Shown here piece after piece: positions 1 to 64,000 of a stretch of 64,000 nucleotides of DNA; positions within the stretch are counted from its first letter, which is position 1, and each line of letters opens with the position of its first letter. This DNA is from Ramlibacter algicola. GTDB taxonomy: Bacteria > Pseudomonadota > Gammaproteobacteria > Burkholderiales > Burkholderiaceae_C. The notes beneath the pieces were generated by a model that was given only the letters and a program-made list of their open reading frames with translations, was not told where the DNA came from and did no database searches. A program made the translations under genes and the position numbers. Where the stretch lies: assembly GCF_016641735.1 (NCBI RefSeq), contig NZ_JAEDAO010000001.1, positions 1,674,001 through 1,738,000 of the forward strand, read 5' to 3'.

Positions 1-259
1 CACCGCGTATCCGGCGCGCTGGATCGGCAAGGTGACCGTGCGCACGCGCGACGGCCGCGAACTGCACGGCCGCGTGGACGAGCCCAAGGGCGACCCGGGC
101 AACACGCTCGAGCGCGGCGAGATCGAGGACAAGGCGATCCGGCTGGCCGAGTTCGCCGGCGCGGCGACGCGCGAGGAGATGCGCGGCCTGATCGAGACCT
201 GCTGGTCGCTGGAACGCCTGCCGCGCGTCGGCCGCCTGCTGCCGGGAGCCGCGCGATGA
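1..259 (+). CDS. MmgE/PrpD family protein, C-terminal end (partial)
   Basis: This is the last ~85 codons of a gene that begins before the window; the frame is open from base 2. The segment has the family's C-terminal pattern: a strand reading VTVRTRDGREL, then DEPKGDPGNTLERGEIEDK, which matches the GDPGNPL-type loop and following helix of MmgE/PrpD proteins (2-methylcitrate dehydratase and relatives, including cis-aconitate decarboxylases). The stop overlaps the start of the next gene by 4 bases (ATGA), so it is probably translationally coupled to the CoA-transferase. The substrate cannot be told from this fragment. Confidence 0.8.
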   Translation, partial: TAYPARWIGKVTVRTRDGRELHGRVDEPKGDPGNTLERGEIEDKAIRLAEFAGAATREEMRGLIETCWSLERLPRVGRLLPGAAR

Positions 260-1437
260 CGCGTCCGCTGGACGGCATCACCGTCGTCTCCCTCGAGCAC
301 GCGATCGCCGCGCCGTTCTGCACCCGGCAACTCGCCGACCTCGGTGCACGCGTCATCAAGGTGGAACGACCCGGCGAAGGCGACTTCGCGCGCGCCTACG
401 ACCAGCGCGTGCACGGGCTCGCGTCGCACTTCGTCTGGGTCAACCGGTCCAAGGAGAGCCTGACGCTCGACCTCAAGCAGCCCGCCGCGATGGCGGTGCT
501 GCGCGACCTGCTCGCGCAGGCCGACGTGCTGGTGCAGAACCTGGCACCGGGCGCCACCGCGCGCATGGGGCTGGGGCGCGATGCCCTGCGCAACCTCAAC
601 CCGCGGCTCGTGGCCTGCGACATCTCGGGCTACGGCAACGACGGTCCCTATCGCGACCGAAAGGCGTACGACCTGCTGATCCAGAGCGAGGCCGGGTTCC
701 TGTCCGTCACCGGCAACGGCGACCAGCCCGCGAAGTCAGGCAACTCGATCGCCGACATCGCCGCGGGCATGTACGCGTACAGCAACATCCTGGCCGCGCT
801 GCTGCAGCGCGGTCGCACCGGGCAGGGCTCGCACATCGACGTGTCGATGCTGGAAGCGCTGGCCGAGTGGATGGGATTTCCCATGTACTACGCGTTCGAA
901 GGCGCAGCGCCGCCGGCGCGCAGCGGCGCTGCGCACGCGACGATCTATCCCTATGGCCCGTTCGCGACCGGCGAGGACGGCATGGTGATGCTGGGCCTGC
1001 AGAACGAGCGCGAGTGGAAGTCCTTCTGTGCCGTCGTGCTGCGCCAGCCGGCGCTCGCCGACGACGCGCGCTTCTCCAGCAACGCGCGCCGGCACGAGAA
1101 CCGCAAGGCGCTCGAGGCGGTGATCCTGGGCGTGTTCGGGCGGCTCACGCCCGCGCAGGTGACGGCCTTGCTGGACGAGGCGCAGATCGCCAACGCGCGC
1201 GTGAACACCATGGCGGACGTGTGGGCGCATCCGCAGCTGGCGGCGCGAGGGCGTTGGCGCGAGGTGGGTTCGCCCGCGGGCCCGATCCCGGCGCTGCTGC
1301 CCCCCGGCGCCAACGACGGCTACGAGTACCGCATGGACGGCGTCCCCGCGGTGGGCCAGCACACCGACGCCATCCTGCGCGAGCTCGGTCGCAGCGACGC
1401 CGACATCGCGTCGCTGCGCGCGGCTTCGGCGATCTGA
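256..1437 (+). CDS. CaiB/BaiF family (class III) CoA-transferase
   Basis: A 393-residue protein, the usual size for family III CoA-transferases, which move CoA between carboxylic acids through an aspartyl-CoA anhydride. The N-terminus (LDGITVVSLEHAIAAPFCTR, then LADLGARVIKVERPGEGD) is the typical nucleotide-binding start of the family. The Asp in KAYDLLIQSEAG, about residue 139, fits the catalytic aspartate. It lies between an MmgE/PrpD gene (4-base overlap) and a CitE-like lyase (9-base gap), a set that suggests activation and cleavage of a small branched dicarboxylic acid such as itaconate or citramalate. That substrate is inference. Confidence 0.9.
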   Translation: MTRPLDGITVVSLEHAIAAPFCTRQLADLGARVIKVERPGEGDFARAYDQRVHGLASHFVWVNRSKESLTLDLKQPAAMAVLRDLLAQADVLVQNLAPGATARMGLGRDALRNLNPRLVACDISGYGNDGPYRDRKAYDLLIQSEAGFLSVTGNGDQPAKSGNSIADIAAGMYAYSNILAALLQRGRTGQGSHIDVSMLEALAEWMGFPMYYAFEGAAPPARSGAAHATIYPYGPFATGEDGMVMLGLQNEREWKSFCAVVLRQPALADDARFSSNARRHENRKALEAVILGVFGRLTPAQVTALLDEAQIANARVNTMADVWAHPQLAARGRWREVGSPAGPIPALLPPGANDGYEYRMDGVPAVGQHTDAILRELGRSDADIASLRAASAI

Positions 1438-1446
1438 GGCCGGGCC

Positions 1447-2280
1447 GTGGGCAGCGATCTCGCGCGGGCGCGCAGTTTCCTGTTCGTGCCGGCCACGCGG
1501 CCGGAGCGCATCGCCAAGGCACTGGCCAGTGGCGCCGACGCGGTGATCGTCGATCTCGAAGATGCGGTGGCTCCGCACGAGAAAGATGCAGCGCGGCAAG
1601 GCTTGCCCGCGGCGCTCGCCACCTTGTCGCCGGCCGACCGGGCGCGCCTCCTCGTGCGCATCAATGCGGGCGACACGCCGTGGTTCGACGCCGACTTGCA
1701 GGTGCTCGCTGCGACTGCGGCAGGCGGGCTGGGCGGCGCGATGCTGCCGAAGGCCGATTCCCTGCCGAACCTGGCCCGCGTGGCGCAAGCGGCGGGACCT
1801 GCGAGCCTGGTGCCGCTGATCGAGTCGGTGGCCGGTTGGGCGCGGGTACGCGAGCTCGCGGCCGCGCCGCAGGTCGTGCGGCTCGCCTTCGGGCACCTGG
1901 ATTTCCAGGTCGATGCCGGCATAGCCAGCGGCCCGGGCGAGGAGGAACTCGTGCCCGTGCGGCTCGAACTCGTCATCGCGAGCCGGCTGGCGGGCATCGC
2001 CGCGCCGGTCGACGGCGTGACCGTCGCCACCGATGACGCGCAGGAAATCGACGCGGCCAGCCAGCGCGCGCGCCGCCTGGGCTTCGGCGGGAAGCTGTGC
2101 ATCCATCCGGCCCAGGTCGCCAGCGTCAACGCGGCGTTCTCGCCGAGCGAGGCGCAGCGCGAATGGGCGCGCCGGGTGCTGGAGGCCGCGCGCACGAACC
2201 CCGGCGTGTTCCAGCTCGACGGCCGGATGGTCGACGGGCCCGTGATCCGGCTCGCGCGGCGCGTGCTCGACGCGGGCTAG
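1447..2280 (+). CDS. CitE-like CoA-ester lyase (HpcH/HpaI superfamily)
   Basis: A 277-residue TIM-barrel lyase starting at GTG. The N-terminus RSFLFVPATRPERIAKALASGAD, the VIVDLEDAVAP motif with acidic metal/CoA-proximal residues, and the late GGKLCIHPAQV motif are standard for CitE-like proteins such as citramalyl-CoA lyase and malyl-CoA lyase. These cleave (or condense) CoA esters to acetyl-CoA plus a 2-oxoacid. Size matches stand-alone CitE-like lyases rather than the citrate lyase complex subunit, and no citD/citF is nearby. It is probably in one operon with the CoA-transferase upstream. Exact substrate not assignable. Confidence 0.85.
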   Translation: MGSDLARARSFLFVPATRPERIAKALASGADAVIVDLEDAVAPHEKDAARQGLPAALATLSPADRARLLVRINAGDTPWFDADLQVLAATAAGGLGGAMLPKADSLPNLARVAQAAGPASLVPLIESVAGWARVRELAAAPQVVRLAFGHLDFQVDAGIASGPGEEELVPVRLELVIASRLAGIAAPVDGVTVATDDAQEIDAASQRARRLGFGGKLCIHPAQVASVNAAFSPSEAQREWARRVLEAARTNPGVFQLDGRMVDGPVIRLARRVLDAG

Positions 2281-2295
2281 GCGCGCGTCGCGCGG

Positions 2296-2919
2296 TCAGG
2301 CCGTCGCGAGCTCCTGCTTGGTCCAGGGCTTGCCCGTGAAGGGCGAGTGCACCTCGGGCAGCGTGGGCAGCAGCTTGTCGCGGCATTCCTGCATCGTGAT
2401 CACCTCGGCCGGGTCGCACTCGCGGATCTTGCGGTCGCCGCCGCGGTAGACGCGCTCGCCGACGACGCGCGCGCGCTCGTCGTACGGCCAGTTCATCATC
2501 TGCGTCATCGAGACCAGGTACATCGCCTTCGCGTCGTCGACGTCGTCACCCATGGTGCGCAGCAGGCTGCCGGGCCAGAAGCGGTGCGACACGTACTCGG
2601 TCATGAAGCCGAAGTCGTCGACCATGATGTGGCCGTCGGTGTGGTAGATCACCGTGTTGCCCAGCTTCTCGTAGCTCTCGTACTCGGCGCGCACGGCGGC
2701 CATGCCCTCGATGCGGCGCATGCCCTGGTGCGAATGGAACACGTAGACGGGGTGCTCCACCATCATGTCCGGCGCCACGATGCCTTCCCACAGGCCCGAG
2801 ACCTCCAGGTTGGCGTGCCGCACGTAGTTCTTCAGGATCGCGATGTGGCGGGGGTTGTCGGTGCGCGCGAGCGCCTCGTCGACTTCCGGCAGGCGCTTGG
2901 TGACGTCGAACTTGGTCAT
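2296..2919 (-). CDS. NTF2/SnoaL-like domain protein, function unknown
   Basis: A 207-residue protein that I do not recognise beyond fold-level resemblance. The region around residues 25-125 (YVRHANLEVSGLWEGIV, MVEHPVYVFH, GMAAVRAEYESYEK, GFMTEYVSHRFWPG) has the helix-then-sheet look of NTF2/SnoaL-like alpha+beta barrel proteins that house polyketide cyclases or dehydratases. No signal peptide. It is the last gene of a minus-strand group with a zinc alcohol dehydrogenase and an SDR, so a role in the same small-molecule pathway is likely. It ends 15 bases from the convergent CitE-like gene. Confidence 0.6.
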   Translation of the reverse strand: MTKFDVTKRLPEVDEALARTDNPRHIAILKNYVRHANLEVSGLWEGIVAPDMMVEHPVYVFHSHQGMRRIEGMAAVRAEYESYEKLGNTVIYHTDGHIMVDDFGFMTEYVSHRFWPGSLLRTMGDDVDDAKAMYLVSMTQMMNWPYDERARVVGERVYRGGDRKIRECDPAEVITMQECRDKLLPTLPEVHSPFTGKPWTKQELATA

Positions 2920-2958
2920 TGCGTTGTCTCACTTTCTCTTCGGGGTGGGGCAGGGCGC

Positions 2959-3996
2959 CTACGGCTGCAGGATCACCTTGGAAACGTCGCGCTTGCGGCA
3001 GCGCGCGAAGCCTTCGAGCGCCTCGGACAGCGGCAGCGACAGGCTGACCATCGCGCGCACCGACTCGGGCTCGTCGCCGATGCGCTGCGCCATCACGTCC
3101 CACGAGGGGCGCAGCGAGGAGTGCGCACCGCGCACCTGCTGGCGCTGGCGCACGAGGGTCACGAGGTCCAGCGACGCGGGCGCCGCGTGGATGCCGGCGA
3201 CGACCAGGATGCCGCCCTTCTTCAGCAGGCGCTGGCCGTCGGCGATGCTGGCGGGGTGGCCGGTGGCTTCGATCACCACGTCCGCATGGTCGAGGCCGGT
3301 GAGCGCGCGGAAGCGCGCGAGCACGTCGGGCGTGGAGGCGAGGTCGATGCTGTGCGTGGCGCCGACGGCGCGTGCGGTCGCCAGCCGGGCTTCGTCGCGC
3401 AGGCCGACGACGACGACGCGGCTGGCGCCGCGCCAGCGCGCCACGCGCGCCGCGGCCTGGCCGATGGTGCCGGGGCCGAGCACGACGACGGTCTCGCCCA
3501 ACTTGACCTCGCCGACGATGTTGGCGTGGTCGCCGATGCACAGCGGTTCGACGAGCGCGCCGAGCGCGGGGTCCAGGCCCTGCGCAAGCGGGATGCAGTT
3601 GGCCGCCGGCGCGCGCACGTAGCGGGCGAAGCCGCCGTCGAGCGTCACGCCCAGCGCGCGCCGGTTCAGGCACAGCGCCGTGTCGCCGCGCACGCAGTTC
3701 ACGCACTGGCGGCAATGCAGGATCGGGTACACGGCCACGAGCTGGCCGCGCATGAGTCCCTGCACACCGGCGCCCGTCGCGGCGACGCGGCCGCTGAACT
3801 CGTGGCCCAGCGTCACCGGCATCGCGCCGGCCATGAATTCGTAGCCGGGCGTCCAGTCGTCGAGGTGCAGGTCCGAGCCGCAGATGCCGGCGGCGGCCAC
3901 CTCGACCAGCACTTCGCCGGCGCCCGGGTCGCCGGGTTCGGGGACGTCCTGCAGCACGAGGCCGGGGGCGGGGGCAGGTTTGCGCAATGCGAGCAT
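2959..3996 (-). CDS. Zinc-dependent alcohol dehydrogenase (MDR family)
   Basis: A 345-residue medium-chain dehydrogenase. Catalytic zinc ligands are seen in GICGSD and in the GHEFSG motif; the structural zinc site is the four-Cys cluster CRQCVNCVRGDTALC. A Rossmann nucleotide-binding motif (VVVLGPGTIGQAAARVA) follows, and VEPLCIG supplies the typical Glu-Pro element. It probably oxidises a polyol or secondary alcohol with NAD(P), similar to threonine or sorbitol dehydrogenases. It lies between an SDR (13 bases upstream) and an NTF2-like protein, so the three are likely co-transcribed. Confidence 0.9.
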   Translation of the reverse strand: MLALRKPAPAPGLVLQDVPEPGDPGAGEVLVEVAAAGICGSDLHLDDWTPGYEFMAGAMPVTLGHEFSGRVAATGAGVQGLMRGQLVAVYPILHCRQCVNCVRGDTALCLNRRALGVTLDGGFARYVRAPAANCIPLAQGLDPALGALVEPLCIGDHANIVGEVKLGETVVVLGPGTIGQAAARVARWRGASRVVVVGLRDEARLATARAVGATHSIDLASTPDVLARFRALTGLDHADVVIEATGHPASIADGQRLLKKGGILVVAGIHAAPASLDLVTLVRQRQQVRGAHSSLRPSWDVMAQRIGDEPESVRAMVSLSLPLSEALEGFARCRKRDVSKVILQP

Positions 3997-4009
3997 CTGG
4001 TGTCCCGCC

Positions 4010-4774
4010 TCAGGTCATGAACATGCCGCCGTTCACGTCGATCGTCGTGCCCGTGATGTAGCGGGCGTCGTCCGACGCGAGGAAGGCCACGGCCGCGGCG
4101 ATGTCCGCCGGCGCGCCCATCGCGCCCATCGGGATGCGCGAGGCGAGGTGCGCGCGGCGCTCGTCCGAGAAGGTGGACAGCATCGGCGTCTCGATGACGC
4201 CGGGGGCGACGCAGTTCACCGTGATGCCGCCGTTGCCGACCTCACCGGCGAGCGCGCGCGACAGGCCCATCAGGCCGGTCTTCGAGGCCGCGTAGTGCCC
4301 GCTGGTCGCTTCCGGCCGGGTGCGCGCCGACTGCGAGGTGATGTTGACGATGCGGCCGTGGCCTTGCCGGCGCATCACGGGGATGCACTCGCGGCAGAGC
4401 AGGAAGGGCCCTGTGAGGTTGACCGCGATCACGCGCGACCAGTTCTCGGTGCTGGTCTCCTCCACCAGGAACTTGGTGCCATTGTTCTTCGGCGAGATGC
4501 CGGCGTTGTTGACGAGGATGTCGATGCGGCCATGCTGCCGTTCGACCCCCCGCACGAACTCGCCGATCTCGCGTTCCTGCGACACGTCCAGCCGCCACGC
4601 CTGCGCGCTGCGGCCTTGCTCCGCCAGCCGCTGCGCGGCCTGGGCGGTGTCGTCGATGACGTCCGCGATGACCACGTGGGCGCCGTCGCGCGCCAGCCGT
4701 TCGGCGATGCCGAAGCCGATGCCGCGTGCGCCGCCCGTGACGATGGCCACTCGGCCCTGGAGCTTGTCCTGCAT
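4010..4774 (-). CDS. Short-chain dehydrogenase/reductase (SDR)
   Basis: A classical SDR of about 254 residues. It shows the cofactor motif TGGARGIGFGI, the NNAGIS structural motif, the active-site Ser in ITSQSART, and YAASK (YxxxK). The C-terminus DDARYITGTTIDVNGGMF is typical of the FabG-like group. I chose the ATG at 4774 because AGGA lies 8 bases before it and the downstream residues start directly with the Rossmann fold (MQDKLQGRVAIVTGG); a longer in-frame extension to 4840 lacks similarity. First gene of the minus-strand group; divergent from the Bug protein gene. Confidence 0.88.
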   Translation of the reverse strand: MQDKLQGRVAIVTGGARGIGFGIAERLARDGAHVVIADVIDDTAQAAQRLAEQGRSAQAWRLDVSQEREIGEFVRGVERQHGRIDILVNNAGISPKNNGTKFLVEETSTENWSRVIAVNLTGPFLLCRECIPVMRRQGHGRIVNITSQSARTRPEATSGHYAASKTGLMGLSRALAGEVGNGGITVNCVAPGVIETPMLSTFSDERRAHLASRIPMGAMGAPADIAAAVAFLASDDARYITGTTIDVNGGMFMT

Positions 4775-4907
4775 GCCCGCGATCCTAGGCACGGCAGGCT
4801 GGGCGGCCCATTCGGCTTTGGCAAAGGGTCGCTTCCGCAAAGAAGAAACGTGTCACGCGCGTCCCGCTCGTAGCATCTGCCGCGCGACTACAACCCAGGA
4901 GACATCC

Positions 4908-5858
4908 GTGATCAGGCAATTCGTCCGAGGCCTCGTGGCCCTTTCCGTGCTGGCCGTCTCGACCTTCGCATCGGCGCAGGCGGCGTGGCCGGAACGCGAT
5001 ATCTCGCTGACCGTCATGTACGGGGCCGGCGGGAACACCGACCTGATGACCCGGCTGATCGCGAGGCACCTCGAAGGTGCGCTGGGCAAGCCGGTGGTGG
5101 TGCTGAACAAGGTGGGCGCGATGGGCACCCTGGGCCCGGATTTCGTGTCGCGGCAGAAGCCCGACGGCTACAACCTGGGCATCGTCACCGCGTCCACCAT
5201 CGCGCTGGCGCCGCACCTGGTGCCGGTGAAGTTCACGCTGGCCGACTTCGAGTACGCCGCGGCGTTCGCCAACCCGCGCTTCGGCGTCGCCGTGCGCGCC
5301 GATTCGCCGTACAAGACCATGCAGGACCTGCTGGACGCGGGCCGCAAGGGCGACATCTTCTTCGCGTCGGGCGCGGCTTTGAACAGCCTGATCATCCAGA
5401 ACATCGCCACTGCCGGGAAGAGCAAGTTCGGCATCGCCAACTACAAGTCCGGCGCGGAAGTCTCGGCGGCGCTGCTGGGCGGGCAGGTGCAGGCGATCCT
5501 GGGCAACCCGGCGGACATCCTGCCGCACATCCCCACCGGCAAGGTGCGGCTGCTGGCGTCGGCCAGCCCGGCGCGCTGGCCCGAGGCCCCGGACGTGCCG
5601 AGCATCAAGGAACTGGGCATCGAGGCCGGCGCCGAATCGTGGACGGCCATCGCCGCACCGAAGGGCACGCCGAAGGAGATCGTGAAGAAGGTCGAGGCCG
5701 CCGTCCTCGCGATCGCCGCCAAGCCCGAGTTCCAGGACGCGTTGAGCAAGCTCGGCAACGATCCGCTGCGCATCCCCGGCGCCGAGTTCGAAGCCAACGT
5801 GAAGCGCCGTTCGGCCGAGTGGGGCGAGGCGCTGAAGACGGTCAACCTGCAGAAGTGA
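4908..5858 (+). CDS. Tripartite tricarboxylate transporter (Bug) substrate-binding protein
   Basis: A 316-residue periplasmic binding protein starting at GTG, with AGGAGA 5 bases upstream. It has a Sec signal peptide (RQFVRGLVALSVLAVSTFASAQA) and then the Bug-family start WPERDISLTVMYGAGGNTDLMTRL. The loop MGTLGPDFVSRQKPDGYN and the later WTAIAAPKGTPKEIVKKVEAA are diagnostic of the family, which is greatly expanded in Burkholderiales. It captures a small carboxylate in the periplasm. The TctA/TctB membrane partners are not in this window, as is common for orphan Bug genes. Its ligand may be the substrate of the divergent SDR/ADH set. Confidence 0.92.
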   Translation: MIRQFVRGLVALSVLAVSTFASAQAAWPERDISLTVMYGAGGNTDLMTRLIARHLEGALGKPVVVLNKVGAMGTLGPDFVSRQKPDGYNLGIVTASTIALAPHLVPVKFTLADFEYAAAFANPRFGVAVRADSPYKTMQDLLDAGRKGDIFFASGAALNSLIIQNIATAGKSKFGIANYKSGAEVSAALLGGQVQAILGNPADILPHIPTGKVRLLASASPARWPEAPDVPSIKELGIEAGAESWTAIAAPKGTPKEIVKKVEAAVLAIAAKPEFQDALSKLGNDPLRIPGAEFEANVKRRSAEWGEALKTVNLQK

Positions 5859-5934
5859 TCGCCTCGACCCGCGGTGGCGCCGGCACGCCGCGGGATTCGC
5901 GACCGACGACCGGCGCCCCGCGCAGCGCGCGAGG

Positions 5935-5948
5935 TTGACTTACATCAA
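5935..5948 (+). promoter_or_regulatory. FNR/DNR-type box before the NO-reductase operon
   Basis: The sequence TTGACTTACATCAA matches the CRP/FNR-family dyad TTGAT-N4-ATCAA with one change. A TAAT-containing -10-like element lies at about 5971-5978, placing a start point near 5983. That puts the box centre near -41.5, the class II activator position. It precedes DUF2249 and norB, so an FNR, DNR or NNR regulator probably activates the operon under low oxygen and nitrogen oxides. The motif is seen; the regulator is not encoded in this window. Confidence 0.75.
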
Positions 5949-6018
5949 GTCCTGAGCCCGGCCGGGCTCCTCTAATAGGTGCATTCCCCATGCACCTTCA
6001 ACGAGAGAGGAGCCCGCA

Positions 6019-6306
6019 ATGTCCGACACCGTGGCCCGCGTGGACGTGCGCAGCATCGAGCCGCGCCGCCGACACCCGATCATCTTCCTGACGTTCCAGG
6101 ACCTCGCCGAGGGCGAGGCGATGGAGCTGCTCTGCGACCACGACCCGGTGGTCCTGAAATCGCACTTCGAGCTGCTCGCGCCGCAGGAGTCCGAATGGAA
6201 CTACCTCGAGCGCGGCCCGCAGACCTGGCGCGTGGGGATCACGCGCGTGCGTTCCGCCCCGCCCGAGCCCACCTGCTGCGGCGCGTGCGGCGGCGGCGGT
6301 CATTGA
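6019..6306 (+). CDS. DUF2249 domain protein
   Basis: A 95-residue cytoplasmic protein with the DUF2249 core (VRSIEPRRRHPIIFLTFQDL, then LCDHDPVVLKSHFELLAP and WNYLERGPQTWRVGITR). Such proteins recur beside nor and nir genes in denitrifiers, but their role is not established. The C-terminus is notable: after a Pro-rich linker it ends in CCGACGGGGH, three Cys and a final His that could bind a metal. It is the first gene after the FNR/DNR-type box and 20 bases before norB, so it should be co-expressed with NO reductase. Confidence 0.85.
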   Translation: MSDTVARVDVRSIEPRRRHPIIFLTFQDLAEGEAMELLCDHDPVVLKSHFELLAPQESEWNYLERGPQTWRVGITRVRSAPPEPTCCGACGGGGH

Positions 6307-6326
6307 GCACCCACCCGGAGTCCACC

Positions 6327-8603
6327 ATGAAGAACACGCAAACGCTCTGGCGCTGGCTGGGGCTGGTCTTCGTCCTGTCGTTCGGGGCCCTCGGGTACCT
6401 GGGCTGGCAGATCTACGTCTCGGCGCCGCCGATCCCGACGGCCGTCGCCACGGCCCGCGGCGACACGCTGTTCACCGGCGAGCAGGTGCAGCGCGGCCAA
6501 CAGGTCTGGCTGGCCGCCGGCGGCCAGCAGCAAGGCAGCGTCTGGGGCCACGGCGCGTACGTCGCGCCGGACTGGTCCGCCGACTGGCTGCACCGTGAAG
6601 CCCTGGCGCTGCGCACGCTGCGTGCGAAGGCGCTGGTGAGCGACCCGGCCGGCCTGTCGCCGTCGCAGCAGCACGCCGTCGACGGCGCGCTGAAGGACGA
6701 GATGCGCGGCAACACGTACGACGCCGCCACCGGCAAGGTGACGGTGTCGGAACTGCGCGCGCAGGCCATCCGCGAGACCGCGGCGCACTACACCGCGCTG
6801 TTCGGCGACGCCTCCTCCCTCGACAAGCTGCGCGAGCAATACGCGATGCGCAGCGGCGAAGTTCCCGCGGCCCAGGATCGTGACGCACTGGCCGCCTTTT
6901 TCTTCTGGAGTGCCTGGGCCGCGGCGACCGATCGCCCCGACGAGCCCGGCGTCTCGTACACCAGCAACTGGCCGCACGAGCCGCTGGTGGGCAACACGAT
7001 GACGACGTCGTCGGCGATGTGGTCGATGGCCAGCATCATCCTGCTGCTGGCCGGCATCGCCGCCATGCTGTGGCTGCACGGCGCCGGCAAGCACGAAGAA
7101 GAAGCGGTACCGCCCAAGGCCGACCCGCTCCTGGGCTTCCAGGCCACGGCGTCGATGAAGGCCACGCGCAAGTACTTCTTCGCCGTCGCCGGCCTGCTGC
7201 TGCTGCAGATCGGCATGGGCGCGATCACCGCGCACTACGCGGTCGAGGGCAGTTCCTTCTTCGGCTTGCCGATCTCCGACCTGCTGCCCTACGTGACCAG
7301 CCGCACCATCCACACGCAAGTGGGCGTGTTCTGGATCGCCACCGCGTGGCTCGCCACCGGCCTGTACATCGCCCCGATGCTGGGCGGCAAGGAGCCCAGG
7401 CTCCAGAAGCTGGGCACCGACTTCCTGTTCTGGGCGCTGATCGCCATCGTGGTGGGGTCCACCGTGACCGGCTGGCTGGGCACGCTGCAGCACCGCGGCG
7501 TCGACTTCAGCTTCTGGGTCGGCAACCAGGGCCTGGAGTTCACCAGCATGGGCCGCGTGTGGCAGTACCTGCTGTTCGTCGGCCTGCTGCTGTGGGCGGT
7601 GCTGCTGGGCCGTGCGCTGTGGCCTGCGCTGAAGACGCCGTCGGAAAGCCGCGGCCTGATCGCGATGGTGTTCCTGTCGGCCACCTGCATCGGCGGCTTC
7701 TACGCGACCTCGCTCGCCTGGGGCCAGCACACCCACTACTCGATGGTGGAGTACTGGAGGTGGTGGCTGGTGCACCTGTGGGTCGAGGGCTTCTTCGAAG
7801 TGTTCGCCACCGCCGTCATCGCGCTGCTGTTCACCAAGCTGGGCCTGGTGCGCGCCGCGAGCGCCAACCGCGCCATCGTCGCCGAGACCATCGTGTTCCT
7901 GTTCGGCGGCATCCTGGGCACGCTGCACCACCTGTACTGGACCGGCACGCCCACCTCGGTGATCGCCGTCGGTGCCGTGTTCTCCGCGCTGGAGGTGGTG
8001 CCGCTCACGCTGATCGGCCTCGAAGCGCTCCAGACCTGGAGGCGCTCGCAAGGCATGCCCTGGCTCGCCGCCTACAAGTGGCCCGTGCTGTGCTTCGTCG
8101 CGGTGGGCTTCTGGAACACCGTGGGCGCCGGCCTGCTCGGCTTCGCCATCAACCCGCCGGCGTCGCTGTACTACGTGCAGGGCCTGAACATGACCGCGGC
8201 CCACGGCCACGGCGCGCTGTTCGGTGTCTACGGCATGCTGGGCATCGGCCTGATGCTGTTCTGCCTGCGCGGCCTGTACGCGCGCCACCTGCATGCCGAC
8301 CGCCTGCTCAAGCCCGCCTACTGGTGCCTGAACATCGGCCTGGCGCTGATGATCTTCCTGTCGCTGCTGCCCGCCGGCATCTACCAGGCCGCCGCCAGCA
8401 TCAGCAAGGGCATGTGGTACGCCCGCTCGCCCGAGGTCATCCACTCGCCGTTCATGGAGACGATGGTCTGGCTGCGCGTCCCCGGCGACATCGTGTTCGC
8501 GGCCGGTGCGCTGTTCCTGGCCGTCTACGTGATGCGCCTGCTGGGCCGCGGCCGCCGCGAAGCGATCGTGCCGGCGCAAGTCGCCGCCGCGGTGGCCCGC
8601 TAG
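6327..8603 (+). CDS. norB: Quinol-dependent nitric oxide reductase (qNor, single subunit)
   Basis: A 758-residue integral membrane enzyme that reduces two NO to N2O with quinol electrons. The long N-terminal part (TM1, then a ~200-residue periplasmic domain from about residue 30 to 225) is the cytochrome-c-like, heme-free domain that distinguishes qNor from cNor. The remainder has about a dozen TM segments with the heme-copper-oxidase-type His residues, for example in SRTIHTQVGVFW, EGFFEVFATA, GTLHHLYWTG and MTAAHGHGALFGVYG. The absence of norC agrees with the quinol type. Also called norZ. It follows DUF2249 and precedes nsrR. Confidence 0.95.
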   Translation: MKNTQTLWRWLGLVFVLSFGALGYLGWQIYVSAPPIPTAVATARGDTLFTGEQVQRGQQVWLAAGGQQQGSVWGHGAYVAPDWSADWLHREALALRTLRAKALVSDPAGLSPSQQHAVDGALKDEMRGNTYDAATGKVTVSELRAQAIRETAAHYTALFGDASSLDKLREQYAMRSGEVPAAQDRDALAAFFFWSAWAAATDRPDEPGVSYTSNWPHEPLVGNTMTTSSAMWSMASIILLLAGIAAMLWLHGAGKHEEEAVPPKADPLLGFQATASMKATRKYFFAVAGLLLLQIGMGAITAHYAVEGSSFFGLPISDLLPYVTSRTIHTQVGVFWIATAWLATGLYIAPMLGGKEPRLQKLGTDFLFWALIAIVVGSTVTGWLGTLQHRGVDFSFWVGNQGLEFTSMGRVWQYLLFVGLLLWAVLLGRALWPALKTPSESRGLIAMVFLSATCIGGFYATSLAWGQHTHYSMVEYWRWWLVHLWVEGFFEVFATAVIALLFTKLGLVRAASANRAIVAETIVFLFGGILGTLHHLYWTGTPTSVIAVGAVFSALEVVPLTLIGLEALQTWRRSQGMPWLAAYKWPVLCFVAVGFWNTVGAGLLGFAINPPASLYYVQGLNMTAAHGHGALFGVYGMLGIGLMLFCLRGLYARHLHADRLLKPAYWCLNIGLALMIFLSLLPAGIYQAAASISKGMWYARSPEVIHSPFMETMVWLRVPGDIVFAAGALFLAVYVMRLLGRGRREAIVPAQVAAAVAR

Positions 8604-8613
8604 CAGTGAAATG

Positions 8614-8636
8614 GGCGGGGGCCCCGGGCCCCCGCC
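8614..8636 (+). other. GC-rich hairpin between norB and nsrR
   Basis: A perfect 9 bp stem (GGCGGGGGC / GCCCCCGCC) with a 5-base loop in the 52-base gap between norB and nsrR. No run of T follows, so it is not a standard intrinsic terminator. It could damp readthrough or protect the norB mRNA 3' end so that nsrR is made at lower level. The role is inference. Confidence 0.5.
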
Positions 8637-8655
8637 GCGCGCACAAGGAGTCCAC

Positions 8656-9117
8656 ATGCGCCTGACCGCCTTCACCGACTACAGCCTGCGGGTCCTGATG
8701 TACCTGGGCGTCGAGCCCGGCCGCCGCGCCACCATCGGCGAGATCGCGGCCGCGTTCGCCATCTCCGAGCACCACCTCGTGAAGGTGGCGCATTTCCTGG
8801 GCAAGGCCGGCTGGCTGCGCAACGTGCGCGGCAAGGGCGGCGGCCTCGAGCTGGCGCTGCCGCCGGCGCGCATCAACATCGGTGCGGTCGTCCGCGACAC
8901 CGAAGGCGACGCGGTGGTGGCGGAGTGCTTCGACGGCGAGCGCAGCGACAGTTGCGTGATCGCCGGCAGCTGCAAGCTGCGCGGCCCGCTGGAGGAGGCG
9001 ATCGCCGCCTTCTACGCGGTGCTGGACCGCTACACGCTGGCCGACGTCGTCCGCAACCGCGGGCAACTCGCCCAGGTGCTGTTCTTCCCGGCCGCCGGCG
9101 CGCGGAAGCGCGCATGA
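8656..9117 (+). CDS. nsrR: NsrR-type Rrf2 family NO-sensing repressor
   Basis: A 153-residue Rrf2 regulator. It begins MRLTAFTDYSLRVLMYLG, the characteristic NsrR start, followed by a winged-helix domain with the KGGGLEL wing. Three Cys at 91, 100 and 106 (AECFDGERSDSCVIAGSCK) are placed for the NO-reactive Fe-S cluster; spacing C-x8-C-x5-C is slightly longer than in the E. coli protein. I chose the ATG at 8656, after AAGGAG, over an upstream start whose extra residues are encoded by the hairpin. It probably represses NO-detoxification genes, including the norB unit it sits in. Confidence 0.9.
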   Translation: MRLTAFTDYSLRVLMYLGVEPGRRATIGEIAAAFAISEHHLVKVAHFLGKAGWLRNVRGKGGGLELALPPARINIGAVVRDTEGDAVVAECFDGERSDSCVIAGSCKLRGPLEEAIAAFYAVLDRYTLADVVRNRGQLAQVLFFPAAGARKRA

Positions 9118-9446
9118 GCGGCCAGGCCTATCCCTGCGACGGCCCGCCCGAGCTGGCGGCCGCCGTCGACCACGCGCTGCGGCGCGTGGCCGACCCCGAG
9201 GTGGCGATGAACATCGTCGACCTGGGGCTCGTCTACGGCGTGGCACTGCACGGGCGCGAGCTGCAGGTGCGGGTCACCATGACCTCGGCCGCCTGCCCGG
9301 TGGCCGACACCATCGTCGGCGACATCGAGCACGAGCTGGACCAGGCCGTGCCCGCCGACCTCCTGATCCGCGTCGAGCTGGTGTGGGAGCCGCCCTGGTC
9401 GCCCGAGCGCCTGAGCGACAGCGCGCGGCGCTTCATGGGCTGGTGA
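9114..9446 (+). CDS. DUF59/PaaD-like iron-sulfur assembly factor
   Basis: A 110-residue MIP18/DUF59 protein. The core ADPEVAMNIVDLGLVYGVAL and MTSAACPVADTIVGDIEHEL holds the conserved acidic residues and the single Cys of this family (SufT, PaaD), which helps mature Fe-S proteins. It overlaps nsrR by 4 bases, so both are translated together. A plausible role is building or repairing Fe-S clusters damaged by NO, including the NsrR cluster. That role is inference from the neighbourhood. Confidence 0.88.
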   Translation: MSGQAYPCDGPPELAAAVDHALRRVADPEVAMNIVDLGLVYGVALHGRELQVRVTMTSAACPVADTIVGDIEHELDQAVPADLLIRVELVWEPPWSPERLSDSARRFMGW

Positions 9447-9447
9447 G

Positions 9448-10638
9448 ATGCCCGCGCCCGGCCGGATCGCGCGACCTGCAGCCCGCCCGGCACGGCTCGC
9501 CGCTGCGGGGCCGCTGCTCGCGGCTGCTGCCGTGCTGGCCGGCATCGCTGCGTTCGGCGGTGGCCTGCTGCGCGCGGGCGTCCCGTGGCCCGGCACGCCC
9601 GGCACCGCCTGGGCGACCGCGGCCGCGCTGCACGGCGCGCTGGTGATCGGCGGGATGCTGGGCACGGTCATCGGCCTGGAGCGCGCGGTCGCCTTGCGCC
9701 ACCCGCTCGGCTGGACCTCGCCGGTCGCATCGGCCCTGGCGGCCGCCGCGTTGCTGGCCGGCCGTGTCGCCGAAGGCGCGCTGCTGCTCGCGCTGGCATC
9801 GGCCTGCTTCGTCGCGGTCAACGTCGCGTTGATGCGGCGCCAGCCGGCGCCGCACACGCGCCTGCTGGTGCTGGCCGCCGCCGGCTGGCTCGCCGGCAAC
9901 GTGCTGTTCGCGGCCGCCGCGCCGGCCGACGCGATCGTGCCGTGGTGGTTCACCTTCCTCGTCGCCACGATCGCCGCCGAGCGGCTGGAGATGACGCGCC
10001 TGATGCGCCGCCATCCGGCCGCCGAGTGGCGGCTGCACGCGCTGCTCGCGCTGCTCGTGGCCGGCGCGGCCGCGACGTTCTTCTCCCCACGCGCGGGCGG
10101 CGCGGTGTTCGGCGCGGCGCTGCTGCTGCTGGCCGGCTGGTTCCTTCGCCATGACATCGCGCGCCGCACCCTGCACGCGCCGGGGCTGCCCCGCTACATG
10201 GCGGTGTGCCTGCTGGCGGGCTACGGCTGGCTCGGCATCGGCGGCATCGCCTGGATCGCTACCGCCTACGGGGCGCCGGTGCGCGACGCGGCGCTGCATG
10301 CGATCGGGCTCGGTTTCGTCGCCAGCATGGTGCTGGGGCACGCGCCCGTGATCCTTCCGGCCATTGCGGGCTGGAAGCTCGCCTTCGGGCGCGCCTTCTA
10401 TCTGCCGCTGGCGTTGCTGCACCTGACGCTGCTGGCGCGCCTCGCGGGCGGCGCGGTCGACGCCACGTGGCGCGCCGCGGGCGCGGCGGGCAACGCGCTC
10501 GCGCTGCTGGTGTTCATCGCCGTCGTCGCGGGCGCTGTCGCCTGGCGGCGCCGCGCGCTGGTTCACGACCCCCGGGCCGAGGCACGCGCCGGTGCGGCTG
10601 GCGGGCCACGGGATGAAGGAGAGAGGGCAACACGATGA
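9448..10638 (+). CDS. Polytopic membrane protein, possibly distant NnrS relative
   Basis: A 396-residue, very hydrophobic protein with about 11-12 predicted TM segments. I do not recognise it firmly. The stretch AALHAIGLGFVASMVLGHAPVILPA resembles the late NnrS segment with a His at the membrane edge and a GH pair, and ALHGALVIGGMLGTVIGLERAVAL has a similar early His. Hydrophilic residues cluster at loops with RR and DP pairs. It starts 1 base after the DUF59 gene and overlaps the next by 4, so it belongs to the nor operon. A role in NO tolerance or metal handling is possible but not shown. Confidence 0.7.
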   Translation: MPAPGRIARPAARPARLAAAGPLLAAAAVLAGIAAFGGGLLRAGVPWPGTPGTAWATAAALHGALVIGGMLGTVIGLERAVALRHPLGWTSPVASALAAAALLAGRVAEGALLLALASACFVAVNVALMRRQPAPHTRLLVLAAAGWLAGNVLFAAAAPADAIVPWWFTFLVATIAAERLEMTRLMRRHPAAEWRLHALLALLVAGAAATFFSPRAGGAVFGAALLLLAGWFLRHDIARRTLHAPGLPRYMAVCLLAGYGWLGIGGIAWIATAYGAPVRDAALHAIGLGFVASMVLGHAPVILPAIAGWKLAFGRAFYLPLALLHLTLLARLAGGAVDATWRAAGAAGNALALLVFIAVVAGAVAWRRRALVHDPRAEARAGAAGGPRDEGERATR

Positions 10639-11900
10639 CCGATGACGGGATGGCGGCCGCGCAGGCCACCGAGGAAGGCGCCGCGTTCGCCGCGAGCCTG
10701 GCGCAACTGGCGCAGGACAGCGGATTGAAGGCGCTGCAGTGGCGCGGCCGCAGCTTGCTGCCGGTGGTGCAGGGCGGGATGGGCGTGGGCGTGTCCGCCG
10801 GCGGTCTCGCCGGCACGGTGGCCGGGTGCGGCGCGGTCGGCACGATCGCGTCGGTGGACCTGCGCCGCGTGCATCCGGACCTGATGGAGCGCACCGCGGC
10901 GCTGGAAGGCGAGGGCGCCAGGGGCGCGATCAACGCGGCGAACCTGGAAGCGCTGTCGCGCGAGATCCGGCGTGCGCGCGACATCGCGCAGGGCCGCGGC
11001 CTCGTCGCGGTGAACGTGATGCGCGCGGTGGGCGAGTACCCGGCGTCCGTGCGCCAGGCACTGGAGAGCGGCGCCGACGCGCTGGTGGTCGGCGCCGGGC
11101 TGCCGCTGGACCTGCCCGAGCTCGCGGCCGACCATCCGCACGTCGCGCTGGTGCCGATCCTGTCGGACGCCCGCGGCACGCAGCTGGTGCTGCGGCGCTG
11201 GGCCAGGCGCGGCCGCAAGCCCGACGCGATCGTCATCGAGCACCCCGGCCACGCGGGTGGCCACCTTGGCGCGGCGCGCATCGAGGACCTGCACGACCCG
11301 CGCTTCGACTTCGAGGTCGTGCTGCCGCAGGTGCTGGAGGTGCTGCGCGAGATGGGGCTGGAGCGCGACGTACCCGTGATCGCGGCCGGTGGCATCCGCA
11401 GCCGCGACGACATCGCGCGCGTGCAGGCGCTCGGCGCCGCCGCCGCGCAACTCGGGACGCCCTTTGCAGTCACGCGGGAAAGCGATGCGCATCCGCACTT
11501 CAAGCAGGTGCTGGCCGAGGCCCGGCCGGAGGACATCGTCGAGTTCACCAGCGTCGCCGGCCTGCCCGCGCGCGCGGTGCGCACGCCGTGGCTGGACAAG
11601 TACCTGCGCCTCGAGAGCCGCCTGCAGGCGGGCGCGCACGCCAAGCGCCACTGCACGATGTGGTTCGATTGCCTCGCGCAGTGCGGCCTGCGCGACGGCA
11701 AGGCAGACTGGGGCCAGTTCTGCATCGACAAGGTGCTCGGCCACGCGTGGCTGGGGGAAGTGCGCAAGGGCCTGTTCTTCCGCGGCGCCGGCGCGCTACC
11801 CTTCGGCGAGCAGGTCCGCAGCGTCGCCGAGCTGATGCAGTGGCTGCTGGGGGGCATCCGCCCCGCCGCGCCGACCCTGGAGGTGATCCATGCAACGTGA
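10635..11900 (+). CDS. Nitronate monooxygenase-like FMN flavoprotein
   Basis: A 421-residue TIM-barrel flavoprotein of the 2-nitropropane dioxygenase/nitronate monooxygenase group. Seen are VVQGGMGVGVSAGGLAGTVA at the start, VNVM, IVIEHPGHAGGHLG with the catalytic-type His, and the phosphate-binding IAAGGIRSRDDIARVQALGAAAAQLGTPF. Usual family length is 320-380; the extra C-terminal ~100 residues contain a Cys-rich stretch (HCTMWFDCLAQCGLRDGK) of unknown role. Members often sit in denitrification loci, where detoxifying nitronates or nitro compounds has been suggested. It overlaps both neighbours, so it is co-translated. Confidence 0.88.
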   Translation: MTDDGMAAAQATEEGAAFAASLAQLAQDSGLKALQWRGRSLLPVVQGGMGVGVSAGGLAGTVAGCGAVGTIASVDLRRVHPDLMERTAALEGEGARGAINAANLEALSREIRRARDIAQGRGLVAVNVMRAVGEYPASVRQALESGADALVVGAGLPLDLPELAADHPHVALVPILSDARGTQLVLRRWARRGRKPDAIVIEHPGHAGGHLGAARIEDLHDPRFDFEVVLPQVLEVLREMGLERDVPVIAAGGIRSRDDIARVQALGAAAAQLGTPFAVTRESDAHPHFKQVLAEARPEDIVEFTSVAGLPARAVRTPWLDKYLRLESRLQAGAHAKRHCTMWFDCLAQCGLRDGKADWGQFCIDKVLGHAWLGEVRKGLFFRGAGALPFGEQVRSVAELMQWLLGGIRPAAPTLEVIHAT

Positions 11901-14900
11901 CGATCCCGTGCGCGCCGCGGCGCTGCCGCCGCAACCGATCAGCACCGACGTGCTGGCCGAGAAGTACCTCAAGGACGGCGAGCGCGGGCTGGACGACCTG
12001 TACGAGCGCGTCGCGCGGGCGCTGGCCAGCGTGGAGGCCCCGCCGCTGTGTGAGCTGTGGGAGGCGCGCTTCCTGGAGAACCTGCGCCGGGGCGCGATCG
12101 GGGCCGGTCGCATCATGAGCGCCGCCGGCACCGACCTCGAGGCCACGCTGATCAACTGCTTCGTGCAGCCGGTGGGCGACGCGATCCAGGGCCGCGACGA
12201 CCAGGGGCTGCCCGGCATCTACGAGGCGCTGCGCGAAGCGGCGGAGACGATGCGCCGCGGCGGCGGCGTCGGCTACGACTTCTCGGCCATCCGCCCGCGC
12301 GGCGCCATCGTGCGCAAGACGCGCTCGATCGCGTCCGGCCCGTGCGGCTACATCGACGTGTTCGACCGCTCCTGCGCGACGGTCGAGAGCGCGGGCTCGC
12401 GCCGCGGCGCGCAGATGGGCGTGCTGCGCATCGACCACCCGGACGTACGCGAGTTCATCGGCGCCAAGCGCACGCCGGGCCGCTGGTCCAACTTCAACGT
12501 GTCGGTGGGCGTGCCTGGCGAGTTCATGCGTGCGTTGGAAGCGGGCGCGGACTGGCCCTTGGTGCACCGTGCCGAGCCGGGTCGGGATCTCGTCGCCGCC
12601 GGCGCCCACCAGCGCGCCGACGGGATGTGGGTCTACCGCACCGTGCCCGCGTGCGAACTGTGGGACCTGGTGATGCGCTCGGCCTACGACTTCGCCGAGC
12701 CCGGCATCCTGTTCCTGGACACGATCAACACCGACAACAACCTCGCGTACTGCGAGCGGATCACGGCGACGAATCCGTGCGTCACCGCGGACACGTGGGT
12801 GCTCACGACCGAGGGGCCCGCGCAGGTAGCCGACCTCGTCGGCCGCCGCTTCACCGCCGTCGTCGACGGCAAGGCGTTCCCGGTCGACAGCGACGGGTTC
12901 TTCGCCACTGGGCGCAAGCAGGTCGTGCGCCTGCGCACCCGCGAGGGGCATGAGCTGCGGCTCACGCCGGACCACCTGGTGCGCAAGATGGCGCGCCGGA
13001 CGCGCTACGTCACGGAGGTGCAGTGGTCGCCAGCCGGTGACCTGCAGCGGGGCGACGAGATCGTGCTGCACGACCACCGCGCCACGCGCGGCTGGCAGGG
13101 AGCCGGCACCGAGCAGGAGGGCTACCTGCTGGGCCTGTTGATCGGCGACGGGACGCTCAAAAAAGACAAGGCGGTGCTCTCCGTGTGGGCGCCGGAGCTG
13201 CGCGCCGTCGGCGACGAGCACACCGCCCTGGGCGGAAGCGCGGGCATCGTGGCCGCCGCGGAAGCCGCCGCGAGCACCTTGCCGCACCGCGCCGACTTCG
13301 GCGGCTTCCAGCGGCCGGTGGGCGACGGCCGCGGCGAGATGCGCATGGGGTCCGCGGCCTTGCGCGACCTGGCCTTCAGGCTTGGCCTGCGCGTGGGACA
13401 CAAGACAATCACGCCGCACGTCGAGCGCCAGTCCAGCGACTTCACCGTGGGCCTCCTGCGCGGGTTGTTCGATGCCGACGGCTCGGTGCAGGGCAGCCAG
13501 GACAAGGGCGTGAGCGTGCGGCTCACGCAGTCGGACGTCTCGCTGCTCGCGGCCGCGCAGCGCATGCTGCTGCGCCTGGGCATTGCAAGCACGATCTACC
13601 GTGATCGCAAGCCCGCGCTGCGCCAGGTCATGCGCGATGGCAAGGGAGGGCAGGCGCTCTACGACGCGCGGCCCGTGCACGAGCTGGTCATCAGCGGCGC
13701 GAACCTGCTGGAGTTCGAGGAGCGCGTGGGCTTCGCCGACACCGGCAAGCGCGAGCGCCTGGACCATGCGCTGTCGGCGTACCGCCGTGCCCTGAACGTC
13801 GAGCGCTTCACGGCCACCGTCGAGGCGGTCGACGAGGACGGGGAGGAGGACGTCTACGACGTCACGGTGCGCGACGTCCACGCGTTCGACGCCAACGGCC
13901 TGTACGTGCACAACTGCGGTGAACAACCGCTGCCCGCGTACGGCTGCTGCGACCTCGGCCCGGTGATCCTCACGCGCTTCGTGCGCCAGCCGTTCGGGTT
14001 CGGCGGCGAGGCGGCGTTCGACTTCGACGCCTTCCGCGACGCGGTGGCGGTGCAGGTGCGCGCGCTGGACAACGTGCTGGACCTCACGCACTGGCCGCTG
14101 CCGCAGCAGCAGGACGAGGCGCGCGCCAAGCGCCGCATCGGCGTGGGCTTCACCGGGCTGGGCAACGCGTTGGCGATGCTCAAGCTGCGCTACGACGAGG
14201 ACGACGGCCGCGCGATGGCGGTGCGCATCGCGCGCGCCATGCGCGACGCGGCGTATGCGGCGTCGGTCGAGCTGGCCAGGGAGAAGGGGGCGTTCCCGGC
14301 CTTCGACGCCGGCGGCTACCTGCGGCCCGGCACGTTCGCCAGCCGGCTCGACCCGGCGTTGCAGGACGCGATCCGCGCGCACGGCATCCGCAACAGCCAC
14401 CTGCTGTCGGTCGCGCCCACCGGCACCGTGAGCCTGGCGTTCGCCGACAACGCGTCCAACGGCATCGAGCCGCCCTTCTCGTGGACCTACCGGCGCAAGA
14501 AGCGCGAAGCCGACGGCAGCACCAGCGAGTACGAGGTGGTCGACCACGCCTGGCGGCTGTACCGCTCGCTCGCCGGCGAGACCGCCGAACGGCCGCCGTA
14601 TTTCGTCAGCGCGCTGGAGATGCCGGCGGCGGCGCACCTGGCGATGATGGAAGCGGTGCAGCCCTTCGTCGACACGGCGATCAGCAAGACGGTCAACGTG
14701 CCCGAGGACTATCCGTACGACGACTTCAAGGACCTGTACCTGGAAGCATGGCGCGCGGGCCTGAAGGGGCTGGCCACGTACCGGCCCAACACCATCCTCG
14801 GCTCGGTGCTCGACGCCGGCCCCGCACAGGCGGCCGTCGCGCCGCTGCTGGAGACGCCCGCGCCGGACCCGATGCGCGCGGTCATCGAGCGCCGCCCGCG

Positions 14901-15432
14901 CGGCACCTTGCCCGCGGTGGCCGAGAAGGTCGAGTACTGGACGCAGCAGGGCCGCCAGACCCTGTACCTCGTGGTGTCCTTCCTGCCGGTGGGCGAGGGC
15001 CGCGAGCGCGCGATCGAGTTCTTCATGCCGGTGGGCCAGCAGGGCGAGTCGCAGCAGTGGATCTCCGCCTGCATGCGGCTGCTGTCGCTGGCCGCGCGCG
15101 GCGGCTTCCTCGACCGCGCGCTGGACGACATGCGCAAGGTCGCGTGGGACCGCGGGCCGGTGCGGCTGGGCACGTACCAGCGCGCGGACGGCGCCGAGGT
15201 GCCGCTGTGGCACGACTCCGAGGTGGCGGCGATCGCGTATGCCATCCAGGCGCTGATCGCGCGCCGCCGCGGCGACGCCGCGCCGACACTCACCACGCCG
15301 GCGCCCGCCGTCGGCGTCGCCGGCACCGCGATGGCCGGCACCAAGTGCCCCGAGTGCGGCGCGCATGCTGTCATCCGGAAGGACGGGTGCGAGTTCTGCA
15401 CCCAGTGCGGCCATGTGGGAGCTTGTGGCTGA
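11890..15432 (+). CDS. nrdJ: Class II (B12-dependent) ribonucleotide reductase containing an intein
   Basis: A 1180-residue precursor; removing the intein (residues 297-675) leaves 801 residues, a normal NrdJ length. It converts ribonucleotides to deoxyribonucleotides using adenosylcobalamin and works without oxygen. Visible are LINCFVQ with redox Cys90, RRGGGVGYDFS, the split NP/CGEQ active site (Cys676), CCDLG with Cys687, SVAPTGTVSLAF, and a C-terminal zinc-ribbon (CPECG...CEFCTQCG) from 1153. Cys90, Cys676 and Cys687 correspond to the redox pair and thiyl-radical Cys of Thermotoga NrdJ. A strong Shine-Dalgarno, GGAGGTGAT, precedes the ATG inside the upstream gene. Confidence 0.95.
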   Translation: MQRDDPVRAAALPPQPISTDVLAEKYLKDGERGLDDLYERVARALASVEAPPLCELWEARFLENLRRGAIGAGRIMSAAGTDLEATLINCFVQPVGDAIQGRDDQGLPGIYEALREAAETMRRGGGVGYDFSAIRPRGAIVRKTRSIASGPCGYIDVFDRSCATVESAGSRRGAQMGVLRIDHPDVREFIGAKRTPGRWSNFNVSVGVPGEFMRALEAGADWPLVHRAEPGRDLVAAGAHQRADGMWVYRTVPACELWDLVMRSAYDFAEPGILFLDTINTDNNLAYCERITATNPCVTADTWVLTTEGPAQVADLVGRRFTAVVDGKAFPVDSDGFFATGRKQVVRLRTREGHELRLTPDHLVRKMARRTRYVTEVQWSPAGDLQRGDEIVLHDHRATRGWQGAGTEQEGYLLGLLIGDGTLKKDKAVLSVWAPELRAVGDEHTALGGSAGIVAAAEAAASTLPHRADFGGFQRPVGDGRGEMRMGSAALRDLAFRLGLRVGHKTITPHVERQSSDFTVGLLRGLFDADGSVQGSQDKGVSVRLTQSDVSLLAAAQRMLLRLGIASTIYRDRKPALRQVMRDGKGGQALYDARPVHELVISGANLLEFEERVGFADTGKRERLDHALSAYRRALNVERFTATVEAVDEDGEEDVYDVTVRDVHAFDANGLYVHNCGEQPLPAYGCCDLGPVILTRFVRQPFGFGGEAAFDFDAFRDAVAVQVRALDNVLDLTHWPLPQQQDEARAKRRIGVGFTGLGNALAMLKLRYDEDDGRAMAVRIARAMRDAAYAASVELAREKGAFPAFDAGGYLRPGTFASRLDPALQDAIRAHGIRNSHLLSVAPTGTVSLAFADNASNGIEPPFSWTYRRKKREADGSTSEYEVVDHAWRLYRSLAGETAERPPYFVSALEMPAAAHLAMMEAVQPFVDTAISKTVNVPEDYPYDDFKDLYLEAWRAGLKGLATYRPNTILGSVLDAGPAQAAVAPLLETPAPDPMRAVIERRPRGTLPAVAEKVEYWTQQGRQTLYLVVSFLPVGEGRERAIEFFMPVGQQGESQQWISACMRLLSLAARGGFLDRALDDMRKVAWDRGPVRLGTYQRADGAEVPLWHDSEVAAIAYAIQALIARRRGDAAPTLTTPAPAVGVAGTAMAGTKCPECGAHAVIRKDGCEFCTQCGHVGACG
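12778..13914 (+). mobile_element. Intein with LAGLIDADG homing endonuclease, inside nrdJ
   Basis: A 379-residue in-frame insertion between Pro296 and Cys676 of the class II reductase. It has all splice signals: Cys1 at the start (CVTADTWVLTTEGP, block A), block B with T and H in RLTPDHLV (about residues 355-364), block F (DVYDVTVRDVHAFDANG), and terminal His-Asn followed by the +1 Cys. Two LAGLIDADG motifs are present: LLGLLIGDG at about 413-421 and LLRGLFDADG at about 522-531, each keeping the acidic residue. It therefore looks able to splice and to home. GC content is like the host gene, suggesting long residence or a GC-rich donor. Confidence 0.95.
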
Positions 15433-16651
15433 TCCTGCCGCTTCGCCGCTAAGCCCTGCGCGCTGGCAGCTGCAGTCGCTGCTCGCGCAGCCGTGGCGGC
15501 TCGGCTTCGCCGCCGGCGCCACGCTGCTGGCGCTGGCGGGCGCGTGGTGGATCGCCGTGCTCGTGCCGGGTGCCGTGCCGCGCTGGGCCGTGCCGCGGCC
15601 GCTCGCGCACGGGGCGGTGATGGCGCTGGGGCCGTTCCCGCTGTTCATCGGCGGCTTCGCCTTCACCGCGCTGCCGCGCTGGCTGCGCGTGCCGGCCCCG
15701 CCGACGGCGTCGCTGTTGCCGGCCTTCGGCGCGCAGGCGATCGGCTGGTGCGTGTGGCTCGCAGGCACCCTGGTCGCTCCTGCGTTCGCCGCCGTGGGCG
15801 CTGCAATCGCCGCGGCGGGGCTGGCCGATCTCGCGCGGCGCGCCGTGCGGCAGGTGCGCGCGAGCGACAAGCCCGACCGCCTGCACCCGGCGCTCATCGC
15901 CGCTGCGCTCGCCGCCGGCGCGGTTGCGACCGCGGTGCTGGCTGCGGCCACCGCGCTGCAACGCTGGGACGTCGCCGGCGCCGCCGTTCTCACCGGTTTC
16001 TGGGGCTGCGTGGCGGCGGTGTTCACCGTCGCGGCCGACCGCCTCGTCCCCGCGTTCGACCTGCCCGGCGCCTCGCGCCGTGCGCATGCACTGCTCGCCG
16101 TGGTGCTGGCGGCGGTGGTGCTGCGGGCGATCGCACCGTGGATGGGCGAGCACGTGGCGTGGCTGGGACTGCTCGCGGCGGTGCAGGGCGCCGCGGGGCT
16201 CGCCATCGCCGCCGGCGCGTTCGCCTGGCAACGCGCGCGGCACCTGCGCACGCCGCTCGTGCGCGCGCTGTTCCTGGGCAGCTGCTGGTTCGCTGCCGGC
16301 TGGCTGCTCGGCGCGTTCAACGCGGCATCGCGCGCGGCGGGCCATGCGGCCCCGCTGCCGCTGGCCGACGTGCATGCGCTGGGCGCCGGCGCCTTCAGCC
16401 TGCTGCTGGCAGGCATGGCGTCGCAAGTCGTGGCCGCGCACACGGCGCGCCCGCTCGTGCTCGGCGCCCGCCCGGCCTGGCTGTTCGCTGCGGTACAGGG
16501 CGCCGTGCTGCTGCGCATCGCCGCGGCGGCGTTCGCCCTCCCGTTCCTCCTGCTGCCCGCCGCCGTGCTGTGGAGCGCCTCGCTCGGCGCCTGGGCCTTC
16601 CGCATCGTCCACGAAGCGGCGCTCGCCACGACGGCGCGCGCGCGGCATTGA
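15413..16651 (+). CDS. nnrS: NnrS family membrane protein
   Basis: A 412-residue protein with about 12 TM segments. NnrS hallmarks are a His early in a TM (LAHGAVMALGPFPLFIGGFAFTALPRWL) and a late DVHALGAGAFSLLLAGMAS, then AAHTARPL, corresponding to the GHTGRPL motif. NnrS is a heme- and copper-containing membrane protein of denitrifiers that lessens nitrosative stress. The ATG at 15413 overlaps nrdJ by 20 bases; a GTG at 15425 with GGGAG before it is an alternative. This copy is more divergent than the next gene, in keeping with two paralogues. Confidence 0.82.
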   Translation: MWELVADPAASPLSPARWQLQSLLAQPWRLGFAAGATLLALAGAWWIAVLVPGAVPRWAVPRPLAHGAVMALGPFPLFIGGFAFTALPRWLRVPAPPTASLLPAFGAQAIGWCVWLAGTLVAPAFAAVGAAIAAAGLADLARRAVRQVRASDKPDRLHPALIAAALAAGAVATAVLAAATALQRWDVAGAAVLTGFWGCVAAVFTVAADRLVPAFDLPGASRRAHALLAVVLAAVVLRAIAPWMGEHVAWLGLLAAVQGAAGLAIAAGAFAWQRARHLRTPLVRALFLGSCWFAAGWLLGAFNAASRAAGHAAPLPLADVHALGAGAFSLLLAGMASQVVAAHTARPLVLGARPAWLFAAVQGAVLLRIAAAAFALPFLLLPAAVLWSASLGAWAFRIVHEAALATTARARH

Positions 16652-16664
16652 CCTTCTTTCGCCC

Positions 16665-17855
16665 ATGTCCGGTTTCCTCCACATCGAAGAACCTCCCGTC
16701 CGTGCCCTGCCGCGCTTCGCGCTGTGGCAACTGGGCTTCCGCCCCTTCTACCTGCTGGCCGGCACGTTCGGCGCGCTCTCCGCCCTGCTGTGGGGATTGC
16801 AGATGGGTGGCCACCTCGGCATGACGTATCTCGCCGATCCGCTGTGGCACGCGCACGAGATGCTGTTCGGCTTCGCGCTGCCGGTGATCGTCGGCTTCCT
16901 GTTCACGGCGGGGCGCAACTGGACCAACCAGCCCACGCCGACCGGCGGGCGGCTCGCCGCGCTGGCGGCGCTCTGGCTCGCGGGCCGGCTGGCCGTGATG
17001 ACGCCGTGGCCGATGACGTCGGCCCTGCTGAACGCCGCGTTCCCGCTGGCCGCCGCGATCGCGCTGGCGATTCCGTTCGTGCGTGCGCGCAACCGGCGCA
17101 ACTACTTCTTCGTCGCGCTGCTCGTCGCGTTCGCGCTCGCCACGCTGGTGGTGCACCTGCATGCGATGGGGCGGCTCGCGCTGCCCGGATGGGCCGGCAT
17201 CGGGCTCGCGCTGGACGTCGTGCTGTTCATCCTGGCCGTGATGGCGGGGCGCGTGGTGCCCATGTTCACCAACAACGGCGTGCCCGGTGCGAACGCGCAG
17301 CGGCGCGCGTGGCTCGAGAAGGTGGCACTGGGCAGCCTGCTGGCGCTGCTGGCGCTCGACGTGCTGCAGGCGCCGATCGCGCTGCTCGCTGGGGTCGCCG
17401 CGATCGCCGCGCTCGCGCACCTGGCGCGTTGGTGCCTGTGGCAGCCCTGGCGCACGCTGCGCACGCCGTTGGTGTGGGTGCTGCACGCGGGCTACGCCTG
17501 GCTGTGGATCCACCTCGCGCTGCGCGCGGCGGCGGCCGTGGGGTGGGTCACCAACTCGGTGGCGACGCACGCATTGACCACCGGCGCGCTCGGCCTGCTG
17601 GTCGTCGGGATGATGACGCGCACCTCGCGGGGCCACACCGCGCGCCCGCTGCGCGCCGACCGCTGGGACGTGGCCTGCTACGTGCTGGTCGCCGCGGCGG
17701 GCGTGGTGCGCGTGCTGGTGCCGCCGCTGCTGCCGGCCGCGACGGCGCAAGCGTGGCTCGCTGCGGCGCTGCTGTGGGCTGCGGGTTTCGGGCTGTTCAC
17801 GGTGCGCTACCTGCCCGTGTTGACGCGGCCTCGGCTGGACGGCAAGCCGGGCTGA
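16665..17855 (+). CDS. nnrS: NnrS family protein
   Basis: A 396-residue, about 12-TM protein that fits NnrS more closely than its upstream neighbour. It has LWQLGFRPFYLLAG at the start, WHAHEMLFGFALPVIVGFLFTAG, RNWTNQPTP, AGRVVPMFTNNGVPG, THALTTGALGLLVVGMMTR and SRGHTARPL. The His residues in these motifs are the likely heme/metal ligands. It starts 13 bases after the first nnrS and is the last gene before a 452-base gap, so it probably ends the nor operon. NO-stress protection during denitrification is the established family role. Confidence 0.92.
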   Translation: MSGFLHIEEPPVRALPRFALWQLGFRPFYLLAGTFGALSALLWGLQMGGHLGMTYLADPLWHAHEMLFGFALPVIVGFLFTAGRNWTNQPTPTGGRLAALAALWLAGRLAVMTPWPMTSALLNAAFPLAAAIALAIPFVRARNRRNYFFVALLVAFALATLVVHLHAMGRLALPGWAGIGLALDVVLFILAVMAGRVVPMFTNNGVPGANAQRRAWLEKVALGSLLALLALDVLQAPIALLAGVAAIAALAHLARWCLWQPWRTLRTPLVWVLHAGYAWLWIHLALRAAAAVGWVTNSVATHALTTGALGLLVVGMMTRTSRGHTARPLRADRWDVACYVLVAAAGVVRVLVPPLLPAATAQAWLAAALLWAAGFGLFTVRYLPVLTRPRLDGKPG

Positions 17856-17911
17856 TGCGCGGCGCTGTCGTGCGTGCGCGGCGCCATCGCGCCGCTTCGT
17901 GGACTCCCTAA

Positions 17912-17947
17912 CGCAGAGGACGCAGAGCAAGCGCAGAGGACGCAGAG
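17912..17947 (+). repeat. Direct repeat, two 16-base copies
   Basis: CGCAGAGGACGCAGAG occurs at 17912-17927 and again, exactly, at 17932-17947, separated by CAAG. Each copy is itself built from CGCAGAG/GACGCAGAG sub-repeats. This type of purine-rich extragenic repeat is seen in other proteobacterial intergenic regions. Too few units and too short a spacer for a CRISPR array. Confidence 0.75.
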
Positions 17948-18139
17948 GATTGAAGGTTGTCCGGGTTGTGCGAGCGAGTGCGCCACGGGTGTTGGGCGCC
18001 TTGGTCGGAGAAGGCACGGCGGAGCGTGACGAGGGGGGCGCGTCAGGCGGTGCCTGCCGGGGCCGATTTTCGATGGTCGAGTGATGCGCGCGGCGCGCTT
18101 CTGGCCTTCGCCGGAATGACAAGACAAGGAAAGCGCTGG

Positions 18140-18159
18140 GTCCCCGCCTTCGCGGGGAC
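18140..18159 (+). repeat. REP-like extragenic hairpin
   Basis: A perfect 8 bp stem, GTCCCCGC-CTTC-GCGGGGAC, flanked by TGG and GACGAAGG. It resembles the extragenic palindromes scattered through many Burkholderiales genomes. It lies downstream of the nnrS gene and may also stabilise or end that transcript. No T-run follows. Confidence 0.6.
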
Positions 18160-18223
18160 GACGAAGGCCTGTGTCCCGCGCACTGGCGCGCACGCGACAG
18201 CGCGGCGCCGGCCCGGCAGACGG

Positions 18224-18237
18224 TTGATTTAGGTCAA
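18224..18237 (+). promoter_or_regulatory. FNR/DNR-type box before nirK
   Basis: TTGATTTAGGTCAA matches TTGAT-N4-ATCAA with one mismatch in the second half. The nirK start codon is 70 bases downstream, leaving room for a start point near 18272 if the box sits at -41.5. It would let the same regulator control nitrite reductase and, through the box at 5935, NO reductase. Confidence 0.75.
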
Positions 18238-18307
18238 GGCTGCCCGGCAGTCGCGAGCCTAAGGTCCATGGCAGATGCTGCTTTGCTATCGACCTGAGGA
18301 AACCAAG

Positions 18308-19804
18308 ATGACGACCCTGACCCTCCCCCGGCTGTTGCGCGCCTCGCGCCTGCTGGTGCTGGCCGCCGCGATCGGCGGGCCGCTGCTGTCGGTTGCCGCG
18401 CCTGCGGCGCCGGCCGACGCAGGCACGCCGCGCGGCAAGCCGATCGAGGCGATCCTCACCAGCCCGCCGCACGTGCCGCCGCCGACCAACCGGAACTACC
18501 CGGCGAAGGTGATCGTGAACCTGGAGGTCGTCGAGAAGACGATGCAGATCTCCGAGGGCGTGAACTACACGTTCTGGACTTTCGGCGGCACGGTGCCCGG
18601 CAGCTTCATCCGCGTGCGCCAGGGCGACACGGTGGAGTTCCACCTGAAGAACCACCCGGGCAGCAAGATGCCGCACAACATCGACCTGCACGGCGTCACC
18701 GGGCCGGGCGGTGGCGCGGCTTCCAGCTTCACCGCGCCGGGCCACGAGTCGCAGTTCACCTTCAAGGCGCTCAACGAAGGCATCTACGTCTACCACTGCG
18801 CCACGGCGCCGGTGGGCATGCACGTGGCCAACGGCATGTACGGCCTGATCCTGGTGGAGCCGCCGCAAGGGCTGCCCAAGGTGGACAAGGAGTACTACGT
18901 GATGCAGGGCGACTTCTACACGACGGGCAAGTACCGCGAGAAGGGCCACCAGCCGTTCGACATGGAGAAGGCCATCGACGAGAAGCCGACCTACGTGCTG
19001 TTCAACGGCGCCGAGGGCGCGCTCACCGGCGACAAGGCCATCACCGCCAACGTCGGCGAGAAGGTGCGCCTGTACATCGGCAACGGGGGCCCGAACCTGA
19101 TCTCGAGCTTCCACGTGATCGGCGCGATCTTCGACCAGGTGCGGTTCGAGGGCGGCAGCAACGTGCAGAAGAACGTGCAGACCACGGTCATCCCCGCGGG
19201 CGGCGCGGCCATCGCGACCTTCACGGCGCGCGTGCCGGGCAGCTACGTGATGGTGGATCACTCGCTGTTCCGCGCGTTCAACAAGGGCGCGCTCGCCATC
19301 CTTCGCATCGATGGCGCCGAGAACAAGGCGATCTACTCGGGCAAGGAAGTCGATGCGGTGTACCTCGGCGATCGCGCGCAGCCCAACCTGGCCGCGGTGA
19401 CGCAGGCCGCGCAGGGCGCCGCCGCCGGCAAGCTGACCAAGGACGAGCAGATCAAGGCCGGCCAGCAGCTGTTCGCCGGCACCTGCTCGGTGTGCCACCA
19501 GTCGGACGGCAAGGGCATGGCCGGCGTGTTCCCGCCGCTGGCCAAGTCCGACTTCCTCGGCGCGGGAGCCGCGAAGGCCATCGACGTGGTGCTCCGCGGC
19601 CTGTCGGGCAAGGTCACCGTGAACGGCACCGACTACAACTCGGTGATGCCGCCGATGAACCAGCTCAACGACGACGAGGTGGCCAACATCCTGACCTACG
19701 TCTTCAACAGCTGGGGCAACCCCGGCCACGTGGTCTCCAAGGACGACGTGAAGAAGGCCCGCGCCGCGGCGCCCGCCGCCCAGGGCCAGGCCGAGCACAA
19801 GTGA
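18308..19804 (+). CDS. nirK: Copper nitrite reductase with C-terminal cytochrome c domain
   Basis: A 498-residue periplasmic enzyme reducing nitrite to NO. A signal peptide (about 1-33) leads into two cupredoxin domains. Type 1 copper ligands are H123, C164, H172 and M177; type 2 ligands are H128, H163 and H318; catalytic Asp126 and His269 are present. After a linker, residues 375-475 form a class I cytochrome c domain with CSVCH (393-397) and a Met ligand in VMPPMNQL. The fusion provides its own electron entry. An FNR/DNR-type box lies upstream, and nirV and a SCO protein follow. Confidence 0.96.
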
Positions 19805-19823
19805 GCGCTCCGCGAGAACTGCC

Positions 19824-20603
19824 ATGAAGCCGCTCGCCGCCGTCGTCCTCGCCGCCGCCTGCGCGGTGGTGCAAGCCGGCGAGTACCGCCTGGTACCCGG
19901 CGGCCGTTTCGAGAGCGTGCTGCCGCAAGGCCCGGTGGCCACCGTGTCGGCGCCGGTGGACGTCGCGCCGTTCGCGATGCGCACCACGCCGGTCACGGTC
20001 GGCGAGTTCTCCTCCTTCGTGCAGGCGCATCCCGAGTGGATGCGCGGGCAGGCGCCCTCGGTCTTCGTGGACCGCCGCTACCTGCTGCAGTGGGCCACGC
20101 CTGCGGCGGCCGGTCCCGCGCTCGAGCGCGGCGTGCCCGTCACCGAAGTCAGCTGGTTCGCCGCGCGCGCGTTCTGCGAGAGCGAAGGCGCGCGGCTGCC
20201 GACCTGGATCGAGTGGGAGTACGCCGCCGCCGCCGACGCCACGCGCACCGACGCGCGTGCCGACCCCGCGTGGCGCCGCGCCATCCTGTCCTGGTACGAG
20301 AAGCCCGGCGGCACCGCGCTCGCGGCTGTCGGCGGGGCACCCAACGCCTACGGCCTGCGCGACCTGCACGGCCTGGTGTGGGAGTGGGTGGACGACTTCA
20401 ACGCGCTGTTCATCGCCGGCGACAGCCGCACCCAGGGCGACCCCGACAAGCTCAAGTTCTGCGGTGCCGGCGCGCTGAACATCATCGATCGCGACAGCTA
20501 TGCGGTGCTCATGCGCATCGCGCTGCTGTCGTCCCTCAACGCCGCCGACACGACGGCGACCCTGGGCTTCCGCTGCGTGAAGCCCGTGCAAGGAACCCCA
20601 TGA
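19824..20603 (+). CDS. nirV: NirV-like formylglycine-generating-enzyme-fold protein
   Basis: A 259-residue exported protein: a signal peptide of about 19 residues, then the FGE-sulfatase (SUMF1/EgtB-type) fold with PGGRFESV, FAMRTTPVTVGEFSSFVQ, ARLPTWIEWEYAAA, GLRDLHGLVWEWVDD and LGFRCVK. This domain beside nirK is the NirV pattern. NirV's exact role is unsettled; it is thought to assist NirK activity or assembly. It starts 19 bases after nirK and overlaps the SCO gene by 4 bases. Confidence 0.9.
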   Translation: MKPLAAVVLAAACAVVQAGEYRLVPGGRFESVLPQGPVATVSAPVDVAPFAMRTTPVTVGEFSSFVQAHPEWMRGQAPSVFVDRRYLLQWATPAAAGPALERGVPVTEVSWFAARAFCESEGARLPTWIEWEYAAAADATRTDARADPAWRRAILSWYEKPGGTALAAVGGAPNAYGLRDLHGLVWEWVDDFNALFIAGDSRTQGDPDKLKFCGAGALNIIDRDSYAVLMRIALLSSLNAADTTATLGFRCVKPVQGTP

Positions 20604-21199
20604 CGGCTTCCACCTTCACGCGCCGCGGCGCGCTCCTGTCGCTGGCGGCCCTGGCGGCCGCGCCGGCCTTCGCGCATGATGCGCACGACAACCCGCTGCC
20701 CGCCGCGCCAGTGCCGCCCGATTCGATCTACCGGCTCGACGCCACGCTCGTCGACCAGGAGGGCCGTCCGTTCGCGCTGTCCTCGTTGCGCGGCGGCCCC
20801 GTCCTCGCCAGCATGTTCTACACCTCGTGCGACATGGTCTGCCCGATGATCATCGAGACGATCCACGCGACGCTGCGCGCGATGCCGGCCGCGGACCGTG
20901 CGCGCGTGAAGGTGCTGATGGCCAGCTTCGACCCGGAGCGCGACACCGTCGCGGTGCTCAAGAAGACCGCGCAGGCGCGCTCGGCCGGTGCGAACTGGAT
21001 CCTGGCGCGCGCCGACGAGGCGACCACGCGCAAGCTCGCGGCCGTGCTGGGCATCCAGTACCGCAGGCTGTCGGACGGCGAATACAACCACTCGAGCGTC
21101 GTCGACGTGCTCGATGCCAGCGGCCGCATCGTGGCGCGCACGGGGAAGCTGGGCGAAGTCGACCCGGTGGTGCTGGCGGCGGTGCGCAAGATCGCCTGA
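20600..21199 (+). CDS. SCO1/SenC family copper chaperone/thiol protein
   Basis: A 199-residue thioredoxin-fold protein with a twin-Arg-like signal (RRGALLSLAALAAAPAFA). The copper-binding motif CDMVC (TSCDMVCP) and the later conserved His (YNHSSVVDVLD) are intact. SCO proteins deliver copper, chiefly to cytochrome oxidase CuA. Placed after nirK-nirV, it may instead insert or maintain copper in NirK. Its start overlaps the nirV stop. Confidence 0.92.
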   Translation: MTASTFTRRGALLSLAALAAAPAFAHDAHDNPLPAAPVPPDSIYRLDATLVDQEGRPFALSSLRGGPVLASMFYTSCDMVCPMIIETIHATLRAMPAADRARVKVLMASFDPERDTVAVLKKTAQARSAGANWILARADEATTRKLAAVLGIQYRRLSDGEYNHSSVVDVLDASGRIVARTGKLGEVDPVVLAAVRKIA

Positions 21200-21211
21200 T
21201 CGGGGGCGCAC

Positions 21212-21439
21212 TTGGCCAGGAAGATCTTCCCCATCAGGCCGGCGCACCCGGAGCGCACGTGCTGGGGCTGCGACCGCTACTGCGCGGCTGACCAGATGAT
21301 CTGCGGCAACGGCACCGAGCGCACCCAGCACCCGATCGAGTTGTACGGGCCCGGCTGGGAAGGATTCGGGCTCGATCCGGTGCAGGCCGAACCCGGGGCT
21401 TCGCCTGCCGCGACCCCCACCGCGCAGCCAGGAACCTGA
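21212..21439 (+). CDS. DUF3079 small Cys-rich protein
   Basis: A 75-residue protein starting at TTG. It carries the DUF3079 core IRPAHPERTCWGCDRYCAADQMICGNGTERTQHPIEL, with four Cys (CWGC...C...C) that could bind a metal. Family function is unknown. It follows the SCO gene by 12 bases and is the last gene of the nirK group; it ends 8 bases before the convergent efflux gene. Confidence 0.82.
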   Translation: MARKIFPIRPAHPERTCWGCDRYCAADQMICGNGTERTQHPIELYGPGWEGFGLDPVQAEPGASPAATPTAQPGT

Positions 21440-21447
21440 CCCGAGCG

Positions 21448-22890
21448 TCAGCGCGCGGCGAGTTGCGAATGTTCCTTCGTGGCTGCAGGTGCCGAAGGCG
21501 CCGCATCCCAGCCACCCCCCAGCGCGCGGATCAGCCCCACGGTCGCCTGGTACTGCGCCGAGCGCACCTGCAGCGCCTGGCGGCGGTTGCGCAGTTCGCT
21601 GCGTCGCGCATCGAGCAGCTCCAGCTGGCTGACCATGCCGGCGTGGTAGCGCGTTTCCGAGATCGCGCTGGCGCGCCGCGCCGCATCCACGGCGCGGCCT
21701 TGCGCCTGCGATTGCTCGTCGAGCAGGCGCAAGGCCGACAGCTGGTCTTCGACTTCGCGGAACGCGTTCAGCACCTGGCCGCGGTACTGCGCCAGCTGCG
21801 CATCGAGCTGCGCCTGCGCCGACAGCACGCCCGCCTCGCGCCGGCCGCCGTCGAAGATCGGCAGCGACAGCAGCGCACCGACCGACCATGCGCGCGCCGA
21901 CCACTTGAACAGGTCGCCGAGTTCGGGCGAGGCAAAGCCACCGGCGCCGGTGAGCGCGACGCTGGGGAACCACGCGGACTGCGCGACGCCGACGCGCGCC
22001 TGCGCCGCCAGCAGGCTGGACTGCGCGGCCGCGACGTCGGGCCGGCGCGCGAGCACCGTGCCGGGCACGCCAGGCGGGATCGCCGGCAGTGCCGTCGACC
22101 ACGCGATCGGCGGCAAGCTGAACTCGCTCGCGGCTTCGCCGACCAGCACGGCCAGCGCGTGTTCCAGTTGCGCACGCTGCCGGTCCAGCGCGAGCGCTTC
22201 CGACTCGGTCGCGGAGAACTCGGTCTGCACGCGAACGACGTCCAGTTCGGCCACGTCGCCGGCCTGGTAGCGCCGCTGCGTCAGGCGCAGCGTGTCGCCA
22301 TACGCGCGCACGGTCTCGCGCACCAGCGTGCGTTCGGCATCGAGGGCACGCAGCGCCAGGTAGGCCTGCGCGACTTCGGCCTGCACCATCAGGCGCGTGC
22401 TTTGCAGCAGCGCCTCACGCGCCTGCGCGTCGAGGGCATTGGCATCCTGCGCGCGGGCCAGGCGGCCCGAGAGATCGAGCTCCCACGAGAGCGCCGCGTC
22501 GGCCTGCAGCAGCGTGGCGGGCTCGGCGCCCGAGGGCGTGTTCGCGCCGGCGCCGCGGCTGGCGGATGCACCGAGGCCGACTTGCGGCATGCGGTCCGCA
22601 CGCGCGGAGCGGACGAGGGCCCGCGCTTGTGCGAGCCGCGCGCCGGCTTCGGCGATCGAGGTGTTGCGCTCCGCAGCCTGTTCGACCAGGCGGTCCAGCG
22701 CCGGGTCGGCGAAAGGTTTCCACCAGGTGCCGCGGTCCTGCGCTTCCGCAGGGTGGGCGACGGTCCAGCGGGCACCGTCTTCCTTGAACCGTGCGGGCAC
22801 GGGGGCGTCGGCCGGGAGGTCCGGCAGGGACGTGGCGCAGCCGGCGACGAGCAGCGCGGCGGCGAGGGGCAACAGGAGAAAGCGTCGCAT
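21448..22890 (-). CDS. RND efflux outer-membrane factor (NodT/OprM family lipoprotein)
   Basis: A 480-residue outer-membrane channel lipoprotein. The signal ends in the lipobox LVAGC. Two repeats of the OMF helical region are seen, each with coiled-coil stretches (for example ARLAQARALVRSARADRMPQ and RYHAGMVSQLELLDARRSEL). I placed the start at 22890 because AAGGAG lies just before it; an upstream in-frame ATG at 22905 overlaps the pump's stop. Third component of the efflux system, last gene of its operon. Confidence 0.93.
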   Translation of the reverse strand: MRRFLLLPLAAALLVAGCATSLPDLPADAPVPARFKEDGARWTVAHPAEAQDRGTWWKPFADPALDRLVEQAAERNTSIAEAGARLAQARALVRSARADRMPQVGLGASASRGAGANTPSGAEPATLLQADAALSWELDLSGRLARAQDANALDAQAREALLQSTRLMVQAEVAQAYLALRALDAERTLVRETVRAYGDTLRLTQRRYQAGDVAELDVVRVQTEFSATESEALALDRQRAQLEHALAVLVGEAASEFSLPPIAWSTALPAIPPGVPGTVLARRPDVAAAQSSLLAAQARVGVAQSAWFPSVALTGAGGFASPELGDLFKWSARAWSVGALLSLPIFDGGRREAGVLSAQAQLDAQLAQYRGQVLNAFREVEDQLSALRLLDEQSQAQGRAVDAARRASAISETRYHAGMVSQLELLDARRSELRNRRQALQVRSAQYQATVGLIRALGGGWDAAPSAPAATKEHSQLAAR

Positions 22891-22904
22891 GGCGTGCTCC
22901 TTCA

Positions 22905-25900
22905 TCAATCGTGCAGCCGCGGGGCGGCGGGAAGCGCGCGGGCGGTGGCGCCGCCGCCGAAAGCGGGCACCGGATCCTCGTGTGTCGACGGACCGTGCTG
23001 GCGCAGCGGCCGGTTGCCGGCCAGGCGACGCAGCACCACGTAGAACACCGGCGTGAGGAACAGGCCGAACGCGGTCACGCCGATCATCCCGGCGAACACG
23101 GCCACGCCCATGGCCTGGCGCATCTCGGCGCCGGCGCCGGTGGACAGCACCAGCGGCAGCACGCCCATCACGAAGGCCAGCGACGTCATCAGGATCGGAC
23201 GCAGGCGCAGACGGGCCGCTTCGAGCGCCGCTTGCACCGGCGTGCGGCCGGCGAACTCGAGCTCGCGCGCGAACTCCACGATCAGGATCGCGTTCTTCGC
23301 CGACAGCCCGACCAGCACCATCAGCCCGATCTGGGTGAACATGTTGTTGTCCCCGCGCGAGAGCCACACGCCGGTCATGGCGGCCAGCAGCCCCATCGGC
23401 ACGATCAGGATGATCGACAGCGGCAGCGTCAGGCTCTCGTACTGCGCGGCCAGCACCAGGAACACCAGCAGCACGGCGAGCGGGAACACCCACAGCGCCG
23501 AGTTGCCGGCCAGGATCTCCTGGTAGGTGAGGTCGGTCCACTCGAACGTGATGCCGGGCGGCAGCGTCTCGGCGGCGATGCGCTCGATGGCGGCCTGCGC
23601 CTGGTGCGAGGAGTAGCCGGGCGCCGCACCGCCGTTGATGTCGGCGGCCAGGTACCCGTTGTAGCGCATGGCGCGCTCGGGGCCGTAGCTCTCGCGCACC
23701 TTCATCAGCGCCGACAGCGGCACCATCTCGCCGGTGGTGGAGCGCACCTTCAGCAGGCCGATGTCGTCGGCGTGCGCGCGGTAGGGCGCGTCCGCCTGCA
23801 TGCGCACCGAGTACGTGCGGCCGAACTTGTTGAAGTCGTTCACGTACAGGCTGCCCAGGTAGATCTGCAGCGTGTCGAAGATGTCCGTGAGCGGCACGTT
23901 CAGCTGGCGCGCCTTGGTGCGGTCGACGTCGGCCCATAGCTGCGGCACGTTGACCTGCCAGCTGGTGAACAGGCCGGCGAGCTCGGGCGCCTGCGAAGCT
24001 TTCGCCATGAATGCCTTCACCGCCGCATCCATCGCGTCATAGCCGAGCGAGGCGCGGTCCTCCAGCTGCAGCTTGAAGCCGCCGGTGGTGCCCAGGCCCT
24101 GCACGGGCGGGGGCGGGAACATCACGATGAACGCGTCCTGGATGCCGGCGAACTGCTGGTTCAGCTGCTGCGCGACCGCGTTGCCGCTCTGGTCCGCGTG
24201 CTTGCGCTCCTCGAAGGGCTTGAGCATCGCGAACACGATCCCGGAGTTCGAGCTGTTGGTGAAGCCGTTGATCGACAGGCCCGGGAAGGCCAGCGTGCCC
24301 GCCACGTTCGGGTTCTTCTGCGCGATCTCGCCCATCTTGCGGATCACCGACTCGGTGCGGTCGAGCGTCGCGCCGTCGGGCAATTGCGCGAAGCCGATCA
24401 GGTACTGCTTGTCCTGGCCCGGCACGAACCCACCGGGGACGGCCTTGAACAGGCCCACGGTGGCGACGGCCAGCGCCGCGTACACGCCCAGCATCAGCGC
24501 CTTGCGGCCGACGGCACCGCGCAGGCCGCCGGCGTACTTGTCGGCGCCGCGGCCGAACGCGCGGTTGAAGCCGCGGAACAGCCAGCCCAGCCACTTGTCC
24601 ATGAAGCGCGTCAGCGCATCCTTCGGCGCGTCGTGGCCGCGCAGCAGCAACGCAGCCAGCGCGGGCGACAGCGTCAGCGAATTGATCGCCGAGATGACGG
24701 TGGAGATCGCGATGGTGACCGCGAACTGGCGGTAGAACTGGCCCGTCAGGCCGCTGATGAACGCCAGCGGCACGAACACGGCGACCAGCACCAGTGCGAT
24801 GGCGATGATCGGCCCGGACACTTCGCGCATCGCGATGTACGTGGCCTGCAGCGGCGAGTGCCCGGCCTCGATGTTGCGCTCGACGTTCTCCACCACCACG
24901 ATCGCGTCGTCGACGACGATGCCGATCGCGAGCACCAGCCCGAACAGGCTCAGCGCGTTGATCGAGAACCCCAGCAGGTGCAGCACGGCGAAGGTGCCGA
25001 CCACCGACACCGGCACGGCCAGCAGCGGGATCAGCGACGCACGCCAGGTCTGCAGGAACAGGATCACCACCAGCACGACGAGCGCGATGGCTTCCAGCAG
25101 CGTCTGCACCACCGACTTGATCGAGGCGCGCACGAACTGCGTCGGGTCGTAGGCGATGCGGTACTCGACGCCCTCGGGCATCGTCTTCGCGATCTCGGCC
25201 ATGGTGGCGCGCACCTGCTCGGAGATCTCGAGCGCGTTGGAGCCGGGCGACTGGAAGACGCCGATGCCCACGGCCGGCTGGTTGTCCAGCAGCGAGCGCA
25301 GCGAGTAGTCGGCCGCGCCGAGCTCCAGCCGCGCGACGTCGCGCAGGCGCGTCACGGCGCCGTCGGCGCCGGCCTTGACGATGACGTCGCCGAACTCCTG
25401 CTCGTTGGTCAGCCGGCCTTGCGCGTTCAGCGACATCTGCACATCCACGCCAGGCAGCGTGGGCGAGGCACCGACGGCGCCGGCCGCGGCCTGCACGTTC
25501 TCGCCGCGCACCGCATGCGCGAGGTCACCCGCCGACAGCCCGCGCTGCGCGACCTTCTGCGGGTCGAGCCAGATGCGCATCGCGTACTCGCCGCCGCCCC
25601 AGATGCCGACCTGGCCGACACCCTGGATGCGCGCGAGCCGGTCCTTGACGTTGAGCACCGCGTAGTTGCGCAGGTAGTCCATGCCGTAGCGGCCGTTGGG
25701 CGACACCAGGTGCACGACCATCGTGATGTCCGGCGCGCTCTTGACCGTGGACAGGCCGAGGCGGCGCACTTCCTCCGGCAGCCGCGGCTCGGCCTGCGAG
25801 ACGCGGTTCTGCACCAGCTGCTGCGCCTTGTCCGGGTCCGTGCCGAGCTTGAACGTGACGTTCAGCGTGAGCAGGCCGTCGGTGGTGGCCTGGCTGCTCA

Positions 25901-26138
25901 TGTAGAGCATGCCCTCGACGCCGTTGATCGCTTCCTCGAGCGGCGTGGCGACCGTCTCGGCGATCACCTTCGGATTGGCGCCCGGGTAGTTGGCCCGCAC
26001 GACGACAGTGGGCGGAACGACTTCCGGGTACTCGGAAATCGGCAGCCCGCGCAGCGCGATCAGCCCGGACAGGAAGATCAGCACGGATAGCACGCCCGCG
26101 AAGATCGGCCGGTCGATGAAGAATTTCGAAAAGTTCAT
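22905..26138 (-). CDS. RND efflux pump permease (HAE1, MexF/OqxB-like)
   Basis: A 1077-residue proton-driven inner-membrane pump with 12 TM segments and two large periplasmic loops. It starts MNFSKFFIDRPIFAGVLSVLIFLSG. The proton-relay Asp pair is in GIVVDDAIVVVENVERNIEAGH (TM4), and GLSAKNAILIVEFA supplies the TM10 Lys. The central LPDGATLDRTESVIRKM and FPPPPVQGLGTTGGFKLQL features are typical of the MexF/OqxB branch, whose members export phenicols, quinolones and biocides. The C-terminal tail (about 30 residues, Pro-rich) is longer than usual. Natural substrates are unknown. Confidence 0.95.
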   Translation of the reverse strand: MNFSKFFIDRPIFAGVLSVLIFLSGLIALRGLPISEYPEVVPPTVVVRANYPGANPKVIAETVATPLEEAINGVEGMLYMSSQATTDGLLTLNVTFKLGTDPDKAQQLVQNRVSQAEPRLPEEVRRLGLSTVKSAPDITMVVHLVSPNGRYGMDYLRNYAVLNVKDRLARIQGVGQVGIWGGGEYAMRIWLDPQKVAQRGLSAGDLAHAVRGENVQAAAGAVGASPTLPGVDVQMSLNAQGRLTNEQEFGDVIVKAGADGAVTRLRDVARLELGAADYSLRSLLDNQPAVGIGVFQSPGSNALEISEQVRATMAEIAKTMPEGVEYRIAYDPTQFVRASIKSVVQTLLEAIALVVLVVILFLQTWRASLIPLLAVPVSVVGTFAVLHLLGFSINALSLFGLVLAIGIVVDDAIVVVENVERNIEAGHSPLQATYIAMREVSGPIIAIALVLVAVFVPLAFISGLTGQFYRQFAVTIAISTVISAINSLTLSPALAALLLRGHDAPKDALTRFMDKWLGWLFRGFNRAFGRGADKYAGGLRGAVGRKALMLGVYAALAVATVGLFKAVPGGFVPGQDKQYLIGFAQLPDGATLDRTESVIRKMGEIAQKNPNVAGTLAFPGLSINGFTNSSNSGIVFAMLKPFEERKHADQSGNAVAQQLNQQFAGIQDAFIVMFPPPPVQGLGTTGGFKLQLEDRASLGYDAMDAAVKAFMAKASQAPELAGLFTSWQVNVPQLWADVDRTKARQLNVPLTDIFDTLQIYLGSLYVNDFNKFGRTYSVRMQADAPYRAHADDIGLLKVRSTTGEMVPLSALMKVRESYGPERAMRYNGYLAADINGGAAPGYSSHQAQAAIERIAAETLPPGITFEWTDLTYQEILAGNSALWVFPLAVLLVFLVLAAQYESLTLPLSIILIVPMGLLAAMTGVWLSRGDNNMFTQIGLMVLVGLSAKNAILIVEFARELEFAGRTPVQAALEAARLRLRPILMTSLAFVMGVLPLVLSTGAGAEMRQAMGVAVFAGMIGVTAFGLFLTPVFYVVLRRLAGNRPLRQHGPSTHEDPVPAFGGGATARALPAAPRLHD

Positions 26139-26168
26139 CTTGTTCTCTCACTCAGGGGCGGGATGAAC

Positions 26169-27356
26169 TCAGGACTTCGCAACCATCTCTACAGGTTGCG
26201 GTGCGACGACGGCGCCGGGGCGCACGCGCTGCAGGCCGTTGACGACGATGCGTTCGCCGGGCTTGAGGCCACTGCGCACGACGCGCAAGCCGTCGACCGG
26301 GGCGCCGAGGGCGACCTCGCGGTATTCGGCCTTGTTGCCGTCGCCCACGACCAGCACGAACTTCTTGTCCTGGTCGGTGCCGATCGCGCGTTCGCTCACC
26401 AGCAGCACGCGCGCCGGCTTCGGCTGGCCCATGCGGATGCGGGCGAACTGGCCGGGGATCAGGCTGCCGTCCTTGTTGTCGAACGCCGCGCGCACGCGCA
26501 CCGTGCCGCTCTTGGCATCGACCTGGTTGTCGATCAGCTGCAGCTTGCCTTCCCAGGTGCGGTCGTCACCGGCGGCGGTGTCCATGCGCACGGGGATGCG
26601 CTCGAGCAGCTGCCGCGCGCTCGCACCGCCGTGCAGGTCGCGCAGCGCGCGCACGATGGTCTGTTCGTCGGCTTCGAAGCTGGCGTAGATCGGGCTCACC
26701 GACACCAGCGTGGTGAGCACGGGCGCGCCCGGTCCTGCGGTCACCAGGTTCCCGACCGTCACTTCCAGCTTGCCGACGCGGCCCGACACGGGAGCGCGTA
26801 CCTGCGAGTACGACAGGTTCAGGCGCGCGGCCTGCAGTTGCGCCTGCGCGGCGCGCAGGTTCGCTTGCGCCTCGCGCAGGCCGTTCGTGCGCTCGTCGAG
26901 CTCCCGCTGCGCGATCGCGCTGTCTTCCCACAGCCGGCGCGCACGTGCCTGCTCGCTGGTCGCGTTCGTCACGCGGGCCTGTGCGGCGGCGGCCTGGGCT
27001 TCGGCGCGTTCGACTTCGGCCGCGTACGGCGCCGGGTCGATCGTCACGAGCAGGTCGCCCTTGTTCACGATCGCGCCTTCGCGGAAGTGCACGGCCTGCA
27101 CCGCGCCGGCGACCCGCGAGCGGAGGTCCACGCGCTCGACCGCTTCGAGGCGGCCGGAGAACTCGTCCCACGCGGTCACTTCACGCTCGGCGAGCGTCGC
27201 GACGGACACAGGGGTGGCAGGGGGCGCCGCGGCGGGCGCACTGGCTTGCGCGCCGGGCTGCGGCCCGAGCACGAGCGTCACGGCGGCCGCGACGGCGCCG
27301 AGGCTGGCGGCGGCCCACCAGTGGCGGGGCTTGACGGTGGCGAGAGTCTTCTTCAT
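26169..27356 (-). CDS. RND efflux periplasmic adaptor (membrane fusion protein)
   Basis: A 395-residue adaptor with an N-terminal membrane anchor. It has a biotinyl-lipoyl half (RLEAVERVDLRSRVAGAVQAVHFREGAIVNKGDLLVTID), an alpha-helical hairpin (about 115-175), the second lipoyl half (YSQVRAPVSGRVGKLEVTVGNLV), a beta-barrel and a membrane-proximal domain (IGTDQDKKFVLVVGDGNKAEYREV). This order is that of AcrA/MexE proteins. Its stop is 30 bases before the pump start. Confidence 0.94.
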   Translation of the reverse strand: MKKTLATVKPRHWWAAASLGAVAAAVTLVLGPQPGAQASAPAAAPPATPVSVATLAEREVTAWDEFSGRLEAVERVDLRSRVAGAVQAVHFREGAIVNKGDLLVTIDPAPYAAEVERAEAQAAAAQARVTNATSEQARARRLWEDSAIAQRELDERTNGLREAQANLRAAQAQLQAARLNLSYSQVRAPVSGRVGKLEVTVGNLVTAGPGAPVLTTLVSVSPIYASFEADEQTIVRALRDLHGGASARQLLERIPVRMDTAAGDDRTWEGKLQLIDNQVDAKSGTVRVRAAFDNKDGSLIPGQFARIRMGQPKPARVLLVSERAIGTDQDKKFVLVVGDGNKAEYREVALGAPVDGLRVVRSGLKPGERIVVNGLQRVRPGAVVAPQPVEMVAKS

Positions 27357-27453
27357 GGGGCGGTCCTTGTCGGTTTTGGGGTGAGCGAGTCCAGGCCAGC
27401 CCGCACGATCGGGCTTGCCACGAGGGAAAGGTCAAGGGGTGTGGGGAGGGGCC

Positions 27454-28269
27454 CTAGGAAGGCACGATCGGCGGCCGCAGGAACGCGCGCAGGTGCTCCT
27501 GGGCTTCGGCCGCGCACGGACACTGGTCCGGCGGCACCTGTTCCAGCGATTCCGGCCAGCCCGACGGCGTGCCGAGCACGGGGCTGGTGACGGACACGCC
27601 TGCATCGCGCAGGCGCTGTGCGAACGCGATTGCTTCGTCGCGCATCGCGTCGTCGGCGGCGGTGAGGATCAGCGCCCGCGGCAGGCCGGCGAGGCGCTGC
27701 GCACGGCCAGGCACCGCATACGGATGTTCGGCATCCATCGGGCCGCGCAGGTACTGCTGCCAGCCATCGGACCAACGGCAGGCCAGCTGCGTGCCGAGCT
27801 TGTCACGCAGGGAGGGCGACCCGGTGCAGGGATCGAGCATCGGCGCCACCAGGATCTGGCCGGCAAGCGGCGGATGCAGGCGGTCCCGCGCGACCATCGC
27901 GACCGCGGCCGCGAGATTGCCGCCGGCTTCCTCGCCGGCGACGAACAGCGGCGCGTCCTTGCCCGCCAGCGTGCCGCGCTGCCTGGACAGCCACTCGAGT
28001 GCCACGTAGCCCGCCTCGACCGCCACCGGAAACCGGTGGTCGGGCGCGAGCGGGTAATCGAACGACGCGACCACCGCGCCGGCGCCGGCCAGCAGCGGAG
28101 CCATGCTGGATTCGTCATCGGGGTGGCCGCCGGTGAAGTTGCCGCCATGGAAATGCAGCACGAGCGGCAGCACCTGGCCACGCCGCTTGGCGCCGAGCAC
28201 GCAAGCGTTGCGGCCGGTGCCGGGCACCGGCATGGTGCGCACTTCGGGAGGACGCGGGATCACAGGCAT
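27454..28269 (-). CDS. Alpha/beta hydrolase fold protein lacking the catalytic Ser and His
   Basis: About 271 residues of the hormone-sensitive-lipase type. The oxyanion motif HFHGGNFTGG is intact and DDAMRDE keeps the acid residue. The nucleophile elbow, normally GDSAGG, reads GEEAGGNLAAA, so Ser is replaced by Glu, and no His lies at the usual late site (LGTPSGWPESLEQ). The protein is probably not a hydrolase in the usual sense and may bind a ligand. It lies between the LysR gene and the RND operon in the pump's direction. The start is uncertain: 28269 or 28296, neither with a strong Shine-Dalgarno. Confidence 0.75.
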   Translation of the reverse strand: MPVIPRPPEVRTMPVPGTGRNACVLGAKRRGQVLPLVLHFHGGNFTGGHPDDESSMAPLLAGAGAVVASFDYPLAPDHRFPVAVEAGYVALEWLSRQRGTLAGKDAPLFVAGEEAGGNLAAAVAMVARDRLHPPLAGQILVAPMLDPCTGSPSLRDKLGTQLACRWSDGWQQYLRGPMDAEHPYAVPGRAQRLAGLPRALILTAADDAMRDEAIAFAQRLRDAGVSVTSPVLGTPSGWPESLEQVPPDQCPCAAEAQEHLRAFLRPPIVPS

Positions 28270-28382
28270 GGTCCGAAGGATAGGCACGCATCGCATGCGG
28301 ATAAAGAGGGCCTTGTCCAGTTCTCTGTTTCCGGCCGATGAACAATCCGCGCCGAACGAGCCCGAGGGAAGCGAGGAAAGAG

Positions 28383-29282
28383 ATGGACAGGATCCAGGCG
28401 ATGCAGGTGTTCGCCCGCGTGGTGGAGACGGGCAGCTTCACGCGCGCGGCCGAATCGTTCAACCTGCCCAAGGGCTCGGTCACCAAGCTGGTCCAGCAAC
28501 TCGAGGAGCGGCTGAAGGTGCGCCTGCTCCACCGCACGACGCGCCGCGTGACGGTGACCGCCGACGGCGCGGCGTACTACGAGCGCGCGTCGCGGCTGCT
28601 CAACGATCTCGACGACATCGAGGCCAGCCTCTCCAATGCGCAGGCCAACCCGAGCGGCCGGTTGCGCGTGGACGTCGGCACGTCGGTCGCGCGGCTCATC
28701 CTCATTCCCGCGCTGCCGGATTTCTTCCGCCGCTATCCGGACATCCAGCTCGACCTGGGCGTGACCGATCGGCCGGTGGACCTGATGGCCGACAACGTCG
28801 ACGTCGTGCTGCGCGGCGGCGAACTCACCGAGCAGTCGCTCGTCGCGCGACGCATCGCCAACCTGCGCTTGCTCACGGTTGCGTCGCCGGCGTACGTGCG
28901 CGAACACGGGGTGCCGGAGACGCCGCAGTCGCTGGAGGAAGGGCGGCACACGACGGTCAACTACTTTTCCACGCGCACCGGGCGCCCGTATCCGCACCTG
29001 TTCGACAAGGACGGTGAATCGCTGGAGATCCTGGGCCGCTACCGGCTGTCGCTCAACGAAGCGAACGCGCACATGGCGGCCGTGCTGGCCGGCCTGGGCG
29101 TGTCGCAGGTGGCCGAGTTCGGCTCGCGTCCGCACCTGGAGCGCGGCGAGCTGGTGCGGCTGCTGCCCGACTGGGACCGGCCGCCGATTCCGCTGCACGT
29201 GGTGTACCCGCCCAACCGGCACCTGAGCGCGAAGGTGCGCGCGTTCGTGGAGTGGTCGGCGGAGTTGTTTGCGCGCCAGTGA
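28383..29282 (+). CDS. LysR family transcriptional regulator
   Basis: A 299-residue LysR regulator: winged helix at the N-terminus (MDRIQAMQVFARVVETGSFTRAAESFNLPKGSVTKLVQQLEE), then a co-inducer domain containing PSGRLRVDVGTSVARLILIPALP. The start at 28383 follows GAGGAAAGAG. It is divergent from the hydrolase-RND operon, the standard arrangement for a LysR gene controlling a MexEF-type pump, and likely activates or represses that operon from the ~115-base gap. It belongs to the CrgA-like branch. Confidence 0.93.
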   Translation: MDRIQAMQVFARVVETGSFTRAAESFNLPKGSVTKLVQQLEERLKVRLLHRTTRRVTVTADGAAYYERASRLLNDLDDIEASLSNAQANPSGRLRVDVGTSVARLILIPALPDFFRRYPDIQLDLGVTDRPVDLMADNVDVVLRGGELTEQSLVARRIANLRLLTVASPAYVREHGVPETPQSLEEGRHTTVNYFSTRTGRPYPHLFDKDGESLEILGRYRLSLNEANAHMAAVLAGLGVSQVAEFGSRPHLERGELVRLLPDWDRPPIPLHVVYPPNRHLSAKVRAFVEWSAELFARQ

Positions 29283-29467
29283 GCGGCGCGGCCGGCCGAT
29301 TCGCGCCGATGACCTGCAGCTCACCACCGAATTCGCCGAAACGCTGTCGCAACGCAGCCGCTTCGGTCGGGGGGCGGTGACCATGTGCAAATCCGCAGAC
29401 GATGTCCGCGCGTGAGGGGAATTGCCACGCAGGTTCGCACACCCTAGATTGGCCGGCAAGGGGCGCC

Positions 29468-29498
29468 TTGACCTTGCCACCGTGGCAACCGGAACCAT
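29468..29498 (+). promoter_or_regulatory. MerR-type promoter with 19 bp spacer, copy 1
   Basis: A -35 TTGACC at 29468-29473 and a -10-like AACCAT at 29493-29498 are 19 bp apart, the over-long spacing that MerR-family activators correct. The spacer contains the dyad TTGCCAC-C-GTGGCAA centred near 29481. The layout matches copy 2 ahead of the CueR-like gene, so the same regulator probably drives the DUF1127/thioesterase-like pair. Motifs are seen; regulation is inferred. Confidence 0.65.
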
Positions 29499-29524
29499 GC
29501 GAGCTCCTCTCCAAGGAGCATCGA

Positions 29525-29779
29525 ATGCACGAACCCAACCCCTGGTCCCGCTCGCCGGCGTGGATCGCCAACGCGCGCAGCTGGTTGTCCGAACGCGGAC
29601 GCCTGCGCCGAGACGCCGATGAACTCGCTCGCATGGAATGGCGGGAGTTGCGCGATATCGGCATCACGCACTCGCGCGGCGTGGAGAGCGGCATCCTCAT
29701 GACCCCCTCCGGTCCCGTGGCGCGCCGCAGCTGGATCGACGCGCAGCCCTTCTTCCCGGGCCGGGCGATTCGGCGCTGA
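29525..29779 (+). CDS. DUF1127 (YjiS-like) small protein
   Basis: An 84-residue protein whose middle, ARSWLSERGRLRRDADELARMEWRELRDIGITHSRGVESG, is the DUF1127 signature (Arg-rich helix followed by L.DIG). Such proteins are small basic stress or RNA-binding proteins. Here the N- and C-terminal parts extend beyond the usual 45-50 residues. CAAGGAG lies upstream of the ATG. It sits directly behind a MerR-type promoter. Confidence 0.75.
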   Translation: MHEPNPWSRSPAWIANARSWLSERGRLRRDADELARMEWRELRDIGITHSRGVESGILMTPSGPVARRSWIDAQPFFPGRAIRR

Positions 29780-29789
29780 AGGCAGCGCC

Positions 29790-30275
29790 ATGCAGCGCGC
29801 CGATGCGACGCTCGCGGAGCCCGGCCTGCGGCTCGGTCTGCTCCCGTTCCGGCTCGGGGCTGCGGAGCGCCGTGCGCGGCTGGCCAGCTTCGCATGCCGG
29901 AGCGAGATCGGGTGGTTCGGCTTCGAAGGCCGGTACGCGGGTCCCGGCATCGCCGAGATCACCTTGTCGCGGTTGCATCCGGGTGTGCTGGGCGGCGGTG
30001 GGGTTGCAGCGCTCAACGGCGGCGTGGTCGCGGCCGGCTTCGATGCCGCCGTGGTGCTCGCGGGGCTCGGGCATTTCGATGCGGATGTCGTCGTCACGCT
30101 GGAGCTGTCCGTGCAGTTCCTGTCGCTGGCGCGTACGGACGCGCCGCTCGTGTTCCGCGCCGGCCTCACGCGCTCGTCGCGTGGCTTCGGCTTCGCGCAG
30201 GCGGTGCTGGAGCCGGTGGCAGGTGGTGCGCCGTTCGCGACCGCCACGGCGATGGTCGCGCCGGTTCGCCCATGA
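29790..30275 (+). CDS. PaaI-like hotdog-fold thioesterase family protein
   Basis: A 161-residue protein with a hotdog-fold pattern: LNGGVVAAGFDAAVVLAGLGHF for the central helix, VVTLELSVQFLSLARTDAPLVFRAGLTRSSRGFGFAQAVLEP for the strands, and FATATAMVAPV at the end. It resembles PaaI/YbgC-type acyl-CoA thioesterases, although HGG is replaced by NGG. It starts 10 bases after the DUF1127 gene and is followed by the CueR-like regulator's own promoter. Confidence 0.75.
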   Translation: MQRADATLAEPGLRLGLLPFRLGAAERRARLASFACRSEIGWFGFEGRYAGPGIAEITLSRLHPGVLGGGGVAALNGGVVAAGFDAAVVLAGLGHFDADVVVTLELSVQFLSLARTDAPLVFRAGLTRSSRGFGFAQAVLEPVAGGAPFATATAMVAPVRP

Positions 30276-30306
30276 ACGCGATCACCTTGCCTCGGCCACT
30301 GGCCGC

Positions 30307-30337
30307 TTGACCTTGCCATGGTGGGAAGGTCGACACT
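30307..30337 (+). promoter_or_regulatory. MerR-type promoter with 19 bp spacer, copy 2
   Basis: TTGACC at 30307-30312 and GACACT at 30332-30337 are separated by 19 bp. The spacer carries the imperfect dyad ACCTTGCC-ATGG-TGGGAAGGT, close to CueR operators. It is directly upstream of the CueR-like gene and overlaps the end of the preceding intergenic region, so it should give autoregulation. Confidence 0.7.
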
Positions 30338-30360
30338 GCCCCGAACCGAAGGAGCTGACG

Positions 30361-30927
30361 ATGCAACGCCTGAACATCGGAGACGCCGCCGCCGCGGCGG
30401 GCGTCACGCCCAAGATGGTCCGCCACTACGAGTCGCTCGGCCTCATCCCCGAGGCCGACCGCACGGAAGCCGGCTACCGCCTTTACGGCGACGGGGAGAT
30501 CGCGATGCTGCGCTTCATCCGCCAGTCGCGCACGCTCGGGTTCTCGATGGAGCAGATCGGCCAGCTGATGGCGTTCTGGCGCGACCCCACGCGGCGAAGC
30601 CACGACGTGAAGCAGGTCGCGCAACGCCAGTTGCAGGCGTTGCTGGAGCAGCAGCGCGAGCTGGACCAGATGCGCGCCTCGCTGGAGAAGATGGTGACGC
30701 AATGCCGCGGCGACGAGGATGCGCACTGCGTGATCCTCGACGGGTTGGCCACGGCCGCAGCGCCCGCGACGGCGAGAAATCCGGGCCAGGAGAGGAAGCG
30801 CGCGCTGCGCGTGACGCAGCCGCGCGAGCGGCGAAGCTCAGGACGCGGCGCTGCGCCAGTCCTGCGCCGCGAACACGGCCTTGAAGTGGTCCACGACGCA
30901 TTGCACCGCGCGTGGCACGTGCGGTGA
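30361..30927 (+). CDS. CueR-like MerR family regulator (probable Cu(I) sensor)
   Basis: A 188-residue MerR protein. The winged helix (MQRLNIGDAAAAAGVTPKMVRHYESLGLIPEADRTEAGYRLYGDGE) is followed by the dimerisation helix. The metal loop is C115-x7-C123 (CRGDEDAHC), the CueR spacing, with Ser80 at the position that marks monovalent-metal sensors. CueR is normally ~135 residues; the last ~45 residues here have no counterpart and overlap the 3' end of the convergent LysR gene by 90 bases. No copper ATPase lies nearby, so its targets in this window seem to be copies 1 and 2 of the long-spacer promoter. Confidence 0.85.
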   Translation: MQRLNIGDAAAAAGVTPKMVRHYESLGLIPEADRTEAGYRLYGDGEIAMLRFIRQSRTLGFSMEQIGQLMAFWRDPTRRSHDVKQVAQRQLQALLEQQRELDQMRASLEKMVTQCRGDEDAHCVILDGLATAAAPATARNPGQERKRALRVTQPRERRSSGRGAAPVLRREHGLEVVHDALHRAWHVR

Positions 30928-31761
30928 CCAGGGCCGGATCGCATAGATCTGCTCCGCGAAGAAGCCGAGCGGCCGCCACTTCGGCAACACCTGCACCAGC
31001 CGCCGCGTCCCCATGTGGCCGGCCGCGCTGAACGCCGGCAGCAGCGCGATGCCCAGCCCGCCCAACGCTGCTTGCCGCAGCACCTCGCTGTTGTTCGCCT
31101 TCAGTGGCCCGTCGACGACGACCGAGACCGGATCCTCGTCTCCACGCTGGAACGTCCACGTGCGCCCGCCACCGCGCAGGTAGAGCAGGCACGCATGCCC
31201 GGCGAGGTCGTTCGGGTGCTTGGGCATGCCCCGCCGGTGCAGGTAGCCGGCCGACGCGACCAGGATCGAAGTGCAGGGCGCCAGTGCCCAGGCCACGTGG
31301 GTTTCCGGCGGCGCTTCGGCGTGCCGGATCGCGAGGTCGAAGCCGTCCTGCGCGAGGTTCACCAAGCGGTCGCTCAGGTCGAGCTCCAGCCGCACTTCGG
31401 GATAACGCGTGCAGAACGCGGCGAGTGTCGGCGCGATGTGCTGCCGCCCCAGGGCCACTGGCGCCGTGACGCGCACCAGGCCGCGTGGCTCGTCGGCCAG
31501 GTCGCGCACGCCGCCAAACGCACGTTCGATGTGCTCGAACGCGTGCGCGGAGGCGCCGACGAACTCCTGGCCCGCCGGCGTCAGCGTCACCGACCGCGTC
31601 GTGCGTCGCACGAGTTGCACGCCGGCCGCGCGTTCCAGCGCCGCCACCCGCATGCTCACGCTGGCCTTGGAGATGCCGAGCCGCGCCGCCGTCGACGTGT
31701 AGCTGCGCGTCTGCGCGAGCACGGTCAGCAGGTGCAGGTCGTCGAAGGAGGGCGTGGTCAT
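30838..31761 (-). CDS. LysR family transcriptional regulator
   Basis: A 307-residue LysR protein: winged helix ([48 protein letters not shown]), then [25 protein letters not shown] and the rest of the co-inducer domain. It diverges from mmsA across 72 bases, with a perfect dyad directly upstream of its start codon, so it probably regulates mmsA and itself. Its 3' end overlaps the CueR-like gene. Confidence 0.92.
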
Positions 31762-31781
31762 CTGTTCATTATCCTGAACAG
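31762..31781 (+). promoter_or_regulatory. Perfect inverted repeat in the LysR-mmsA intergenic region
   Basis: CTGTTCA-TTATCC-TGAACAG is a perfect 7-7 dyad with 6-base spacer. It lies within the 20 bases before the LysR start codon and about 50 bases before the mmsA start. A TACACT -10-like element for mmsA is at 31822-31827. Likely operator of the LysR protein, although the usual LysR core T-N11-A is not obvious. Confidence 0.6.
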
Positions 31782-31833
31782 TGTTGTCAATTCCCGCCGT
31801 TCACGCCGACCCTTGCGCTCCTACACTGGGCGC

Positions 31834-33372
31834 ATGAACGCCCCCGACCCCACCCGCACCGCCGCGCTGGCCTCCATCGACCACTGGATCGACGGCCGCG
31901 TCGTCCCCGGCCAGAGCGGCCGCACCGCCGACGTCTTCAACCCCGCCACCGGCACGGTGACGGGCAAGGTCGCGCTGGCCAGCACTGCGGAAGTCGCACG
32001 CGCGGTCGAGTCCGCGCGTGCCGCGTTCCCGGCCTGGGCCGACCTGCCGCCGCTGCGCCGCGCGCGCGTGATGTTCCGGTTCCTCGAACAGCTGAACCGC
32101 CACCGCGACGACCTGGCGCGCGCCATCACCGCCGAGCACGGCAAGGTGTTCAGCGATGCGCAGGGCGAGGTCACGCGCGGCATCGAGATCGTGGAATTCG
32201 CCTGCGGCATCCCGCAACTGCTCAAGGGCGACTACACCGAGCAGGTCTCCACCGGCATCGACAACTGGACGATGCGCCAGCCGCTGGGGGTGGTGGCCGG
32301 CGTCACGCCGTTCAACTTCCCCTGCATGGTCCCGATGTGGATGTACCCGGTGGCCATCGCGGCGGGCAACTGCTTCATCCTCAAGCCCAGCCCGCTGGAC
32401 CCGTCGGCGTCGCTGATGATGGCGCGGATGCTGAAGGAAGCCGGCCTGCCCGACGGCGTGTTCAACGTCGTGCAGGGCGACAAGGAAGCCGTCGACGCGC
32501 TGCTGGAGCATCCGGACGTGCAGGCGATCTCCTTCGTCGGCTCCACGGCCATCGCGCAGAAGATCTACGAGACCGGCGCGCGGCACGGCAAGCGCGTGCA
32601 GGCGCTGGGCGGCGCGAAGAACCACATGGTCGTCATGCCCGACGCCGACATGGAGCAGGCGGCCGACGCGCTGATCGGCTCGGCCTTCGGTTCCGCCGGC
32701 GAGCGCTGCATGGCGATCTCGCTGGGCGTGCTGGTGGGCTCGGCCGCCGACAAGCTGCTGCCGGTGCTGGCGGAGCGCACGCGCGCGCTGAAGATCAAGA
32801 ACGGCACCGAGTCGGATGCCGAGATGGGCCCGATCGTGTCCGACGTCGCGCGCCAGCGCATCGCCGGCTACATCGAGCAGGGCGCCAAGGAAGGCGCCAA
32901 GCTGGTCGTCGACGGGCGCGCGTTCCAGGGCGCCAAGGCCGGCGCGGGCTGCGACAACGGCTTCTGGATGGGCGGCACGCTGTTCGACGACGTCAAGCCG
33001 TCGATGAAGATCTACCAGGACGAGATTTTCGGCCCCGTGCTGGGCTGCGTGCGCGTGAAGGACCTGAAGGAAGCCGTGGAGCTGATCAACTCGCACGACT
33101 ACGGCAACGGCGTCGCCTGCTTCACGCGCGACGGCCACGTGGCGCGTGAGTTCTCGCGCCGCGTGCAGGTCGGCATGGTCGGCATCAACGTGCCGATCCC
33201 GGTGCCGATGGCGTGGCACGGGTTCGGCGGCTGGAAGAAGAGCCTGTTCGGCGACATGCATGCCTACGGCGAGGAAGGCGTGCGCTTCTATACGAAGCAG
33301 AAGTCGGTGATGCAGCGCTGGCCCGAGAGCATCGGCAAGGGCGCCGAGTTCGTGATGCCGACGTCGAAGTGA
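31834..33372 (+). CDS. mmsA: Methylmalonate-semialdehyde dehydrogenase (CoA-acylating)
   Basis: A 512-residue aldehyde dehydrogenase of the MmsA branch. It has [63 protein letters not shown] and the catalytic Cys in [11 protein letters not shown], all characteristic of MmsA. It converts methylmalonate (or malonate) semialdehyde to propionyl-CoA (or acetyl-CoA) in valine, myo-inositol or beta-alanine breakdown. The usual mmsB partner is absent here. The ATG at 31834 begins at the homologous start; the frame is open well upstream but that part is antisense to the LysR gene. Confidence 0.94.
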
Positions 33373-33390
33373 CGGCGGGCGGGCCGGGCG

Positions 33391-33867
33391 TCAGCGTGCG
33401 CCCGGGGCCTGCGATCCGCGAACTTCAGCAGCTGCCGCACCGGTGCGCGTTGACGATTGCGGCAGCCAGTCCACTTTCAGTTGCGGCCGGAAGCCTTGCT
33501 CCGCGCAGAGCATCACCAGCCGCAGCAGCGGGCAATCGATCAACTTGCGCAGCAGCCGGTGGTCGAGCGGCTTGGGCAGGACCGCGACGCCAGCGGCAGT
33601 GAACCTGCCGACCGCCGGGTCGTCCGTCGAGGTCACCGTGATCGCCAGCCTTCCCCTGCAACGCTCGCCCAGGCCCTCCAGCAGGAACGCAGAGGCCCCA
33701 TCCAGCCGGCAGTCGACCAGGAGGAAATCGAAGTCCTCCGCGTTCATGGCCTGCAGGACCTCTTCGAACGAGGCGGCGTGGGCCACCAGGTCCCCGTCCA
33801 TGGCCAGGAGTTCGGCCAGGGACTCGCGACAGTCCCGGTGGCTGTCGGCGACAAGAACACGCTGCAA
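33391..33867 (-). CDS. Stand-alone response-regulator receiver protein
   Basis: A 158-residue protein. Residues 1-120 form a CheY-like receiver: acidic pocket at Asp8, phospho-acceptor in FLLVDCRLDG (about Asp52), Thr in ITVTST, and Lys in PKPLD. No output domain follows; the C-terminal ~35 residues (RPQLKVDWLPQSSTRTG) look unstructured. The start is TTG with GGAG 7 bases before it. It might relay phosphate in a multi-step system; no kinase is adjacent. Confidence 0.82.
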   Translation of the reverse strand: MQRVLVADSHRDCRESLAELLAMDGDLVAHAASFEEVLQAMNAEDFDFLLVDCRLDGASAFLLEGLGERCRGRLAITVTSTDDPAVGRFTAAGVAVLPKPLDHRLLRKLIDCPLLRLVMLCAEQGFRPQLKVDWLPQSSTRTGAAAAEVRGSQAPGAR

Positions 33868-34058
33868 GGGTGCACTCCTTACGGCCCGGCAGGGAAGGGC
33901 CGCCGACCAGTGGACTCGCCGGCCCGGTGCCGCGCAAGTGCCGGCCAGCCGCCGCGCGAAAGAATTTGTTCGCTTGCGGCGATGTTGACGCCCGGCACGC
34001 TGCTTGCCCCAGCCATGCGCCGGGACTCGCGAGGCAGCGGGGGCAGATACTGTGCCCG

Positions 34059-35366
34059 GTGCAGCCCGCGCCCGCCCTGATCCGGTCCATCGGCCCGTTC
34101 CAGCTCACGCTGTACGGGCTGGGCAGCATGCTGGGGTCCGGCATCTACGGGCTGGTCGGCCAGGCCGCCGGACAGGTCGGCAACCTGGTCTGGGCGTCGT
34201 TCCTGGTGGCGATGGCGGCTGCCCTGCTGACGGCGCTGTCGTATGCGTCCCTGGGCTCGCGCCATCCGCGCGCGGGCGGCGCCGCGTTCGTGACGCAGAA
34301 GGCGTACGGACGGCCGTTGCTCAGCTTCGTCGTCGGCCTGGCCGTCGTGTGCTCCGGCCTGGCTTCCGTCGCCACCCAGTCGCAGGTGTTCGCGGGCAAC
34401 CTCGTGGCCTTGCTTCCGGGGGCGTCGATGCCGCCGCGGGCCGCGGCGGCGGGCTTCCTGCTGGTGGTCGCGTCGCTGGTCCTGCGCGGCATCCGCGAGT
34501 CGATGTGGGTGAACGTCGTCTTCACGCTCGTGGAAGCGGGCGGCCTGCTGCTGGTGATCGCGGTCGGCCTTCGGTACTGGGGATCCGTCGACCTGCTGGA
34601 GATGCCCGCGTCCGCCGGCGGCGAACCCGCCGTGCTGCTGGTGATGCAAGGCGCGGTGCTGACGTTCTTCGCGTACATCGGCTTCGAGGACACCCTCAAC
34701 GTCGCCGAGGAATGCCGCGACCCCCAGCGGACGGTGCCGATCGCGCTGGTCACCGCGATGCTGGTCGGCGCCACGATCTATGTCGCGGTCGCGATCACCG
34801 CGGTCTCGGTCGTGCCGTGGCAGGACCTGTCGCAGGCGCCCGGCCCGCTGACCGAGGTGATGGCACGCGCCGCGCCCGCCATCCCGCCCCTCGTCTTCAC
34901 GGCGATCACGCTCTTCGCCGTGGCGAACACGGCGCTGGTGAACTACATCACCAGTTCACGGCTGGTCTATGGCATGGCCCAGCAGGGCTTGCTGCCGCGC
35001 AGGCTCGGCAGCGTGCACCACGGCTTTCGCACGCCGCACCTGGCCACCATCGCGTTGCTCGCGATCCTCCTGCCGCTGGGGCTGCTGGGCAGTGTCGCCA
35101 ACCTGGCCTCGGCTGCGGTGCTGTTGCTGCTGGGTGTGTTTGCCGTCGTCAACGGCGCCTTGTTCGTGCTGCAAAGGCGCGTGGACGATCCGCCGGGACG
35201 GTTCGAAGTGCCTCGCTGGGTGCCCGCCGCCGGCATGGTCTTGTGCGTCGCGCTGATCGGATTCCGGATGTCCAGCAGTGATTGGCACGCGCCGGCGCTG
35301 GCCGGCGGACTGCTGCTCGGGATCCTGGCGCTGTACGCGCTGGTGCGCCCATCGGCGGTGGGCTGA
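34059..35366 (+). CDS. APC-superfamily amino acid permease
   Basis: A 435-residue transporter with about 12 TM segments. The first TM has GPFQLTLYGLGSMLGSGIYGLVGQAAG, the unwound substrate-binding GSGI motif, and TM6 has QGAVLTFFAYIGFEDTLNVAEECRDPQRTVP, both typical of APC amino-acid/polyamine transporters. The GTG at 34059 is the best start in frame; an ORF extending back to 33870 lacks family similarity upstream. Substrate unknown. It stands alone between the receiver gene and the two-component cluster. Confidence 0.88.
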   Translation: MQPAPALIRSIGPFQLTLYGLGSMLGSGIYGLVGQAAGQVGNLVWASFLVAMAAALLTALSYASLGSRHPRAGGAAFVTQKAYGRPLLSFVVGLAVVCSGLASVATQSQVFAGNLVALLPGASMPPRAAAAGFLLVVASLVLRGIRESMWVNVVFTLVEAGGLLLVIAVGLRYWGSVDLLEMPASAGGEPAVLLVMQGAVLTFFAYIGFEDTLNVAEECRDPQRTVPIALVTAMLVGATIYVAVAITAVSVVPWQDLSQAPGPLTEVMARAAPAIPPLVFTAITLFAVANTALVNYITSSRLVYGMAQQGLLPRRLGSVHHGFRTPHLATIALLAILLPLGLLGSVANLASAAVLLLLGVFAVVNGALFVLQRRVDDPPGRFEVPRWVPAAGMVLCVALIGFRMSSSDWHAPALAGGLLLGILALYALVRPSAVG

Positions 35367-35420
35367 GCTGGCGCTCTTCACTCGACCGGCAGCGCCGCAT
35401 CAGGCTCGATCCGGTACGGC

Positions 35421-35465
35421 TCAGCGGCCGGCCAGGCCTCTTTCGACGGTGTAGTAGGCGCGCGG
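35421..35465 (-). pseudogene. Remnant of an EthD-family gene; one arm of a 40 bp direct repeat
   Basis: On the minus strand the bases read A-Y-Y-T-V-E-R-G-L-A-G-R then a stop. This matches AYYTVERGLSGR in the intact EthD-family protein at 52543-52863. Nucleotide identity is 37 of 40 over 35425-35464 versus 52718-52757, in the same orientation. The rest of the EthD gene is absent. It may be an ancient gene scar or one end of an inserted segment (see findings). Confidence 0.7.
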
Positions 35466-35492
35466 ACATCGCGCGGCGCGATGGAACGCGAG

Positions 35493-35891
35493 TCAGTGCG
35501 CAGTGTCCTTCCCCGCCGCGACTGCGCCAAGTGCGTGCTGCAACGAGCGCAGGCCGACTGGCTTGACCAGATGGGCGCGGAAGCCCAGGGACTCCGTCCT
35601 CCGGCGCGTCTGCGGATCGCTCCACGCCGTGCACGCGATCAGCGCCGGCGCGGGATCGAGCTCTCGCAATGCGGCGGCGACCTGGAATCCGTCCATGACC
35701 GGCATGCCCAAGTCGAGCAGGACGGCGTCGAACCTGGCCGCCGAAGCCGCCTCGAGTGCGTCCAGCCCGTCGTGGGCGACCACGGTGCTGTGACCTTCCA
35801 GTTCGAGCAGCATGGACAGCATGTGCGCGGCATCGGTGTTGTCGTCGACGATGAGGATATTCAGCGCATCGCGGGAAACGGCGTTCGCCAT
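35493..35891 (-). CDS. Single-domain response regulator
   Basis: A 132-residue receiver-only protein: ILIVDDNTDAAHMLSMLLE with the acidic pair, phospho-Asp in AVLLDLGMPVMDGFQ, Thr in IACTAWSD, and Lys in HLVKPVG. The start at 35891 has GAAGGA before it. It is 46 bases downstream of the histidine kinase gene, so the two probably form a pair resembling the RR/HK relays in Burkholderiales hybrid-type systems. Confidence 0.9.
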   Translation of the reverse strand: MANAVSRDALNILIVDDNTDAAHMLSMLLELEGHSTVVAHDGLDALEAASAARFDAVLLDLGMPVMDGFQVAAALRELDPAPALIACTAWSDPQTRRRTESLGFRAHLVKPVGLRSLQHALGAVAAGKDTAH

Positions 35892-35937
35892 GATCAATCC
35901 TTCGGGTGCCAGGAAAGGCATCGCGTTCGTTCCCGGA

Positions 35938-37032
35938 TCAGGGTGGCCCAGACTGGCCGATGCGGGACGGCAGCCCAAACCAGAAGCTGGCGCCTTGACC
36001 CGGCACCGAATGGGCCCACACCATGCCGCCGTGCCTTTCGACGGCGCGGCGAACCAGCGCCAGGCCCATGCCGCTGCCATCGAACTGCTCGCGCGAATGC
36101 AGCCGCTGGAATGGCACGAAGAGCCGCGAGGCCTCGTCCGCGCGAAACCCGCAGCCGTTGTCGCGCACGCAGTACACCTGGCGCAGGTCGTACTGCTCGA
36201 GTGAGAAGTGAATCGTCGCCTCGAGTTGACGACTCGTGAATTTCCAGGCGTTGTCCAGCAGGTTGTGGACGACCAGCCGCAGCAGCGAGGCGTCGCCATA
36301 GGCCCGCATCTCCGGATCGATCCGCACGTCCACGCGTCGGTGGGAGTCTGTTTCGCGGAGCGCTGCGAGGCTCTTCTCCGCGAGGCGACTGAGGTCCACG
36401 AACTGGGGCCGCAAGGGCTGGGACGAGAGATGGGCGAACTGCAGGATGCAATCGAGCAGGCCTTCCACGCGCTTGCCTGCTGCGGCGATGCGGCGGACGT
36501 GGTGCTTCCCGCGATCGCTCAGGCCGTCCTCCGCGGACATGAGAGCCAGGGCGAAGCCGTGCACCGCGGCCGCAGGTGCGCGCAGGTCGTGTGAGAGCCC
36601 GTGCCCGAGAAGCTCCCACTCCCGAAGTTGCGCAAGCAGCTCCTGTGCGTCGGAAGACGACGGTACCTCGCCGATCGGGCATTGCACCGGTGAAAGGGTT
36701 CCTGCCAGCGTCAGGCCTCCGTGCGGCCCGGTCGACCGCGCGCCCTCCAGCAGCACGCGCTTGCGTCCGCTGCGCGGCGTGCGCAGCGTGACCAGTTGGC
36801 GCAACGGCCGTCCCCCCGTCACGCAGGCCAGGGCCGCTGCAAACAGGGGCGCCCGGTCCTCGGGCTCGATCGCTTCGAGCGCCTCCCAGACCGTCGGGTT
36901 GTAGCCGGCCGGGACTTCGTGGAGCAACCGAGCCTGCTCGGACCACAGCACCCGCCCGCTTTCGATCTCCACCGTCCAGGTTGCGCCGGCGGCCGCAGCC
37001 AGCCCCGGCAATCCGAATTGCTCAGGTCTCAT
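35938..37032 (-). CDS. Sensor histidine kinase
   Basis: A 364-residue cytoplasmic kinase without TM segments. Residues ~15-140 look like a PAS sensor (TWTVEIESGRVLWSEQARLLHEVPAG). The HisKA motif is GHGLSHDLRAPAAAVHGF with the phospho-His; the ATPase domain has NLLDNAWKF (N box), DNGCGF (G1) and GSGMGLALVRRAVERHGG (G2). The start at 37032 follows GGAG. With the small receiver gene behind it, it is a complete two-component pair. Confidence 0.9.
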   Translation of the reverse strand: MRPEQFGLPGLAAAAGATWTVEIESGRVLWSEQARLLHEVPAGYNPTVWEALEAIEPEDRAPLFAAALACVTGGRPLRQLVTLRTPRSGRKRVLLEGARSTGPHGGLTLAGTLSPVQCPIGEVPSSSDAQELLAQLREWELLGHGLSHDLRAPAAAVHGFALALMSAEDGLSDRGKHHVRRIAAAGKRVEGLLDCILQFAHLSSQPLRPQFVDLSRLAEKSLAALRETDSHRRVDVRIDPEMRAYGDASLLRLVVHNLLDNAWKFTSRQLEATIHFSLEQYDLRQVYCVRDNGCGFRADEASRLFVPFQRLHSREQFDGSGMGLALVRRAVERHGGMVWAHSVPGQGASFWFGLPSRIGQSGPP

Positions 37033-37282
37033 TCCCACTCTCCTGCGCGCGCGCGCGAGGGAGGCGTTCGCGGGAGCGCGGGCCGGCGATGTCCGCAACC
37101 CGTTCGGCCATAACAATCGCCTTCATCGATCGCCTTTCTCCACGACACCGTGTCGTCGGACCATTGTTCGCAGGTGGCTGCGCCCAAGGCAACATGCGAC
37201 TGTGTTCACGCGTCCCGCAAAGGTGGCCAGGCAACTTCACCCGCACCCAGCCGAACGAGCTGGATTTGCTGCTGCCTCCTCT
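37033..37282. other. 250-base intergenic stretch between the two kinase genes
   Basis: This holds the promoter region for the kinase-regulator pair on the minus strand. No gene, repeat or strong terminator is seen; short frames lack coding character. Confidence 0.4.
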
Positions 37283-38469
37283 TTACCGTTGCGACTCCGC
37301 AAAGGACGAGCCCTGTGGCAACGTGATCCAGAACGTTGCACCTTCTTCGGGAGTCGATTCGGCCCGGATGGTGCCGCCGTGCCGGCGCACGACGCGGGCC
37401 ACGCTGGCCAGGCCGATCCCGGTTCCCGGGAAATCCGCCGAATGGTGAAGGCGGCCGAAAGGCGCGAACAGCCTCTCGGCGAAGCGTGGGTCGAAGCCTG
37501 CTCCCTGGTCCGACACCCGCAGGACCACATGCGACCCGGTGCGTTCGTCAATGCAGACCTCGATGCGGGTTAGTTCCTTCTTCGCGGAGAACTTCCAGGC
37601 ATTGCCGATCAGGTTCCGGAGGGCGATCGCGATCAGGGCCGGATCACATTGCACCGACATGCCGGGCTCATCCGGACCTGGGCCGGACGGGCGGGTTCAT
37701 TTGCACGCAGTTCCTCGACGATGCCTTCCGCAATCCGCGACAGGTCCGCGGCCGCGAGGGTGAGGGGCTGCTCGTGGGCGATCTCATGCAACTGCAGCAT
37801 CGCGTCGACCAGGGCCTTCATCTCGGCGCATCCGCTGCGCACCCGCTCCATGTAGAAGCGCTCGTGCGGTTCCAGGCGATCTTTCAGGGATTCGGACAGG
37901 ACGTAGGTGATGGTGTCGATTGCGGCCAGCGGGGCCTTCAGGTCATGTGACACCGACATGGAGAACGCCTCGAGTTCGCGGTTGGCGGCCTGCAGCTGCC
38001 GCGTCCTTCGCTGCACCCGCCGCTCGAGATCGACGTTGAGCGCCACGGCCTCGTCGAGCGCCAACACCTCACGGGTGATGTCCAGATGCACCACCAAGGC
38101 CGCGTCGGCACCCTTCCACCGGATCGGCTTGACCCGCATGCGGAACCACGTGTCCTCATGGCGCTGAAACCCCGCGCAGCAAAAGACCATCGCGAATTCG
38201 GAACGCTCCCCGACCAGCACGCCCGTGACGCCCTCGAAGGCCGCGCAGGCATCTGCGTCTCCGACTCGGCCGGCCTGCGCGGACTCGGGCAGGTTTGTCA
38301 GTCCTGCGGAACCGCCGATGCTGCGCGGCCGTTGCGTCCTTCCCCAGTTTGCGTTCGCTGCCACGATCCTCCCGCCCAGCCCGACGACAGCGATCTGTCC
38401 AGGGAGCTGATGGAGGAGATCCTGTTCTTCATCTCCGGTCGAGTCGGGACCTGCGTTTCGTGCCGTCAA
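37283..38469 (-). pseudogene. Sensor histidine kinase split by a frameshift
   Basis: Two overlapping minus-strand frames together make one kinase. The first, 37633-38469, carries a PAS-like domain and HisKA (FSMSVSHDLKAPLAAIDTI). The second, 37283-37660, starts MSVQCDPALIAIALRNLIGNAWKF and carries the ATPase domain with DQGAGF and GTGIGLASVARVVRRHGG. The joint is at about 37655-37665, where the sequence CCCGGC lacks one base needed to read through. It may be a real inactivating mutation, a sequencing error in a GC run, or less likely programmed frameshifting. Related to the kinase at 35938-37032. Confidence 0.78.
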
Positions 38470-38726
38470 GGGGAGTTCCTCTGCGCCGGCGTCTGGTCAC
38501 CTGTCACGTCGACAGAGATGGACTTCGTTCCGGGGCGACGATGGTCCTCTGACACTCCGTTGCCGACTTTCTTGTCGAGCACGTTGTGGGTGCGAGAAGA
38601 TCTCGCACGTCGAACTCCGGCTTTCCGTGGGTACACCTTCATTGGCATGACTCGGCGTGAATCCGCTGGACTGCCAGCATGCCGTCCGAAGCTAAATCGG
38701 ACCTGAAAGCGCGCCGTTCCTGGACG

Positions 38727-39137
38727 TCATCGCTGCGCCGCACCCGACGGCGAAGTCGTGGAAGACAGGTACCGGATCACCGCGTCACGATCGGTGGCAG
38801 ATGCCAGGGAGAACGCCATCTTTGTGCCGGGTGCCACGGATTGCGGATCCTGCAGCCACATCCTCAGGCGTCGCTCATCCCAGCGGCCCTTCGCGCGCTT
38901 GAGGGCGTCGGAGTAGTCGTAGCCGGCAACCGATGCGACCCTGCGACCCATGACGCCGCGCAGCATCGGGCCGACGCGGTTCGCGTCGAGCGAATGACAG
39001 GCGGCGCACCTGGATTCGAACAAGGCCTGGCCGTTGCTCGCCCCTTGGGCACCCTGCGCCGCGACAGGCAATGGGGAGCCGCCAAGGCTCGCCAGCGGGA
39101 TCAAGACGCTGGCCGCCAGCAATGAACTGCGTTGCAT
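38727..39137 (-). CDS. Class I cytochrome c
   Basis: A 136-residue exported mono-heme cytochrome. A signal peptide (about 1-27) is followed by CAACH (ESRCAACHSLDANRVGP) and the Met ligand in PGTKMAFSL. Length and the GPMLRGVMGRRVASVAGYDYSDALK segment match cytochrome c550/c2-like proteins. Its start is 6 bases after the stop of the ferritin-like gene, so the two are co-transcribed. Confidence 0.92.
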   Translation of the reverse strand: MQRSSLLAASVLIPLASLGGSPLPVAAQGAQGASNGQALFESRCAACHSLDANRVGPMLRGVMGRRVASVAGYDYSDALKRAKGRWDERRLRMWLQDPQSVAPGTKMAFSLASATDRDAVIRYLSSTTSPSGAAQR

Positions 39138-39143
39138 GCTCGT

Positions 39144-39722
39144 TCAGCCGAAGAGGTACGCCCTGGAACGGATCTCCAGGCCTTGCGCGTTGTTCAGCGT
39201 CGTCCAGTGCACCGCTTCATCTGCAGCGAGGTTGCTGAAAAGCTGCGCGAGCTTCGGGTCGCGCAGCGCGGCGACCTGGCCGACATAGGCGCTGGCTGCT
39301 CCCTGCTCGAGCCTTGTCGCAAGAGCGACCACGTCGCCCTCGGTCTTGAGCGCCCCCAAATTGAGCGCCTCGACGTACTGGTCGTCCGACAGCGGCTGCA
39401 CCGGCTTGCCCCCCGTCTTGGCAATGAGTGAGGCCAGCGAGTCCCGATGCTGTTCGTGGTGCCCCCTGAACACCTGCGCAATCCTGAGGGTGCCGGGCTT
39501 GAGCAGTCCGCTGCTTCCGGCAATCCGGTATGCGGCGATGCCTTCGTGTTCGAGTGCGAGGGCCACCTGCATCACCGACGCGTCGTTGGAGACGTCCTTT
39601 GTCTTCGCCTTCGCTCCGGCCGCAACTGCGGATGTGGAGGCGGCGATGAGGCCCAGCCCTGCCAAGCCGAGGAACACCCGGCGCGGCTGCTGCTCGATTC
39701 CATGGTTCACGTGTGAAGACAT
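39144..39722 (-). CDS. Exported ferritin-like domain protein
   Basis: A 192-residue protein with a signal containing QPRRVFLGLAGLGLIAASTSAVAA, likely Tat-exported given the RR pair. The mature part is a four-helix ferritin-like bundle with metal-ligand candidates in ALALEHEGIAAY, FRGHHEQHRDSLASL and AADEAVHWTTL. I chose the start at 39722, which has GGAG 8 bases upstream. Coupled to a cytochrome c, it may act in periplasmic iron or redox stress. An AraC gene lies divergently upstream. Confidence 0.85.
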   Translation of the reverse strand: MSSHVNHGIEQQPRRVFLGLAGLGLIAASTSAVAAGAKAKTKDVSNDASVMQVALALEHEGIAAYRIAGSSGLLKPGTLRIAQVFRGHHEQHRDSLASLIAKTGGKPVQPLSDDQYVEALNLGALKTEGDVVALATRLEQGAASAYVGQVAALRDPKLAQLFSNLAADEAVHWTTLNNAQGLEIRSRAYLFG

Positions 39723-40085
39723 TTCCAGCGCTCCTTCGATGGTTGAAACTTGCCGTGGGTTCCATGCCGCAGTCGGTGTGACTGCAGCTCCCGGTTCGCG
39801 CGCGTGCCACGGTTGCACCCGCCGGCGTTTGAATCTAGCGGGGGCTGCTCGCCTCCGGCTGAAGCGTGGCGTCGAAATGGATGCAGGGGTGCGTTTGCAG
39901 GACTCCAGGAACAAGCCGGCGCGCACTCCAGCCGGGTCGACGCTCGATGTGCTCGGCGGTCCTGGAAAATCCAGGAGCCCGGTAGCTTTTGTCGACGGGC
40001 GCGCAGGTGCGGAACAGGCTGGCGAGGGATACGTACCATTGGGGCTGGGACACGCCACCACACCAGGGCCACGGGAGTCAGCAGC
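39723..40085. other. 363-base divergent intergenic region
   Basis: This is the space between the ferritin-like gene (minus) and the AraC gene (plus). No gene is supported. A perfect 17-base dyad and an extra half-site are listed separately. Confidence 0.5.
39960..39976 (+). promoter_or_regulatory. Perfect dyad, possible AraC-protein operator
   Basis: TCCTGGA-AAA-TCCAGGA is a perfect 7-base inverted repeat with a 3-base spacer. A third copy of TCCAGGA lies at 39904-39910. It sits between divergent genes, 110 bases before the AraC start, which suits an operator used for autoregulation or control of the ferritin-like/cytochrome pair. Confidence 0.5.
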
Positions 40086-41045
40086 TTGAACGAACATCCG
40101 GTCCTGCGCATTTCTCCGACGGATCTCGAGACCCTGCTGGGAACCCTGGAGGTGAAGTTCGTGGCGCTCACCGAGTGCCTGGTCAGCATGGGATACGCCC
40201 TGGAGTTGGGCGGCGTGAACGCGCCTGGACTCCACTACAACCTGGTCGGCAAAGGTCGCGCCATCGTGGACGGTGGGGAGCCCATTCCATTGATGCCGCA
40301 CACCCTGATCGTTGTTCCCGCGAGCTCGCTGTTCCGCATCGAGGTCGAAGGTCGTCACGGTTATTCCGGCCTGCTGTCGATCAACGGCCGAACGCCCACC
40401 CGATCGCCGGACGTGGTGCGAAGGGTCACGGCGGGAACTGAGGAGGAGCCATCGCTGATCCTCGTGTGCGGCTACTTCCACGCGACCTACGGCGCGTGCG
40501 CGGACCTCTTTGCCGGGCTGACGGAGCCGATCTTCGAGCAGTTCAGTGCCGAAGACCAGGTCGACACCAAGCTGCAGGCAGCGCTCGCCGAACTCGTCAC
40601 GCAGGAAATCGGAAGCGGCGCGATGAGCGCCGCCTTGTTGAAGCAGGTCGTCGTCCAGCTCCTGCGCCGGTCCCTCGTTTCCATGAATGCATGGGTGGAG
40701 CACCTCTCCGTCCTCGGCGACCCCCTGGTTGCCCGGGCTTTCGCCGCAATGGCCATGCGCCCGGGAGACGACCACTCCCTCGAGAGCCTTGCCCATCTGG
40801 CCTGCCTCAGCCGCTCTGCCTTCGTGGCCCGATTCAGCAGCGCCGTTGGCAAAGCGCCCATGCAGGTGCTTCGAGAACTCCGGCTCAGGCAGGCGATGTC
40901 GCAGCTGAAAGGGAGTGGCCTGGCGATCGAACTCATCGCCCACAACGCCGGCTACGCCAGTCGCAGCAGCTTCATCAAGGCATTCCGGAAGAGCTATGGG
41001 ATGGACCCTTCCGAGGTGCGCCGCGGCCTCCCGGCGCAGGAGTGA
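40086..41045 (+). CDS. AraC family transcriptional regulator
   Basis: A 319-residue regulator: an N-terminal cupin-like sensor (GGVNAPGLHYNLVGKGRAIVDGGEPIPLMPHTLIVVPASS) and a C-terminal double helix-turn-helix (ESLAHLACLSRSAFVARFSSAVGKAPMQVLRELRLRQA and IAHNAGYASRSSFIKAFRKSYGMDPSEVRR). The start chosen is TTG at 40086 with GGGAG 8 bases before it; no ATG fits the family start. It is divergent from the ferritin-like gene, its probable target. Confidence 0.88.
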   Translation: MNEHPVLRISPTDLETLLGTLEVKFVALTECLVSMGYALELGGVNAPGLHYNLVGKGRAIVDGGEPIPLMPHTLIVVPASSLFRIEVEGRHGYSGLLSINGRTPTRSPDVVRRVTAGTEEEPSLILVCGYFHATYGACADLFAGLTEPIFEQFSAEDQVDTKLQAALAELVTQEIGSGAMSAALLKQVVVQLLRRSLVSMNAWVEHLSVLGDPLVARAFAAMAMRPGDDHSLESLAHLACLSRSAFVARFSSAVGKAPMQVLRELRLRQAMSQLKGSGLAIELIAHNAGYASRSSFIKAFRKSYGMDPSEVRRGLPAQE

Positions 41046-41083
41046 CGTCGCCACGACCCGCGCGGAGCTATCCACCGGGAACG

Positions 41084-41749
41084 CTAGACGAGTTGGTAGC
41101 CGACGCCCCTGACAGTCTTGAAGAGCTGCCGGCCTGCGGCCTTTTCAAGCTTGCTCCGGATGCGTCCCATGTAGACGTCCAGCAGGTTCGCGTCCACGTC
41201 ATAGTTCGAAGACCACACCTTCTCGGAGATCAGTTTCCGAGGCAACACCCGGCCCGGGTTGTGCATGAAGACCTCCAGGACGGCATATTCACGCTGGGTC
41301 AGGTCAACGGCTTCCCCACGGACGACCACGACGCCCGAGTGCAGGTGCATCTCGATGCCGGCGTGTTCCAGGACGGCACTCCGTGCCAGGGAATGCCTGC
41401 GGACCAGCGATCGCACTCGCGCGTGGAGTTCATGCAGGTCGAACGGCTTCCCCAGATAGTCGTCTGCACCGGCGTCGAGTCCCGCGACCTTGTCCTCCGC
41501 GGAGTCGCGGGCGGACAGGATCAGCACCGGTTCCCGGAACCCGGCCCGGCGCCACGATCGCAACAGGTCCAGGCCAGCTCCGTCTGGTAACCCGAGATCC
41601 AGTACGACAAGGTCAAAGCCGCTCCCGGCGAGAGCGTCGCTGGCCGCCGCGCATGTCACCGCGCGTACGACCGTGTAGCGGCTCGCTTGCAGGATCTCCC
41701 CAAGCAGACGACCAAGCTGCGGGTCGTCTTCGACAATCAGCACCTTCAT
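41084..41749 (-). CDS. OmpR/PhoB family response regulator
   Basis: A 221-residue regulator: receiver (MKVLIVEDDPQLGRLLGEILQ, phospho-Asp in LVVLDLGLPDGAGLDLL, Lys in DYLGKPFD), then a winged helix (VDLTQREYAVLEVFMHNPGRVLPRKLISEKVW, ending TVRGVGYQLV). It resembles QseB/PmrA-type regulators. No sensor kinase is next to it, so it is an orphan in this window. Confidence 0.92.
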   Translation of the reverse strand: MKVLIVEDDPQLGRLLGEILQASRYTVVRAVTCAAASDALAGSGFDLVVLDLGLPDGAGLDLLRSWRRAGFREPVLILSARDSAEDKVAGLDAGADDYLGKPFDLHELHARVRSLVRRHSLARSAVLEHAGIEMHLHSGVVVVRGEAVDLTQREYAVLEVFMHNPGRVLPRKLISEKVWSSNYDVDANLLDVYMGRIRSKLEKAAGRQLFKTVRGVGYQLV

Positions 41750-41758
41750 CGACAGCAC

Positions 41759-42175
41759 TGCCTCAATCGCTCGTTCTCTCTCACGTCGCCGCCAACTTCA
41801 CCGTGCATGACCGATCCGCGCTGTCGCAAGAAGCGTTGCCCCGCAGGCCGAAGGTTGTCCGCCCGGTCCGGAGAAATCGAGACCGACGGTGCACCAAGTG
41901 CATCCGAGTCGCTGCGAGGAGGACCAGATGGTCTTTCCCCCGGCGGCGAGTTGCCTTCCGATGCTGGTTAGCCGCCCGAGGTCGGTTGCCGTCCAGGGCC
42001 GAATGGCCAGCGTGGGTGGCGACACAGCGCCGAACAGGACTTCGGACTCCGGCACCAGGGTGCGGTTGAACCTCTCAGGATGCAATGCGAAGTTAAATCC
42101 AGCCTGAACGCAGGCTGGGTTGGCCGCCGCGTCTGGATCGCGTTTTTTGCTTCAGGCGGCCTGCGTGCAATCAGC
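41759..42175. other. 417-base gap with no convincing gene
   Basis: The region between the orphan response regulator and the PEP-mutase-like gene has several short frames on both strands, including a 95-codon minus-strand frame at 41798-42085, but none shows a known motif or a good start. A hairpin near 42099-42118 is listed. The stretch may be degraded coding DNA. Confidence 0.45.
42099..42118 (+). terminator. Hairpin downstream of the PEP-mutase-like gene
   Basis: CCAGCCT-GAACGC-AGGCTGG forms a 7 bp stem and 6-base loop. A run of six T occurs 24 bases further on (near 42142), too far for a textbook terminator on the plus strand. It may end minus-strand transcription weakly. Confidence 0.35.
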
Positions 42176-43234
42176 TCAAGACTCCACCAGGACAATGGCT
42201 CCGTCGGAGACGTAGCGGCAGAAATTCGCGAACGGCATGGCGGCCTCCTCACGCGAACTGCCCTCCGACCAGGCGAACACGGCATCACCCGGGGAGAACG
42301 TGATTTCGACCAGGCCTCGCCGAATCTCGAGGAGGGGGCCTTCTCCCAGGCGAAACTCGACGCGGCCCAGGATGTGCGCGTTGACCGTGGAGAGCGTTTC
42401 GGTACCGAGCTTGAAGAAGGAGTTCAGCTCCTTGCCGCTCGCAGGCCTGCCGAAGTCGAACCGGCCATCCTCGGCGATCGACTGCGCGGCGCGCATGAAA
42501 CCGCCCCAGGCGCTGCGCGCGAGCGCTGCCCCGACACTGATGCGCCGCACCCCGAGGGAGGCGATGTCGTCGAACGTCAAAGCCGTGTCGGAGCGCACGA
42601 GCACGTCCAGCGGCGTGGGGTGGACGGCATCGACAAGCGCTGCGATTTCCTCGCGCGTCGAGACGCCAGGCGCACAGAGGACGTCGGCCCCCGCGCCCGC
42701 ATAAGCCTGCAGGCGCAGGATGATGTCCTCCAGGTCGGGACGCCCAACCCGGAAGTTCCCGGCGCGTCCAACCAGGAGCGGTGCATCTGGGCCGTACTCG
42801 TCGAGCACGGCACGTGCGACCTGGAGCCTTGCCACGGAGGAGCCGAGGTCCCTGACCGGATTGGAGGCAATGCCACTGCCGTCCTCGAGCGAGATTCCTG
42901 CGACCCCGGTGTCCACGGCCTTGCGGATGTTGTCCGCGATCCCCGCCGCACTTTGCGCGAAGCCGGACTGGAAGTCGGCGTCGACCGGAATGGCGGTGGC
43001 CTGGACGATGTCGCGCAAGTGGTCGAGCGCATCGTCCAGGGATAGTGTTCCGTCGGCGCGTGCTAGCGACCAGGCTGCGCCGGCGCTCGTGGTCCCCAAG
43101 GCCTTGAAGCCCAGGCCTTGCAGGTACCGTGCGCTGCCTCGGTCCCATGGATTCGGCATGACGAAGCATCCGGTCCGGTGCAGTTCACGAAAGGCGCGGC
43201 GACGTTGGACGATGCCGGTTGCTTGCGGTGTCAT
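42176..43234 (-). CDS. Isocitrate lyase/PEP mutase family protein with extra C-terminal domain
   Basis: A 352-residue protein. Residues 1-285 are the ICL/PEP-mutase barrel: FRELHRTGCFVMPNPWDRGSARYL, FKALGTTSAGAAWSLARADG, IPVDADFQSGFAQ, ISLEDGSG and ALARSAWGGFMRAAQ. The catalytic K-K-C-G-H loop of true isocitrate lyases is absent, as in the uncharacterised PEP-mutase-like group. Family members usually end near residue 285; here ~65 more residues follow (LGRVEFRLGEGPLLEIRRG to FANFCRYVSDGAIVLVES), which look like a small separate domain. Strong Shine-Dalgarno (GGAGGA). Divergent from msrB. Confidence 0.85.
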   Translation of the reverse strand: MTPQATGIVQRRRAFRELHRTGCFVMPNPWDRGSARYLQGLGFKALGTTSAGAAWSLARADGTLSLDDALDHLRDIVQATAIPVDADFQSGFAQSAAGIADNIRKAVDTGVAGISLEDGSGIASNPVRDLGSSVARLQVARAVLDEYGPDAPLLVGRAGNFRVGRPDLEDIILRLQAYAGAGADVLCAPGVSTREEIAALVDAVHPTPLDVLVRSDTALTFDDIASLGVRRISVGAALARSAWGGFMRAAQSIAEDGRFDFGRPASGKELNSFFKLGTETLSTVNAHILGRVEFRLGEGPLLEIRRGLVEITFSPGDAVFAWSEGSSREEAAMPFANFCRYVSDGAIVLVES

Positions 43235-43505
43235 GGAAGTCCTCCTGGGCACCAGCGGCTCCCGATGGCGAGCACTGGCGGCGTGTCCACACGGTACGAC
43301 GCCACGCGCGTCCGGAAGTCCGCCGGATGTCTCCCAGCTTCCTGAAATCGACCTGCAGCTGTGCATTGCGCGGCTCGCTCGCCAGGGACGCGTGGACACA
43401 TTTGCTGGACGCGGAAACGGGGAATCTGGCCAGAATTTCCCTGACGCCTCGTAGACAGCCTTGCGGCTCTCGAGGGATCGACCGTACTGCCCAGAAAGGT
43501 TCTCC

Positions 43506-43955
43506 ATGCATGAATTTCGCAAGGATGCGGGCGTGATTGCCAACCTCACGCCCGAGCAATACCGGGTCACCCAGCAGAACGGGACCGAACGTCCAGGGAC
43601 TGGGAGCTACCTGCACACGAAGCAGCCAGGGATCTACGTCGACATCGTTTCGGGCGAGCCGCTGTTTTCCTCCACGGACAAGTACGAGTCCGGATGCGGC
43701 TGGCCCAGCTTCACGAGGCCCATCGAAGGCAGGCACGTCAAGGAGTCGACGGACGTGAGCCATGGCATGTCGCGCACGGAAGTCCGATCCTTGCACGGTG
43801 ACAGCCATCTCGGGCACGTGTTTCCCGACGGCCCCCCCGACCGCGGTGGCCTTCGGTATTGCATCAATTCCGCGTCCCTTCGCTTCATCCCGCGTGAGCA
43901 GATGGAGGCCGAGGGCTACGGCGCCTACCTTGACCTCGTCCAGGAGTCCGTATGA
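43506..43955 (+). CDS. msrB: Peptide methionine-R-sulfoxide reductase MsrB
   Basis: A 149-residue MsrB, which reduces methionine-R-sulfoxide in proteins. It has [58 protein letters not shown] and the catalytic [11 protein letters not shown]. The two CxxC zinc pairs of many MsrB proteins are missing, so it is the zinc-free form; the Cys in SGCGWPS is a possible resolving residue. It overlaps msrA by 4 bases and heads a redox operon. Confidence 0.94.
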
Positions 43956-44521
43956 CCGGCGAACGCGTGATCCTTGCCGGTGGCTGCTTCTGGGGGATGC
44001 AGCAGTTGTTCCGCCGCCGTGATGGCGTCATTGCAACGCGCGTCGGGTATTCGGGCGGTGACGTCCCCAACGCGACGTACCGCAACCACGGCACGCACGC
44101 TGAAGCCATCGAGGTCATCTTCGATCCCGCAAGGATCGGATTCCGCGAGCTGCTGGAGTTCTTCTTCCAGCTGCACGATCCCTCGACCAGGAACCGGCAG
44201 GGCAACGACACCGGTGCCGGCTATCGGTCTGCGATTTTCCACACCAGCGAGGACCAGAAGCGCATCGCCGAAGACACCATTGCGGAAGTGGACGCCACTG
44301 GCTTGTGGCCGGGGAAGGTCGTGACGGAGGTGCTGCCGGCCGGTGATTTCTGGGAAGGAGAGCCGGAGCACCAGGACTATCTCGAGCGCAGGCCGAACGG
44401 CTACACCTGCCACTACATCCGCCCGGACTGGGTGCTTCCCAAGATCGATGCCGACGGTAGGCCGCAGGCAGATCGGCTGCCGTGCAGGCGAGGACATCAA
44501 CACATGAAGGTGGCGCGATGA
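43952..44521 (+). CDS. msrA: Peptide methionine-S-sulfoxide reductase MsrA
   Basis: A 189-residue MsrA with the catalytic GCFWGMQ near residue 12, [23 protein letters not shown] and the [21 protein letters not shown] stretch, all typical. It reduces the S-diastereomer of methionine sulfoxide. C-terminal Cys residues (LPCRR and TCHYIRPDW) could be recycling residues. Starts within the msrB stop and overlaps the next gene by 4 bases. Confidence 0.95.
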
Positions 44522-45435
44522 AAGCAATCGTTGTGACGGACCGGGCTGCGGGAACGGCCGGGATGCAACTGGTGGAGCGGCCCGAGCCGAAGGCAGCAAT
44601 CAACGACGTCGTCGTCCGGGTTCATGCGTCCGGGTTCGTCGGCACCGAACTGGGCTGGCCTTCGACCTGGGCGGATCGCCTCGGCCGTGACCGGACACCC
44701 TCGATCCCCGGGCATGAGCTGGCGGGTGTGGTCACCGCCGTCGGCTATGGCACGACGGGACTGTCGGTGGGACAGCGGGTGTTCGGCCTCACCGACTGGT
44801 ATCGCGACGGCACCTTGGCGGAGCTCGTCGCTGTCGAGGCGCGCAATCTTGCGCCGCTGCCGGGCGACGTCGCCTTCACGGTGGGCGCGAGCTTGCCCAT
44901 CTCGGGCTTGACCGCGTGGCAGGGATTGTTCGTGCACGGCCGCCTTCGGGCAGGGCAGAGCGTCGTTGCGCATGGTGCGGCCGGAGCTGTCGGGTCGATG
45001 GTGACGCAACTCGCACGTGAGTTTGGGGCCTACGTCATCGGCACCGGCCGCGCCGCCGACCGCCGGACGGCGCTCGAGTTCGGAGCCAACGAGTTCATCG
45101 ACCTCGACAACGAGGCTCTGGAAGACATCGGCCAGGTCGATCTGGTGTTCGACCTGATCGGCGGCGACATCGGCAGGCGATCCGCTCGCCTGGTCCGGGC
45201 CGGGGGAACGCTGGTCTCCATCGTCGGGGCGGTCGAGGCGCGGCCATCCGACGGCTTGGCGGTGGACTTCGTGGTCGAGTCCGACCGTGCCGAACTGGCC
45301 GAGATCGTCCAGCGGCTGCGGGATGGACGGCTGCGGGCGAACATCGGCACCATCGCGACCCTCGACGAGGCCGTCGCCGCCTTCAACCCGACCGCGCGAC
45401 GTTCGGGGAAGACGATCATCCAGGTCGGCTTGTGA
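44518..45435 (+). CDS. Quinone-oxidoreductase-like MDR protein
   Basis: A 305-residue medium-chain reductase without zinc ligands. It has [45 protein letters not shown], the NADPH-binding [19 protein letters not shown] and [11 protein letters not shown]. It belongs to the zeta-crystallin/QorB-like branch, often one-electron quinone or enone reductases. It lies in one operon with msrAB and an MFS exporter, which points to a role in electrophile or oxidant tolerance; this is inference. Confidence 0.88.
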
Positions 45436-46679
45436 TGGCGCGGGAAGAGCGAGCGGGCCTGCCCCCCGCGTTGGGAACCGCGTTCCGGTCCGCGGTCGTC
45501 TCCCTCGTGGTCGCGTTTGCCGCGGCGGCCGCCCCCATCCCGCTGTACAACATCTACCGCGCGGAGGACGGGTTGACCAACGCAAACATCTCGATGGCTG
45601 TCGTCACGTACTCCATCGGCACCATCGCCGCGCTGTTGCTGCTGGGGCGGCTCTCCAACCATCTGGGCCGCCGGCACGCTGCGATCGCCAGCCTCGGGGT
45701 GATCCTGCTGGGCTCCTTGCTGCTGCTGGCCGTGCACGACATCGAAACCTTGCTGGCCGGCCGGTTCCTGGTGGGCGTCGGTACCGGGTTGGCCAGCAGC
45801 AGCCTGAGCGCCTACATCGTCGACGCCGCGCCCGGCAAGCCCGAATGGCTGGCCTCCGTCGCCTCCAGCCAAGGACCGATGCTCGGCCTCACCATCGGCG
45901 CCATCGCCTCCGGCGCCCTGGTGGAATTCGGCGCCTGGCCACGTGATCTCATCTACCTGGTTTGCGTCGGCTGCCTGTTGCTCTCTGCTGGTCTCATCGC
46001 CTTCAGCCCGGAAACAGCAACTCCGACGCCGGGCGCCTGGCACTCGCTTCGACCCTGCGTCCGCATCCCGGCCCGGGTGAAGCCCCTGCTCCCGGTCGCC
46101 GCAGCGGTGTTCCTGGCCACTTGGTCGACCGGAGCCTTCTACCAAGCGTTCGTCCCCGCGCTGGTTGAAGATCAACTGCACACGCGCAGCCCGCTCATCC
46201 TCGGGCTGGTCTTTGCTGCCTACATGACTCCCAGCGTTCTCGGTGCTCCCATTGGCGGCCGCTTCACATCCGCGGTGGCCCAACGCATCGGCATGATCAT
46301 CTTCCTGGCCGGAATGATGGGCATCATCACCGCCATCGTCGCGGGCACACTGGTGTTGTTCATCATCGCAACCATCGTCGCGGGCGCCGGCCAGGGCATC
46401 GCGATCAGCGCGGCCATCCGTGGCCTTCTGCACGGCGGCGCTCCGGCCGACCGCGCGCCGATCTTCAGCGCGATCTACTTGCTCTGCTACAGCGGTGCGG
46501 CCTTCCCCAGTCTCATCTCGGGCCGACTGTCCAACACCTTCTCGCTGCCGCAGATTGCCCTCGGATACGGCGGGCTGGCCATCGTCGCCACGTTGATCAC
46601 TGTGCTCGGCGCGCGAAATCCGCGCATCGACACGACTGCGATCGTCACCAGCGAGGGCCCGATCGCCAGCAGGGCGTGA
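45435..46679 (+). CDS. MFS transporter
   Basis: A 414-residue protein with 12 predicted TM segments. The loop 2-3 motif reads GRLSNHLGRRHAAIAS, and an R-x-x-G motif is in LAGRFLVGVGTGLASSSLSAY, typical of the DHA1 drug-exporter group. The ATG at 45435 overlaps the stop of the previous gene; a GTG 3 bases earlier is an alternative. It is the last gene of the msrB operon. Confidence 0.9.
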   Translation: MAREERAGLPPALGTAFRSAVVSLVVAFAAAAAPIPLYNIYRAEDGLTNANISMAVVTYSIGTIAALLLLGRLSNHLGRRHAAIASLGVILLGSLLLLAVHDIETLLAGRFLVGVGTGLASSSLSAYIVDAAPGKPEWLASVASSQGPMLGLTIGAIASGALVEFGAWPRDLIYLVCVGCLLLSAGLIAFSPETATPTPGAWHSLRPCVRIPARVKPLLPVAAAVFLATWSTGAFYQAFVPALVEDQLHTRSPLILGLVFAAYMTPSVLGAPIGGRFTSAVAQRIGMIIFLAGMMGIITAIVAGTLVLFIIATIVAGAGQGIAISAAIRGLLHGGAPADRAPIFSAIYLLCYSGAAFPSLISGRLSNTFSLPQIALGYGGLAIVATLITVLGARNPRIDTTAIVTSEGPIASRA

Positions 46680-46719
46680 GCAGCGCTGCGGACCGGAGCG
46701 AGGTGGCCCCACCTTGTCT

Positions 46720-48528
<1,809 letters not shown>

Positions 48529-48560
48529 GATTTGCGTAAGACGACGCGCGACCAAGCCGC

Positions 48561-50009
48561 TCAGGCCGGCGAGATGGCACTCGCCAAGGGCTGGAGCTGC
48601 TGCAGGAGGGTCGGGACGAGTTCGCTGATCGTGGGGTGGATGGCCGGGATGGCCGCCAACTGCCGCACGGTGGTTCCCGTGCTCATCGCGTTGACCAGGG
48701 GGTGGATCACTTCGTCAGCCGAGGCGCAGACGAAAGTGGCGCCCAGGACCTGGCCGGTGTCTGCGTCGGCGAGAACACGCATGAAGCCGCGGGTGTCCCC
48801 GCGTTCCACGGCGCGCCTGACCCGGGTCATTGGCATCACTCCCGTGAGGACGCCTTTGCCGGTGCGCGAGGCCTCTTGCGTCGACGCACCGATGCGCGCG
48901 AGGGGTGGATCGGTGAACACCGCATAGCGCGCGGCTCGACCTTCGACGCTTCGCTGTTCACCGTCCAGCACCGCGCCGGCAACGATCTCGTAGTCATTCC
49001 ACGACGTATGTGTGAACGCTCCGCGGCCGTTCGCGTCACCCAATGCCCAGACGCCTGGCTGCGTTGTCCTCAACTGGCCATCCGTCTTGATGAACCCGCG
49101 CTCGTCGACCGCGACGCCGGCCTCGTCGAGCCCGAGGTCAGCCGTGTTGGGCTGGCGGCCGACCGCCACGAGGACGTGGCTTCCCTCTACCCCAACACGA
49201 TCTCGACCCTGCAGAAACGTCAGGCAAGGGCCGGTCGAACCTCGTTCGAGATGGAAGCAATCTGCAGAAAGGAAAAAGCGAACCCCGTCGGCGACGAGAG
49301 AGTCCTGGATGACTTTGGCGGCGTCCTCGTCTTCACGAGGCAACAGCCTGGCCGCGCGCTCGACGACGGTGACATTGCTGCCCAGCCTTTGCAGAGCCTG
49401 TCCGAGTTCCAGTCCCACGGGGCCGCCACCGACGATCAGCAAGTCGGACGGCAGTTCCCGGAGGTCGAAAAAGGTGTCGGTGGTGAGGAATTGCACTCCA
49501 GCCGCGCGAGCCCACGGCGGTTCCACCGGCCGACATCCCACATTCAGGAAGATGCGGGGAGCTCTCAATTGGCGCTTACCCACGGATACGGTATCGGAAT
49601 CAACGAAGCGCGCATTCCCCAGGATCACGGTGAGGCCGCCGATGCTGGCCAGCCAGGTGCCGAGGCCGGCGCGCGATTCGTCCGAAACCGCATGCACCCT
49701 TTCAAGGACGGCGCGGTAATCGGCACTGGCAGGTGGTCGGGCGTTCACCCCGAACTCATGCGCCCGCGCTACCAGATGCGCGACCGCAGCGCTGGCGATG
49801 AGAGTCTTGCTGGGCGTGCAGCCGGTATTGACGCAGGTGCCGCCCAACCGCTGGCGCTCCACCAGTGCCACCCGCAGCCCCGCCTTGGCCAGGCGCGCAG
49901 AGAGGGCGGGCCCCGCTTGACCAGCTCCGATGACTATCGCGTCCCATTGCTCAGGCTGCAAGCTGTGTCCTCCATCGTCCTTTCCGGCAAGACTCAATGT
50001 AGCGTCCAC
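48561..50009 (-). CDS. Class I pyridine nucleotide-disulfide oxidoreductase (mercuric-reductase-like)
   Basis: A 482-residue FAD enzyme: GAGQAGPALSARLAKAG binds FAD, RLGGTCVNTGCTPSKTL holds the redox CVNTGC pair, IVGGGPVGLELGQALQRLG binds NAD(P)H, and HPTISELVPTLL gives the interface His-Glu. The N-terminal heavy-metal domain of MerA is absent. The group includes dihydrolipoamide dehydrogenase and thiol reductases; no pyruvate dehydrogenase genes are near. It ends 32 bases before glnS. Confidence 0.9.
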   Translation of the reverse strand: MDATLSLAGKDDGGHSLQPEQWDAIVIGAGQAGPALSARLAKAGLRVALVERQRLGGTCVNTGCTPSKTLIASAAVAHLVARAHEFGVNARPPASADYRAVLERVHAVSDESRAGLGTWLASIGGLTVILGNARFVDSDTVSVGKRQLRAPRIFLNVGCRPVEPPWARAAGVQFLTTDTFFDLRELPSDLLIVGGGPVGLELGQALQRLGSNVTVVERAARLLPREDEDAAKVIQDSLVADGVRFFLSADCFHLERGSTGPCLTFLQGRDRVGVEGSHVLVAVGRQPNTADLGLDEAGVAVDERGFIKTDGQLRTTQPGVWALGDANGRGAFTHTSWNDYEIVAGAVLDGEQRSVEGRAARYAVFTDPPLARIGASTQEASRTGKGVLTGVMPMTRVRRAVERGDTRGFMRVLADADTGQVLGATFVCASADEVIHPLVNAMSTGTTVRQLAAIPAIHPTISELVPTLLQQLQPLASAISPA

Positions 50010-50200
50010 ATTGCAGAAGTCGAGAAGCTTGGGCGTTGCATCAGCTCATGTCCGACGACGGGGCACGCAATCCGGACTCCCGGACACATTGCCAGCCCTC
50101 CAGGTTTGCGGATGACGACAACGCGCCCCCGCCACCACGGGTGCGTCTGCCATCGAGCCGCTCCGAATGGCTGCGGAATTTCGAAGGAACAGATGTCCCC

Positions 50201-51226
50201 TCAATCCGCGACCGCCACCACGACCTTGCCCAAGTGACGTCCTGCCAACATGTCGAGGAACGCAGAGGGCGCATTCTCGAGGCCGGCAACCACCGCCTCG
50301 TCGATCCGGATCGAGCCATCGTCGACCAGTGGCCGCATGTGCTGCTGGAATGCGCCGAAGCGCGCGCCATAGTGGTCCAGGATGATGAACCCCTGCATGT
50401 GCACGCGCTTCTGGAGCAGGGCAGCCAGCAGCGCCGGCATGTGGTCCTCGCCGCCGGGCGTGCCGGCCCCGTTGTAGTGCGCCACGAACCCGCACAGCGG
50501 AACCCGCGCACCAATGCTCAGCAGCGGCAGCACGGCCAGCAGCACCGCTCCGCCCACGTTCTCGAAATACACGTCGATGCCGTCTGGGCAGGCGTCCCTC
50601 AGGTTCACCGCGAAGCGCGGGTCGTGGCGATCGATGCACGCATCGAACCCGAGCACCTGCACCGCATGCGCGCACTTCAGGGGCCCGCCGGCGACGCCCA
50701 CGACGCGCGCTCCCGCGAGCTTCGCCAGCTGGCCGGCAATCGAGCCGACGGCCCCCGTAGCGGCCGCCACGACCACTGTCTCGCCTTGGCGCGGCTTGCC
50801 GATATCCAGCAGCCCGACGTGCGCCGTGAACCCCGGCATGCCAAGTCCGGAGAGCGCATGGGAAGGCTGGCGCATGTCGTCGATGACGGTCAGCCCGGTG
50901 CCGTCGGAAACGGCATAGTCCTGCCAACCTGCGGCTGCCAGCACCAGATCGCCTTCGCGCATGCCGCGGTGGCGCGATGCCACCACGCGGCTGACCGTCG
51001 CTCCCACCATCGGAGCGCCCAGCTCGACGCGGGGCGCATAGCCAGGCCCGACTTCCTCCATGACGTTGCGCATGTACGGGTCGAGCGAGAGGGACACGGT
51101 CTGCAAAAGCACTTCACCGTCTGCGGGCGCTGGCACCGGTTCGGTGACCAAGCGGAAATCCCGCAGGCTCGGGAACCCGCTTGGCCGTGCGGCCAGGATG
51201 ATGCGACGGTTGACGCGTTCAGGCAT
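50201..51226 (-). CDS. NADP-dependent oxidoreductase (CurA/leukotriene B4 dehydrogenase-like MDR)
   Basis: A 341-residue MDR of the alkenal/one reductase branch: RLVTEPVPAPADGEVLLQTVSLSLDPYMRN at the start, AAATGAVGSIAGQLAKLAGARVVGVAGG for NADPH binding, and YFENVGGAVL. The double-bond reductase role on enones is a family property. It is divergent from an AraC regulator across about 300 bases and is probably controlled by it. Confidence 0.93.
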   Translation of the reverse strand: MPERVNRRIILAARPSGFPSLRDFRLVTEPVPAPADGEVLLQTVSLSLDPYMRNVMEEVGPGYAPRVELGAPMVGATVSRVVASRHRGMREGDLVLAAAGWQDYAVSDGTGLTVIDDMRQPSHALSGLGMPGFTAHVGLLDIGKPRQGETVVVAAATGAVGSIAGQLAKLAGARVVGVAGGPLKCAHAVQVLGFDACIDRHDPRFAVNLRDACPDGIDVYFENVGGAVLLAVLPLLSIGARVPLCGFVAHYNGAGTPGGEDHMPALLAALLQKRVHMQGFIILDHYGARFGAFQQHMRPLVDDGSIRIDEAVVAGLENAPSAFLDMLAGRHLGKVVVAVAD

Positions 51227-51529
51227 TGGGAGCCTCCTGACGGTGCTGCGCGGCGCGGATGACGGGCGTGGTGCCCGCGGCGACCAACGCAGTCACGGTG
51301 AGAGCCTGGCGCGCCGCCCCGGTGGTCGGCAAGCTCGCAGGCAGGTATCCAGCAGTAGCGAGCGCGAAGGCGCCGGGACTGGGTGAGCCGACGGCCACCC
51401 AGTGCGCTGCCAGGGTGACGGACGGTCTGGGACTGGATGCGTGGGCGATGCGCGCAGTGCACGGTGATGGCATGGACCGGAAGCCTTGGAGTGAGTGAGG
51501 TCGGCAGCCTACGAATAGCATTCGTCGCG
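51227..51529. other. 303-base divergent intergenic region
   Basis: Lies between the oxidoreductase (minus) and the AraC gene (plus). One open frame of 79 codons (51259-51498) lacks motifs and ribosome binding site. No clear dyad stands out. Confidence 0.4.
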
Positions 51530-52528
51530 ATGAATGGCAGAAAAGCCAAATTGCTTGGCACCTCCGAACGTGGCCCCGACCCGCTGACGGAGGTCCTGCT
51601 GAACCTGAGGCTGGACGGTCTCGAGCACCGCCGATGCCGACTCCGCGCGCCGTGGGCTGTGGCATTCGCGGCCCAGCCGGAGGCGCGCTTCCACTTCATC
51701 GCATCAGGCGACTGCTGGCTGCGCGCGGGGGAAGCCGACTGGGTGCAACTGCAACAGGGCGATGCGGTCCTGCTGCCGCGCGGCGAAGCCCACATCCTGG
51801 CGAGCTCGACGGATGTCCCGGCGACCGATGTCGCGCACCTGCCGCAGGCGCCCGTCGCGGCAGGTGCGATCCCTCTTGTGGGTGCCGGCGACGACAGCCC
51901 CGATGACGCGACGCATGCCATCTTCTGCGCGTCGATGCGCTTCAACCTCGACGCGCGACACCCGCTGCTGGCATTGATGCCGGGCGTGGTGCGCGCGGGC
52001 GAGCTGGCTAGTCGCGATGCGACGGTGCCCGCGCTGCTCGACGCAATGGAACGTGAGGTCGCCCGCCAGCGCGTCGGCGCCTGCGGCATCCTGGCGCGGA
52101 TGGCGGATGTGGTCGCCGCGACGACCATCCGCGCGTGGGTCGAATGCGTGTGCAGCCGGACCACGGGCTGGATTGCGGCCCTGCGCTGTCCGGTCATCGG
52201 GAAGGCGTTGGCGGCGATCCACGCCGACCCCGTACGAAACTGGACCGTGCCCGAGCTCGCCCGGCTGGGGGGCGGCTCGCGCTCCGGGTTCACGGCCGCA
52301 TTCAAGGCGGCTCTCGGCGAGACACCCGGCCGGTACATCGCTCGCCTGAAAATGTTCCAGGCGAGCGCATGGATCGCCGGCGACGGGATCCGCGTCAGCG
52401 TCGCCGCGGATCGCCTGGGCTACGAGTCGGAGGCCTCGTTCAGCCGCGCTTACAAGCGGATCATGGGCACGCCCCCGAGCGCAGCACGCGCAAGCCGCTC
52501 CGTCCGGGCCGGCGCAGGCGCAAACTAG
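51530..52528 (+). CDS. AraC family transcriptional regulator with cupin domain
   Basis: A 332-residue regulator. The N-terminal cupin (RFHFIASGDCWLRAGEADWVQLQQGDAVLLPRGEAHIL) and the C-terminal HTH pair (WTVPELARLGGGSRSGFTAAFKAALGETPGRYIARLKM and VSVAADRLGYESEASFSRAYKRIMGTPP) are those of the AraC proteins that often control neighbouring oxidoreductases. The ATG at 51530 is chosen; a GTG at 51491 is possible. Its 3' end faces the aromatic operon tail-to-tail. Confidence 0.9.
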   Translation: MNGRKAKLLGTSERGPDPLTEVLLNLRLDGLEHRRCRLRAPWAVAFAAQPEARFHFIASGDCWLRAGEADWVQLQQGDAVLLPRGEAHILASSTDVPATDVAHLPQAPVAAGAIPLVGAGDDSPDDATHAIFCASMRFNLDARHPLLALMPGVVRAGELASRDATVPALLDAMEREVARQRVGACGILARMADVVAATTIRAWVECVCSRTTGWIAALRCPVIGKALAAIHADPVRNWTVPELARLGGGSRSGFTAAFKAALGETPGRYIARLKMFQASAWIAGDGIRVSVAADRLGYESEASFSRAYKRIMGTPPSAARASRSVRAGAGAN

Positions 52529-52542
52529 CTCGCCTTCAACGA

Positions 52543-52863
52543 TCAGGACCGCTCGACGATGACCTCGCTGATCTGGACGACCGGCACGATGTCGGTGTAG
52601 TTGGCGATGTCGCCGCGGATCTCGGCGCTGTGCTCCTGGCTGGCGGCCAGGTAGGCTTCGGCCGAATCACAGATGAACGCGCACATCGCCACGAAGGCGG
52701 GCGGTGACCCGGGCGCCCGGCCGGACAGGCCTCTTTCGACCGTGTAGTAGGCGCACGCATTGCCCAGCCTCGCCTTCACCATCGGCATGTGCCGGTCGCG
52801 ATAGTAGGCGTGGTCGAAGCGGGCGCCTTCTGCGTACGGGTACATCACGGTGACCTTGATCAT
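52543..52863 (-). CDS. EthD family protein
   Basis: A 106-residue EthD/ABM-like ferredoxin-fold protein: MIKVTVMYPYAEGARFDHAYYRDRHMPMVKARLG, then FICDSAEAYLAASQEHSAEIRGDIANYTDI. EthD is named from ether degradation, but these small proteins occur in many aromatic catabolism operons and may bind pathway intermediates. It is the last gene of the aromatic operon, 77 bases beyond the flavin monooxygenase. A 40-base part of this gene is repeated at 35425-35464. Confidence 0.88.
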   Translation of the reverse strand: MIKVTVMYPYAEGARFDHAYYRDRHMPMVKARLGNACAYYTVERGLSGRAPGSPPAFVAMCAFICDSAEAYLAASQEHSAEIRGDIANYTDIVPVVQISEVIVERS

Positions 52864-52940
52864 GCAGTTCTCCTTGCCATCCGAATCAGGACCAATGTCC
52901 TGTCATCGCCCAGTTCACGTCTTCATGGATTCAGAGACCG

Positions 52941-54572
52941 TCAGGCCCCGCGCACCAGGTCCACGAGTTCTTCCGGACGGTCCGGAACGGAATTGCCCCG
53001 CCACGCCACGTGCTGGTCCGGCCGCGACAGCACGAGCCCGTGCTTGTACAGCCCGCGCGCCTCGGCGCTCCGCACGTCCAGCACCTGCATCGGCACGCGG
53101 GCGCGTCGGGCTGCCAGCAGCAGTGGCTCGACGTCGACCTTCGGATCGAAGCGCAGCAGGGTGTAGCCCGCGCCCATCGCGTCGTACAGCGAGCGGCCGT
53201 CGTCGAGCCAGACGTGCGGCGTGCGGCAGCCCGGCACGGTGGACGGCGTGAACTGGTCCATCGTGTAGCCCGGTGCCGCCTCGCCGTCGTACGCCACCAG
53301 CGGCGACTGGTCGTAGAAGTAGCCGAAGTTCAGGCCGCCGCAGCAGTACTGCTTGACGTTCAGGTCGTAGAGCGACTTGCCGGCCGCCGCGCGCGCGGCC
53401 TCGCCTTCCTGGCCCGCATCCTCGAGATGCTCTGGGACGCCGGCACTGGCCTTCTGCAAGGCGATCGCATGCGCCATCGCGAACTTCGAGACCTGCTCGG
53501 TGATCGGCAGTCGCTCGGCCTCGTAGGCGTCGAGCGCACGCGGGCCGGCCCAGCCTTGCACCGCCGCCGCGAGCAGCCAGGACAGGTCCATCGCGTCGGC
53601 GATGCCGGCGTTCATGCCGTAGCCCGCCATCGGCACCCACAGGTGGCAGGCATCGCCGCAGATGAAGACGCGGCGGTCGCGGAACCGGTCGGCGACCAGG
53701 CGGCGGCCGATCCAGTCTTCCTTGCTGATCACCTCGTAGCGGAAGTCGGCGCCGACGCCGAGGATGGTGCGGATCGCCCAGTCGCGGTCGACGCTCTCGA
53801 AATCCTCTTCGTCCGGCCGCAGGTAGTTGTGCAGCAGGAAGGTCTCGTGGCCGTCGATCGCATACACGTTGCCGGTGCGCCGCGGATTGAGCGAGAAAGT
53901 GGCCCAGGCCGGCCGGTGCCCGGCGCGGTCGAGCAAGTCGGGCGCGCGGAAGAAAGTGGACTGCACGCGGGCGACCACGTCGGTGCCCGACAGCTTGGCG
54001 CCGATCTGCTTGCGGACGCCGGACCGGCCGCCGTCGCAGCCGACCAGGTAGTCGGCCTGGACTTCGAACACCTCCTCGCTATCGAGATCGGTGGCCCAGG
54101 CGCGCACGCCGCCTTCGTCCTGCTCGAAACGGTCGAAGCGGACTCGGGTGCGGATGCGCAAGCCGGGGGTTGCTTCCGCGGCGGCGAACAACTGCGGTTC
54201 CAGGTAGATCTGGTTGATGCGGTGCGGCGGTTCCGGCGTGGGCCACCAGGTGTCCGGGCCGCCCCGGGCCGTGTAGCGGTCCTGCCGCGCCGGGATCGGG
54301 ATGCGCGAGAGTTCCTTGCCGGTGAAGGTCGTCCGGTAGGCGACGTCGTTCGGATAGTCCGGCGGCAGGCCCGTGTCGCGGATCCGCCTGGCGATGCCCA
54401 GCCGGCGGAAGATTTCCATCGACCGCGCGGACACGTGGTTGCACTTCGGTTCCGGCCGGGCGCCGCGGGGTTTCATCTCCAGCACCAGCACGTCGATGCC
54501 GCGCTGGGCGAGGTCGATCGCGAGCGTCAGGCCCACGGGGCCGGCGCCGACGACGAGGACCTGGCTTCTCAT
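52941..54572 (-). CDS. FAD-dependent aromatic monooxygenase (PheA/TfdB family)
   Basis: A 543-residue flavoprotein hydroxylase. It has the dinucleotide fold VLVVGAGPVGLTLAIDLAQRG, the VGCDGGRSGVRKQIGA segment and the second FAD motif GDACHLWVPMAGYGMNAGIADAMDLSW, followed by the thioredoxin-like C-terminal domain of phenol hydroxylase relatives. It adds one oxygen to a phenol ring using NAD(P)H. In this operon it could make homoprotocatechuate from a hydroxyphenylacetate or act on a related phenol. The start at 54572 follows GGAG; an upstream frame exists but adds nothing recognisable. Confidence 0.9.
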   Translation of the reverse strand: MRSQVLVVGAGPVGLTLAIDLAQRGIDVLVLEMKPRGARPEPKCNHVSARSMEIFRRLGIARRIRDTGLPPDYPNDVAYRTTFTGKELSRIPIPARQDRYTARGGPDTWWPTPEPPHRINQIYLEPQLFAAAEATPGLRIRTRVRFDRFEQDEGGVRAWATDLDSEEVFEVQADYLVGCDGGRSGVRKQIGAKLSGTDVVARVQSTFFRAPDLLDRAGHRPAWATFSLNPRRTGNVYAIDGHETFLLHNYLRPDEEDFESVDRDWAIRTILGVGADFRYEVISKEDWIGRRLVADRFRDRRVFICGDACHLWVPMAGYGMNAGIADAMDLSWLLAAAVQGWAGPRALDAYEAERLPITEQVSKFAMAHAIALQKASAGVPEHLEDAGQEGEAARAAAGKSLYDLNVKQYCCGGLNFGYFYDQSPLVAYDGEAAPGYTMDQFTPSTVPGCRTPHVWLDDGRSLYDAMGAGYTLLRFDPKVDVEPLLLAARRARVPMQVLDVRSAEARGLYKHGLVLSRPDQHVAWRGNSVPDRPEELVDLVRGA

Positions 54573-54588
54573 CACTTCTCCCATGGGG

Positions 54589-55308
54589 TCAACGCCCGAT
54601 GCCGGCACGCCGGAGCATGGCGTCGAAGATCAGGCGGTTGGTGTCCGCGCGGCCCGCCACGCGGGTTTCGGGAACGCGCACCAGGATGTCCTTCGCGATG
54701 GCGCGATTCGGACCGTGGCCGGCGTCCGACGCGAGCTGGATCTCGCACGCGCGCTGCAGCGTCCACAGCCGATTGAAGGCGGTCGGGAGGTCCGGGCCCA
54801 CGGCCAGCAGGCCGTGGTTGCGCAGCACGAGATGATGGCGCGCACCGATCGAAGCGACCAGGCGCGGCTGTTCGTCCTCGTTGGTCGTCACGCCTTCGTA
54901 CTCGTGGTAGCCGACGTCGCCGTACAGCATCGCGCTGTAGAAGTTGTCGTGGCGCAGGCCTTCTTCCTTGCACGCCACGGCGCAGCCCGCGGTGGTGTGC
55001 ACGTGCATGATGCAGTGCGCATCCTCGCGCGCGGCGTGGATGGCGCTGTGGATGATGAAGCCCGCGCGGTTCACCTTGTGCGTGCTGCCGTCGGTCACCT
55101 CGCCATCGAGCGTGATGCGCACGAGGTTGTCGGCGGTGACTTCCGCGTAGTGCAGGCCGAACGGGTTGATCAGGTACTCGGCCTTGCCGGTCCCGCGGTC
55201 CGGCAGGCGCACCGTGATGTGGTTGAAGATCAGCTCGGTCCATCCGAGCCAGTCGAAGAGCCGGTAGCAGGCGGCCAGGTCGCGGCGGAGTTCGGTTTCG
55301 GTCTGCAT
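54589..55308 (-). CDS. Class II aldolase/adducin family protein
   Basis: A 239-residue class II aldolase with the zinc-binding HVHTTAG and RNHGLLAVG histidines, WTELIFNHITVRLPD at the start, and YLINPFGLHYAEVTADNLVRI. Members cleave phosphorylated or unphosphorylated sugars or act as epimerases; those in aromatic operons are often of unknown role. The ATG at 55308 has AGGA 8 bases before it and is preferred to 55317. It lies between the semialdehyde dehydrogenase and the monooxygenase. Confidence 0.88.
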   Translation of the reverse strand: MQTETELRRDLAACYRLFDWLGWTELIFNHITVRLPDRGTGKAEYLINPFGLHYAEVTADNLVRITLDGEVTDGSTHKVNRAGFIIHSAIHAAREDAHCIMHVHTTAGCAVACKEEGLRHDNFYSAMLYGDVGYHEYEGVTTNEDEQPRLVASIGARHHLVLRNHGLLAVGPDLPTAFNRLWTLQRACEIQLASDAGHGPNRAIAKDILVRVPETRVAGRADTNRLIFDAMLRRAGIGR

Positions 55309-55323
55309 GTAACGCATCCTGCC

Positions 55324-56781
55324 TCAGGCGATGCCGCCAAGGCACACGTACTTGGTGTCGATGTACTCGTCGATCCCGTAGCGCGAGCCTTCGCGGCCCA
55401 TGCCGGATTGCTTGACGCCGCCGAAGGGCGCGACGGCCGTGCTGATGATGCCGGTGTTGACGCCCACCATGCCGGCCTCGATCGCGCCGGCTACGCGCCA
55501 CACGCGTGCGAGGTCACGCGAATAGAAGTACGCCGCCAGCCCGAACTCGCTGCTGTTGGCGATGCGGACCGCGTCCGCCTCGTCGTCGAAGCGGATCAGC
55601 GGCGCCACCGGCCCGAAGATCTCCTCGTTGGCGACACGCATGGCGCTGCCCACGCCGACCAGCAGCGTCGGCTCGTAGAACGTCCCGCCCAGCGCGTGGC
55701 GCTTGCCGCCGGCGGCGACCCTGGCACCGGCCGCGACCGCGTCGGCGACGAGTTCCTCGACCTTCGCCAATGCGGGTTCGTCGATGAGGGGACCTTGCTG
55801 CACGCCCTCGACCACGCCATTGCCGACGCGAAGCGCGCCCACGGCCGTGGCCAGCCTGGCCGCGAACCGGTCGTAGACGCCGGACTGCACCAGGAAGCGG
55901 TTGGCGCAGACGCAGGTCTGGCCGCTGTTGCGGTACTTGGAGGCGATCGCGCCTTCGACGGCGGCATCGAGATCGGCGTCGTCGAACACGATGAAGGGCG
56001 CGTTGCCGCCCAGTTCCAGCGACATGCGCTTGAGCGTCGGCGCGCATTGCGCGGCCAGCAATCGGCCGACTTCGGTCGAGCCCGTGAAGCTCAGCTTGCG
56101 CACCAGCGGGCTGGCCGTCAGCACGCCGCCGATGGCGCGCGCGCCGCCCGTGACGACGCTGAAGACGCCGCGCGGGACGCCGGCGCGCTGCGCCAGTTCG
56201 GCAAGGGCGAGTGCCGACAGCGGCGTCTGCGACGCGGGCTTCACGATGATCGTGCAGCCCGCGGCGAGCGCCGGCGCGACCTTGCGCGTGATCATGGCCG
56301 CGGGGAAGTTCCACGGCGTGATGGCCGCGCACACGCCCACCGGTTCCTTCTTCACCAGGATCGCCTTGTCGCTCCACTGCGAAGGGATGGTGTCGCCGTA
56401 GACGCGCCTGGCCTCTTCCGAGAACCATTCGATGAACGACGCCGCGTAGGCGATCTCGCCCTTGGCTTCGGCCAGCGGCTTGCCCTGCTCGCAGGTCATG
56501 AGCATTGCCAGGTCGTCCTGGTGCTGCAGCATCAGGTCGAACCACTGGCGCAGCACGCGCGCCCGGTGGTCGGCGGTGGTGGCCCTCCAGGCCGGGAACG
56601 CGCGATGGGCAGCGTCGATGGCGCGCTCGGCATCCGCGGCAGCACCATCGGGCACGTCGGCGATGTGCTCGCCGGTGGCGGGGTTGCGCACGGCGAACTT
56701 CTTGCCGCTGACGGCCTGGCTCCATTCACCGTCGATGAACAGCGCCTGGCGCAGCAGGGTGGGGTCCTTGAGGGCGGGCAT
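55324..56781 (-). CDS. gabD: NAD(P)-dependent succinate-semialdehyde dehydrogenase
   Basis: A 485-residue aldehyde dehydrogenase: LFIDGEWSQAVSGKKFAVRNPATGE, GVCAAITPWNFPAAMITRKVAPALAAGC, LELGGNAPFIVFDDAD and the catalytic Cys in NSGQTCVCANRFLV, typical of GabD. In this operon it probably oxidises succinate semialdehyde, released by HpaI, to succinate. The start overlaps the hpaI stop by one base (TGATG), so the two steps are translationally coupled. Confidence 0.9.
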   Translation of the reverse strand: MPALKDPTLLRQALFIDGEWSQAVSGKKFAVRNPATGEHIADVPDGAAADAERAIDAAHRAFPAWRATTADHRARVLRQWFDLMLQHQDDLAMLMTCEQGKPLAEAKGEIAYAASFIEWFSEEARRVYGDTIPSQWSDKAILVKKEPVGVCAAITPWNFPAAMITRKVAPALAAGCTIIVKPASQTPLSALALAELAQRAGVPRGVFSVVTGGARAIGGVLTASPLVRKLSFTGSTEVGRLLAAQCAPTLKRMSLELGGNAPFIVFDDADLDAAVEGAIASKYRNSGQTCVCANRFLVQSGVYDRFAARLATAVGALRVGNGVVEGVQQGPLIDEPALAKVEELVADAVAAGARVAAGGKRHALGGTFYEPTLLVGVGSAMRVANEEIFGPVAPLIRFDDEADAVRIANSSEFGLAAYFYSRDLARVWRVAGAIEAGMVGVNTGIISTAVAPFGGVKQSGMGREGSRYGIDEYIDTKYVCLGGIA

Positions 56782-57584
56782 CAATAGGCTCCGGACGGCG
56801 CCGCGGGGGCGGCGCTGGTGGACTTGAACGAACTGCAGACGGCTTTTGCCGCGTGCACGAGCAGCGTGGTGTCGACGGCGACCGCGACGAAGGTGGCGCC
56901 CGCCTCGATGTACAGGCGCGCGAGCTTCGGGTCGGCCGACAGGACTCCGGCGGCCTTGCCGGCCCCGCGCGCGGTGGCGATGCCGTCGCGGATGGCTTGC
57001 TGGACGTCGGGGTGGCCGGGCTGGCCGAGCAGGCCCATCGAGGCCGACAGGTCCGCCGGTCCGAAGAACACGCCATCGATGCCGTCCACGGCAGCGATCT
57101 CCGCGACCTGCCGCAGCGCGGACGCGGACTCGACTTGCACGAGCACGCAGATCTCGTCGCTGGCGTCCTGCAGGTAGCCGTCGACCTGGTTCCAGCGCGA
57201 CGAGCGCGCCAGTGCGCTGCCGACACCGCGCACGCCGTGGGGCGGGTAGCGCGTGGCCGCGACGACGGCGGCGGCCTGCCCGGCCGTCTCGACCATCGGC
57301 ACCAGCAGCGTCTGCGCGCCGATGTCCAGGTATTGCTTGACCAGCACCGTGCTGCCTTCCGGCGGCCGCACGACCGGATGCGTGGCGTAGGGCGCGGCGG
57401 ATTGCAGTTGGGCGAGCACCGAGCGCAGGTCGTTGGGGGCGTGCTCGCCATCGACCAGGAGCCAGTCGAAGCCGATGGTCGCGAGCAGTTCCGTGGCATA
57501 GCCGTCCGCGAGCCCGACCCACATGCCGACCTGCAACTCGCCGGCCGCGAGCGCGCGCTTGAAGGAATTGGCGGGGTTCTTCAT
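56781..57584 (-). CDS. hpaI: 4-hydroxy-2-oxoheptane-1,7-dioate aldolase
   Basis: A 267-residue HpcH/HpaI aldolase. It has QVGMWVGLADGYATELLATIGFDWLLVDGEHAPNDL, VLVKQYLDIGAQTLLVPMVETA, VLVQVESASALRQV and GPADLSASMGLLGQPGHPDVQ, with the metal-binding Glu and Asp and active-site Arg context. It splits the C7 product into pyruvate and succinate semialdehyde, the last carbon-splitting step of homoprotocatechuate breakdown. The start at 57584 is chosen; an 18-residue upstream extension has no similarity. hpaH ends 7 bases upstream. Confidence 0.92.
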   Translation of the reverse strand: MKNPANSFKRALAAGELQVGMWVGLADGYATELLATIGFDWLLVDGEHAPNDLRSVLAQLQSAAPYATHPVVRPPEGSTVLVKQYLDIGAQTLLVPMVETAGQAAAVVAATRYPPHGVRGVGSALARSSRWNQVDGYLQDASDEICVLVQVESASALRQVAEIAAVDGIDGVFFGPADLSASMGLLGQPGHPDVQQAIRDGIATARGAGKAAGVLSADPKLARLYIEAGATFVAVAVDTTLLVHAAKAVCSSFKSTSAAPAAPSGAY

Positions 57585-57591
57585 GCGGGGC

Positions 57592-58395
57592 TCAGGCGAA
57601 CCGGAACTCGAAGCGTCCCAGCGGGCCGTAGTCGGCATCGAACACGTCGCCCTGCTTCGCGGCCACGGGCCGGGTGAACGAGCCGGCCAGCACGATCTCG
57701 CCGGCCTTCAGGCTCTCGCCCCACGGCGCGAGCTTCATCGCGAGCCACGCCACGCCGACGGCCGGGTCTCCCTGGACGCCGGCCGCCAGGCCGGTCTCCT
57801 CGACGACGCCGTTCTGGCGCAGGATGGCGCCGCACCACGGCAGGTCGACCTCGGATGGCCGCACTTTGCGGCCGCCGAGGATGAGGCCGGCGTTTGCCGC
57901 GTTGTCGCTGATGGTGTCGAACACCTTGCGCATCACCTTCGTGTGGCGGTCGAACTGCTCGACGCGCGCGTCGATGATCTCGATGGCCGGCTGCACGTAG
58001 TCGGTGGCTTCCATCACGTCCTCGACGGTCACGTTGGTGCCGGACAGGTCCTTCTTCAGGATGAACGCGAGCTCGACCTCCACGCGCGGCGCGATGAAGC
58101 GCCCGGTCGGGATGTCGCCCGGCTCGAACAGCATGTCGTCCAGCAGCGTGCCGTAGTCCGGCTCGCTGATCTGGCTTGCCATTTGCATCGCGCGCGACGT
58201 CAGGCCGATCTTGTGGCCGATCGTGCGGCGGCCCTCGGCCAGCTTCAACGCGACCCAGGCGCGCGAGACGGCATAGCCGTCCTCGATGGTCATCCCGGGA
58301 AAGCGCTTGGAGAAGTGTTCCACCTGGACGCGGGTGCGCTCGCTCTCGTGCAGCTTGCGCGCGAGCGAGTCGATGAGGCTGGCTTCGAAGGGCAT
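57592..58395 (-). CDS. hpaH: 2-oxo-hept-4-ene-1,7-dioate hydratase
   Basis: A 267-residue hydratase of the HpaH/MhpD family: [47 protein letters not shown] (metal-binding E-x-E) and [17 protein letters not shown]. It adds water to the C7 oxo-enoate before HpaI cleavage. The ATG at 58395 is selected because the family begins there; the open frame continues to 58437. It is 38 bases from hpaD. Confidence 0.92.
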
Positions 58396-58433
58396 GGATG
58401 TCGGAATGGGAGGTTGCAGTGTTGGGCCGCTGG

Positions 58434-59360
58434 TCACAGGCGGCTGCTGATCGCCGTGTAGCCGTCAGCCGACGAGGCTTGCGCTTTGGGGATCGCGTCG
58501 CCGGTTTGCGGCGTGACCGGGAAGATGGCGTTGATCTGGCCGGTGCCCGACGCGCCGAAGTAGGGTGTGACCACCTCGGCCTGGCCGTCGTAGCCGGACC
58601 AGCCGAGCGCGCCGAGCAGCATGGCGGTGTCGTGCATGAAGCCCTCGCCGTGCCCCTTGGCCGCGTACTCGGGCAGCATCCCGCAGAACGCCTTCCATTC
58701 GCCGGCTTGCCACATGCGGAGCACCTCGCGATCGAGCTGCTCCAGGAAGGGGCTCCAGATGCGGAAGCCGTATTCCGGCGCCAGGCCGTTCTGCGCGAAG
58801 CGGTGCGACAGCGAGCCGCTGGCCAGCACGGCGACGGTGCCGTCGTACTCATCCTCGATGGCCCGGCGGATGGCCCAGCCCAGGCGCGCGCTGTCGTTCA
58901 GGTAGTGCGCCATGCACAGCGCCGACACCGAGACCACCTTGAAGTGCTGGTCCTGGTTCATGTAGCGCATCGGAACAAGCGTGCCGTACTCGGGGTTCAG
59001 CGTGGTCGCGTCATGCGCCAGCGTCTCCACGCCCATCGCGTTGGCCGTCTTCGCCAGCAATTTGCCGAGCTCCGGGTTGCCCGGGAACGCGAACGGCATG
59101 TTGGCGATGAAGTGCGGCAGCTCGTTGCTGGTGTAGAGACCCTCGAAGTGCGGCCCGCAGTTGACGTGGTAATTCGCGTTCACCAGCCAGTGGGTGTCGA
59201 ACACCACGATGGTGTCAACGCCCAATTCCCGGCAGCGCCGGCCGATCTCGAGGTGCCCATCGATCGCGTCCTGCCGCGTGCCCTGGCGCGGGCCCGGCAG
59301 CTCGCTCAGGTACATCGAGGGGACGTGCGTGACCTTGGCCGCCAGTGCTAGCTTGCCCAT
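58434..59360 (-). CDS. hpaD: 3,4-dihydroxyphenylacetate 2,3-dioxygenase (class III extradiol)
   Basis: A 308-residue LigB-type extradiol dioxygenase. [24 protein letters not shown] opens with the first Fe-ligand His; [12 protein letters not shown] and ASGSLSHRF hold further conserved residues. It is the HpaD/HpcB group that opens the homoprotocatechuate ring. The start at 59360 has GGAG before it; an in-frame extension to 59588 is antisense to nothing useful and is not protein-like. It follows hpaE by 31 bases. Confidence 0.93.
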
Positions 59361-59391
59361 CGTGCACTCCTGGAAGCGGACTCCCGATCCA

Positions 59392-60849
59392 TCAAACGCC
59401 CCAATGAGGGATGTGGTGGGACCCGAGCGACACGGCGATGTTCTTGGGCTCGAGGAAGACCTCGTAGCTCCACGTGCCGCCTTCGCGGCCGGTGCCCGAG
59501 GCCTTGGTGCCGCCGAAGGGCTGGCGAAGGTCGCGCACGTTCTGGCTGTTGACGAAGCACATGCCCGCTTCGATCTGCGCCGCGACACGGTGCGCCCGGC
59601 CGATGTTCTCGGTGAAGACGTAGCTGGACAGGCCGTAGTCGATGTCGTTGGCGATGCGCACGGCGTCGGCTTCGTCGTCGAACGGGATCAGGCAGGCCAC
59701 CGGGCCGAAGATCTCGTCCTGCGCGATCTTCATGCGGTTGTCCACGTCGGCGAACACGGTCGGCAGCACGTAGTTGCCGCGCTTGACGCGATCGGGCACC
59801 AGCGGCGCGTCGAGGCCGCCGCACAAGAGGGTCGCGCCTTCCCTGGTGCCCAGTTCGATGTAGCTGCGCACCTTGGCGAGGTGGCCCTGGGAGATCATCG
59901 GGCCGATGATGGTCTTCTCGTCCTGCGGGTCGCCGACGACGATCTTCTTCGCACGCTCGGCGAAACGCTTCGCGAAGTCGGCATAGATCGACTTCTGCAC
60001 CAGGATGCGCGAGCCCGCGGTGCAGCGCTCGCCGTTGTTCGAGAAGATCATGAACACCGCGGCGTCCAGGGCGCGATCGAGATTCGCGTCGTCGAAGACC
60101 ACGAACGGCGACTTGCCGCCCAGTTCCATGCTGAACTTCTTCAGCCCGGCTTCCTTCACGATCCGGTTGCCCGTCGCCGTGGAACCGGTGAACGAGATGG
60201 CGCGCACGTCGGGGTGCTTGACCAGCGGCTCGCCGGCGTCCTTGCCGTAGCCGTGCACCAGGTTCAGCACGCCGGCGGGCACGCCGGCTTCCAGCGCCAG
60301 CTCGCCCAATCGCGCGGCCGTCAATGGCGACAGCTCGCTCATCTTCAGCACCGCGGTGTTGCCGAACGCCAGGCAAGGCGCGACCTTCCAGGTCGACGTC
60401 ATGAACGGCACGTTCCACGGCGAGATCAGGGCGCAAACGCCCACCGGGTGGAACAGCGTGTAGTTCAGGTGGGTGTCGGTCGGGTAGGTGTGGCCGTCCA
60501 CGCGCACGCACATCTCGGCGAAGTAGGAGAAGTTGTCGGCGGCGCGCGGGACCAGCTGCTTGCCCGTCTGCGAGATCACCTGGCCGGTGTCGTCGGTTTC
60601 GGTGCGCGCGATGTCGGGCACGTGTGCCGCGATCAGCTCGCCGAGCTTTCGCACGATCTTCGCGCGCTGCGGCGCCGGCAGGCCGGCCCACTTGGGGAAG
60701 GCTTCCTTCGCGGCGGCCACGGCGGCGTTGACTTCGGCTTCGCCGCCCGCGGCGACTTCGGCCAGGACGTCCTGCGTGGCCGGGTTCACCGTCTCGAAGT
60801 AGTTGGTGCCGGCGACGGTCTTGCCGCCGATCAGGTGATCGACTTTCAT
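59392..60849 (-). CDS. hpaE: 5-carboxymethyl-2-hydroxymuconate semialdehyde dehydrogenase
   Basis: A 485-residue aldehyde dehydrogenase. It shows HPVGVCALISPWNVPFMTSTWKVAPCLAFGN, MELGGKSPFVVFDDAN and the catalytic Cys in SNNGERCTAGSR, and the HpaE-like end GTWSYEVFLEPKNIAVSLGSHHIPHWG. It oxidises the ring-opening product of HpaD with NAD. Spacing of 19 to 31 bases to its neighbours supports one transcript. Confidence 0.94.
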   Translation of the reverse strand: MKVDHLIGGKTVAGTNYFETVNPATQDVLAEVAAGGEAEVNAAVAAAKEAFPKWAGLPAPQRAKIVRKLGELIAAHVPDIARTETDDTGQVISQTGKQLVPRAADNFSYFAEMCVRVDGHTYPTDTHLNYTLFHPVGVCALISPWNVPFMTSTWKVAPCLAFGNTAVLKMSELSPLTAARLGELALEAGVPAGVLNLVHGYGKDAGEPLVKHPDVRAISFTGSTATGNRIVKEAGLKKFSMELGGKSPFVVFDDANLDRALDAAVFMIFSNNGERCTAGSRILVQKSIYADFAKRFAERAKKIVVGDPQDEKTIIGPMISQGHLAKVRSYIELGTREGATLLCGGLDAPLVPDRVKRGNYVLPTVFADVDNRMKIAQDEIFGPVACLIPFDDEADAVRIANDIDYGLSSYVFTENIGRAHRVAAQIEAGMCFVNSQNVRDLRQPFGGTKASGTGREGGTWSYEVFLEPKNIAVSLGSHHIPHWGV

Positions 60850-60868
60850 GGTGTGTTCCAGGTTGGGC

Positions 60869-61624
60869 TCAGCGGCCGAAGGCTTCGTCGCTGGCGATGG
60901 TGTTCACGAGGCGTCCGACGCCGTCGATCTCGCAGGTGACCTCGTCACCGGGCTGCACGTCGACCACGCCTTCGGGCGTGCCCGTGAGGATCACGTCTCC
61001 CGGCTGCAGCCTCATGAACGCGCTGAGGTACTCGATGAGGTAGGGAATGTCGAAGACGAAGTCGCGCGTGTTGCCTTGCTGCGTGACCTTGCCGTTGACC
61101 AGCGTGCGCAGGGGCAGGTGCACGGTCGGGCCGATGTCTTCTGCGTCGACGAACCACGGCCCCAACACGGTGCCGCCGTCGCGGTTCTTCACCCGCAGGT
61201 TGGGCCGGTACCAGTTCTCGAGGTAGTCGCGGATCGCGTAGTCGTTGGCGACCGTGTAGCCGGCGACGTGCGCCATCGCGTCGGAACGCGGGATGTTGCG
61301 CCCGGCCTTGCCGATGACGACGGCCAGTTCGCACTCGTAGTGCATGAACTTGACGTCCTTGGGCCGGCGCGTGACGGCGCGATGCCCGACGACCGAGCCC
61401 GGCCCCTTGAGGAACACCAGCGGTTCCTCCTGGGCGCCGAAGGCGAGTTCCTTCGCGTGGTCGGCGTAATTGAGGCCCAGGGCGATGATGGTGCCGACCT
61501 CGAACGGCGGCAGCCACACGACCTGGTCCTCGCGGACCACGCGGCCGTCGGCGAGCTTCAACTGGTCGCCGTGGGGCGTGGCTTCATGGATGGCGCCGGA
61601 ATAGGCGACGCGGGCGCGCTTCAT
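60869..61624 (-). CDS. hpaG2: HpaG2: homoprotocatechuate-pathway isomerase/decarboxylase, catalytic half
   Basis: A 251-residue fumarylacetoacetate-hydrolase-fold protein equal to the C-terminal half of E. coli HpcE. The metal ligands are in HYECELAVVIGKAGRN (E-x-E), with GYTVANDYAIRD and TGTPEGVVDVQPGDEV. It decarboxylates 5-oxopent-3-ene-1,2,5-tricarboxylate and/or isomerises the product. It overlaps hpaG1 by 4 bases, the usual split-gene layout in Burkholderiales. Confidence 0.92.
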   Translation of the reverse strand: MKRARVAYSGAIHEATPHGDQLKLADGRVVREDQVVWLPPFEVGTIIALGLNYADHAKELAFGAQEEPLVFLKGPGSVVGHRAVTRRPKDVKFMHYECELAVVIGKAGRNIPRSDAMAHVAGYTVANDYAIRDYLENWYRPNLRVKNRDGGTVLGPWFVDAEDIGPTVHLPLRTLVNGKVTQQGNTRDFVFDIPYLIEYLSAFMRLQPGDVILTGTPEGVVDVQPGDEVTCEIDGVGRLVNTIASDEAFGR

Positions 61625-62304
61625 GGCCGCTCCTTCACGAGGTCGTTCTCCAGGCGGCCGATGGGGCCGATCTCGACGGACACGTGGTGCCCGGGCGCCA
61701 CGCGCGGCGCGCCGGCGGCCACGCCGAGCAGGAGCACGTCGCCGGGCGCGAGGGTCATGAAATCGGTGACGTCCGCCAGCAGGCGCGCGACGTTGCGCAC
61801 CATGCCCGCGGTGGTCGTGGCGTGCACGATCTTCCCGTCGACGAACACGCCGACGTCCAGGTCGTCGGGCGACGGAATGCGCGCACGCGGCGTGACGGAC
61901 GGACCCACGACGCACGAACCGTCCAGTGCCTTCAAGCGCACCGAGGGACGGTAGTAGCTGTCGTGCGGGACGCTGAAGTCGGCAACCACCGTGTAGCCGG
62001 CGACGTAGGCGAATGCGTCCTGTTCCTGGACGCGGCAGGCCGTGCGGCCGATCACGACACCCAGGGCGGCGCCGACTTCCAGCGCGCCGGCGGTGTCGGG
62101 CACGACCACGGCATCCCCGGTGCTTGCCAGCGTGTTGCGCGGCTTCACGTACAGCACCGGGGCCTTGGGCGCGGCCTTGTACGGAGGCTCGTTGACGGCG
62201 CCCCCGAGTTGCGCGAGCGCTGCCTGGTGGTTCAGCAGCGTGCCGTAGACGGTGCCGCTGAGGCGATAGGGAGGGACGTCGAAGTCGAGGAGGGAAACGC
62301 TCAT
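61621..62304 (-). CDS. hpaG1: HpaG1: homoprotocatechuate-pathway protein, N-terminal half
   Basis: A 227-residue FAH-fold protein equal to the N-terminal half of HpcE: YGTLLNHQAALAQLG, LYVKPRNTLASTGDAVVVPDTAG, GYTVVADFSVPHDSYYRPSV and LLGVAAGAPRVAPGHHV. The first metal Glu is kept but the second is Gly (LEVGAALGVVIG versus YECELAVVIG in HpaG2), so this half probably cannot bind metal alone and may serve as partner for HpaG2. It overlaps the preceding 59-residue gene by 4 bases. Confidence 0.9.
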   Translation of the reverse strand: MSVSLLDFDVPPYRLSGTVYGTLLNHQAALAQLGGAVNEPPYKAAPKAPVLYVKPRNTLASTGDAVVVPDTAGALEVGAALGVVIGRTACRVQEQDAFAYVAGYTVVADFSVPHDSYYRPSVRLKALDGSCVVGPSVTPRARIPSPDDLDVGVFVDGKIVHATTTAGMVRNVARLLADVTDFMTLAPGDVLLLGVAAGAPRVAPGHHVSVEIGPIGRLENDLVKERP

Positions 62305-62480
62305 TGCGCCTTGGACTCCTCGAGCGCGGCGATGTCCTCGCAGAAGACGAGTTCCTCGTCGCCGCTTTCGAAGCGCGCGTTCAGCCAGATGCCGTCGCCG
62401 ATGTTCTCGACCACCTCGGCAGTGGTCCCGTTCTTCAGCCGGATCGTCTGGCCGGGCTGGATCTCGAGCAGGTTGATCAT
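62301..62480 (-). CDS. 59-residue conserved protein of aromatic operon, unknown function
   Basis: A small protein (MINLLEIQPGQTIRLKNGTTAEVVENIGDGIWLNARF then ESGDEELVFCEDIAALEES) with a beta-rich, SH3-like look and one Cys. I do not recognise a family. Its start at 62480 has a GGAA element 8 bases before it. It overlaps hpaG1 by 4 bases and follows the dioxygenase beta subunit by 11, so it is a true operon member. It may assist the dioxygenase, but this is a guess. Confidence 0.7.
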   Translation of the reverse strand: MINLLEIQPGQTIRLKNGTTAEVVENIGDGIWLNARFESGDEELVFCEDIAALEESKAQ

Positions 62481-62491
62481 GGGAGCGGTTC

Positions 62492-63091
62492 CTAGAAGAA
62501 GACGGTGAGGTTCTTCGCCAGCAGCACGTTCTGGTGGATGTGGATCTCGCGCTGCGCGAGCTTCCAGCCGTCGGCGGTACGGCGGATGCGGTCGAGGCGG
62601 TCGCCGACGAAGAAGTACTGCTCGTACTCGCAGCGGTTCTGGTAGATCAGGAAGCGGCTGGAGGCATCCACCTCGAGCTCGCCGGCGGCGTTCGTGTCGA
62701 TCGCCGACAGCTGCACGTTGGACACCATGCGGCACACGCGTGAGAGCGGCTCCTCGGCCCAGTGCACGCCGGTGAGGATCTGCTCGGCGCGCTTGCCCAG
62801 CGACCACTTGCCCTCGTTGAACCAGCTGATCTGCTTCTCGCGGGTCGTGAACTCGCGCGTGGCGTGCTCGCCGGCCTTCACGTTGTATTCCATGGGCATG
62901 AAGTAGCGCAGGTCGTCGGCCAGCGTCAGCAGCCATTCCTGGAAGCGGCGGTCGTCGAGCAGGTTGGCTTCGTCGTAGAGGAACTCCTCGATCTCGCGCT
63001 TCGTCTCGTAGTAGCGGTTGTCCCTCGGCAGGCGCGGCTTGGCGCCTGCGGCGGCAGCGGTCGGGACGAGGGCTTCGGCGGTTGCGGACAT
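62492..63091 (-). CDS. Aromatic-ring-hydroxylating dioxygenase beta subunit
   Basis: A 199-residue beta subunit of a Rieske oxygenase, NTF2-fold: YETKREIEEFLYDEANLLDDRRFQEWLLTLADDLRYFMPMEYNV, ERVCRMVSNVQ-like RVCRMVSNVQL, and SRFLIYQNRCEYEQYFFVGDRLDRIRRTADGWKLAQREIHIHQNVL. These are standard for the BenB/NahAd/BphE group. It is structural; the alpha subunit carries the iron centres. The alpha subunit gene ends at 63907 on the same strand, with an SDR between. Confidence 0.92.
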   Translation of the reverse strand: MSATAEALVPTAAAAGAKPRLPRDNRYYETKREIEEFLYDEANLLDDRRFQEWLLTLADDLRYFMPMEYNVKAGEHATREFTTREKQISWFNEGKWSLGKRAEQILTGVHWAEEPLSRVCRMVSNVQLSAIDTNAAGELEVDASSRFLIYQNRCEYEQYFFVGDRLDRIRRTADGWKLAQREIHIHQNVLLAKNLTVFF

Positions 63092-63113
63092 GGTGGGGTG
63101 TTCTCCTGGGGAC

Positions 63114-63902
63114 TCAAGGCTTGGGCGGCACGGGGCCGCCCTGGTGCGCGAAGCATCCGACGTCGAGGACGGTGCCGGAAATCGTGGCCGCCTCGTCGGA
63201 CAGCAGGAACGCCACGGCGTTCGCCAGGTCGCGGCCGGTCGCGGGGCGTCCCGCGGCCGTGCCCGGCGCGGGCTTGCGCACGAAGGCGTCGACGTTGCCG
63301 CCCATGCGGCCGACGCTCATGCCGGACACGATGCCGCCGCCGCCGGGAATGGCGACGTTGACGCGCACGTGGTCGTGGAAGTGGTCGTAGGCCATCGCCA
63401 TCGACAGGGCGACGATCGCGCCCTTGCTCGACGCATACGCGGCCATGTTGGGCTTGCCGTAGCCGGCGCCGGAGCCGATGTTCACGATCGAGCCGCCACC
63501 CGCCTTGGCCATGTGCGGCAGCACGGCGCGGCTCATGAGGTACGTGCCCTTGACGTTGACGTCGAAGATCTTCTCGAAGACGGCTTCCTCGGTCGTCAGC
63601 ACGGTACCGATCGGACCGATGGCGGCGTTGTTGACCAGGCCGTGGATCGCGCCGTAGCGGGACATGGCGTGGTCGACGACGCGCCGCACGTCGCTCGCGT
63701 TGGACACGTCGGCTTCGAGCACGTCGGCCTTGCAGCCGGCCTGTTCCAGTTCCTGCAGGACCGAGTCGACGCCTTGCGCGGTGCTGGACACCTGCGGCTG
63801 CGCCAGCCCGAAGGCGACGACCTGGTGGCCGCGGCGGGCCAGTTCGACGGTGATGGACTGGCCGAGGCCGAAGGTCCCACCGGTGACGATGACGACGGAC
63901 AC
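63114..63902 (-). CDS. SDR, probable cis-dihydrodiol dehydrogenase
   Basis: A 262-residue classical SDR: VIVTGGTFGLGQSITVELARRGH, NNAAIGPIG, Ser in NIGSGAGYGKP, and YASSK. It ends in GTVLDVGCFAHQGG. Set between the alpha and beta genes of a Rieske dioxygenase, it probably re-aromatises the cis-diol product to a catechol with NAD. Its start is 4 bases from the alpha subunit stop, so translation is coupled. Confidence 0.88.
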   Translation of the reverse strand: MSVVIVTGGTFGLGQSITVELARRGHQVVAFGLAQPQVSSTAQGVDSVLQELEQAGCKADVLEADVSNASDVRRVVDHAMSRYGAIHGLVNNAAIGPIGTVLTTEEAVFEKIFDVNVKGTYLMSRAVLPHMAKAGGGSIVNIGSGAGYGKPNMAAYASSKGAIVALSMAMAYDHFHDHVRVNVAIPGGGGIVSGMSVGRMGGNVDAFVRKPAPGTAAGRPATGRDLANAVAFLLSDEAATISGTVLDVGCFAHQGGPVPPKP

Positions 63903-63906
63903 CGGC

Positions 63907-64000
63907 TTACTCGGCGAAGCTCGCCGGCTCCTTGTCCTTGCGTCCCAGCAGCGTGTCCCAGTCGGCGGCGTTCATGTAGTCGCGCCAGCGGCGGTAGAAC
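63907..64000 (-). CDS. Ring-hydroxylating dioxygenase alpha subunit, C-terminal end (partial)
   Basis: The last 30 codons of a minus-strand gene that continues past the window. The frame reads FYRRWRDYMNAADW, then DTLLGRKDKEPASFAE and stop (TAA at 63907-63909). This resembles the C-terminal tail of benzoate/toluate-type alpha subunits (FYRRWxxxM). Position directly before the SDR and beta subunit supports it. The Rieske and iron sites lie outside the window. Confidence 0.7.
   Translation of the reverse strand, partial: FYRRWRDYMNAADWDTLLGRKDKEPASFAE

Follow-up and report, generated by a model that had tools for sequence, protein, structure and literature searches.

The stretch of DNA analysed here, hereafter called the window (64,000 nt of Ramlibacter algicola), carries on its plus strand a gene for a class II ribonucleotide reductase (NrdJ) that is interrupted by an intein (Table 1). 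The host protein matches the NrdJ_Z model TIGR02504 with 531 bits against a cut-off of 400, and the intein is recognized by Pfam Intein_splicing (E 6.9e-12, above the cut-off), Pfam LAGLIDADG_3 (8e-25) and NCBIfam intein_Nterm and intein_Cterm, both above their cut-offs. Together with the reading of the ORF, these matches confirm the exact insertion site given in a first-pass annotation of the window. In a profile search, the solved DnaB, GyrA and RecA inteins also matched over short stretches. Class 1 inteins are marked by Cys, Ser or Thr at position 1, a TxxH in block B, a terminal His-Asn pair, and Cys, Ser or Thr at position +1. The corresponding residues in the window intein are C1, TPDH at 63-66 (the block B TxxH), H378-N379 and C+1, and Cys1 is its only cysteine. 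Two LAGLIDADG motifs with their acidic residues are present (LLGLLIGDG and GLFDADG), and D124 of the first motif is invariant across 80 aligned family inteins. Its anatomy is that of a class 1 intein of full length that carries a LAGLIDADG homing endonuclease; judged by its family, it is predicted to be capable of both splicing and cleavage.

Table 1. Features of the nrdJ locus and its surroundings (positions in the window).
Feature	Position	Strand	Comment
norB, quinol-type nitric oxide reductase (qNorB)	5979..8603	+	true start probably later
Rrf2 regulator		+	upstream of nrdJ, with qNorB; family match
Nitronate monooxygenase (NMO) family gene	10635..11900	+	overlaps nrdJ start; recurrent upstream neighbour
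NrdJ precursor ORF	11890-15432	+	1180 aa, class II ribonucleotide reductase
N-extein of NrdJ	11890..12777	+	C-terminal end ...ITATNP
Intein	12778..13914	+	aa 297-675, 379 aa, CVTADTWV...FDANGLYVHN
First LAGLIDADG motif	13120..13155	+	GYLLGLLIGDGT
Second LAGLIDADG motif	13453..13485	+	LLRGLFDADGS
C-extein of NrdJ	13915..15429	+	first residues CGEQPLPAYGCC
Cys+1 (aa 676)	13915..13917	+	predicted splicing nucleophile; equivalent of T. maritima NrdJ Cys322
NnrS-family gene	15365..16651	+	frame overlaps nrdJ end, true start probably later; recurrent downstream neighbour
nirK, copper nitrite reductase with C-terminal cytochrome c	18275..19804	+	downstream of nrdJ

When the C-extein was searched against the sequences of solved structures, its residue 1 aligned with residue 322 and its residue 12 with Cys333 of Thermotoga maritima NrdJ (1XJE). 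Cys322 is the residue that we take to be the thiyl-radical cysteine, and the proposal that Cys676 is both the +1 residue and the catalytic cysteine thus agrees with the alignment. After translation the intein would excise itself by means of Cys1, Asn379 and Cys+1, and splicing would rejoin NP to CGEQ and place the catalytic cysteine in a continuous active site. From the position of the intein it is reasonable to expect that the precursor is inactive until spliced. The GC3 of the intein (0.94) is close to that of the host (0.95-0.96), and such a base composition argues against recent arrival from a low-GC donor.

The denitrification setting proposed earlier for nrdJ was recovered: genes for qNorB, an Rrf2 regulator, two Pfam NnrS proteins and NirK all lie around it on the plus strand, in what is a putative operon. 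The Rrf2 regulator scores under both the NsrR and the RirA cut-off, and its name is therefore not settled. FNR-like boxes with one mismatch each precede norB (at 5935) and nirK (at 18224); when up to two mismatches are allowed, 10 such boxes occur in the whole window against 3.8 expected. Positions 9448-10638, which separate the Rrf2 region from the NMO gene, encode a hydrophobic-looking protein, possibly an NnrS relative, which had no match in Pfam or NCBIfam at E 0.001. Immediately after nirK lies a gene for an FGE-sulfatase-domain protein (19824-20603), possibly a nirK accessory protein.

Elsewhere in the same genome, adjoining genes encode a large subunit of NrdA type and a small one of NrdB type, while a search of the genome for NrdD gave no match. 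NrdJ was thus the one oxygen-independent reductase detected; it probably serves anaerobic growth and is not the sole reductase of the cell, and splicing of the intein probably matters under anaerobic conditions. In Pseudomonas aeruginosa, the available text of PMC4860495 describes anaerobic nrdJ induction as requiring Anr and Dnr, so a link between nrdJ and NO at the level of expression is already known.

Species genomes yielded 564 relatives when scanned, and the 80 with the best scores were kept. All of these 80 have the junction NP↓C(G/A)E (the arrow marks the insertion point) and a terminal Asn, and they come mostly from Burkholderiales (Acidovorax, Polaromonas, Hydrogenophaga, Delftia, Rhodoferax). 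Viral contigs hold 31 further relatives, 25 of them at NP↓C and three at NPC↓S, with the remaining three otherwise placed or truncated. At viral-contig loci L228, L234 and L237 the intein lies one residue downstream, with an NPC↓S junction as in the NrdJ-1 split intein. Two plasmid records matched the window intein, both with identity below 60%.

The site corresponds to the rir1-b allele, an assignment that rests on a match of strain names and not on accessions or on the site drawing of PMC4071816 itself. In the part of that 2014 survey available to us, rir1-b is recorded from 55 bacteria, 15 halobacteria and 5 other Euryarchaeota, and Acidovorax sp. CF316 and NO-1 are tabulated as carriers (PMC4071816). 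Our loci from these two strains (L129 and L151, respectively) have the same host enzyme family and the same NP↓C junction as the window, and their inteins, although from other species, are 66-71% identical to the window intein. The NrdJ-1 split intein likewise splits the NPC motif, yet one residue later, with native exteins given as NPC and SEI and Ser at +1 (PMC13123727, available portion). The BnrdE intein of phage SPbeta lies directly before the Cys that aligns with residue 382 of 6cgl and residue 388 of 1pem, a placement like that in the window, but it differs in its class Ib host, NL↓C junction and GN end, and its identity is about 26% over residues 1-309. We take 6cgl and 1pem to be the class Ib NrdE proteins of B. 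subtilis and Salmonella, and these residues to be their catalytic cysteines. The NrdB intein of Aquifex aeolicus is also of LAGLIDADG type and at a reductase catalytic centre, but it sits in the small subunit, between di-iron ligands, as stated in the accessible part of PMC8772380. According to the excerpts consulted, the curated inteins in one reductase database numbered about 80 by 2009 (PMC2795772), and active sites as frequent intein locations are standard knowledge (PMC5784728, PMC5874633). Since inteins before the catalytic cysteine occur in Burkholderiales, viral contigs and SPbeta, such placement is neither new nor rare, and the window intein adds one more example to the already known rir1-b type.

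To follow carriage among relatives, we used a family sample of 250 genomes, 157 of which match the C-extein. The short-form NrdJ set comprises the window and 62 other loci drawn from the matches listed, with the best match alone kept for a genome with two, nine more divergent or truncated matches left out, and several stretches shortened by contig ends. An intein lies exactly at the site in 11 of these 63 loci and the NPC motif is uninterrupted in the other 52. Intein-free alleles, which the first-pass annotation had suggested looking for in close relatives, were found in both congeneric genomes that the sample included. Among further long-form loci (L098-L126) the intein is present in 18 of 29; as these were chosen mostly for their long frames, the proportion is not a frequency. 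None of the 29 family inteins has an internal stop. Their last residue is Asn in 25 (His-Asn in 23) and Gln in four (L048, L098, L111 and L116); the latter are 25-31% identical to the window intein and branch as a fully supported clade of their own. Two distinct intein lineages thus occupy the same NP↓C site. A pattern search for both endonuclease motifs failed to find them in L098 (276 aa), L113 (277 aa) and L116 (252 aa), as is expected in a homing cycle. The 277-aa intein of L113 belongs to the lineage of the window intein, ends in AKN and has a very long branch.

A tree was built from the exteins of 92 genes by a quick search that gave a long-branch warning for L097. On it, a fewest-change count requires at least 18 changes in carriage, gain and loss being indistinguishable, and 11 of these are forced by well-supported branches. 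The exteins of L115 and L119 are nearly identical and yet differ in intein carriage, and the sister exteins L098/L100 and L111/L113 hold inteins of different lineages. It had been argued that the host gene cannot escape the intein because splicing needs the same cysteine as catalysis. Mutation of the cysteine is indeed closed to the host, but entire alleles come and go with precision, as the intein-free majority of short-form loci and the number of carriage changes indicate. The better reading is of a site kept stable as a target by its conserved cysteine, at which the intein is often lost exactly and regained. A co-conversion tract was also considered: in the window, four A/T-ending codons fall within 16 codons round the site, a number reached in 11 of 530 sliding windows. 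This candidate was rejected because empty alleles share the tendency to A/T-ending codons and the difference between carriers and non-carriers was not significant (P 0.07 for 29 and 63 loci; P 0.25 for 11 and 52).

We consider the window intein to be a parasitic homing element that has a LAGLIDADG endonuclease and occupies the rir1-b position in a class II reductase, with a probability of roughly nine in ten. Its persistence would follow from the conservation of the site, from the need for exact removal if the enzyme is to work, and from the ability of the endonuclease to copy the element into empty alleles; splicing, endonuclease activity and the lack of a host function are expected here from what is typical of the family. 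An intein that benefits its host, for example through folding or cofactor loading, has been proposed for Aquifex NrdB, where protein from the intein-bearing construct had higher iron occupancy and activity (PMC8772380, available part). For the window intein such a benefit seems very improbable, given its absence from 52 of the 63 short-form loci. Moreover, class II reductases are not known to have a di-iron site. Still harder to credit is an intein that has stopped splicing and left a dead gene: Cys1, TxxH, His378, Asn379 and Cys+1 are all in place, the host frame is intact, and the extein parts are about 77-80% identical to their closest homologues among the matches listed. As an intein at a catalytic cysteine for which congeneric empty alleles and two lineages at one site are documented, the window intein is useful for studies of intein turnover.

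The first-pass annotation had further proposed that NO or oxygen could modify the Cys1 or Cys+1 thiols and so control the dNTP supply. In the form considered here, oxidation or nitrosation of either residue would block splicing while the cell denitrifies. If true, this would link NO to dNTP supply. The idea draws on the NO-related genes that surround nrdJ, on the one-mismatch FNR-like boxes before norB and nirK, on NrdJ being the only oxygen-independent reductase found in a genome with no NrdD match, and on the SufB intein being called a sensor (PMC5874633, in the text available). Redox sensitivity as such does apply to some Cys-dependent inteins, as the accessible part of PMC6195587 indicates, but nothing specific to the window intein points to it. 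The mycobacterial DnaBi1 and SufB inteins, both redox sensors, would share Cys-dependent splicing with it; their stress response has been measured. In the same partial source, redox-responsive inteins were established by experiment, and DnaBi1 is a class 3 intein with a second cysteine (PMC6195587), as opposed to Cys1 alone in the window intein. An archaeal polymerase intein is reported, in the excerpt of PMC5874633, to have a disulfide of the Cys1-Cys+1 kind. In the window intein such a bond is chemically possible, as in any intein with both residues. Among the open-access papers listed, judged by title and the opening of the abstract, none dealt with control of a reductase intein by redox state or NO.

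Were the intein retained for sensing NO or oxygen, one would expect carriers to be denitrifiers or to have nrdJ beside such genes. Near nrdJ, however, norB or nirK occurred in one of the 11 carriers, the window itself, and in none of the 52 non-carriers; counting the Rrf2 gene as well, the window stands alone among the 63 loci, in a comparison that drew on sequence no longer than about 20 kb per locus, in some cases shortened by a contig end, and on homologues of window proteins only, so that other gene types are missed. Genome-wide, NirK or cytochrome d1 (NirS-type) was found in 5 of 11 carriers vs. 28 of 52 non-carriers (P 0.74) and qNorB in 1 of 11 vs. 17 of 52 (P 0.16); with small numbers and related genomes, these values exclude a strong association only. 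One of nine comparisons leaned towards gating, NnrS-like genes adjoining nrdJ in 6 of 11 carriers vs. 13 of 52 non-carriers, and it was not significant (P 0.07). A partner cysteine was sought among the invariant, nearly invariant and majority columns of the 80 family inteins, and Cys1 was the only conserved one, with extra cysteines scattered. Cys at position -9 was rejected as a redox partner because it is frequent whether or not the intein is present (9 of 11 carriers, 33 of 52 non-carriers). Furthermore, a gate shut by NO would stop a reductase that denitrifying cells probably need.

With neither a link between carriage and denitrification genes nor a conserved second cysteine, the comparisons give no reason to expect gating, and we regard the proposal as unsupported and improbable. 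A species-specific form of it appears to us equally unlikely: nrdJ would have become part of an operon that responds to NO, and the inherited Cys1/Cys+1 chemistry would let NO or oxygen affect the maturation of NrdJ, as a post-translational gate on anaerobic dNTP supply.

The gene order NMO-nrdJ-nnrS (10635-16651 in the window) recurs with or without the intein among loci L036-L097. An NMO homologue lies directly upstream of nrdJ in 13 of the 62 non-window loci and an NnrS homologue directly downstream of it in 18, each on the strand of nrdJ. This recurring order suggests that the class II reductase and NnrS are functionally linked.
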